Below are positions 1-35,237 of a DNA stretch of 35,237 nucleotides, one piece after another. The DNA comes from Betaproteobacteria bacterium (GTDB lineage: Bacteria > Pseudomonadota > Gammaproteobacteria > Burkholderiales > Burkholderiaceae_A). The position numbers and the translations under genes were made by a program. The stretch lies in the NCBI GenBank assembly GCA_016868305.1, contig VGHK01000021.1:1-35237 (forward strand), written 5' to 3'. Every line of letters begins with the position of its first letter. Position 1 is the first letter of the stretch. Under the pieces are notes generated by a model. That model was not told the DNA's origin, made no database searches, and worked only from the letters and a program-made list of their open reading frames with translations.

Positions 1-2
1 CC

Positions 3-56
3 TACAAGGGCATGATCGGCGCCCATCAGGAAGCCTTCTCGCCCTCCCTAGCCTAG
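3..56 (+). CDS. Possible 3' end of an upstream gene
   Basis: A frame that is open from the window edge reads 17 residues (start YKGMIGAHQE) and stops at TAG 54-56. It could be the C-terminus of a gene lying mostly outside the window. The fragment is too short to assign to a family, and another of the three frames is also open over nearly the same stretch (to a TAA at about 59-61), so this is weak. The following 60 bases before glyQ hold no convincing promoter; a TAGAAT at 106-111 lacks a recognisable -35. Confidence 0.25.
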   Translation, partial: YKGMIGAHQEAFSPSLA

Positions 57-119
57 CCTAAGTCTGCGGCAAAGAGGCTGCTCTATGCGGCTATAGCAGG
101 GCCGGTAGAATGACGGCCT

Positions 120-1043
120 ATGAAAACCTTTCAAGACGTTATTCTTACCCTGCAGCGGTACTGGGCAGAAAAGGGCTGCGCCCTGCTGCAGCCTATCGAC
201 CTTGAGGTGGGTGCAGGCACCTCACATACGGCCACTTTTTTGCGGGCACTCGGGCCCGAACCCTGGCGGGCCGCCTATGTGCAGCCATCGCGGCGCCCTA
301 AGGACGGCCGCTATGGTGAGAACCCCAACCGCCTGCAGCACTACTACCAGTACCAGGTAGTGCTCAAGCCTTCGCCACCCAACATCCTCGACCTCTATCT
401 GGGTTCGCTTAAGGCGCTCGGTATCGATCCCGAAACCCACGATATTCGCTTTGTCGAAGACGACTGGGAGAACCCCACACTTGGCGCCTGGGGCCTGGGC
501 TGGGAGGTATGGCTCAATGGCATGGAGGTCACCCAGTTCACCTATTTTCAGCAGGTGGGGGGGCTCGACTGCAGTCCGATTACTGGTGAGATCACCTACG
601 GGATCGAACGGCTGGCCATGTACCTACAGGGTGTCGAAAATGTCTACGACCTCACCTGGACTGAGTGGCTGGAAAATGGCCAGACCCAACGCATCAGTTA
701 CGGTGATGTCTACCATCAAAATGAAGTCGAACAGTCGCGTTACAACTTTGAGGCCAGCAACGTAACGGTGCTCTTTCAGCGGTTCTCAGAGCATGAGTCC
801 GATGCGGGCAGGCTTCTAACCGAAGGCCTTCCCCTGCCCGCTTATGAACAGGTACTAAAAGCCGCCCATAGCTTTAACCTGCTTGATGCCCGTGGCGCCA
901 TCTCGGTTACCGAGCGCGCCCAGTACATTGCCCGCATCCGTAACCTGTCGCGCCAGGTTGCCCAGGCCTACTACGATTCGCGGGAGCGACTGGGGTTTCC
1001 TATGGCCCAGGCCGATACTGCTGCCCTGAACAGGGCGGCCTAA
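120..1043 (+). CDS. glyQ: Glycine--tRNA ligase alpha subunit
   Basis: This is the catalytic-core subunit of the bacterial alpha2/beta2 glycyl-tRNA synthetase, which activates glycine and charges tRNA-Gly in the cytoplasm. The 307 residues match the family's usual length of about 300. Class II motifs are visible: the motif 2 region around [17 protein letters not shown] (about residues 56-72) and the motif 3 region with [16 protein letters not shown] (about 156-171). The ATG at 120 gives the expected N-terminus [15 protein letters not shown]. The beta subunit starts three bases after the stop, so the two are co-transcribed. Identification is secure. Confidence 0.97.
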
Positions 1044-1046
1044 GGC

Positions 1047-3239
1047 ATGAACTCCTTCAACACGCCCGCACGCGCGGAGAATGCGGCGACTGCAGCGACT
1101 GCAGCGACGGCGGCAACGCAACAGTCAGCCCCCTTACTTATTGAACTTTTTACTGAAGAACTGCCACCGAAAGCCCTCAAAACCCTTGGACAGGTCTTTG
1201 CCCAGACCATCAGCCAGGCACTGCAAGCGGCTGGCCTAGTATCGGCAGATGCAGCAGTGACACCCTATGCTAGCCCAAGGCGTCTGGCATTAGTCATTGA
1301 TACAGTGGCTACGCGGGCGGCCGACCGCCCGCAGCGTGAAAAGCTTTTACCAGTCTCCGTGGGGCTCAATGCCCAAGGCGAGCCACAGCCTCCGCTCATC
1401 AAAAAACTGGCAAGTCTCGGCCTCACCTTGGGCGAAAACCTTTCAGCCACCAACCTGATTCGCCAGACCGATGGCAAGGCCGAGGTTTTGTTTGTCGACA
1501 TCACTATTGCCGGGGCCGACATCGTATCGGCAGCCCAGGATGCGCTTCATCAGGCAATTGCCGCCCTGCCAATACCAAAGGTAATGCGCTACCAGTGGCC
1601 TGGCGCGACCAACGACAACAGCCTGCAGGAGGTGAAGTTTGTGCGGCCTGCGCACCGGCTTGTAGCCTTGTATGGCGACAAAGTCTTGCCATTAACCGCA
1701 CTGGGCCTTTCGGCAGACCGCATTACCGAGGGCCATCGGTTCATGGCCAAGGGCCCCATCGCAATTGCGCGCGCAAGCAACTATGCCGACCAGTTGCTGC
1801 GCGAGGGCTTTGTCATCGCCCATTTCGAGAAGCGTAAGCAGTCCATCATCGAAGGACTAGAGGCAGCCGCCCTGGGCGCCACCGTGGTCATGCCCGATGC
1901 CCTGCTTGATGAGGTGACAAGCCTCGTGGAATGGCCCGTGGTGCTCTCTGCGGGCTTTGATGCCAGCTTTCTCAAGGTGCCTCAGGAATGCCTGATTCTC
2001 ACCATGCAGCAGAACCAGAAATACTTTGCCCTCACCGATAAAAACAACAGGCTGGTCAATCGGTTTCTGCTGGTCTCCAATCTGGCATCTAAAGATCCTG
2101 CTGTGGTGATTCAGGGCAATGAGCGGGTGCTGCGTGCACGTCTCTCTGATGCCCAGTTCTTTTTTACCCAGGACCAGAAACGCCCGCTGGCCCAGCGTAT
2201 CGACAGCCTCGCCCAGGTGGTCTATCACAATAAGATCGGTAGCCAGGCCCAGCGTATTGCCCGGATCATGCGGCTTGCCCAGACATGGGCCAAATGGGTG
2301 GGCGCCGATCCGGCAAAAGCCCAGCGGGCCGCAGAACTCGCCAAGGCGGATCTCGCCACCGATATGGTGGGGGAGTTTCCGGAGCTGCAAGGCATTGCAG
2401 GCCAGTACTACGCGCGCCACGACGGCGAGCACCCCGAGGTATGCCAGGCTATTGAAGGCCACTACCATCCACGGTTTGCTGGGGATAGCCTACCCAATAA
2501 TGCCGTAGGCTTGGCAGTAGCCCTTGCCGACAAGCTCGAAAGCCTGGTGGGCATCTGGGGCATTGGGCTGGTGCCCTCTGGCGACAAAGACCCCTTTGCC
2601 TTAAGACGCGCTGCCTTGGGCATTAGCCGTATTCTCATAGAGTCTCGCGTGCCCGCACCGCTGGGCGATCTGCTACGCGATACGGCCCAGAGCTTTTCAG
2701 AGGTTCCTGCGGTTGCCCCTAGGCTTTCTGAAATCCAAAGCTTTATCGCCGATCGGGTGCGTGGCTATCTTAAAGACAAGGGCTTTAACCCAGAGGCCAT
2801 TGAGGGCGTACTCGCCCAATGCCCCGACCGTTACGATCAGTTGATCGATCGATTACAGGCTATTGAGACATTTCTAGGCTCTGCCCAGGCGCCTGCCTTA
2901 TGTGCCGCCCATAAGCGCATCGGAAATATTCTCAAAAAATCCGAACAGCGCCCGACATCGGGGGTCGCCGCCGCCCTTCTGCGAGAGCCTGCAGAACAGG
3001 CCCTCGCCCAGGCCCTTGCCGCACTCGCACCGCAGGCGCAGTCCTTGGTCGATAAAGGTTCTTACACCCAGGCCATGCAAGGCCTTGCCGCACTCAAAGA
3101 GCCCGTTGACGCCTTTTTCGAGCAGGTGATGGTAAATGCAGAAGATCCGGCACTGCGCAGCAATCGGCTTGCCCTTCTGCAGAGTCTTTTTGACACCATG
3201 AACCTGGTAGCAGACCTATCACGGCTAGCCAAGGGTTAG
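1047..3239 (+). CDS. glyS: Glycine--tRNA ligase beta subunit
   Basis: Partner of GlyQ; it contributes tRNA binding and the C-terminal anticodon-binding domain. It has 730 residues with the family signature LLIELFTEELPPKAL at about 30-44. Homologues usually begin only a few residues before that signature. Here the only available start, ATG 1047, adds about 28 residues containing four copies of Ala-Ala-Thr, encoded by a 9-bp tandem repeat. No ATG, GTG or TTG lies closer to the domain in frame, so the extension is probably real but is likely a disordered, repeat-expanded tail. In many Burkholderiales a gmhB gene follows glyS; here plsC follows directly. Confidence 0.96.
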   Translation: MNSFNTPARAENAATAATAATAATQQSAPLLIELFTEELPPKALKTLGQVFAQTISQALQAAGLVSADAAVTPYASPRRLALVIDTVATRAADRPQREKLLPVSVGLNAQGEPQPPLIKKLASLGLTLGENLSATNLIRQTDGKAEVLFVDITIAGADIVSAAQDALHQAIAALPIPKVMRYQWPGATNDNSLQEVKFVRPAHRLVALYGDKVLPLTALGLSADRITEGHRFMAKGPIAIARASNYADQLLREGFVIAHFEKRKQSIIEGLEAAALGATVVMPDALLDEVTSLVEWPVVLSAGFDASFLKVPQECLILTMQQNQKYFALTDKNNRLVNRFLLVSNLASKDPAVVIQGNERVLRARLSDAQFFFTQDQKRPLAQRIDSLAQVVYHNKIGSQAQRIARIMRLAQTWAKWVGADPAKAQRAAELAKADLATDMVGEFPELQGIAGQYYARHDGEHPEVCQAIEGHYHPRFAGDSLPNNAVGLAVALADKLESLVGIWGIGLVPSGDKDPFALRRAALGISRILIESRVPAPLGDLLRDTAQSFSEVPAVAPRLSEIQSFIADRVRGYLKDKGFNPEAIEGVLAQCPDRYDQLIDRLQAIETFLGSAQAPALCAAHKRIGNILKKSEQRPTSGVAAALLREPAEQALAQALAALAPQAQSLVDKGSYTQAMQGLAALKEPVDAFFEQVMVNAEDPALRSNRLALLQSLFDTMNLVADLSRLAKG
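1083..1118. repeat. 9-bp tandem repeat coding (Ala-Ala-Thr)x4
   Basis: Four imperfect 9-bp units of the form GCNGCNACN encode AATAATAATAAT in the N-terminal extension of GlyS. The units differ only at third positions. Length change in steps of 9 bp would keep the frame. Confidence 0.8.
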
Positions 3240-3251
3240 GCAGGTCTTCAC

Positions 3252-3974
3252 ATGCGGGTGCTGCGGGCACTGGCCTTCGCGGTTTTTCAGACAATCAGCC
3301 TGATCGTCTGGGCCATTCTCTTTATGGCCAGCGCCCCCTTCTTAGACCAGCCTCGTCGGTATCGGCTGGCAATGCAGTGGCCACGTATGGTCATCTACGC
3401 AGCACGCGCCCTGCTCGGAATTCGCTGGAAGCTAGAGGGCCAGGAGCGGCTTGATGCCTGCGCCAACCAGCCTGTGATCGTCTGCGCCAAGCACCAGTCA
3501 TCCTGGGAGACGTTTTTTCTACCGAGTTTCATGCCACGCCAACTGTGCTTTGTCTTTAAAGAAGAGTTGCTCGCCATTCCATTTTTTGGCTGGAGCATTC
3601 GTCTTCTGGACATGGTGCATATCAATCGCAGTCAGGGCAAAGAGGCCTATCAGCAGATTGCCTCTCAGGCACAAACCAAATTCTCTGAGGGCCGATGGAT
3701 GGTCTTCTTCCCAGAAGGCACACGAACACCGCCTGGGCATCGCGTGAAGTACAAGTCTGGAGCAGCCCGACTTGCCATAGGGCTGAACACCCCAATACTG
3801 CCAATTGCCTTAAACTCAGGACTGTTATGGCCGAAAAATGCTTTTTTAAAACATGCGGGCTGCATTACGGTATCGATCGGGCCATTGATCTTTCCCCAGC
3901 CCAGCGAGACACCCGAGGCAGTCATGACCCGGGTAGAGACTTGGATTGAAGAAGAAACCCAACGCATGCCCTGA
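3252..3974 (+). CDS. plsC: 1-acyl-sn-glycerol-3-phosphate acyltransferase
   Basis: A PlsC/LPLAT-family enzyme predicted to transfer a second acyl chain to lysophosphatidic acid at the inner membrane, making phosphatidic acid for phospholipid synthesis. The 240 residues begin with a hydrophobic segment (about 4-28). The catalytic block is KHQSSWE with His81, in which Glu86 occupies the place of the usual Asp of the HX4D motif. The phosphate-binding block FPEGTR is at 153-158. The start lies 12 bp after glyS, and the 3' end overlaps the next gene by about 29 bp if that gene starts at TTG 3946, so this is one transcription unit. Substrate preference cannot be read from sequence. Confidence 0.92.
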   Translation: MRVLRALAFAVFQTISLIVWAILFMASAPFLDQPRRYRLAMQWPRMVIYAARALLGIRWKLEGQERLDACANQPVIVCAKHQSSWETFFLPSFMPRQLCFVFKEELLAIPFFGWSIRLLDMVHINRSQGKEAYQQIASQAQTKFSEGRWMVFFPEGTRTPPGHRVKYKSGAARLAIGLNTPILPIALNSGLLWPKNAFLKHAGCITVSIGPLIFPQPSETPEAVMTRVETWIEEETQRMP

Positions 3975-4797
3975 GCAGTTGTCGCTGCTGCCGCCCGCAT
4001 CAGCATTAACCCCGCCAGCCCCCTATCCTTCACCGACATCCGTAGCCAGACCGTCTGTCTCTGGCGTATGCCGCATTGAACTTCGCGCAAGAGAAAAGTT
4101 CATGGAGCTTGAAGGCCATCGGGTTGCGATCGCACTATCACGATCACGTCGCAGAACCGTGGGCATGTCTCTGCAGGATGGCCGTGTGAAGGTGGTGGCA
4201 CCTGCCTGGGTTCCCCTTGATGAAATTGGCAATATTCTGCAGCATAAGTCTCGCTGGCTCTCGGCCCGATATCGCGACTGGCAGCAACGTCAGGCAAACC
4301 GGCTTGACCCCGAGCAGCAGTGGGCCCATGGGGCTGAGATTTTATTCCTCGGGCAGTCCTGCCAGCTTGCCCTCTGCCCTGAACTTCAAGGGGTGGTGTG
4401 GCATGCCCAGGCTGCGCGCTTAGTGCTCCCCCTATCTGCGCAGGCAGATCCTGATCAGGTGCGCGACCGCGTGCACGGCTGGCTACAGATGCAGGCTAAG
4501 GACATTCTCAAAGAAAGGCTGGATATCTTGTCCGCTCGGTCTGGGCGAGGCTATGCACGGTTTTCTCTTACCCATGCGCGCACCCGTTGGGGAAGCTGTA
4601 CCCAAGACGGACATATACGGCTTAATTGGCGGCTGGTGCAGTTTAGTCTTCCTGTGATCGACTATGTGGTTGCCCATGAACTTGCCCACCTACGCGCCAT
4701 GGACCATAGCCCAGACTTCTGGCAGGAGGTCGAAACAATTTTGCCAGGTTATAAACAGGCGCAGTCTCAGTTAAAGGGCGTGACCCTCGACATCTAA
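3946..4797 (+). CDS. YgjP/DUF45-type zinc metalloprotease-like protein
   Basis: A member of the YgjP-like (DUF45) family, M48-related proteins with a WLM-type zinc fold; the physiological substrate is generally unknown. The zinc motif HELAH is at residues 244-248 (His244, Glu245, His248), followed by DHSPDFW, which supplies the third ligand region. The basic stretch SRSRRRTVGM and the RWGSC segment are typical of the family. The longest start is TTG 3946, inside plsC; the EQLSLLPP segment it includes resembles the N-terminus of beta-proteobacterial homologues. ATG 4102 is a shorter alternative that still keeps the whole domain. Its stop at 4797 overlaps the convergent ksgA end by four bases. 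Confidence 0.85.
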   Translation: MKKKPNACPEQLSLLPPASALTPPAPYPSPTSVARPSVSGVCRIELRAREKFMELEGHRVAIALSRSRRRTVGMSLQDGRVKVVAPAWVPLDEIGNILQHKSRWLSARYRDWQQRQANRLDPEQQWAHGAEILFLGQSCQLALCPELQGVVWHAQAARLVLPLSAQADPDQVRDRVHGWLQMQAKDILKERLDILSARSGRGYARFSLTHARTRWGSCTQDGHIRLNWRLVQFSLPVIDYVVAHELAHLRAMDHSPDFWQEVETILPGYKQAQSQLKGVTLDI

Positions 4798-5603
4798 GAG
4801 TAAGAACATCGGGCAAGCTGGTCGGCAAGGGCCAGATACTGCGCCACAGAAACCTCTTCGGGCCGCTGGGTGGGAAGTAGCCCCGCAGCATGAAGATCAA
4901 TCTGGCCCTCGTAGGGTGCAAGGGTATTGCGCAGCATTTTTCGCCGCGCCGAAAACGCCTGGGTAACAAGGCGCGCGAAAATCTGGGGGTCTCCCGAGGG
5001 CCGCAATGCCTTTGCCAAGGGCCACATGCCCACAATTGCGGAATCAACCTTGGGTGCTGGCACAAATGCGCCTGCCGGAACCTGCAGCAGCTTTTCCATA
5101 CGGTAATGGGCCTGCAACATAACCGAAAGCCGCCCATAAACCTTAGACCCGGGCGCTGCCACCATGCGATCCACCACCTCTTTTTGCAGCATAAACGTCT
5201 GGTCCGCTACTCGGTCTGCGATTGGCAGCAAATGAAAGAGCAAGGGGGTAGAGATGTTGTACGGCAGGTTGCCCACAATACGCAGGGGGCTTGAGAACGC
5301 ATTTGCCAGAGCCGCAAAATCAACCGTGAGCACGTCAGCGGCAATGAGATGCAACTCAGAAGGCGCAAAACGGCCGCGCAGCAGAGGCAAGAGGTCCTGA
5401 TCGAGTTCAATGGCCGTAATGCTTCCGGCGGCGGCCACCAGTGCCTCGGTAAGGGCGCCCTGCCCAGGCCCGATCTCAATGATCGCCTGACCAGGAAGCG
5501 GCCGAATCAGGCTGATGATTCGGCGAATAACGCCGGGATCATGCAGAAAGTTCTGGCCGAACCGCTTCTTGGCATGATGGCCAGCCAGCGAAGAAGGACT
5601 CAA
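4794..5603 (-). CDS. rsmA: 16S rRNA (adenine(1518)-N6/adenine(1519)-N6)-dimethyltransferase
   Basis: KsgA/RsmA dimethylates two adjacent adenines in the 3' hairpin of 16S rRNA late in small-subunit maturation. The 269 residues show the family opening KKRFGQNFLHD (12-22), the SAM-binding motif EIGPGQGALTE and the catalytic NLPYNIS. The start is TTG 5603, whose last bases overlap the surA stop (TTGA), which suggests translational coupling. No ATG precedes the conserved block. In many proteobacteria pdxA lies between surA and ksgA; it is absent here. Confidence 0.96.
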   Translation of the reverse strand: MSPSSLAGHHAKKRFGQNFLHDPGVIRRIISLIRPLPGQAIIEIGPGQGALTEALVAAAGSITAIELDQDLLPLLRGRFAPSELHLIAADVLTVDFAALANAFSSPLRIVGNLPYNISTPLLFHLLPIADRVADQTFMLQKEVVDRMVAAPGSKVYGRLSVMLQAHYRMEKLLQVPAGAFVPAPKVDSAIVGMWPLAKALRPSGDPQIFARLVTQAFSARRKMLRNTLAPYEGQIDLHAAGLLPTQRPEEVSVAQYLALADQLARCSYS

Positions 5604-6895
5604 TCTGCGCGGATCTCCACATAGCTATTGGCGCGCACCTCACGCATCCAGTCAGACACTGCCTCCGTAATCTTTCGCTCTCGAATTGCTAGTCGGGCGG
5701 CGACCCGCAGCCGGTCTTTCGATAACGGCTCCCTGCGCCGTTCCAGCAGCTCGATAATATGAAAACCAAAGACACTGCGCACTGGGCTGCTGACCTGCCC
5801 TACGGATAGGTTATCAAGGGCGCGCTCAAACTCAGGCACGAAGTCACCGGGGTAGGCCCAGGCAAGCATCCCCCCCTGCGCCGCAGACCCAGGGTCTTGC
5901 GAGAACTCCCGCGCCAGAGTCTCAAAAGGCTCTCCCATTGCGATGCGCTGTCGCAGGTCCTGCGCTCGCCGCAAGGCCCGGTCTTCGGACGCCTGGCCAT
6001 CGACCCGGATCAGGATATGCCTTGCCCGGTGCGCATTGACCAAAGGCCCTTGCGCCAGGGCGCGCCGGTCATCGAGCCGGAGGACATGAAATCCATTGGG
6101 GCTCTGCAAAGGCCCGACAACCGCACCAGGGCTTACCGTGGCAACGGCCTGCACAAAAAGCGTTGGCAGGCGATCGGCCGCTCTCCAGCCCAGGCTGCCA
6201 CCTTCGGCTGCCGCAGGTCCCTTGGAATGGTCTCGCGCGAGATCTACAAAAGATGCGCCCGCCTTGAGTTGCGCCACAAGGCCTTCGGCCAGCCGCTGAG
6301 CCTCGCTCCGGGCCTGGGCAGTCGCACCCTCGGCCACTGGAATCAGGATCTGCGAGAGGCTGAACTCTTCAGACGCCGACAGGCTCTTGCCCTGGGCTGC
6401 AAGGTAGGCATCGATCTCAGACTCTGACACCTGCAGCCGGTCTTCCACCTCGCGTTCACGCAGCCGTGCAATAACAATCTCTTCGCGAATGTCCTCGCGA
6501 AACTGGGAAAAGGCAATGCCTTCTGACTCAATCTGGTTTCGTAGTCCGGTGACAGAAAGCCCATTATTCTCCGCGAGCCGAGCAATCGCGCGGTCTAGGG
6601 TTACGTTATCCACCACAATGCCCAATCGGCTGGCACGCTGCAATAAGGCAAGGTCGGTGACCATGCGGTCTAAGACCTGACGGCGCAGTTCCGCAGCAGG
6701 CGGAATCGCCTGGGACGCCCGCTGCAGATTCGACTGTACCTGGGCTATGCGCCTCTGCAGGTCACTATCGACAACGACCTGGTCATTCACAATGGCCACA
6801 ATGCGGTCAAGCAAGACAGGCTCTGCCTTCGCCCATGCCACCGAAGACAGACAAAAAACAACACAGCCAAACGCAATCTCAGACAAACGCGGCAT
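5600..6895 (-). CDS. surA: Periplasmic chaperone/peptidylprolyl isomerase SurA
   Basis: SurA escorts unfolded outer-membrane proteins, including LptD, across the periplasm to the BAM complex. I prefer ATG 6895 (431 aa) because it opens directly with a signal peptide (MPRLSEIAFGCVVFCLSSVAWA, cleavage near residue 22). The longer frame from TTG 6937 overlaps lptD and puts 14 extra residues before the signal. The order is an N-terminal chaperone domain (RIVAIVNDQVVV onward, to about 140), a first parvulin domain (starting near FSLSQILIPV) and a second parvulin domain (starting near RARHILIRVD), then a C-terminal helix. The gene lies 25 bp after lptD and overlaps ksgA, so the three form an operon. 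Confidence 0.95.
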   Translation of the reverse strand: MPRLSEIAFGCVVFCLSSVAWAKAEPVLLDRIVAIVNDQVVVDSDLQRRIAQVQSNLQRASQAIPPAAELRRQVLDRMVTDLALLQRASRLGIVVDNVTLDRAIARLAENNGLSVTGLRNQIESEGIAFSQFREDIREEIVIARLREREVEDRLQVSESEIDAYLAAQGKSLSASEEFSLSQILIPVAEGATAQARSEAQRLAEGLVAQLKAGASFVDLARDHSKGPAAAEGGSLGWRAADRLPTLFVQAVATVSPGAVVGPLQSPNGFHVLRLDDRRALAQGPLVNAHRARHILIRVDGQASEDRALRRAQDLRQRIAMGEPFETLAREFSQDPGSAAQGGMLAWAYPGDFVPEFERALDNLSVGQVSSPVRSVFGFHIIELLERRREPLSKDRLRVAARLAIRERKITEAVSDWMREVRANSYVEIRAD

Positions 6896-6920
6896 AAGGG
6901 TACTTTCTGAAGAGAAAAGC

Positions 6921-9323
6921 CTACTGGAAATTATCAAACTTTGCGGGCATCGGCGAAAGGCGATTGATCATTCGGTAATTGGGAATACTGCGACGAAGTG
7001 CGTCTAGCGGATCGGTGCCAACACGGGCAATTCCGTTGAGTTCTATCTGTAAGAAAATGGCATTGTTAAACCGATTCGCACCAGTGGCAAACCGCTGGAT
7101 CACGGTTCGGGCAACCCAGCATCCGCCGTCGTATTCCAGGCCAGCCAATGCCTCTACCAGGCCGCGCTGCCCTCCGGCGGCTGTTGGCTCCCGCTGAAAC
7201 GAATAGTTGTATCGCCCAACCGCATACCAGTTCCTAGCGATAGGCACCTGAAAAGCAAGGTCGACAATATCAAGCGTGTCACGGTTAAACCGGTACGAAA
7301 GTGCCGCCGAGTAGCCTGGCCTGGGATCAAAGCGTAGGCGTGCGGATGCGGCCTGCCAGCGTGACAAGGCAATTGCATACTGACCCACGGCATCAACCCG
7401 CCAGTGCTGATACAAAGAGACGCCACCTTCGGCAAAAACGTCGGACTCCTGCTGGGTACGCACCGGTTCCCCGGGAAGCGTGACAAGCTGATTGCCGATG
7501 TAAAACCGCTGGGCAACGGAGGCCCGGGCAAGTTCCTGGCCCGTTTGGGCGTCGAGCATACGGCTGGTTACTGCCGTGGTGAGGTGGTTCTGGTCGGCCA
7601 CCCTATCCTGGCCCGTAAAGGTTTGATCCGAAAGAATCTGTGCCAGGCTGATGCTGGGTCGGGCGGAATCGAATACCGGAAACCGGGACTGGTCTTTATA
7701 CGGAGTGTAGGTGTACAAAACTCGGGGCTCAATTGTCTGGGTCGCGGGAAGGTTCCCCCAGAAAGTGTCACGTTCCAAAATGGTATTGACATCCAGGCTA
7801 AAGGTGGGCAACACGCGGGAGTATGAACGCATACCAGGCTGCACGTTGTTGGCCAGAGTGCCAAGGGTTGCCACAGAGACAGCCGCGTTATTAAAAAACC
7901 TGCTGCGTGTCTCATCAAGTCTGCCCGATCGTTCATGGCTATAGTGGGTGGCATGAATGCCGAGCTTGGGCGTAACACCAAAATAGCCCAGGTCTAGAGG
8001 CATCGACACACTGGTAGCCGCAACCACCCGAGTCCCCTCGGCAAGAGTTGGGTGGGAAAATCGGGTGACATCCACCAGGCCCCGCCAGTCCGTCGCAGGA
8101 AGTACTTTAGAGACACGCACCGCGCGTGCCGAATTATTCATCTGAAACCGTGGCATCCAGGAATAGGGGGCCACAATCGGCGCAGCGATATCCTGGAGCA
8201 CCTGATAGGTCTGCACTGACGCAGCCGTGGCCCAGCCACCCACAACGCCCGTCAGCGTGGCAGTGGCAGGCAGAATACGCTGGGACGCGACAAGCAATGA
8301 CTCACCGAAATCCGCAAAGTAATCGTCATCTGACACACGACTGCCACGCAAGGACAAGGCTGCATTCGCCCCGAATCTGCGGCTATGGGTAAGACTCACC
8401 AGATGCCGATCGGCATTTGCCACTCGGTCGTTGGGAAGGAACTCTAGGCCCACAGTTCCGGAATCTGACCGGGTGAGGTAGCGAGCCTCGGCGCCAAGCA
8501 TGACCCCCCTTCTGCCTACGAGCCGCGGGTACAAGGTAAGGTCTCGGTTCGGTGCAATATTCCAATAAAAAGGGGTTGAGAGCTCCAGACCCAGTCGTGA
8601 GGTGTACCCATACGAAGGATTAAGAAAGCCTGTCTTGCGGCGACTGCTTGACGGAAACGAAAAGCTTCCCAGGGACAAAAGTGGCACGTCTGACCAGTAC
8701 AAAACCGTGGACTCAGTATCGACGATCTCGCGCACCTGATCTACCCGCATAAACCGTGAGCGCAGCTGCCAGGCCGGCCGGTCTACAGGACAAGTGGTGA
8801 AGGTAACGTCACTAAGGGCGATCTCCTTGGGCTGTACAAAGTCGATCTGCTCGGCATAGCCCCGGGCATTCATTGCGGCAAACTCATAGTCCACCTGGCT
8901 AAACTGCCCCTGCTGGGTTCCGAGTCGTAGCGAGAGCCTCGGGCCCCGATAGAACTCTCCCTGTCGGAATAACTGAACACCTCCTTGGGCGGCAAGCGCG
9001 TTCTGAACCAGGTCTAGGTCGATTCGGTCGGCCTTAAGCGAGAGGCCAAGCTGCCGCACCTCGGCATTACCAATCAAAGCGATGGCATCATCAACCATCC
9101 CTTCCAGGTTACGGCTGGAAAGATACGAGGGTGTTTCGCCAGCCAGGGGTGGCTCGAGCCTTAGGCGAGGATCCATGCGTAAGGGTAGCCGCAGCCCCTG
9201 GCCCTCGCGCGGGGCCGACGACTGCGCCAGTAGCGCCAGTTCAGAGACGGGAAGGGAAAGAGGGCAGGAGGCTGCCCAGACCATCGGGACCCATCCAAGA
9301 CACAGGGCAAGTACAAAGCGCAT
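6921..9323 (-). CDS. lptD: LPS-assembly protein LptD (outer-membrane translocon)
   Basis: LptD is the beta-barrel that, with LptE, inserts lipopolysaccharide into the outer leaflet of the outer membrane. The 800 residues start with a signal peptide (MRFVLALCLGWVPMVWA). An OstA-type N-terminal jellyroll follows at about 73-165, then the large C-terminal barrel. Cysteines at about 20, 178 and 735 fit the disulfide scheme linking jellyroll to barrel, although the E. coli protein has two adjacent C-terminal cysteines and only one is seen here. It is divergent from amgK. On the minus strand a perfect TATAAT lies at 9334-9329, only 5 bp from the ATG, without a clear -35, so the leader would be very short if it is used. 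Confidence 0.95.
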   Translation of the reverse strand: MRFVLALCLGWVPMVWAASCPLSLPVSELALLAQSSAPREGQGLRLPLRMDPRLRLEPPLAGETPSYLSSRNLEGMVDDAIALIGNAEVRQLGLSLKADRIDLDLVQNALAAQGGVQLFRQGEFYRGPRLSLRLGTQQGQFSQVDYEFAAMNARGYAEQIDFVQPKEIALSDVTFTTCPVDRPAWQLRSRFMRVDQVREIVDTESTVLYWSDVPLLSLGSFSFPSSSRRKTGFLNPSYGYTSRLGLELSTPFYWNIAPNRDLTLYPRLVGRRGVMLGAEARYLTRSDSGTVGLEFLPNDRVANADRHLVSLTHSRRFGANAALSLRGSRVSDDDYFADFGESLLVASQRILPATATLTGVVGGWATAASVQTYQVLQDIAAPIVAPYSWMPRFQMNNSARAVRVSKVLPATDWRGLVDVTRFSHPTLAEGTRVVAATSVSMPLDLGYFGVTPKLGIHATHYSHERSGRLDETRSRFFNNAAVSVATLGTLANNVQPGMRSYSRVLPTFSLDVNTILERDTFWGNLPATQTIEPRVLYTYTPYKDQSRFPVFDSARPSISLAQILSDQTFTGQDRVADQNHLTTAVTSRMLDAQTGQELARASVAQRFYIGNQLVTLPGEPVRTQQESDVFAEGGVSLYQHWRVDAVGQYAIALSRWQAASARLRFDPRPGYSAALSYRFNRDTLDIVDLAFQVPIARNWYAVGRYNYSFQREPTAAGGQRGLVEALAGLEYDGGCWVARTVIQRFATGANRFNNAIFLQIELNGIARVGTDPLDALRRSIPNYRMINRLSPMPAKFDNFQ

Positions 9324-9407
9324 AAAGTATTATAAAGACGACAGTTTCTCTCTCGTTTCTCAGCCTTCAAGAGCCTCTGATCCCGTCTCGATGCGGGCCC
9401 TCTCGCC

Positions 9408-10496
9408 ATGTCTGATCTTTTTTCTCCCGCCAGCCACTCCTCAGAAGAAGACACTCGGCTCTCCGCGGCCAGGCAATGGCTTTCAGGGCAGACAGGTTAT
9501 GACGCCACAAGCCTTCGTGCTGCCTCTGCAGACGCATCCTTTCGCAGGTACTTTCGTCTGGATCGACAGGCACCGACTTCCGGCTGCGCCATACTGATGG
9601 ACGCCCCCCCGCAGAAGGAGCCTCTTGAGCCGTTTTTGCGGGTGGGCCAGATTCTGCGCGATGCCGGGCTGCGGGCACCTCAGGTGTACGCGCAGGACGC
9701 AGAGCTGGGATTTTTGCTGCTCGAAGACTTCGGCCAGCAGACCTTCCTGCAGCATCTCTCACAGACAATCACACAAGACCCGCATGGCCGCATGGCCAGG
9801 CCGCTCTATGCCCGGGCCTGGAGGGCGCTGATTCAGGCCCAGTGCTATAGCCTTCAGGCGCCGCTAAGCCTTACTGGGCTGCCCGCCTACGACCGCGAAC
9901 GGCTGATGCAGGAAATGGCGCTTTTTCCGGAATGGTATCTGCAGCATCATCTTCAGATCAGCCTCTCTGAGGCAGACCGCGATCGGCTGCAGCAGGTATT
10001 TGACAGACTGTCAGAGCGGGCGCTCTCCCAGCTTCAGGTAATCGTGCACCGCGACTTTCACAGCCGAAACCTTATGGTTCTTGAGGATGCTGAAGACCTG
10101 GGTATTCTGGATTTTCAGGATGCCGTTATTGGGCCAGTAACGTATGACCTGGTGTCGCTGCTGCGCGACGCCTATGTGGCATGGCCCGAACCGGTGCAGA
10201 TAGACTGGGCCGCACGCTACTGGCAAGAGGCACGCGCCCGGGCAATTGGTCTGCCCGACGACTTCGGCAGGTTCTACCGCGACTTCGAGTTCATGGGGCT
10301 GCAGCGCCATCTCAAGGTACTTGGCATCTTTGCCCGGCTGTCTATTCGTGACGGAAAACACGGGTATCTGCAGGATATCCCCCGGGTGCTTGGCTATGCC
10401 AAGATGGTGGCGGAACGGTACGACGAGCTCGGGCCTCTGGCACGACTGCTGCAGCGGGCATCGGGTACCGTGCCGCAGACCCATTACACCTTTTAG
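9408..10496 (+). CDS. amgK: N-acetylmuramate/N-acetylglucosamine anomeric kinase (AmgK-like)
   Basis: An aminoglycoside-phosphotransferase-fold kinase. Together with the next gene it reconstructs the AmgK-MurU pair known from Pseudomonas, which phosphorylates recycled MurNAc at C1 and bypasses de novo UDP-MurNAc synthesis. The 362 residues carry the Brenner motif HRDFHSRN with His214, Asp216 and Asn221, and the metal-binding ILDFQD with Asp235. An N-lobe segment with DASFRRYFR (42-50) is also present. The position next to lptD and before murU supports this function over true drug resistance. Sugar specificity is inferred from context. Confidence 0.88.
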   Translation: MSDLFSPASHSSEEDTRLSAARQWLSGQTGYDATSLRAASADASFRRYFRLDRQAPTSGCAILMDAPPQKEPLEPFLRVGQILRDAGLRAPQVYAQDAELGFLLLEDFGQQTFLQHLSQTITQDPHGRMARPLYARAWRALIQAQCYSLQAPLSLTGLPAYDRERLMQEMALFPEWYLQHHLQISLSEADRDRLQQVFDRLSERALSQLQVIVHRDFHSRNLMVLEDAEDLGILDFQDAVIGPVTYDLVSLLRDAYVAWPEPVQIDWAARYWQEARARAIGLPDDFGRFYRDFEFMGLQRHLKVLGIFARLSIRDGKHGYLQDIPRVLGYAKMVAERYDELGPLARLLQRASGTVPQTHYTF

Positions 10497-10515
10497 CATC
10501 ACGGCAAGGCTTAGC

Positions 10516-11276
10516 ATGCACGCAATGGTTCTGGCCGCAGGCCGCGGGGAGCGAATGCGGCCCCTGACTGACCATCTGCCCAAGCCATTGCTCAGCGTCG
10601 CAGGCCAGGCCCTCATTGCCTGGCATCTGCAGGGCCTTGCCAACGCAGGGTTTCACGAGGTGTTCATCAACACCGCCCACCTCGGACACCTAATTGAAGA
10701 GGCCCTGGGCGATGGGCAGCACTTTGGTCTGCAACTGCATTACAGCCGAGAGCCCGAGGGCGCACTCGAAACGGCCGGCGGCATTGCAACGGCGCAGCCC
10801 TGGCAGTCAGACAATGAGCCGTTTCTCGTTATCAATGGCGACATCTTCTGCCAGTGGCCGTTTATAAAAGCGGTGGAAATCGGCCAGGGCCTTAAGAAGA
10901 CAAGGCGGGGTGAGGCCCAGCCCGAAGGTGCAAACGCCGCTCACCAGGCCGTAACGCCCAGCCTGCTGGGGCATCTGGTCATGGTGCCCAACCCGCCCCA
11001 CCATCCCAAGGGCGACTTCTGTCTGTTAAAAGACAGGCGGCTTGGCCTTGCTAATGCCTCTGAACAAGACACGCTTACCTATTCTGGTATCGGCGTATTT
11101 TTGCCGAGCCTTTTTCAGGGAATCACCCCCGGAACCCGGGCCGCCCTCGGGCCGCTATTGAAATCGGCCATTGCAGCTGGGCGAATACAAGGCGAGGCCT
11201 ATACTGGTCCCTGGACGGATGTCGGTACCCCCGAACGACTTGCTGCTCTCAACCAACAACTGCACAGCGCCAAACC

Positions 11277-11280
<4 letters not shown>
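10516..11280 (+). CDS. murU: N-acetylmuramate alpha-1-phosphate uridylyltransferase (MurU-like)
   Basis: A sugar-phosphate nucleotidyltransferase predicted to make UDP-MurNAc from MurNAc-1-phosphate in peptidoglycan recycling. The N-terminus is the signature AAGRGERMRPL (7-17) followed by PKPL with Lys23. A metal-binding NGDIF motif comes near residue 110. The frame is open far upstream, but ATG 10516, 19 bp after amgK with AAGG before it, is the start that opens on the Rossmann fold. At 254 aa it is longer than the Pseudomonas enzyme; the excess is a loop around 120-145. Its stop overlaps the pepP ATG (ATGA). Confidence 0.87.
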
Positions 11281-12662
<1,382 letters not shown>

Positions 12663-12706
12663 TACCCCCCTATTTGAGCGGTTTCCTTTTTTGCGCAACG
12701 CCCATC

Positions 12707-13039
12707 GTGACCGCCCCACCAGCGCCGCTGCCTGAGCATTCACCCAGCCCACTGCAAGCCAATGGTGGTGAAGCAGAGCCAACCCCACAACCCCGAAAAG
12801 GTCTGGAGGGGGCGCTGCTCGACGCCCTTGACCTGTATTTTGCGCAACTCGGAAACCAAAAGCCCCATGCCCTCTACGAGATGGTGGTGCATGCCGTGGA
12901 GCGCCCACTCATTCTCTTTGCCTTAGACCGCTGCGAAGGCAATATCACCAAGACCAGCGCCTTGCTCGGGCTTACCCGCAACACCCTGCGCAAGAAAATC
13001 AGCCGCCATCAGATCCAGACGATTCACCCGGAGTCTTAA
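12707..13039 (+). CDS. fis: DNA-binding protein Fis-like regulator
   Basis: A Fis-family nucleoid protein that bends DNA and modulates stable-RNA promoters and recombination. The C-terminal helix-turn-helix is diagnostic: [18 protein letters not shown] followed by TRNTLRKKI. The dimerisation helix with [13 protein letters not shown] precedes it. No start has a good ribosome site. I use GTG 12707 (110 aa); TTG 12674 would add 11 residues. Either choice leaves a Pro-rich N-terminal tail of about 30 residues that short beta-proteobacterial Fis proteins do not usually have. The stop overlaps the purH ATG (TAATG). The fis-purH-ruvC order is common in Burkholderiales. Confidence 0.88.
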
Positions 13040-14706
13040 TGCCCACCCTCTCAGACCGCCAGATCTCTGGGCCCCGCCCCTACCGACTGCCAATACGACG
13101 GGCCCTGATATCGGTATCGAACAAGTCCGGGCTGATTCCCTTTGCTCAGGCGCTGCATGCTGCCACAGTGGTGCTGATCTCCACCGGGGGAACCGCCAGA
13201 CTGCTCGCAGAGGCAGGCCTTCCGGTGACCACTGTCGACACGCTCACAGGCTACCCGGAGATGCTCGATGGCCGCGTGAAGACTCTGCATCCGGTAGTCC
13301 ACGGCGGGCTTCTTGCGCGCAGGGATCTGCCAGAGCATATGCTGGCCTTAGCGCAGGCGGGTATCGATCCCATCGACCTATTGGTCGTAAACCTGTACCC
13401 CTTTCGCGAGACCCTTGCAACACCCGGTGCGGCTTATCAAGCGGTGATTGAGAACATCGATATCGGCGGCCCCGCCATGATCCGTGCGGCTGCAAAGAAC
13501 CACGATGGTGTTGCCGTCGTGGTCGATCCGGAGGACTACCAGACCGTACTGCAGGAACTCGGGCAGCACCAGACAAGCCTCACCTGGCCAACGCGCCAGC
13601 AGCTCGCTGCCAAGGCTTTTGCCCATACTGCGGCCTACGACGGGGCGATTGCCAATTTCTTTCATGGGCTGCCCGCGCCTTCTGAAAGCGGTATAGACCC
13701 AGCCGCCAACACCATTCTGCCGCCATCGCCAGCACAGGTGAGCCCACTGCCCCGGGTCTTCTCGCTACAGGTGCAACGGCGTCAAGAACTGCGATACGGC
13801 GAAAATCCCCATCAGCAGGCCGCCTTCTACCGTGACCCCTTCGCCCTCGGCGGCGGAATTGCAAATTACGAGCAGCTACAGGGCAAAGAGTTGTCATTTA
13901 ATAACCTTGCAGATGCCGACGCCGCCTGGCTCTGCGTTCAGAGCTTCACTGATACCGCCTGCGTTATTGTGAAACATGCCAACCCCTGCGGCGTGGCGCT
14001 GGCAGACACGGTGCTTGCCGCCTACCAGCGGGCCTTTCAGACCGACCCCAGCTCGGCCTTCGGCGGAATTCTGGCATTGAACCAAGAGGTCGACCTTGCC
14101 TGCGCCCAGGCCATTGGCAAACAGTTTGCCGAAGTCATCCTTGCCCCTGGGTTTAGCCAGGAAGCCCTCACCTTCTTTGCAAAAAAGACTAGCCTGCGGA
14201 TACTCAAAATTCCCGCGGGACCGGCAGAAAACCTCGCCAGTGGGCTTGATATCAAGCGCCTGACCGGCGGCCTGCTCGTGCAGACGCCGGACTGGAACCG
14301 TCTTACCCACAATGACATGCACTGCGTTACGCAGAAGCAGCCCACTGAGGCACAAAAAAAAGATCTCTTGTTTGCCTGGAAAGTTGCCACCTGGGTCAAG
14401 AGCAATGCCATCGTGTTCTCTAAAGACGCCATGACCATGGGCGTTGGCGCGGGACAGATGAGCCGCCTCGACTCCGCCCGCATCGCCGCGATCAAGGCAG
14501 GCCATGCCGGGCTTAGCCTTCATGGCACGGTGGTGGCCTCAGACGCCTTCTTTCCGTTTCGCGACGGCCTGGACGTTGTCGCCGATGCCGGCGCCATCGC
14601 AGTGGTGCAGCCCGGAGGATCCGTGCGCGACGACGAGGTGATTGCGGCGGCCAACGAGCGGGGCATTGCAATGGTCTTCACCGGCTCACGGCACTTCCGC
14701 CATTGA
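13039..14706 (+). CDS. purH: Bifunctional AICAR formyltransferase/IMP cyclohydrolase
   Basis: PurH catalyses the last two steps of de novo purine synthesis: formylation of AICAR with 10-formyl-tetrahydrofolate, then ring closure to IMP. The 555 residues start with the IMP cyclohydrolase (MGS-like) domain (about 14-160, with [16 protein letters not shown] and [11 protein letters not shown]). The AICAR transformylase domain follows (from about 245, with [26 protein letters not shown] and SNAIVFS). Length is slightly above the usual 520-530. Both active sites look intact. The last codons overlap the ruvC TTG start. Confidence 0.97.
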
Positions 14707-15354
14707 CTCGGCTTATTGGCATCGACCCCGGTCTGCGCCGTACTGGCTTTGGGGTGCTTGAAATCACCGGAAAAAACCCGCGTTACCTGGGCAGCGGTGT
14801 CATTCGGCCCTCGGTGATAGCCTCCGAGCCAGACCGTCTCAAAGAGCTCTACCAAGGAATGCAAGAGGTACTAGCTCAGTATGCGCCCACCCTTGCCGTC
14901 GTGGAGCGTGTCTTTGTTAACGTCAACCCAAAGTCAACGCTCTCACTCGGCCAGGCCCGCGGGGTTGCCATTGCCGCCCTGGCCGCCCGCGAGATACTGG
15001 TGCATGAGATCACGCCCTTGAAGGTGAAGCAGTCGATCGTGGGCACCGGACGCGCCAGCAAAGAACAGGTGCAGCACATTGGAGCGTGTCTTTGTTAACG
15101 TCAATCCAAAGTCAACGCTTTCACTCGGCCAGGCCCGCGGGGTTGCCATTGCCGCCCTCGCCGCCCGCGAGATACTGGTGCATGAGATCACGCCCTTGAA
15201 GGTAAAGCAGTCCATCGTCGGCACCGGACGCGCCAGCAAAGAACAGGTGCAGCACATGGTCTGTCATCTGCTCAAACTTCCGCAGTCTCCCAATGCGGAT
15301 GCCGCCGATGCCCTGGCCTGTGCACTGGCTTTCTGGCATGCTCAACGCCCATGA
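14703..15354 (+). pseudogene. ruvC: Holliday junction resolvase RuvC, frameshifted by tandem duplication
   Basis: RuvC cuts four-way junctions as a dimer bound to RuvAB. The start is TTG 14703, overlapping the purH stop. Asp8 (GIDPG) and Glu68 (VVERVF) of the active site are present. The frame then runs into an exact-length tandem repeat of 178 bp (14902-15079 and 15080-15257), shifts by one base and stops at 15098, giving a 131-residue product without the last two acidic residues. These (NADAAD) lie in the second segment, which ends at 15354. Removing one copy restores an uninterrupted 157-codon gene with Asp8, Glu68, Asp140 and Asp143. As written the gene would be inactive; assembly chimerism is a serious alternative. 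Confidence 0.9.
14902..15257. repeat. 178-bp perfect-length tandem duplication inside ruvC
   Basis: Copy 1 is 14902-15079 and copy 2 is 15080-15257, abutting with no spacer. They align without gaps and differ at six bases. Every difference falls on a third codon position and is synonymous (one Asn, two Leu, two Val and one Ser codon). Because 178 is not a multiple of three, the duplication shifts the frame. Confidence 0.95.
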
Positions 15355-15935
15355 TTGCGCTGATTTCAGGAATCCTCTATGCCAAGGCCCCGCCCAGGGT
15401 GATCTTGCAGGCCTCGGGCATTGGCTACGAAATAGACCTGCCGATGAGCAGCTTCTTTCCCCTGCCGGCAGTGGGCGCGCCGGTAACGCTGCTCACCCAC
15501 CTCGTGGTGCGCGAAGACGCCCAGCTGCTCTACGGATTTCTCACCGAGGCAGAGCGCGCCGCCTTTCGCGAACTGATCAAGATTTCAGGAGTAGGGCCAC
15601 GCATTGCGCTGGCCGTGCTCTCGGGAATGTCTGTCGCTCAGCTCAGCCAGTCGGTATCGCTTCAGGATGCGGCGAGCCTGGTAAAGGTGCCAGGAATCGG
15701 CAAGAAAACCGCAGAGCGCATGCTGCTCGAGCTCAAAGGGCGGTTTGCACCGGTGCTGGAAGGCGGCCACGGGCATGCGGGGCCTGGTAGCACAGGCGTC
15801 AGCTCTGAAGTAGCCCATGCCCTGGTATCCCTGGGCTATTCAGAAAAAGAAGCCCAGGCGGCCGTTCGCGGCCTTCCCCCGGAACTTGAGGTCTCAGAAG
15901 GCATTCGCCAAGCCCTAAAGCAGCTGGTGCGCTAG
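15351..15935 (+). CDS. ruvA: Holliday junction branch-migration protein RuvA
   Basis: RuvA tetramers bind the four-way junction and load the RuvB motor. The 194 residues have an N-terminal OB fold (1-62). Two helix-hairpin-helix motifs follow ([16 protein letters not shown] near 74-89 and [17 protein letters not shown] near 109-125). A C-terminal RuvB-binding domain lies beyond an Ala/Gly-rich linker. The ATG overlaps the ruvC stop (ATGA). Confidence 0.97.
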
Positions 15936-16012
15936 GCCGTATTTCAGAAAGCCCATATTCGTAAAGCCAGGCCAAGGGAGAAGCCAGTTCCCCCTCAGTT
16001 AAACTGACAGTC

Positions 16013-17104
16013 ATGATTGAGCACGATGCCCTGTCCGCGCAGCCTTCTGCAGATGCCAGTAACAGACTTGTCTCGGGCCAGCCGCGCAGCCCTCAGGAAG
16101 AAAGCCTGGAGCGCGCGCTTCGGCCGCAGACATTGGCAGACTATATCGGACAGCCCAAGGTAAAAGACCAGCTTGCGGTTTTTATCACCGCTGCCCGACA
16201 GCGCAAAGAGTCGCTCGACCATGTGCTGCTCTTTGGCCCTCCAGGTCTGGGTAAAACCACCCTTGCCCATATCCTCGCCCGTGAACTCGGCGTGAACCTC
16301 AGGCAGACCTCTGGCCCCGTGCTCGAACGCGCAGGCGACCTGGCCGCAATCCTTACCAACCTTGAGCGCAACGACCTTCTGTTTATCGATGAAATCCATC
16401 GGCTCAGTCCAGTAGTCGAAGAAATTCTGTACCCCGCATTAGAGGACTACCAGATAGACATCATGATTGGCGAGGGCCCCGCCGCCCGGTCTATCAAGCT
16501 CGATCTGCAGCCCTTCACACTGGTGGGAGCCACCACACGGGCGGGCATGCTTACCAATCCGCTTCGCGACCGGTTCGGGATTGTTGCCCGGCTTGAGTTC
16601 TATAGCCCCGACGAGCTTGCCATTATCGTGCGCCGTTCGGCGGCACTGCTCAAAGTCGAAATAGACGCCGAAGGCGCCCACGAAATCGCCCGAAGATCGC
16701 GGGGCACCCCACGCATTGCCAACCGGCTGCTGCGCCGGGTGCGTGACTATGCCCAGGTAAAGGCATCGGGCGCAATCACTGCCCCACTTGCCGATGCTGC
16801 ATTGGCAATGTTAGAGGTTGATCAACAAGGGTTCGACCTCATGGACCAGAAGCTGCTTGAGGCCATCATCACCAAGTTCGACGGCGGGCCGGTTGGGCTC
16901 GATAACGTGGCTGCAGCCATTGGCGAAGACCGCGAGACCATCGAAGACGTCTTGGAGCCTTTCCTTATTCAGCAAGGCTTTTTGCAGCGCACGCCGCGCG
17001 GCCGAATCGCAACGCCAAACGCATGGCGTCACTTTGGCAGGATTCCCCCTGCCAGCGCCAGCGCAATGAACTCTTCCCCTCTATTTCCCTCCGACCCCAC
17101 ATGA
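16013..17104 (+). CDS. ruvB: Holliday junction branch-migration helicase RuvB
   Basis: A AAA+ hexameric motor that drives branch migration with RuvA. Walker A is GPPGLGKT (75-82) and Walker B is FIDEIH with Asp126-Glu127. The sensor segment GATTRAG and the winged-helix C-terminus with TPRGR are present. At 363 residues it is slightly longer than usual because of a 30-residue N-terminal tail and a short C-terminal tail. It lies 77 bp after ruvA, and its stop overlaps the tolQ ATG. Confidence 0.97.
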
Positions 17105-17781
17105 CTCCTTCTACCAATCCCAACGATCTCGATGTCGTCGCCCTGATGCTTCAGGCAAGTATTCCTGTCCAGGCGGTAGTTGTTCTACTTATTCTGGTAT
17201 CCGTTGCCTCCTGGACAGTCATGCTGCAGAAAATGCTGGAACTGCGCCGGGCGCGCGCCGAAGCCGCCGCATTCGAGCGCCAGTTCTGGTCGGGCGGCGA
17301 TCTCATGGCGCTTTATAAAACCACCGAACTCGGGCAGGTGCCTGGGGCCATGGCCCGTGTCTTTGAGTCTGGTATGCGGGAGTTTCTAAAGCTGCATCAG
17401 CAGTCCAAGGTGCAAGCCAGCAGCCTGATCGAGTCGGCCCAGAGAGCCATGCGCGCGTCAAGCCAGCGCGAGCTTGGCACCCTAGAGCAGGGGCTGCCCT
17501 TTCTGGCAACGGTCGGTTCGGTATCGCCCTACATCGGGTTATTCGGCACGGTATGGGGAATCATGCATGCCTTCACCGGGCTGGCAAATATCCAACAGGC
17601 CACACTCGCCAGCGTAGCGCCTGGCATTGCAGAGGCGCTGGTGGCCACGGCAATCGGTCTCTTTGCTGCCATTCCAGCAGTGATCGCCTACAACCGGTTT
17701 GCCACCCACGTTGACCAGATGGCCAGTCGTCTGGAGTCTTTCGGCGAAGAGTTCTGCAACATTTTGCAGCGGCAGGCCTAG
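17101..17781 (+). CDS. tolQ: Tol-Pal system inner-membrane protein TolQ
   Basis: TolQ is the MotA/ExbB-type stator subunit that with TolR converts proton motive force into movement of TolA, constricting the outer membrane at division. The frame is open into ruvB, but ATG 17101, overlapping the ruvB stop as ATGA, gives a normal 226-residue protein. Three transmembrane segments are visible (about 14-38, 134-158 and 170-192). The conserved [13 protein letters not shown] lies in the second. It heads tolQRAB-pal-cpoB. Confidence 0.96.
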
Positions 17782-17784
17782 GCC

Positions 17785-18213
17785 ATGGCGAACCCCATAG
17801 CCTCTCGCGGGCGCAGATCGCGCAGGTCGCTGAGCGAGATCAACGTCGTTCCCTACATCGACGTCACCCTGGTGCTCTTAATCATCTTCATGGTGACCGC
17901 GCCCATGATCGTTACCGGCACCATCGACCTGCCCCGCGTGGGGCAGTCATCGCAAAACCCAACTGCGGCAGTCGAGGTCACCGTGCAGCGCGACAGCCTG
18001 TATGCCGTGCGGCTGCGTCAGGTTGGGGCCGATACCAAAAAAGTAAGCCGCGCTGAACTCGCCCAGACGGTGAGAACGCTGAGTCCCGATGCCAACACCC
18101 CTGTGATTATCGTGGCCGAACGCGAGGTTGCCTACGACATGGTGGTTCAGGCGCTCAACCAGCTTCAGGGAGCCGGGTTTGCTCGGGTAGGGCTCGCGGT
18201 TCGGCAGGAATAG
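17785..18213 (+). CDS. tolR: Tol-Pal system protein TolR
   Basis: An ExbD/TolR-family partner of TolQ. The 142 residues have a short basic N-terminus, one transmembrane helix (YIDVTLVLLIIFMVTAPM, about 24-41) with the proton-pathway Asp in YIDV, and a periplasmic domain. It starts three bases after tolQ. Confidence 0.96.
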   Translation: MANPIASRGRRSRRSLSEINVVPYIDVTLVLLIIFMVTAPMIVTGTIDLPRVGQSSQNPTAAVEVTVQRDSLYAVRLRQVGADTKKVSRAELAQTVRTLSPDANTPVIIVAEREVAYDMVVQALNQLQGAGFARVGLAVRQE

Positions 18214-18221
18214 CCAGTCCC

Positions 18222-19256
18222 GTGGTCCATGCCCAAATGCGGGCCAGCAGCCCGCCCGAATCTAGCGCCGGTCTGGCGTTTCTGGGCTCTCTGGTCTTAC
18301 ATATTGTGCTGGGTGCGGCCATGGTTCTTGCCGTACATCGCCCACCACCGGAAGACCCCGTGGTGCAGGCAGAACTCTGGTCCAGCCTTCCGCCAATGCA
18401 ACCGGCCAGGCCCGCCCCGCCGGTAACACCCGCCCCCGAGCCCGCGCCGGTTGCGCCTGCAGAGCCGATGCCCCCAGCCCCTGAAGCTGCCGAACCTGTG
18501 CCCTCCGAAGCAGATATCGCCCTGGAGAAAAAACGGGCCGAAGAAGACCGGGCCCTTCGCGCGCGGCGAGAGGCCCAGGAACGGGCCGAGAAAGAGCGGA
18601 TTGCGCAGCAAAGGGCCGCGCAGGAAAAGCTGGCTCGGGAGAAAACCGCCAAAGACAGGGCGGAGAAAGACAAGGCAGAGAAGGCGGCCCGTGAAGAGGC
18701 CGCCCGCCAGTCAGCGCTTGCCCAAAAGAAGGCCGCCGAAGACCTCAAGCGGCGGGCCGAGCAAGAGAAGGTGGCAAAGCAAAAGGCGGCCGAAGAGGAG
18801 CAGCGCAGACAGGCTGCGATTAAAAAAGAGGTCGATCGACAGCGCAAAGAACAGGAACAGTTGGTGCTCAAACAGCTTGGTAACGATGCCAGGGCGCGTG
18901 CGGCCGATGAAGGCAAAGACCAGATGACGAAGGCCGGGGTATCCGGGGGCGCGAAGATCGGCGACCGCTCCGGTGTTCTTGCCAGCTATGCCGCGCTCAT
19001 TCGTGCCCACATTCGGGTCAACATTCGTGGGTTCGATCCCGACCGTGCCCCCAATAACCCAGAGGTAATCTTTGAAGTGTCTCAGCTCGCAAACGGACAG
19101 ATTACGGGCATCGTCATGAGGCAGTCCAGCGGAAACACCGCCTGGGATGCCACCGTGCGACGGGCGATTGAGGCAAGCAGCCCCCTGCCGCGCGCACCCG
19201 ATGGCTCTGTGGAGCCGGTCTTAACCCTCTCCTTCAGGCCACAAGACCCTCGCTAA
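18222..19256 (+). CDS. tolA: Tol-Pal system protein TolA
   Basis: TolA spans the periplasm and links TolQR to TolB-Pal. The start is GTG 18222 (344 aa), eight bases after tolR; ATG 18237 is a possible shorter start. The order is one transmembrane helix (about 15-38), a Pro-rich stretch (about 45-100), a long Lys/Glu/Ala/Arg-rich coiled coil (about 103-235) and a C-terminal TonB-like domain ending in LTLSFRPQDPR. The length is ordinary for the family. Confidence 0.93.
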   Translation: MVHAQMRASSPPESSAGLAFLGSLVLHIVLGAAMVLAVHRPPPEDPVVQAELWSSLPPMQPARPAPPVTPAPEPAPVAPAEPMPPAPEAAEPVPSEADIALEKKRAEEDRALRARREAQERAEKERIAQQRAAQEKLAREKTAKDRAEKDKAEKAAREEAARQSALAQKKAAEDLKRRAEQEKVAKQKAAEEEQRRQAAIKKEVDRQRKEQEQLVLKQLGNDARARAADEGKDQMTKAGVSGGAKIGDRSGVLASYAALIRAHIRVNIRGFDPDRAPNNPEVIFEVSQLANGQITGIVMRQSSGNTAWDATVRRAIEASSPLPRAPDGSVEPVLTLSFRPQDPR

Positions 19257-19262
19257 CCCTTC

Positions 19263-19268
19263 TATAAT
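19263..19268 (+). promoter_or_regulatory. Perfect -10 hexamer just upstream of tolB
   Basis: TATAAT lies 8 bp before the tolB ATG in a 20-bp gap, with no recognisable -35 at 16-18 bp. It could give a near-leaderless internal tolB transcript or be chance. Confidence 0.3.
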
Positions 19269-19276
19269 CGACCGCT

Positions 19277-20599
19277 ATGGCATCTCTCCTCCTACGACCC
19301 TTACGTCCTCTGCTGCTGCTGTTTCTCTTTATCTGCGCAGCATCGGCGGCCCATGCCCAAGGCCTGCGTATCGACATCACAGGCGTGGGCGAAAAACAAA
19401 TTCCTATCGCGGTCTCGCCCTTTGTTGCCAAAGACCCTTCGGACCGGCTGCTTGCAGAGACCCTGCTTGATGTCGTCATGGCAGACCTTCGCCGCACGGG
19501 GGCCTTCAGCCTGCTGCCCGTTGGGCCGCAGAATCCCCCGCTATCAGACGCCACCACTGTGAACACCACCCTGTTTGCCCAGTGGCGTGCCCAGGCCGCT
19601 GACGCCCTGGTGATGGGCAGCATTAGCCGTAGCCCAGACAACCAAATGGAGGTGCGGTTTCGGCTTCTCGATACGCTGCGGTCAGAAGACCTGGGCGGGC
19701 TGGCCCTCTCAAGCCCCGTCACCATGCTCGATGTGCGTCGTTCGGGCCACCGTATTGCAGACTACATCTACGAGCGGCTCACAGGAGAGCCTGGCTTTTT
19801 CTCTACGCGGCTTGCCTACGTCCGCAGAGAAGGTGCTAACCATGTTCTTACCATCGCCGATTCCGATGGGGAAAATGCCCAGCCAGCCCTGCGGTCCAGC
19901 CAGCCGATCATCTCCTTGGCATGGTCTCCCAATGGCCAACATCTCGCCTATGTATCGTTTGAAACCGGCAAACCGGTGGTCTATGTACACGAGCTTGCTA
20001 CCGGAAAGCGCACCGTGGCTGCCAACCAACGCGGCAGTAACAGCGCGCCGGCATGGTCGCCAGATGGCAAAACCCTTGCAGTGGTCCTCACCAAAGACGG
20101 CGTCTCGCAGATCTACACGGTAAACCCTGACGGCTCCAACCTCAGGCGGCTCACGCGGTCTTCCGCAATCAACACCGAGCCCAGCTTCTCCGGAGACGGG
20201 GAGTTTGTCTACTTCACCTCTGACCAAGGCGGAAGCCCCCAGGTCTACCGAGTCCGCTCCGATGGCTCGGGCAGCCCAGAGCGTATTACCTTTACCGGGG
20301 GCTTTAATGCCCGTCCGGTGGTCAGCCCCGATGGCAGGCAGCTTGCCTTTGTCGCGCGCCGCGATGGAAACTTTGTGGTCTGCATCATGAACCTCGAGAC
20401 CCGTCAGGAAGTCGTCGTAAGCAACGGGCCCAAGGATGACTCGCCCAGCTTTGCGCCCAACAGCCGATGGGTCATCTTCTCCAGCCGCGTGGGCAACAGA
20501 GACCTGCTCTCGGCAGCCTCAATCGATGGCAGAGTGCGATCCCGCATCAGCCTCGATGCCGCAGGCATCCGCAACCCAGCCTGGGGAAAACTCCCCTAA
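19277..20599 (+). CDS. tolB: Tol-Pal system beta-propeller protein TolB
   Basis: A periplasmic protein that binds Pal and cycles with TolA. The 440 residues open with a signal peptide (hydrophobic core LLLLFLFICAASAAHA, cleavage near 27). A TolB N-terminal domain follows (to about 165), then a six-bladed WD40-like propeller. Propeller repeats such as WSPDGKTLAVV, EPSFSGDGEFVYFTSD and PVVSPDGRQLAFVAR are visible. Confidence 0.97.
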   Translation: MASLLLRPLRPLLLLFLFICAASAAHAQGLRIDITGVGEKQIPIAVSPFVAKDPSDRLLAETLLDVVMADLRRTGAFSLLPVGPQNPPLSDATTVNTTLFAQWRAQAADALVMGSISRSPDNQMEVRFRLLDTLRSEDLGGLALSSPVTMLDVRRSGHRIADYIYERLTGEPGFFSTRLAYVRREGANHVLTIADSDGENAQPALRSSQPIISLAWSPNGQHLAYVSFETGKPVVYVHELATGKRTVAANQRGSNSAPAWSPDGKTLAVVLTKDGVSQIYTVNPDGSNLRRLTRSSAINTEPSFSGDGEFVYFTSDQGGSPQVYRVRSDGSGSPERITFTGGFNARPVVSPDGRQLAFVARRDGNFVVCIMNLETRQEVVVSNGPKDDSPSFAPNSRWVIFSSRVGNRDLLSAASIDGRVRSRISLDAAGIRNPAWGKLP

Positions 20600-20632
20600 A
20601 GAGCGCAACCTTTGTTAAAGGAACCCTCGTAT

Positions 20633-21244
20633 ATGCGAATACTGCCCCCAAAACTGCTGGTGGCCACGCTTGGCCTCATTGCAATGGTGGGATGCTCGAG
20701 CGTAAGCCTCGAGGAGCCAGCGCCCATTTTGGGGGGTACTGCGTCTGGCCAGCCCACGGGCTCTAGTAAGCCCGCGCCCGGTTCCAGCACCACCGCGATG
20801 CCCGGAGCCCAGCGTAGCGAACAAGGCATAGATCCTAGCCGTCAAGCGGGTATGCAGGCAGGACCCGTGCCTGGTCAGGCGGGAGAAACCCTGCTAACCG
20901 GCCCAGACGGGGTTTCGTACGGGTCGATTTATTTCGCCTTTGACAGCGCAGAGGTAGGTCGCGACTACCAGCCTTTGCTGCAAAAGGTTGCAGAGCTGTT
21001 AAAGACCTATCCCAACCAGTCTCTTGTCGTCGAAGGTAACACCGATGACCGGGGGACCTCTGAGTACAACATTGCCCTAGGCCAGCGTCGGGCGGAGGCA
21101 GTGGTCAATGCACTGCGCATACTTGGCGCAGCGGGCAGCCGAATTGAGCCCGTTAGCAACGGCGAAGAAAAGCCTCGCGATCGCAGCACCGCCGAGGCAG
21201 CCCGGGCAGAGAACCGCCGAGCCGACCTTTTTTTTAGATACTAG
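20633..21244 (+). CDS. pal: Peptidoglycan-associated lipoprotein Pal
   Basis: An outer-membrane lipoprotein that tethers the membrane to peptidoglycan. I choose ATG 20633, preceded by AAAGGA at 20617-20622, over an upstream TTG. It opens a lipoprotein signal with the lipobox LIAMVGC, lipidated Cys21. An S/G/P-rich linker leads to the OmpA-like domain (about 95-203) with VEGNTDDRGTSEYN and RRAEAVVNAL, which binds diaminopimelate. The product is 203 aa. Confidence 0.96.
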   Translation: MRILPPKLLVATLGLIAMVGCSSVSLEEPAPILGGTASGQPTGSSKPAPGSSTTAMPGAQRSEQGIDPSRQAGMQAGPVPGQAGETLLTGPDGVSYGSIYFAFDSAEVGRDYQPLLQKVAELLKTYPNQSLVVEGNTDDRGTSEYNIALGQRRAEAVVNALRILGAAGSRIEPVSNGEEKPRDRSTAEAARAENRRADLFFRY

Positions 21245-21246
21245 CC

Positions 21247-22110
21247 ATGGCAGCCGCACGCATGTTATGCATCTGGGCTCGCCCGCCCCTGGCCTTTGCG
21301 GCCATCCTGATGGCAATTCAGGCCCCCGCCTTGGCACAGCTATTTTCAGACGATGAGGCACGGCGCGCCATTCTAGATCTTCGCGGCCGCCTTACCCAGA
21401 TTGAGGCAAAACAGACCCAGATTGAGGCTCGACAGGCGCAGACCGAATCCCGTCAGGCCGAGCTGGCTTCAATGGGCGCCCGTGTCGATGGCCTCGCACG
21501 CGCCCAGCTGGATAATGCCGCGACCGCGGAGACCATGCGACGAGACATTGCCCAGGTTCGAGGAGCTGTCGAACAGCTCGTGCAGCAGCTCAAGTTAAGT
21601 GAAGACCAGCAGCGCCAGCTCATCCAACCCATCAACGCCCAGCTGCAGTCTGTCTACGCGCGTCTTGCCGCCCTTGAGCCTCAGCCTGTTATGGTGGACG
21701 ACCAGCGCGTGATGGTCTCAGCCTCCGAAAAGTCCGCATTCGAAGCAGCCCAGTCGCTCTTGGCTTCGCGTGCCCTAGAGGCCGGTGCAGCGGCTTTCTC
21801 TGAGTTCAACGCCCGATTCCCCAGCTCTGCCCTGGCGCCCTGGGCCTTAAGCGCTGAGGGTGCAGCCTACTACGCCATCAAGAACTACCCCATGGCGATT
21901 GAGGCACTGTCCCGACTCGCCCGTGACCACCCAAGCCATAGCCGAACGGCAGATGGCCTTCTCACGCTTGCCGCGAGCCAGGCCGAATCAGGCCAGACAA
22001 CCGCCGCGCGGGGAACACTGGCTGCCATCCCCAAGCGTTTCCCGAGCACCGAGGCGGCGCGTACCGCCACCCAAAGGCTTAAAGCGCTACCGACCGCTGG
22101 GTCCAAATGA
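21247..22110 (+). CDS. cpoB: Cell division coordinator CpoB (YbgF)
   Basis: A periplasmic TPR protein that couples PBP1B activity to Tol function at septation. The 287 residues include a signal peptide ending near PALAQ (about residue 31). A Gln-rich trimerising coiled coil with heptad-like repeats (TQIEAKQTQIEARQAQ, about 50-130) follows, then C-terminal TPR repeats (about 155-285). Its stop overlaps the next gene's ATG (ATGA). Confidence 0.92.
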   Translation: MAAARMLCIWARPPLAFAAILMAIQAPALAQLFSDDEARRAILDLRGRLTQIEAKQTQIEARQAQTESRQAELASMGARVDGLARAQLDNAATAETMRRDIAQVRGAVEQLVQQLKLSEDQQRQLIQPINAQLQSVYARLAALEPQPVMVDDQRVMVSASEKSAFEAAQSLLASRALEAGAAAFSEFNARFPSSALAPWALSAEGAAYYAIKNYPMAIEALSRLARDHPSHSRTADGLLTLAASQAESGQTTAARGTLAAIPKRFPSTEAARTATQRLKALPTAGSK

Positions 22111-23210
22111 TTGAGATCGCTGAGGTTCAGGCCCTCAGCGCATGGGTAGTATCGAGTGGTCTTGCCATTGGGCTGGTCTTCGGTGCTGCGATGCAGACCG
22201 GCCGGTTCTGTACCCTTGGCGCGCTGTCAGACTGGGTCTTAATGGGAAACACGGTCCGGATGCGTCTCTGGATTTTGGCCATGGCTGTAGCCATTGTCCT
22301 GACACAAGCCGCCGTAGGCCTTGGCCTGCTTAAAGACTCCGACAGCTTCTACACCAGTAGTCGTCTTTTGTGGCTCTCCCATATTCTCGGAGGACTGCTC
22401 TTCGGCTTTGGCATGGCGCTGGCCTCAGGCTGCGGCAGCCGAATCCTGGTGAGAGTCGGCGAGGGTAGCCTCAAGGCCCTGGTGGCCTTCCTGGTCATGG
22501 CGCTCGCGTCATTCATGACCATCCGAGGCATCACTGGCGTGCTACGCAGCCAGACCGTAGAGCAGGTCTTCCTTACCCTTCCCACGCAACAAGACCTGGT
22601 AAGCCTGGCCGCATTGGCCTTCGGCATCGAACTCACAAGCGTCCGCCTGGTACTGGTTCTAGTGTTGGTTACAGGTATGCTGGGATTCGTGGTCTTCGCC
22701 CCTGGTCAGGGGCTTTCGCGAAAAGGCATTCTCACCGCTGGCCTAGTGGGCGCCTGTATTGCCGCAGGATGGCTCACCACAGGCTGGCTGGGCTTTGTTG
22801 ACGAACACCCCGACACCCTGGCGCCAGCCTATCTGGTAACCAATACCCGCGGTCCCGAAAGCCTCACCTTTGTCGCACCGCTGGCCTACAGCCTTGAGCT
22901 CTTGCTCTACTGGAGCGACCGATCCCAGGTGCTCACCTTTTCGGTGGCCACGGTCCTGGGCACCGTGCTCGGTGCTGCCGGCGCCGCACGGGTCTCAAAG
23001 CGTTTTCAATGGCAGGGCTTTGCCTCCATCACCGACCTCGGCCAGCATCTGGTGGGTGCCGCCCTCATGGGGATCGGAGGGGTTGTTGCGCTTGGCTGCA
23101 CAATCGGGCATGGGCTCACTGGTGTCTCGCTGCTTGCCCTCGGTTCGATTGTCTCCGTCTGCAGCATTCTTGCTGGCGGATGGGCCGGTCTTTGGTATCT
23201 GCAGCGTTAG
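22107..23210 (+). CDS. YeeE/YedE-family sulfur (thiosulfate-type) transporter
   Basis: A polytopic inner-membrane protein of the YeeE/YedE (DUF395, TsuA) family; characterised members import thiosulfate. The 367 residues have about nine hydrophobic segments. The conserved cysteines of the pore are present in GRFCTLGAL (about 33-41), ASGCGSR (about 107-113) and LGCTIGHG (about 330-337). The ATG overlaps the cpoB stop, so it belongs to the tol transcript, where relatives often carry queE or queC instead. The exact substrate (thiosulfate, sulfide species or selenium compounds) is unproven. Confidence 0.85.
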   Translation: MIEIAEVQALSAWVVSSGLAIGLVFGAAMQTGRFCTLGALSDWVLMGNTVRMRLWILAMAVAIVLTQAAVGLGLLKDSDSFYTSSRLLWLSHILGGLLFGFGMALASGCGSRILVRVGEGSLKALVAFLVMALASFMTIRGITGVLRSQTVEQVFLTLPTQQDLVSLAALAFGIELTSVRLVLVLVLVTGMLGFVVFAPGQGLSRKGILTAGLVGACIAAGWLTTGWLGFVDEHPDTLAPAYLVTNTRGPESLTFVAPLAYSLELLLYWSDRSQVLTFSVATVLGTVLGAAGAARVSKRFQWQGFASITDLGQHLVGAALMGIGGVVALGCTIGHGLTGVSLLALGSIVSVCSILAGGWAGLWYLQR

Positions 23211-23217
23211 TCGCTGC
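23201..23217 (+). terminator. Hairpin at the end of the YeeE gene
   Basis: GCAGCG (23201-23206) and CGCTGC (23212-23217) form a perfect 6-bp stem with a TTAGT loop that contains the TAG stop. No T-run follows, so it may stabilise the mRNA end or act with Rho rather than be a classical terminator. Confidence 0.4.
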
Positions 23218-23310
23218 CCTAGACGAGTCTCACGAACACAACAATCTTCGCCCTATTTCAGGGCCTGACCAGCTTTTTCTTCCTGGACACTACACAAGAG
23301 ACCAAAAATC

Positions 23311-23328
23311 TGTAAAAATGTGTTGACA
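23311..23328 (+). promoter_or_regulatory. PpsR/CrtJ-type operator 1
   Basis: TGT (23311-23313), 12 bases, ACA (23326-23328) is an exact match to the TGT-N12-ACA consensus of PpsR/CrtJ, the redox- and light-linked repressor of photosynthesis genes. It covers the -35 hexamer TTGACA of the puc promoter. Confidence 0.75.
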
Positions 23329-23351
23329 GTTAGGTGTGTCTATTTTTAAAT
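23323..23351 (+). promoter_or_regulatory. puc operon sigma-70-type promoter
   Basis: A consensus -35 TTGACA (23323-23328) is followed after 16-17 bp by TTTAAA/TTAAAT (23345-23351) as a -10. It is the best promoter in the 254-bp gap before pucB, and predicts a leader of roughly 105 bases. Confidence 0.65.
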
Positions 23352-23354
23352 ACA
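23337..23354 (+). promoter_or_regulatory. PpsR/CrtJ-type operator 2
   Basis: TGT (23337-23339), 12 bases, ACA (23352-23354) is a second exact TGT-N12-ACA. It starts 8 bp after site 1 ends and covers the -10. A wider inverted repeat AGGTGT-N14-ACACCT (23332-23357) overlaps it. Paired sites 8 bp apart are the classical arrangement for cooperative CrtJ binding at the Rhodobacter bchC promoter. Confidence 0.75.
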
Positions 23355-23464
23355 CCTAGCTCGTAAGGGTGTTTTAGGTTTCCTGTCTAGGGCTTGAAGC
23401 GGAAATACAGAGATACCCGACCGTGTCGTTCAAAACTTTCGAATGAAAACAAGGAGTTCGAACT

Positions 23465-23617
23465 ATGAGTGATAAAGACAGAGTCTGGCCCACCGGCCTG
23501 ACAGAAGCCGAGTCGGAAGAACTGCACCGCAACCTCATTCAGGGCACCCAGTTTTTTGGCCTGATCGCTGCGTTTGCGCACCTTCTGGCTTACATCTATT
23601 CCCCCTGGCTGGGTTAA
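23465..23617 (+). CDS. pucB: Light-harvesting 2 (B800-850 type) beta polypeptide
   Basis: A 50-residue bacteriochlorophyll-binding antenna subunit of the inner membrane. The opening VWPTGLTEAESEELH closely resembles the LH2 beta chain of Rubrivivax gelatinosus and differs from LH1 beta chains, so I call it PucB rather than PufB. His39 in AxxxH is the ligand of the lower-energy ring, and His21 is the conserved N-side histidine. One transmembrane helix spans about 27-46. Eight residues after His21, where R. acidophilus LH2 has Arg20, there is Gln29. AAGGAG at 23451-23456 is a strong ribosome site 8 bp before the ATG. Confidence 0.95.
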   Translation: MSDKDRVWPTGLTEAESEELHRNLIQGTQFFGLIAAFAHLLAYIYSPWLG

Positions 23618-23629
23618 GGAGGCACGATC

Positions 23630-23854
23630 ATGATCTACGGAAAAATGTGGTGTGTCGTGCGTCCCTCGTTCGGAGTGCCGCTCTTAATCGGTGCTGTCGC
23701 AGTGGGGTCCTTTGCAGTGCACCTGGCCCTACTCACCCACACCGACTGGGTGCCCCGTTTTCTAAACGGTGGCCCCCCCGCAGCAAAGGCTGCACTCGTC
23801 GTTCCTGCGGCAGAGGTGGCGGCTGTTCCGGCGCCTCAGGCCGAAAAGCTCTAA
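23630..23854 (+). CDS. pucA: Light-harvesting 2 alpha polypeptide, B820-like
   Basis: A 74-residue LH2 alpha chain, 12 bp after pucB with AAGGAGG overlapping the pucB stop. His31 is the ring bacteriochlorophyll ligand, and HTDW follows at 37-40. It aligns without gaps with the R. acidophilus alpha chain from Met1 to Gly48, apart from the C-terminal tail. Positions 44-45 are Phe-Leu instead of the Tyr-Trp that hydrogen-bond the ring pigments in 850-nm complexes; Phe-Leu is the pair seen in the 820-nm LH3. Residues 49-74 are an Ala/Pro-rich tail like that of Rubrivivax gelatinosus LH2 alpha. The identification as LH2 alpha is firm; the absorption shift is inferred. Confidence 0.94.
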   Translation: MIYGKMWCVVRPSFGVPLLIGAVAVGSFAVHLALLTHTDWVPRFLNGGPPAAKAALVVPAAEVAAVPAPQAEKL

Positions 23855-23865
23855 ACCCGAAGCAT

Positions 23866-23896
23866 CCCAGAGGGGTAGTACCAAGGCCTCTCTGGG
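23866..23896 (+). other. Intercistronic hairpin after pucBA
   Basis: CCCAGAG (23866-23872) and CTCTGGG (23890-23896) form a 7-bp stem 12 bp after the pucA stop. A pyrimidine-rich, U-poor stretch follows. In purple bacteria a hairpin here protects the short, abundant BA message and lowers pucC expression; the same role is inferred. Confidence 0.6.
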
Positions 23897-23963
23897 TTCT
23901 TCCTCCGCTCCCCAAAGCCTCCTCCCTAGCCCCACCTCGCCGCTTTCTCGCAAAATCAAAGCC

Positions 23964-25364
23964 ATGGGCCAGCCTAAGAGACGCCTCGCGCAGTTCTGGG
24001 GTCAGCTTGGTCCCAAATTCCTTCCCTTTGCAGATGTAGCCACCGACGACCTTCCCCTGTCGCGACTGCTGCGTCTTTCCCTGTTTCAAGTCTCTGTCGG
24101 AATGGCCCTGGTGCTGCTCATCGGCACCCTCAACCGAGTCATGATTGTCGAACTCAGCGTTCCAGCGGCGCTTGTCTCCACCATGATCGCGCTGCCGATT
24201 CTTTTCGCCCCGTTTCGGGCGCTTATCGGTTTTCGGTCCGACCACTTTCAGTCTGAACTCGGCTGGCGGCGCGTGCCCTTTATCTGGAAGGGCAGCCTTG
24301 CCCAGTTTGGTGGCTTTGCCATCATGCCCTTTGCCCTGCTCGTGCTGGCAGGTGCAGGCCAGTCTGCCAGCGCGCCGCTCTGGGTGGGACATACCGCGGC
24401 AGCCGTTGCCTTCCTACTGGTGGGTATGGGCATACACACGGTACAGACCGTGGGCCTGGCCCTGGCCACCGACCTTACCGCCGAAGAGTCGCGGCCGAAG
24501 GTGGTGGGCCTCATGTATGTCACCCTGCTGGTCTCCATGATGGTCAGCGCCGTGGTCTTTGGCTGGCTGCTCAAGGAATATAGCCCCGGTCGTCTTATTC
24601 AGGTAATCCAGGGAGCCGCGGTGCTTAGCCTGGCTCTTAATGTCATTGCCATCTGGAAGCAAGAGCCGCGCGATCGCGCAAGAACCCGGGGCCAGGCCTC
24701 CCAGCGGCCTCAGTTTAAAGAGGCCTGGGCAGAGTTTACGGCTGTGCCTGGCGCCCGCAGATGGCTAATTGCCATTGGCCTTGGCACACTTGCCTTCACC
24801 ATGGAGGATGTTCTGCTAGAACCGTACGGGGGCGAAATCCTTGGCATGACGGTGGCCGCCACCACATTTCTCACCGCCACCCTTGCCCTGGGAAGCCTCA
24901 TTGGGTTTGGCTTTGCTGCCCAGACACTCAGCCGCGGGGGCGATCCCATGCGCATGGCGGGCCTGGGGGCACTGATCGGAATTCCCGCATTTCTTATTGT
25001 GATCATCGCCGCTCCTTTGGCGTCTTCTCTTTGGTTTTCCGCTGGCGTGTTTCTCATCGGGCTGGGCGCAGGGCTCTTTGGCCACGGAACACTGACCGCC
25101 ACCATGGGCCTTGCTCGTCCAGGACAATCTGGCCTTGCCCTTGGCGCCTGGGGTGCGGTTCAGGCAACCGCGGCAGGCCTTGGTATTGCCCTTGGGGGCA
25201 TTCTTCGCGATCTTGGCGGCTGGTTCACTGGGCGTGCAGAAGCCTATGCATTTGTTTATAGTCTCGAAGTGGCGCTGCTTTTGGCCACTTTAGTGGTAAT
25301 TGCCCCGCTTGTTCGACTGCCTGCGTCGCGCCAGTCTCCACAAGGACTGACCGACCATCCCTAG
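23964..25364 (+). CDS. pucC: PucC-family LH2 assembly transporter-like protein (BCD family)
   Basis: A major-facilitator-fold membrane protein of the PucC/LhaA/BCD group, needed for assembly of light-harvesting complexes and thought to deliver bacteriochlorophyll to nascent antenna chains. From ATG 23964 it has 466 residues and about 12 transmembrane segments. The family stretches LSLFQVSVGMALVLLIGTLNRVMIVEL (about 32-58), RFRSDH-like GFRSDH and LGWRRVPFIWKG are present. The frame is open upstream to 23769, but that region is out-of-frame pucA plus the hairpin. Location directly behind pucBA favours PucC over LhaA. Confidence 0.93.
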   Translation: MGQPKRRLAQFWGQLGPKFLPFADVATDDLPLSRLLRLSLFQVSVGMALVLLIGTLNRVMIVELSVPAALVSTMIALPILFAPFRALIGFRSDHFQSELGWRRVPFIWKGSLAQFGGFAIMPFALLVLAGAGQSASAPLWVGHTAAAVAFLLVGMGIHTVQTVGLALATDLTAEESRPKVVGLMYVTLLVSMMVSAVVFGWLLKEYSPGRLIQVIQGAAVLSLALNVIAIWKQEPRDRARTRGQASQRPQFKEAWAEFTAVPGARRWLIAIGLGTLAFTMEDVLLEPYGGEILGMTVAATTFLTATLALGSLIGFGFAAQTLSRGGDPMRMAGLGALIGIPAFLIVIIAAPLASSLWFSAGVFLIGLGAGLFGHGTLTATMGLARPGQSGLALGAWGAVQATAAGLGIALGGILRDLGGWFTGRAEAYAFVYSLEVALLLATLVVIAPLVRLPASRQSPQGLTDHP

Positions 25365-25384
25365 GGTTCCTTTAAGGAGTTGTC

Positions 25385-25477
25385 ATGGACACAAAAGATA
25401 TTTTGATCATCCTGTATGTGGTGATTTGCTTATTCTTGCTGGCTAACTGGTACAACCGCCCCCGCGACAAAAAGTAA
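25385..25477 (+). CDS. 30-residue single-helix membrane protein, unknown
   Basis: A small gene with a near-consensus AAGGAG (25374-25379) 5 bp before ATG 25385, and 20 bp after pucC. The product has a short acidic start (MDTKD), one hydrophobic helix (ILIILYVVICLFLLANW, 6-22) and a basic tail (NRPRDKK), predicting N-out, C-in topology. I do not recognise it. Its size, strong ribosome site and position suggest an accessory polypeptide of the LH2 complex or its assembly, comparable in concept to gamma chains found with some antennae. That is inference. Confidence 0.7.
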   Translation: MDTKDILIILYVVICLFLLANWYNRPRDKK

Positions 25478-25503
25478 CCACATTTCTCTTGGAGTCCTCA
25501 TTT

Positions 25504-25689
25504 ATGACCGCCCTATTTGTTCTGGCCATTCTTGGCATACTCGCTCTCCCCTTTATTCATGTCCACTACCTGCAGCAGCACAAGGGTTTCACCAAAAAAC
25601 AGGCTACCCAGAACATAGAGCTCATGGGCTTCGGATATGTCTTGGTGGCAGCACCTGCCATTGCCCAGTGGGTAGCGCGGCCCTGGTAG
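25504..25689 (+). CDS. 61-residue two-helix membrane protein, unknown
   Basis: Starts at ATG 25504 with GGAG 9 bp upstream, 26 bp after the preceding small gene. Two hydrophobic segments (about 2-21 and 40-57) flank a polar, His/Lys/Gln-rich loop (HYLQQHKGFTKKQATQN). I recognise no family. An upstream TTG at 25489 overlaps the ribosome site and is less likely. The last codons (VARPW, then TAG) lie in the first units of a 14-bp tandem repeat, so the C-terminus may have been altered by repeat expansion. It is probably the last gene of the puc transcript. Confidence 0.68.
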   Translation: MTALFVLAILGILALPFIHVHYLQQHKGFTKKQATQNIELMGFGYVLVAAPAIAQWVARPW

Positions 25690-25742
25690 CGCGGCCCTGG
25701 TAGCCCGGCCCTGGTAGCGAGGCCCTGGTAGCGAGGCCCTAG
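25673..25742. repeat. 14-bp minisatellite, five units
   Basis: Five consecutive 14-bp units with consensus TAGCGMGGCCCTGG run from 25673 to 25742, with one or two changes per unit. The first unit codes the last residues of the 61-aa protein and the second unit begins with its stop codon. GGCC in each unit can pair with GGCC in a neighbour. Confidence 0.92.
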
Positions 25743-25774
25743 AAGACCGCCCAGCACCCTTAAGCCCCTAACCC

Positions 25775-25799
25775 AGCCAGTCTTGCGCTAGCGCTGGCT
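25775..25799. terminator. Possible hairpin between convergent puc and TRAP genes
   Basis: AGCCAG (25775-25780) pairs with CTGGCT (25794-25799); an alternative fold is the 10-bp palindrome GCGCTAGCGC inside it. It overlaps the 3' end of the TRAP gene. No T-run follows on either strand, so terminator activity is uncertain. Confidence 0.3.
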
Positions 25800-27749
25800 T
25801 AATGGATCTGGCCGGGCGGCCCGTTTCTTGAGGGATAACTGAAAAACCGCGGCCAGCAAAGCGGTACCTATTCCGACCAGATCGGTCACGAGCCCTCCTG
25901 AGATAAGCAGCAAGGAGGAAGCGAGCAGCACGATTCGAATTGGCCACTGCGCAGGCCCAAACAACCAGCCCTGCAGAGACGCCGCCAACAGATATACACC
26001 CAGTACGGCCGTCAGCGCATAGTGCACGATCTGGGTAATATCGTCACTCTGCAGCAGCAGAGCGGGGCTGTAGAAAAACATAAAGGGCACCAGGAAGGCG
26101 GCCATGCCGTAAGAAAAAGCCGCTACAGACGTTCGCATGGGATCACTGCCAGCAATAGCCGCCCCTGCATACGCCGCTAAAGCCACAGGGGGCGTGATGG
26201 CCGAAATTACCGCGTAATAAAAAATAAACATATGGGCTACCAAGGGACTGATTCCCAGCTTAATCAGTCCGGGGGCCACCACCGAAGCGGCCACGGCATA
26301 GGCAGCCGTGGTAGGCATTCCCATACCCAGGATGATGGCAATCAGCATCGCAAAGACCAAGGCCAGAAACTGACTTTCCCCTGCGATAGCAAGAACCAGG
26401 TTAGAGAATCGACCACCAATTCCGGTGAGCCCAATAACCCCAACAATGAGTCCTGCACAGGCACACACAGCGATAAGCTGAATGGAGCCCTTCGCCCCGA
26501 GGTGCAGGGCGTCAAGAATTTTTCTGGGGCCCATACGGGTTTCGGCATGGATCCAACTCACCACCAGAGCACTGAGTATACCCAGAGTACCCGACCGGAT
26601 CACCGAGTAGCCCGAGACAAGGCCTCCGATAAGTATGAATAATGGCGCAAAGAGATAGAGCTTTTTGAGCATCGGGCGCATCGCTGGCACTTCATCATTG
26701 GTCATGCCCCGCATGTTCAGGCGCTTTGACTCATTGTCGACCATGAAATAGACCGCGATGAAATACAAGGCTGCAGGAAGCGCTGCCGCAATCATCAGTT
26801 GCAAATAAGGAATGCCGGTGATCTCAGCCATGATGAAGACACCTGCCCCCATCACGGGGGGCATGAGCTGACCGCCGGTGGATGCCGCGGCCTCGATTGC
26901 GCCGGCACTTTTTGGAGGGTATCCCACCTTTTTCATAAGCGGAATCGTAAAGGTACCGGTGGCCGCAACATTTCCGGCCGATGTGCCGTTGATTGTCCCC
27001 ATGAGCGCACTCGAAAACACCGCGACCTTGGCTGGGCCTCCTCGAGCCCGGCCCGCTAGGGCAAAAGAGAAATTAATAAAGTGGTCTCCCACCTTAGAGA
27101 CCTGCAAGAAGGCTGCAAAGGTGATAAACAGAATGATGTAGGTCGAGGAGACTGCCGTAGTTGGGCCAAAAACTCCCTCCATCGAGTAGACAAACGAAAA
27201 GAGCAAATCGGGCGCAATTCCCCGGTGATACAGAACTCCGGGCATCCAAGGTCCGACCACACAGTACAGAAGAAAGATCACCGCAATAATCGGCAGTGCC
27301 AGCCCAGCGCTACGACGAGCGAGGTCGAGAATAAGCAGCGTACCCACGACACCCACCACAACATCCGCAGGCTCTGGTGCAGCGCCTGCCCGAAAAAGTA
27401 ATAAGTCGAGGTTAAAGAAGATGTAGAAGAAGCAAGAGACGCTCGCGAGTATGAGGATCCAGTCATACAGCGGAACGCCTCTTTCGGGTCGACGGCCCAC
27501 GCGAAACATCATGAATCCAATGGCGCAGCCAAACGAGACATGTGCGCTTCGAAAGAGCCAGGGATCAATCGGATACAGGTTCAGGCTCACCACATGAAAA
27601 GCGGTGAAAAGCACACAAACCCAGAAGAAAAAAATACCTTCAAGAGGCCGCAGCTGCCTCTGCCCGTCACCTATCTCAGCGGCCTCTACCGCGGCAGAGG
27701 CCTTCTGGGAAAGATCGGAACTCACTATAGACGAATCGCTGATCGCCAC
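25788..27749 (-). CDS. TRAP transporter fused permease (4TM-12TM, TAXI type)
   Basis: A fused DctQ-DctM membrane component of a tripartite ATP-independent periplasmic transporter, which uses an ion gradient with a soluble binding protein. The 653 residues start at GTG 27749. The N-terminal small-subunit-like part (about 35-160) is followed by the large DctM domain. Typical segments include GTINGTSAGNVAATGTFTIPLMKKVGY and GMGMPTTAAYAVAA. Fusions of this type are paired with TAXI binding proteins, and one lies 128 bp upstream. The solute is not known for most TAXI systems. It is convergent with the puc operon. Confidence 0.93.
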   Translation of the reverse strand: MAISDSSIVSSDLSQKASAAVEAAEIGDGQRQLRPLEGIFFFWVCVLFTAFHVVSLNLYPIDPWLFRSAHVSFGCAIGFMMFRVGRRPERGVPLYDWILILASVSCFFYIFFNLDLLLFRAGAAPEPADVVVGVVGTLLILDLARRSAGLALPIIAVIFLLYCVVGPWMPGVLYHRGIAPDLLFSFVYSMEGVFGPTTAVSSTYIILFITFAAFLQVSKVGDHFINFSFALAGRARGGPAKVAVFSSALMGTINGTSAGNVAATGTFTIPLMKKVGYPPKSAGAIEAAASTGGQLMPPVMGAGVFIMAEITGIPYLQLMIAAALPAALYFIAVYFMVDNESKRLNMRGMTNDEVPAMRPMLKKLYLFAPLFILIGGLVSGYSVIRSGTLGILSALVVSWIHAETRMGPRKILDALHLGAKGSIQLIAVCACAGLIVGVIGLTGIGGRFSNLVLAIAGESQFLALVFAMLIAIILGMGMPTTAAYAVAASVVAPGLIKLGISPLVAHMFIFYYAVISAITPPVALAAYAGAAIAGSDPMRTSVAAFSYGMAAFLVPFMFFYSPALLLQSDDITQIVHYALTAVLGVYLLAASLQGWLFGPAQWPIRIVLLASSLLLISGGLVTDLVGIGTALLAAVFQLSLKKRAARPDPLSQR

Positions 27750-27851
27750 GGAAATTCAATCCGCCGTTGATACAGAGAGATGCTCAGAAACGACCATGGC
27801 ACCGGTACGCACTGAGAATATCCCGCGGAGAACTTCGGCTGCGGGAAAGCT

Positions 27852-27889
27852 CTAGAGCGCACCGGAATCATTTCAGACTAGAGCGCACC
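27852..27889. repeat. 12-bp direct repeat at the end of the TAXI gene
   Basis: CTAGAGCGCACC occurs at 27852-27863 and 27878-27889. The second copy covers the last codons and stop of the binding-protein gene (read on the minus strand). The first copy lies 26 bp further downstream, so the gene end has been partly duplicated. Confidence 0.8.
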
Positions 27890-28858
27890 AGGATTAAGGC
27901 TAATTCCTTTTTCCTTAAAGTAACGAACAGCACCCGGGTGAAATGTCAAAAAATCGTTCTTACCTGCATTGGTTGGCAGGGTCTCCTTGGCCGCTGCGTG
28001 ACCTTGCACCATTGCAGGATTATTCTCCATGATGGCCTTGGTAAGCTCATAGACTAGACCATCGGGCAGATCCTTGTGAGCAATTGCAAAATTGAAGAGC
28101 CCGAAGGTATTCAGGTCTGCAGTCTGGGTGCGGTAGGTTCCTCTGGGAATGGTGGAGGGAGACAGCTCTGGGATAGCCTTACGCACCCGAGAGATCTCAT
28201 CGCTTGTAAATGCAAAAATGCGAGACGGCCGCTGCGCTTCAATTTCAGAGAACGCTGGGATGGGCTGACCGGCGGCAAAGCAAAAGGCGTCGATAAGCCC
28301 ATCGCCCAGTTGGCTCGCCATGTCTGCTGCCGCGCCGAAGCGAATGGTTACCTTCAGACCGAGCGCATCAAATATAAGTGGAAAGTAAGTGCCTGGCGTT
28401 CCTGCCTTAGGGCCCACACCAACATTCTTCCCGTTGAGTTCTGAAAACGACTTAACGCCAGAGCGTTCCGTTGCCACGCAGACAAACGGCGTATCGTACA
28501 TAGGGAACATCGCCCGGGCGTTTTGGTATTTACGCCCATTAGCCCAACCAGTTCCATTCCATCCGTGCAGGGCAACTCCCATGGTGACCATGCCAAGATC
28601 AATGTTCTTGTTCTCGACAAGAATCATGTTCTGGTTCGGGCCCTGCGTCTGTTGTGTTGAGACATTAACGCCAGCCTTTTCGCTCATGATTGTGGCAACA
28701 ACACCGCCGTAAACGAAATACACCCCTCCTACCGAAGCGGTTCCCAGAGTGAGGCTCTTTGGCCAGTTGGCCCGATCTTGAGCAAACCCTGAGGCCGATA
28801 GGCCGAGGGCGACAGCCCCCAAAGCCAGAATTGATGAGAATGACTTTTTAAACAGCAT
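27878..28858 (-). CDS. TAXI-family TRAP transporter solute-binding protein
   Basis: A periplasmic substrate-binding protein of the TAXI (TRAP-associated extracytoplasmic immunogenic) class. The 326 residues begin with a signal peptide (about 1-26, cleavage after GFA). The family regions LTLGTASVGGVYFVYGG (start of the mature domain), GVGPKAGTPGT and GAAADMASQLGDGLIDA are present. AGGAG (28869-28865 on the minus strand) precedes the ATG. It is first in its operon, with the permease next. Given the CoA-transferase and hydratase genes alongside, a small carboxylic acid is a plausible ligand. Confidence 0.92.
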   Translation of the reverse strand: MLFKKSFSSILALGAVALGLSASGFAQDRANWPKSLTLGTASVGGVYFVYGGVVATIMSEKAGVNVSTQQTQGPNQNMILVENKNIDLGMVTMGVALHGWNGTGWANGRKYQNARAMFPMYDTPFVCVATERSGVKSFSELNGKNVGVGPKAGTPGTYFPLIFDALGLKVTIRFGAAADMASQLGDGLIDAFCFAAGQPIPAFSEIEAQRPSRIFAFTSDEISRVRKAIPELSPSTIPRGTYRTQTADLNTFGLFNFAIAHKDLPDGLVYELTKAIMENNPAMVQGHAAAKETLPTNAGKNDFLTFHPGAVRYFKEKGISLNPGAL

Positions 28859-29193
28859 GGAAGACTCCTAGCTTTAAAAATAAATCACGAAACGAAGGCA
28901 AGCACGGCACAAACGTTTTTCTTCATTTTTCAACCTTTTGAGTGTAAAGCGAAGACCTTACAGCCTTCTCCTGGGGCAAACCCTTAGCTTTTCCTGAGCC
29001 TCTTGCTGCGTGCCCTTGCCCGCATTGAACTGCGTGTTTTCAACACAACTTATACTGGGGATCCCGTAGCAGTCAACTCTTCTTGAGCTCTTTTGAAGCT
29101 AGTGCTGGTCATCGACCTCAATTCATTCATCGGCCTGATTTAACTGCCCGGATACGATACTGTGATGGGGCGATATCACTCAGGAGTGAGACC
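28859..29193. other. Divergent intergenic region, TAXI gene / CoA-transferase gene
   Basis: This 335-bp region holds the leaders of both divergent units. For the plus strand, TTGAAC (29025-29030) and TATACT (29051-29056) could be a promoter, but the 20-bp spacing is long. Between them lies the palindrome GTGTT-N3-AACAC (29034-29046), a candidate operator. Just before the CoA-transferase start, TCACT-CAGG-AGTGA (29176-29189) is an inverted repeat that encloses the ribosome site. The minus-strand leader has only weak promoter-like hexamers. Confidence 0.4.
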
Positions 29194-30390
29194 TTGACCG
29201 GCCAAACGCAAAACCTTCCCTTAAGCGGAATCACAGTCGTTTCACTGGAGCATGCCATTGCTGCTCCATTTGCTTCGCGACAGCTTGCGGATTTGGGCGC
29301 GCGCGTGATTAAGGTTGAGCGGCCCGGTGACGGTGACTTTGCGAGGCGTTATGACACACGTGTTGATGGACTCGCCTCCCACTTCGTCTGGGTAAACCGC
29401 TCCAAGGAAAGCCTAACGCTCGATCTTAAAAATGAGTTCGCAATGTCGGCGCTTCAAAGGCTTTTGGAAAAGACGGATGTTCTTCTTCAAAACCTGGCGC
29501 CAGGGGCCGCAGCCCGTATAGGCTTATCTTACGAGCAACTCAATTCTAAGTTTCCCAGACTCATCGTTTGTGATATCTCCGGCTATGGCGCTGACGGCCC
29601 CGACCGCGATCGAAAGGCCTACGACCTACTGATTCAAAGTGAGGCGGGGTTCTTGTCAATCACCGGAACGCCCGAGAGCCCCAGCAAGGCAGGCTGCTCC
29701 ATTGCAGATATTGCAGCAGGCATGTATGCCTTTACCTCCATACAGTCGGCCTTACTCCTTCGGGAGAGAACGGGACAAGGCAGTGGCATCGACATCAGCA
29801 TGCTTGAGTCACTGGCTGAATGGATGGGCTATCCGCTTTATTACAGCTACAAAGGCGCCTCACCCCCCGAACGTGCAGGCGCCTCGCACTCCACCATCTT
29901 CCCTTACGGGCCCTTTCAGACAGGCGATGGGCGAAGCATCATGCTCGGCCTGCAAAACGACAGAGAGTGGATTGCCTTTTGTGAAAAGGTTTTAAAGAAC
30001 GGCGCCTTTGCCACCGACAGCCGTTTTAAAACCAACGCACTACGAAGCGCAAATAGGGCCGAATTAACCCGGCTCATTGAAGAAGTCTTCTCAACACTTT
30101 CGGCCTCTGAAGTGGCTGCAGAACTCAACGCCGCCGACATTGCAAACGCTAACATGAACGATATGCACGACCTCTGGAACCACGACCAGTTGCGGGTGCG
30201 AAACCGGTGGGTTCCAGTCGACACCCCGGTGGGGCCCGTGCCTGCCCTTAAACCACCAGGACGTAGCACTGCCTACGAGCCCCGCATGGACGCCATCCCC
30301 GCAGTAGGTGCACAGACCGATACTATTCTGAAAGAATTGGGGCTTGACGCATCCACCATCGAACGGCTACGCGCAGCCAAGGCCATTTAA
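29194..30390 (+). CDS. Class III (CaiB/BaiF-type) CoA-transferase
   Basis: A family III CoA-transferase that moves CoA between acyl-CoA and a free carboxylate through an aspartyl-CoA anhydride. The start TTG 29194 has AGGAG at 29182-29186 and opens close to the family block LPLSGITVVSLEHAIAAPFASRQLADLGARVIKVE; the longer frame to 29083 adds unlikely sequence. The product is 398 aa. The catalytic Asp is probably in the KAYDLLIQSEAG segment (near 143 of this start), where the family has YD. Pairing with a hydratase and a dehydrogenase suggests activation of a dicarboxylate. Mesaconate, itaconate, citramalate or succinate/malate-type transferases are all possible. Confidence 0.9.
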   Translation: MTGQTQNLPLSGITVVSLEHAIAAPFASRQLADLGARVIKVERPGDGDFARRYDTRVDGLASHFVWVNRSKESLTLDLKNEFAMSALQRLLEKTDVLLQNLAPGAAARIGLSYEQLNSKFPRLIVCDISGYGADGPDRDRKAYDLLIQSEAGFLSITGTPESPSKAGCSIADIAAGMYAFTSIQSALLLRERTGQGSGIDISMLESLAEWMGYPLYYSYKGASPPERAGASHSTIFPYGPFQTGDGRSIMLGLQNDREWIAFCEKVLKNGAFATDSRFKTNALRSANRAELTRLIEEVFSTLSASEVAAELNAADIANANMNDMHDLWNHDQLRVRNRWVPVDTPVGPVPALKPPGRSTAYEPRMDAIPAVGAQTDTILKELGLDASTIERLRAAKAI

Positions 30391-30393
30391 CGC

Positions 30394-31788
30394 ATGAATG
30401 CTCCGACACCCAGCTCAGTATTGAATCCAACCGCCGCGCTTGCCCAGTTTGCCTCTGAGCTGCAAGCAGGTGATATCCCCGAGGCTGTCTTTCGCCGTTG
30501 CGAAGACCTTTTTGTTGATTGGGCAGGCTCTGCCTTAGCAGGCTACAACGCCAGAGCTGTTGTTGCCATTCGAGAAGTGGCCCTTGCACAGGGTCCAGAT
30601 CGTGGGCCTAGCGAAATTCTAGGTGGCATTGAGACCAGCTCGCCCTTCTGTGCAGCCATGGCCAATGCAGCAGCCTCACACGTGGTGGAACAGGACGACC
30701 TTCATAACGCCTCGGTACTGCATCCGGCCACCATAGTCTTTCCACCTGCTCTTGCGGTAGCGCAGTCTATAGGTATTAGCGGCCGGGAGTTTCTAGCCGC
30801 CTGCGTAGCGGGCTACGAGGTTGGTATTCGCGTTGGTGAGTTTCTTGGGCGGTCGCACTACAAAACATTCCACACCACAGCCACTGCTGGAACTCTCGCA
30901 GCAGCGACAGCGGTTGGGCATCTCTTGAAACTTTCACCGTCGCAGATGCTGCATGCCTTTGGGTCTGCGGGCACCCAGGCAGCCGGGCTCTGGGCTTTTC
31001 TGCGCGATGCAGCAGACTCTAAGCAGCTTCATACTGCGCATGCAAGTGGCGCTGGCCTAATGGCTGCTTTTATGGCGCAGAAGGGGCTAACGGGTGCGCA
31101 GGACATTCTTACAGGAAAGCAGGGCATGGCCCAGGGCATGTCAAGCGATTCAGACCCGAGCAGACTTACTGATCAATTAGGACAGCGATGGGCACTTACA
31201 GAAACCTCGTTTAAATACCATGCCTCGTGCCGCCATACCCACCCCGCTGTCGATGCCCTGCTAAAGGTCTTGAATGACTATAATTTGAAGCCCTCAGACA
31301 TTCAGACTGTGGTGGCACGTGTTCACCAGGGTGCGCTTGATGTACTGGGCCCGGTCACCAATCCACAGACTGTCCACCAAAGCAAATTTTCAATGGGAAC
31401 GGTACTGGCCTTGGCTGCCCATTATGGCTTTGCGGGTCTTGCCGAGTTTGAGTCCCATTTCAACGATGCCCGTACCATTGCCTTTCGTAACCGAGTCACC
31501 ATGGTGCTTGACCCGGAGGTTGACGCTGCTTATCCCCTTAAGTGGATTGGGAGGGTCACTGTTACAACCCTCACAGGCCATGTATTTGAGGGTCGCGTCG
31601 ACGACCCCAAGGGTGACCCAGGCAATACGCTAAGCCGTGAAGAGCTCGAAGAAAAGATGCATCGGCTTTCAGACTACGGGAAACGCATTAACCGAGACGC
31701 TACAAGCCGATTGCTTGCAGGGCTTTGGGATATCTCAAAATCGGGGCGAATTGGCCGTCTGATTCCAAAAGAAGACATTCACCAGTAA
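30394..31788 (+). CDS. MmgE/PrpD family protein
   Basis: A member of the MmgE/PrpD fold, which includes 2-methylcitrate dehydratase and cis-aconitate decarboxylase. The 464 residues start three bases after the CoA-transferase stop. Conserved active-site stretches are visible: EQDDLHNASVLHPAT (about 91-105, with the Asp-Asp and His-Pro) and FKYHASCRHTHPAVDALL (about 272-289, with Lys and Cys-Arg). The stretch normally reading SDSK-P is DAADSKQLH here. Many family members have no known substrate. Its operon suggests it handles the same acid as the CoA-transferase. Confidence 0.88.
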   Translation: MNAPTPSSVLNPTAALAQFASELQAGDIPEAVFRRCEDLFVDWAGSALAGYNARAVVAIREVALAQGPDRGPSEILGGIETSSPFCAAMANAAASHVVEQDDLHNASVLHPATIVFPPALAVAQSIGISGREFLAACVAGYEVGIRVGEFLGRSHYKTFHTTATAGTLAAATAVGHLLKLSPSQMLHAFGSAGTQAAGLWAFLRDAADSKQLHTAHASGAGLMAAFMAQKGLTGAQDILTGKQGMAQGMSSDSDPSRLTDQLGQRWALTETSFKYHASCRHTHPAVDALLKVLNDYNLKPSDIQTVVARVHQGALDVLGPVTNPQTVHQSKFSMGTVLALAAHYGFAGLAEFESHFNDARTIAFRNRVTMVLDPEVDAAYPLKWIGRVTVTTLTGHVFEGRVDDPKGDPGNTLSREELEEKMHRLSDYGKRINRDATSRLLAGLWDISKSGRIGRLIPKEDIHQ

Positions 31789-31805
31789 TACGCATCAGCA
31801 CATAC

Positions 31806-32981
31806 CTATTCGTATGAGCGTGGCAGACCAAGCAGATGCTCGGCAACATACGAGTAAATCAGATTCGTGGAGATAGGTGCCACCTGATAAAGCCGAGTCT
31901 CTCTAAACTTTCGCTCAACATCGTACTCACAGGCAAAGCCGAAGCCTCCGTGCGTCTGAAGGCAAATATCCGCCGCCTCAAACGAGGCCTTTGCCGCCAG
32001 GTACTTCGCCATATTGGCTTCAGCGCCACACGCCTTTCCAGCGTCAAAAAGCTCGCAGGCCTTAAACCGCATAAGATTAGCGGCCTCAGTTTCAATATAG
32101 GCCTGTGCGATAGGAAACTGCACCCCCTGATTTTTACCAATGGGGCGACCAAACACCACTCTTTCATTGGCATAGGTTCGGGCCTTGTCAATGCACCAGT
32201 AGGCGTCCCCTATGCACTCGGCCGCTATTAACACGCGCTCGGCATTTAGCCCATCAAGAATGTACTTAAAACCACGCCCCTCTTCGCCAATCAGGTTTTC
32301 TGCGGGCACCTCTAGGTTATCGAAAAAGACCTCATTGGTCTCGTGGTTCACCATATTCCGAATAGGCCGAACATCCATGCCCTTGCCCATCGCTTCGCGA
32401 ATATCGACCAAGAAGACACTCATACCTTCACTCTTTCTTGCCACTTGATCAATTGCCGTTGTTCGAGCCAAAAGAACCATAAGGTCGGAGTGTTGTATTC
32501 GAGAAATCCAAACCTTTTGCCCATTCACAACATAGCGATCTCCCTTTCTTACGGCTGTTGTTTTGAGCTTTGTTGTGTCAGTGCCCGTGGTGGGTTCGGT
32601 AACCGCCATGCTTTGAAGCCTTAACGAGCCGCTTGCAATCTGAGGAAGGTAGAGCTTTTTCTGGGCATCGGATCCATGCCGCAGAATGGTGCCCATGTTG
32701 TACATCTGGCCATGGCAGCTGCCTGCATTGCCTCCAGACCGGTTAATTTCTTCCATAATTACAGAGGCCTCGGTAAGCCCAAGGCCCGAGCCCCCATACT
32801 CGATTGGAATAAGCGCAGCAAGCCAGCCCGCCTGCGACAACGCCTCTACAAAACGCTCTGGGTAGCCCCTGTCTTCGTCAACCGACTGCCAGTACTTTGA
32901 ATCAAATTGGGCGCAGAGGTCGCGCAAGGCCTCGCGCATGTCTTGATAGGCATCGACGGTGGGAATATCTTGCAAGGTCAT
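31806..32981 (-). CDS. Acyl-CoA dehydrogenase family protein
   Basis: A FAD-dependent acyl-CoA dehydrogenase. The 391 residues show the N-terminal helical domain (GWLAALIPIEYGGSGLGLTE), the flavin-binding stretch MAVTEPTTGTDTTKL (about 125-139), the substrate region YVVNGQKVWIS and the C-terminal QTHGGFGFACEYDVERKFRETRLYQ. Where medium-chain enzymes have Tyr-Glu-Gly-Thr with the catalytic Glu, this one has Tyr-Gln-Val-Ala, so the base must sit elsewhere (as in isovaleryl-CoA-type enzymes) or the reaction differs. It lies 39 bp after the hydratase gene in the same direction, and is convergent with the MmgE/PrpD gene. Confidence 0.92.
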   Translation of the reverse strand: MTLQDIPTVDAYQDMREALRDLCAQFDSKYWQSVDEDRGYPERFVEALSQAGWLAALIPIEYGGSGLGLTEASVIMEEINRSGGNAGSCHGQMYNMGTILRHGSDAQKKLYLPQIASGSLRLQSMAVTEPTTGTDTTKLKTTAVRKGDRYVVNGQKVWISRIQHSDLMVLLARTTAIDQVARKSEGMSVFLVDIREAMGKGMDVRPIRNMVNHETNEVFFDNLEVPAENLIGEEGRGFKYILDGLNAERVLIAAECIGDAYWCIDKARTYANERVVFGRPIGKNQGVQFPIAQAYIETEAANLMRFKACELFDAGKACGAEANMAKYLAAKASFEAADICLQTHGGFGFACEYDVERKFRETRLYQVAPISTNLIYSYVAEHLLGLPRSYE

Positions 32982-33020
32982 TCTCCGAAGGAAATAGAGA
33001 TCGGCGGGTTTCTGTGCAAT

Positions 33021-33896
33021 TTAATTGTGCTGGATAGCTGCCGAGGCTGTCATGGTTACAGCCCCCTGCCCGTTCTCTGCCCATAATTCATAGAGGCTCT
33101 CATCAATAGCCCTTCCGCACAGCTTTAAGGGCTGGCCCTCGATCATGGGTAGAAGAGCTCTGAATGTGAAGGACAGCCATGTCGCACCGGGCTTCTGCTC
33201 GCGCAGTAACTCAGCCAAAAGAGTTGCAACCAAAGGGCCATGAACAACTAAGCCCTCGTAGCCTTCGTCTTCCATGGTGTAACGCCGGTCGTAATGAATA
33301 CGATGACCATTGAATGTAAGGGCGGAGTACCTAAAAAGAAGAACACTGTCGGGTACTAGACGACGACTAAACTGAGGGATCCCTGCCAGTTGAATCGCGC
33401 TGGAGGAAGCGCTAGAACCGGCAGGCGAGGAATGCCCTCGATAGACAATGTCGTGAACCTCCTGCATTGCAAGCCCGGCATCGTCCGAGATTTCATGCAA
33501 GACCTTCACGAAAACAAGCTCGCCCGACTTGCCCTGCTTTTGCGCAATGCCTTGAATGCTTGAGACCCTGCGAACCTCGGCACCCAAACGAAGAGGGCGA
33601 TGCCAGCGCAAATCACCTCCTGCCCACATTCGCCTTGGAAGGGATACAGGCGGTAGAAAGCCGCCTCGATGGGCGTGGCCGTCACGGCCTAATTCAGACT
33701 GCTTGGCGCAGGGCAGAAAATACAGCCAATGCCAAAGTGCAGGCAATACATCGCCCTGAGCAAAAGCAGGGCTCAGGTTAAGGGTTGCCGCAAGCGCATT
33801 GGCAGGAAAGATTGTAAGAGAGTCGTTTTGACTTTCTTGACGACCCAGCCATTGGCTAAGGCTTGGTTTTTGAGTCGGTGTACTGGCAGCGACCAT
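33021..33896 (-). CDS. MaoC/HTD2-type hydratase (mesaconyl/itaconyl-CoA hydratase-like)
   Basis: A double-hotdog hydratase with a FAS1-like N-terminal domain. The 291 residues include GGFLPPVSLPRRMWAGG (about 79-95) and RPLRLGAEV in the first domain. In the second, FNGHRIHYDRRY and EGYEGLVVHGPL carry the hydratase His and Asp region. Related enzymes include mesaconyl-C4-CoA hydratase of the 3-hydroxypropionate bicycle and itaconyl-CoA hydratase of itaconate degradation. It is the first gene of the minus-strand pair with the acyl-CoA dehydrogenase. The specific acyl-CoA is inferred only at the class level. Confidence 0.85.
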   Translation of the reverse strand: MVAASTPTQKPSLSQWLGRQESQNDSLTIFPANALAATLNLSPAFAQGDVLPALWHWLYFLPCAKQSELGRDGHAHRGGFLPPVSLPRRMWAGGDLRWHRPLRLGAEVRRVSSIQGIAQKQGKSGELVFVKVLHEISDDAGLAMQEVHDIVYRGHSSPAGSSASSSAIQLAGIPQFSRRLVPDSVLLFRYSALTFNGHRIHYDRRYTMEDEGYEGLVVHGPLVATLLAELLREQKPGATWLSFTFRALLPMIEGQPLKLCGRAIDESLYELWAENGQGAVTMTASAAIQHN

Positions 33897-34130
33897 GCTC
33901 TATCATCCTAACGAAGTCGACGACTTACGGGCCAACGCCCCCACGATCGCGTCACTTCCCAAAAAGTCAGCCCTTGGCGGAAATTGCTTTCCCGTACTTT
34001 AGGCGCTGCTGCTCTGGTTTTGTAGACTCAAAGGCAGATGCCTCGTTGCATCGTTACCTCGTTGCTTCGTAGCGCGATAAACAACCTGCCTTGAAACAGC
34101 ATGCAGAGAGAACGTAAAGGTAGATTCGAT
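33897..34130. other. Gap between hydratase gene and tRNA promoter
   Basis: No gene is visible here. It should contain the promoter of the minus-strand hydratase operon, but no clear hexamers stand out. A 16-bp imperfect tandem pair of the form CCTCGTTGCWTCGTWR lies at 34041-34072. Confidence 0.5.
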
Positions 34131-34160
34131 TTGACCCTTAGAAGACCTTCAAACTACAAT
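34131..34160 (+). promoter_or_regulatory. Promoter of tRNA-Lys
   Basis: TTGACC (34131-34136) and TACAAT (34155-34160) are spaced by 18 bp, and predict a start about 17 bases before the tRNA. Confidence 0.65.
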
Positions 34161-34183
34161 ACAAGGCTATCTTAATCAGCACT

Positions 34184-34259
34184 GGGTCGGTAGCTCAGTC
34201 GGTAGAGCAGCGGACTTTTAATCCGTTGGTCGCGAGTTCGAGTCTCGCCCGACCCACCA
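34184..34259 (+). tRNA. tRNA-Lys (anticodon UUU)
   Basis: A 76-base cloverleaf including an encoded CCA. The acceptor arms GGGTCGG and CCGACCC pair fully. The D arm is GCTC/GAGC, the anticodon stem GCGGA/TCCGT (with its terminal G-T pair), and the T arm GCGAG/CTCGC with TTCGAGT loop. The anticodon loop CTTTTAA puts TTT at 34217-34219. Confidence 0.97.
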
Positions 34260-34268
34260 AACACTGTA

Positions 34269-35237
34269 TTACTTCACACGTGCCCTGCGAGGCCCTGGGT
34301 CTCTGCCAAAGCGCACAAGTCTTAGGTACCACAGCCAATAGCTGCAGACAGCGCCTACCAGGGCTAATACGAGGATTTCCACCTGTTGGGCGTAAACAAC
34401 CGCTACAGACCCAAGCACAACGCTAAAGAGCCACAAGGGAACCGAGGTTGCCGAGTTTCTTAACTCTGGAGACCAGTGCGCAAACTGCCTGCGAATGACC
34501 CGCGCCTTAATCAGGCTATGCAAATGCAGTCGGTCTGGAAGCCCAAAATGGGTCTTTCTCTGTACCCGACGAATGAGACTGAACACCGCCTCAATCACGG
34601 GATACCCACAGGCGAGCAGACTCGCCCACGGAGAAATCTCCGGGTTACGCATAGGCAAGAGCACCGCAAGCCAGCCCAATAAAAACCCCAAAAGATAGGC
34701 TCCCCCATCGCCGAGAAAGATCTTTCCAAGAGGAAAATTCATCAGCCAAAAACCCAGTACCGCAAACACGAGAACAACGCAGGCACCAGCCAGAGGCGCG
34801 TCTCCCACCTGCGAGGCCATAAGCCCGAGCGCAGCCGCAGCAATCATTACGGTGCCACTGGCAAGCCCATTAAAACCATCAACAATATTGATCGCGTTAG
34901 CCACCCCCGCGACCCCCAAAGCGGTAAAGGCAACCGAGAAAGGCAGCCAGGTTAAAAGCAAGTCAATTCCGGGAACCTGCACATGGGTAAGGCTCACATC
35001 AAACAGCCACCACGCCAGCAACGCACTCACGAAAGTCGCTGACAATCGCTCCCAGACGCCACCACGCTTAAACAAGTCTTCGAAGAACCCCACCAGAAAA
35101 GCCGGTAGACCCGCCAAGAGCATGTAGGTAAGAAGCTGCCCTGTAGGCGTGTCTGCGAGAATCAAGTCTGCCCCAAGCAGAGACAGGTATACACCCAGGC
35201 CTCCAATGCGGGGGGTGGGCATTCCGTGCGCCTTCTG
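34269..35237 (-). CDS. WecA/MraY-family undecaprenyl-phosphate sugar-1-phosphate transferase (5' partial)
   Basis: A polytopic glycosyltransferase of family 4 that moves a sugar-1-phosphate onto undecaprenyl phosphate, starting O-antigen, capsule or related glycan synthesis at the inner membrane. The frame is open to the window edge, and the visible part (322 residues) begins in the conserved KAHGMPTPRIGG loop, so the true N-terminus lies outside. NIVDGFNGLASG, IFLGDGGAYLLGFLLG and the cytoplasmic LPDRLHLHSLI loop (in place of the usual HIHH) identify the family. The internal ATG at 35222 is not a likely start. Sugar specificity is unknown. Confidence 0.9.
   Translation of the reverse strand, partial: QKAHGMPTPRIGGLGVYLSLLGADLILADTPTGQLLTYMLLAGLPAFLVGFFEDLFKRGGVWERLSATFVSALLAWWLFDVSLTHVQVPGIDLLLTWLPFSVAFTALGVAGVANAINIVDGFNGLASGTVMIAAAALGLMASQVGDAPLAGACVVLVFAVLGFWLMNFPLGKIFLGDGGAYLLGFLLGWLAVLLPMRNPEISPWASLLACGYPVIEAVFSLIRRVQRKTHFGLPDRLHLHSLIKARVIRRQFAHWSPELRNSATSVPLWLFSVVLGSVAVVYAQQVEILVLALVGAVCSYWLWYLRLVRFGRDPGPRRARVK

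Follow-up and report, generated by a model that had tools for sequence, protein, structure and literature searches.

The pucBAC locus and its genome

The window, a stretch of 35,237 nucleotides that makes up the whole of contig C21 in a 2.26-Mb, 97-contig, 97.45% complete assembly of a Burkholderiales bacterium, contains a puc operon with the following genes, codons and predicted regulatory sites:

23311-23328, forward strand: putative PpsR/CrtJ-type site 1 (pattern TGT-N12-ACA), preceding pucB
23337-23354, forward strand: putative PpsR/CrtJ-type site 2 (pattern TGT-N12-ACA), 8 bases past site 1
23465-23617, forward strand: pucB, LH2 beta chain, 50 amino acids (Pfam LHC, E = 7.9e-9)
23630-23854, forward strand: pucA, LH2 alpha chain, 74 amino acids, ATG start (Pfam LHC, E = 4.2e-8)
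23708-23710, forward strand: Ser27 codon TCC, from the pucA sequence
23750-23752, forward strand: Val41 codon GTG, from the pucA sequence and the alignments with 1ijd and 7ze3
23759-23764, forward strand: Phe44 codon TTT (23759-23761) and Leu45 codon CTA (23762-23764), at the positions of the Tyr/Trp or Tyr/Tyr donors
23964-25364, forward strand: pucC, LH2 assembly protein of the MFS type (PF03209, E = 1.5e-152 for the longer open reading frame, which opens at 23769; the likely ATG start at 23964 was picked by inspection)

The start of pucA is directly preceded by GGAGG and is separated from the end of pucB by 12 bases. The alpha chain has Gly26, the His31 of the first-pass annotation (codon 23720-23722) and an Ala/Pro-rich C-terminal tail, and its residues 3-50 align without gaps to the Rhodoblastus acidophilus chains 1kzu and 1ijd; the open reading frame, the Pfam LHC match and this alignment all bear out the description, in that annotation, of an alpha chain with Phe-Leu 13 and 14 residues past the histidine. 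Its best match in the PDB is the PucD-LH2 of Rhodopseudomonas palustris (7ze3, E = 1.6e-15), with 1ijd at 1.2e-14. The best PDB matches of the beta chain are likewise LH2 beta chains of Rps. palustris (7zdi, 1.8e-19; PucD-LH2 7ze3, 1.3e-17), and its best LH1 beta match (4v9g, 3.2e-8) is weaker. By sequence, both chains thus belong to the LHC family and lie nearest to LH2 chains, with NCBIfam alone dissenting on the beta chain. That model, NF040862, labels the pucB product LH1 beta (64.5 bits, cut-off 61); the label is probably wrong, and relatives could be misnamed in the same way.

The genes flanking the operon are ordinary: they encode glycyl-tRNA synthetase, SurA, LptD, purine synthesis, RuvB, TolB, an OmpA-family protein and a CoA-transferase, and pucBAC itself is located between a sulphur transporter gene and TRAP-transporter genes, whereas Limnohabitans planktonicus and Rhodoferax antarcticus are described as carrying puc inside the photosynthesis cluster. 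The gene pufM (TIGR01115) lies at the end of contig C37, which also carries a ppsR gene (TIGR02040, 451.9 bits); the open reading frames adjoining pufM are presumably pigment-synthesis genes, as named by eye. PF00124 has only one match in this genome, so pufL, and with it the expected site of pufBA, apparently coincides with a break between contigs. The search for further pucA copies that the first-pass annotation had recommended returned no other light-harvesting pair over the PF00556 cut-off in the 97.45% complete assembly, in which the LH1 genes were not found either; three more matches lie below the cut-off, at a loose limit at which control genomes match as well. A second pair could be missing, since the assembly breaks inside the puf operon, at pufL. 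The large chain of RuBisCO was not found in this genome.

Eleven genomes of the genus, several of them incomplete, were compared. The LH2 operon is present in three (the window's, G003 and G009), with no LH2 match in the other eight, and an LH1-type pair is present in seven, among them G003 and G009, where it lies at a separate place from the LH2 operon. The operon of the window thus has pucC downstream, and its separateness from the LH1 genes is seen in the two congeners that hold both. Within this one genus, each of the three species has its pucBAC genes (window positions 22107-25364 compared with L174 and L175) among different neighbours: in G003 (L175) they lie between an aldehyde dehydrogenase gene and gcvT, and in G009 (L174) they adjoin genes matching rubrerythrin and DUF3623, which we take to be AcsF-like and PuhE-like, respectively. 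The other genes of the window that were tested have no match within about 19 kb around pucBA of either congener (E = 1e-8). Among viral contigs, 74 stretches fitted a pattern and none encodes a relative, and no match was found among plasmid records.

Putative PpsR sites

PpsR probably regulates expression of the operon by way of the two predicted sites upstream. In the window as a whole the TGT-N12-ACA pattern shows no enrichment (3 occurrences, compared with 4.56 expected), and it is the location of the sites and their conservation that carry the argument. Among the 73 loci (of 81, the window included) with enough upstream sequence, 63 carry such a site within the 260 bases scanned, compared with 3.5 expected from single-base shuffles, and a gap of 8 bases separates the sites in 28 of the 30 loci that have two, again counting the window; near-identical loci in these counts are not independent. 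The ten loci with no site include the two labelled Limnohabitans (L077 and L099). PpsR sites also precede pucB in the betaproteobacterium Rubrivivax gelatinosus, where the gap is 9 bases rather than 8 and only the 9-base spacing is reported to have given redox-dependent binding (PMC4452267). By analogy, the antenna of the window may be under redox-insensitive PpsR control. The LH2 of Rvi. gelatinosus resembles that of the window also in a C-terminal extension of the alpha chain, to judge from the title of a paper cited in PMC4452267, but it is an 800-850 nm complex.

Comparison with characterised antennae

Among characterised complexes, the closest parallel is the PucD-LH2 (B800-803) of Rps. 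palustris, which shares with the window Val41, Phe44, a hydrophobic residue 45, a basic residue 43, Asn46-Gly47 and a near-identical beta C-terminus. At alpha residues 40-47 the window reads WVPRFLNG and PucD (7ze3) WVAKFMNG, and residues 40-45 of 1ijd are WYAAFL; the beta C-terminus is AYIYSPWL in the window and AYVYSPWL in both PucD-LH2 and the PucB-LH2 7zdi. PucD differs in having Met45 instead of Leu45 and Met26-Val27 instead of Gly26-Ser27, and in being one of several puc pairs, made at low light (PMC9618040), whereas one pair was found in the window's genome. The text of PMC9618040 once numbers the PucD pair in reverse; the chain itself has Phe44-Met45.

The first-pass annotation had likened the alpha chain to the B800-820 complex (LH3) of Rbl. 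acidophilus strain 7050. The parallel stands for Phe44-Leu45 and for the ungapped alignment, but not for position 41, where strain 7050 has Tyr and the window has Val, the state of the 803-nm PucD; strain 7050 also has Ala27, where the window has Ser27. As a rule, LH3 occurs beside an 850-nm LH2 in the same genome, as an alternative to it; the window's assembly, gapped at pufL, has yielded a single pair and could lack a second. An exception to the rule is Rfx. antarcticus, with Phe44-Phe45, one puc operon (the number found here too) and a band at 819 nm; its possession of LH3 without LH2 was then considered unique among the purple phototrophs (PMC5374385). Phe44-Leu45 is shared as well by the monomodal LH2 of the Roseobacter type ("LH4", about 804-806 nm), and a review describes F44L45 as the motif of monomodal antennae at about 800-806 nm in several aerobic phototrophs (PMC12654162). 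The same review gives the betaproteobacterium L. planktonicus a peripheral antenna at 799/813 nm and an LH1 at 865 nm (PMC12654162).

Predicted absorption band

Absorption by the ring bacteriochlorophylls of LH2 depends on hydrogen bonds to their C3-acetyl groups: two bonds correspond to a band at about 850 nm, one to about 825 nm and none to about 800 nm (PMC9618040). In strain 7050 the sole such bond is supplied by alpha-Tyr41, and PucD-LH2, with none, absorbs at 803 nm (PMC9618040). The rule is not tight, as the LH2 of Rhodobacter sphaeroides becomes a B800-826 complex when both donors are removed and Ser27, which bonds the C13-1 keto group of the beta-bound B850 pigment, is kept (PMC9618040). 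Both of the usual C3-acetyl donors are missing from the window, and a blue-shifted LH2, as the first-pass annotation had proposed, is therefore well supported from sequence. The donors at alpha 44 and 45 are replaced, as in LH3; the compensating Tyr41 of strain 7050 is absent; and Phe44 is combined with Leu45 in a chain that has no known alpha-chain donor to a C3-acetyl group, as in LH4, where residue 45 is Leu or Met. Aromatic residues at the end of the beta chain, which might have restored the bonds, do not set the band, as far as sequence can tell, because PucB-LH2, which absorbs at 856 nm (PMC9618040), and the 803-nm PucD-LH2 share this end.

We therefore assign a probability of about 0.72 to the reading that pucBAC encodes a blue-shifted, LH2-type peripheral antenna with no C3-acetyl bonds in a Burkholderiales phototroph that is probably aerobic and of fresh water. 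Its band is expected between 804 and 826 nm, most likely at 806-815 nm. In such a complex the alpha-beta pairs would form a nonameric ring, and with the donors at 44 and 45 gone and Tyr41 absent, the B850-type pair would have no hydrogen bond to either of its C3-acetyl groups; the unbonded acetyl groups could turn out of plane and move the ring band to about 804-826 nm, close to or merged with that of B800. A bond from Ser27 to the C13-1 keto group, as seen in Rba. sphaeroides, may persist and could hold the shift short of the 803 nm of PucD. Energy would then pass downhill from the antenna to an LH1 near 865-870 nm.

An alternative with some claim to consideration, though we think it doubtful, is a B800-820 complex (LH3) in which one C3-acetyl bond is kept by the beta Trp near the C-terminus or by Arg43, or in which the same colour is reached otherwise. 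A single bond would place the band at about 825 nm (PMC9618040), Rfx. antarcticus reaches 819 nm with Phe-Phe (PMC5374385), and in Marichromatium purpuratum a bond comes from beta-Trp47 (PMC9618040); a beta Trp is present in the window's chain as well. Typing of Rhodopseudomonas antennae assigns Met26 with Phe44/Met45 to the 800-nm form and Phe44 with Met45 or Phe45 to the 800-820 nm form (PMC5069747); on our reading of this scheme, Phe44 without Met26 goes with LH3, and the window has Gly26. The solved chain 9dwz, of which the spectrum is known by name alone (B-800/820 alpha), has Phe41-Phe44-Gln45, so a band at 820 nm is compatible with the loss of Tyr41, but Gln45 of this chain might itself be a bond donor. 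Against LH3 stand the replacement by Val of the Tyr41 that serves as donor in strain 7050 and the example of PucD, which has a basic Lys43 and nearly the same beta C-terminus yet no bond (PMC9618040). An assignment to 820 nm from Phe-Leu alone is thus an unsafe reading, and residue 41, and perhaps residues 26-27, are needed too.

It is improbable that a rotamer or another residue restores strong bonding and with it a band near 850 nm. There is a precedent in Gemmatimonas, where a different rotamer of one Trp is credited with the red shift of the outer ring (816 to 860 nm), the discussion naming two modifications; that outer ring, however, is derived from LH1 (PMC12817894), the alpha chain of the window matches the chain listed for the Gemmatimonas structures (7o0u_aa, the same sequence being found in 7o0w, a Gemmatimonas phototrophica structure) at E = 0.14 only, and the complexes reported as lacking the donors, both absent here, absorb at 803-830 nm (PMC5374385, PMC9618040). 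The chain 7o0u_aa may be that of the Gemmatimonas-type antenna (LHh) or of LH1. We give equally little weight to the proposal that the operon encodes an LH1-type or LHh outer ring rather than an LH2: the NCBIfam name of the beta chain agrees with it, and the LHh question has been raised for Limnohabitans (PMC12654162), but both chains are much closer to LH2 chains than to those of LH1 or Gemmatimonas, and the seven congeneric genomes with a separate LH1-type pair include the two that also hold the LH2 operon. Decay or silence of the puc genes, with Phe-Leu as a loss of function, is highly improbable. The presence of the operon in so few genomes of the genus would fit it, several of these genomes being incomplete; pucB, pucA and pucC are intact, however, the PpsR-type sites are conserved, and codons at residues 41, 44 and 45 have diversified synonymously. 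Among 73 Phe-Leu rows (the window and 72 named relatives), Phe44 is written with both of its codons, Leu45 with all six, and every synonymous codon of Val41 is represented. This variety indicates that what is conserved is the amino-acid pair rather than its codons, and that the pair is no chance reading or assembly slip; selection seems to maintain Phe44 and Leu45 in what we prefer to read as a blue-shifted LH2.

Distribution of the Phe-Leu pair

The first-pass annotation had regarded a blue-shifted LH2 as unusual in a betaproteobacterium and had asked whether Phe-Leu is specific to a lineage. Neither the sampled genomes nor the literature agrees with the former view. Among the best 80 of 280 matches in the genome collection, a set of relatives biased towards the window, 72 have Phe-Leu, 4 Tyr-Tyr and 4 Tyr-Leu. 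A sample of the order gave matches in 29 of 399 genomes, with 30 alpha chains, of which 29 are readable (the window's included); the commonest state is Phe-Leu, in 24 of the 29 (20 with Val41 and 4 with Phe41), followed by two Tyr-His and one each of Tyr-Tyr, Phe-Tyr and Phe-Met, and Tyr-Trp occurs in none of these 29 chains. The two counts overlap and are not independent (for example, L110 and L108 are from the genomes of L065 and L053, respectively). Left out of the count of 24 is L122, which reads as Phe-Leu if its in-frame stop at codon 7 is read through; this stop, at a Trp codon of pucA, marks either a pseudogene or a sequencing error.

At the family level, 9 of 26 genomes of the window's own family matched, with 6 Phe-Leu and 2 Tyr-His among 8 readable chains. 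The family of G282 (12 of 250 genomes matched) is mixed in residues 44-45, its 11 readable chains comprising 5 Tyr-Tyr, 3 Phe-Leu, 2 Tyr-Trp and 1 Phe-Phe. Tyr-Trp is found in two relatives of the same order (L155 and L156) and in three rows in all. The sample of the class matched in 3 of 369 genomes, namely the window's own, L148 (Phe-Phe) and one unreadable; L149, L160 and L163 are the unreadable alpha rows. The sample of the phylum matched in 12 of 398 genomes, 10 of them new, of which 6 have Phe-Leu, all with Gly26-Ser27-Val41 and all in family f263. This is probably the Roseobacter family; its chains begin with MNNAK or MNNSK, instead of MIYGK as in the window, and have another C-terminal tail. 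Phe-Leu is widespread in the order and occurs also in f263. Ser27 is present in 107 of 108 alpha chains.

The nearest named relatives by alpha chain are mostly metagenome-assembled genomes, many labelled as lake or pond samples. Two Burkholderiales-like genomes of this kind, L038 and L065, bear the organism names Klebsiella pneumoniae and Bordetella parapertussis, which look wrong. Two chains in the window's family, L015 and L016 (from the same genomes as L112 and L120), have Tyr44-His45; we know of no characterised LH2 with His at position 45, and the band of these chains is hard to predict.

Blue-shifted betaproteobacterial antennae are already published, for L. planktonicus (PMC12654162) and Rfx. 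antarcticus (PMC5374385). A single locus of this kind is ordinary, and among the sampled Burkholderiales the Tyr-Trp (850-nm) LH2 of the textbooks is not the prevailing form. What is added here is the correction at Val41, the frequency of the type and its recurrent switching. A Limnohabitans paper of 2018 may already describe these residues. Judged by titles and the openings of abstracts, no publication announcing an order-wide count of Phe-Leu was found, nor was any mention of "8Z81" found in the literature. The antenna may plausibly be an adaptation to aquatic light. For G. phototrophica, an 816-nm antenna is argued to serve better than one at about 860 nm as depth attenuates light (PMC12817894).

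Switching of residues 41, 44 and 45

A PucC tree was used to trace residues 44 and 45. Of its initial 108 loci, the 23 without a usable PucC were left out, including the Tyr44 rows L026, L027, L072 and L099 and the Phe-Tyr row L124; with L091 added, and with 5 of 17 further loci omitted (L148, L151, L158, L159 and L173, four of them with Tyr44), it has 98 rows. The fewest changes that it needs are 10 at residue 44 and 11 at residue 45, so the trait switches often, and no fewer than 5 changes between Phe-Leu and the other states are required by the branches with good support. Since the loci left out include Tyr44 rows, the true number of switches is, if anything, higher. Phe-Leu occurs to either side of the root, a distribution that points to an old origin; but no branch separates the outgroup from all other rows, and support is weak at many forks, so that ancestry can be put forward only as conjecture.

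Rows with a usable PucC have Phe44 in 83 of 83 cases when residue 41 is Val, and Tyr44 in 12 of the 15 others; among all 122 chains tallied, two combine Val41 with Tyr44 (L027 and L099). Joint switching of residues 41 and 44 is nevertheless not claimed, as the well-supported branches hold only five independent pairs, of which, in most pairings, four change in the same direction, none in the opposite direction and one shows no difference (p = 0.125). An exchange of Ser27 for the lost bonds is not claimed either, 1ijd and PucD both being without Ser27 and the Tyr-Trp rows so few.

On this evidence we propose, tentatively and as somewhat less than an even chance, that the default and perhaps ancestral antenna of freshwater Burkholderiales has Val41-Phe44-Leu45 with Ser27, forms no C3-acetyl bonds and absorbs at 805-815 nm, and that it has switched many times, through residues 41, 44 and 45, to redder Tyr-Leu, Tyr-Tyr, Tyr-His and Tyr-Trp forms. 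If this is true, the group constitutes a natural mutational series of spectral tuning in lakes. Close pairs that differ at few residues (L077 and L078 compared with L099, and L165 compared with L168) offer natural variants for the rule that relates bonds to colour. L077, labelled Limnohabitans, has Phe-Leu with Val41 and Ser27, whereas L099, under the same label, has Tyr44-Leu45. One genus in the family of the window, g2, includes both Tyr-His and Phe-Leu chains. In genus g673, the closely related L165 and L168 have Val41/Phe44/Leu45 and Tyr41/Tyr44/Val45, respectively, and two possible hydrogen-bond donors appear, from their sequences, to have changed together.
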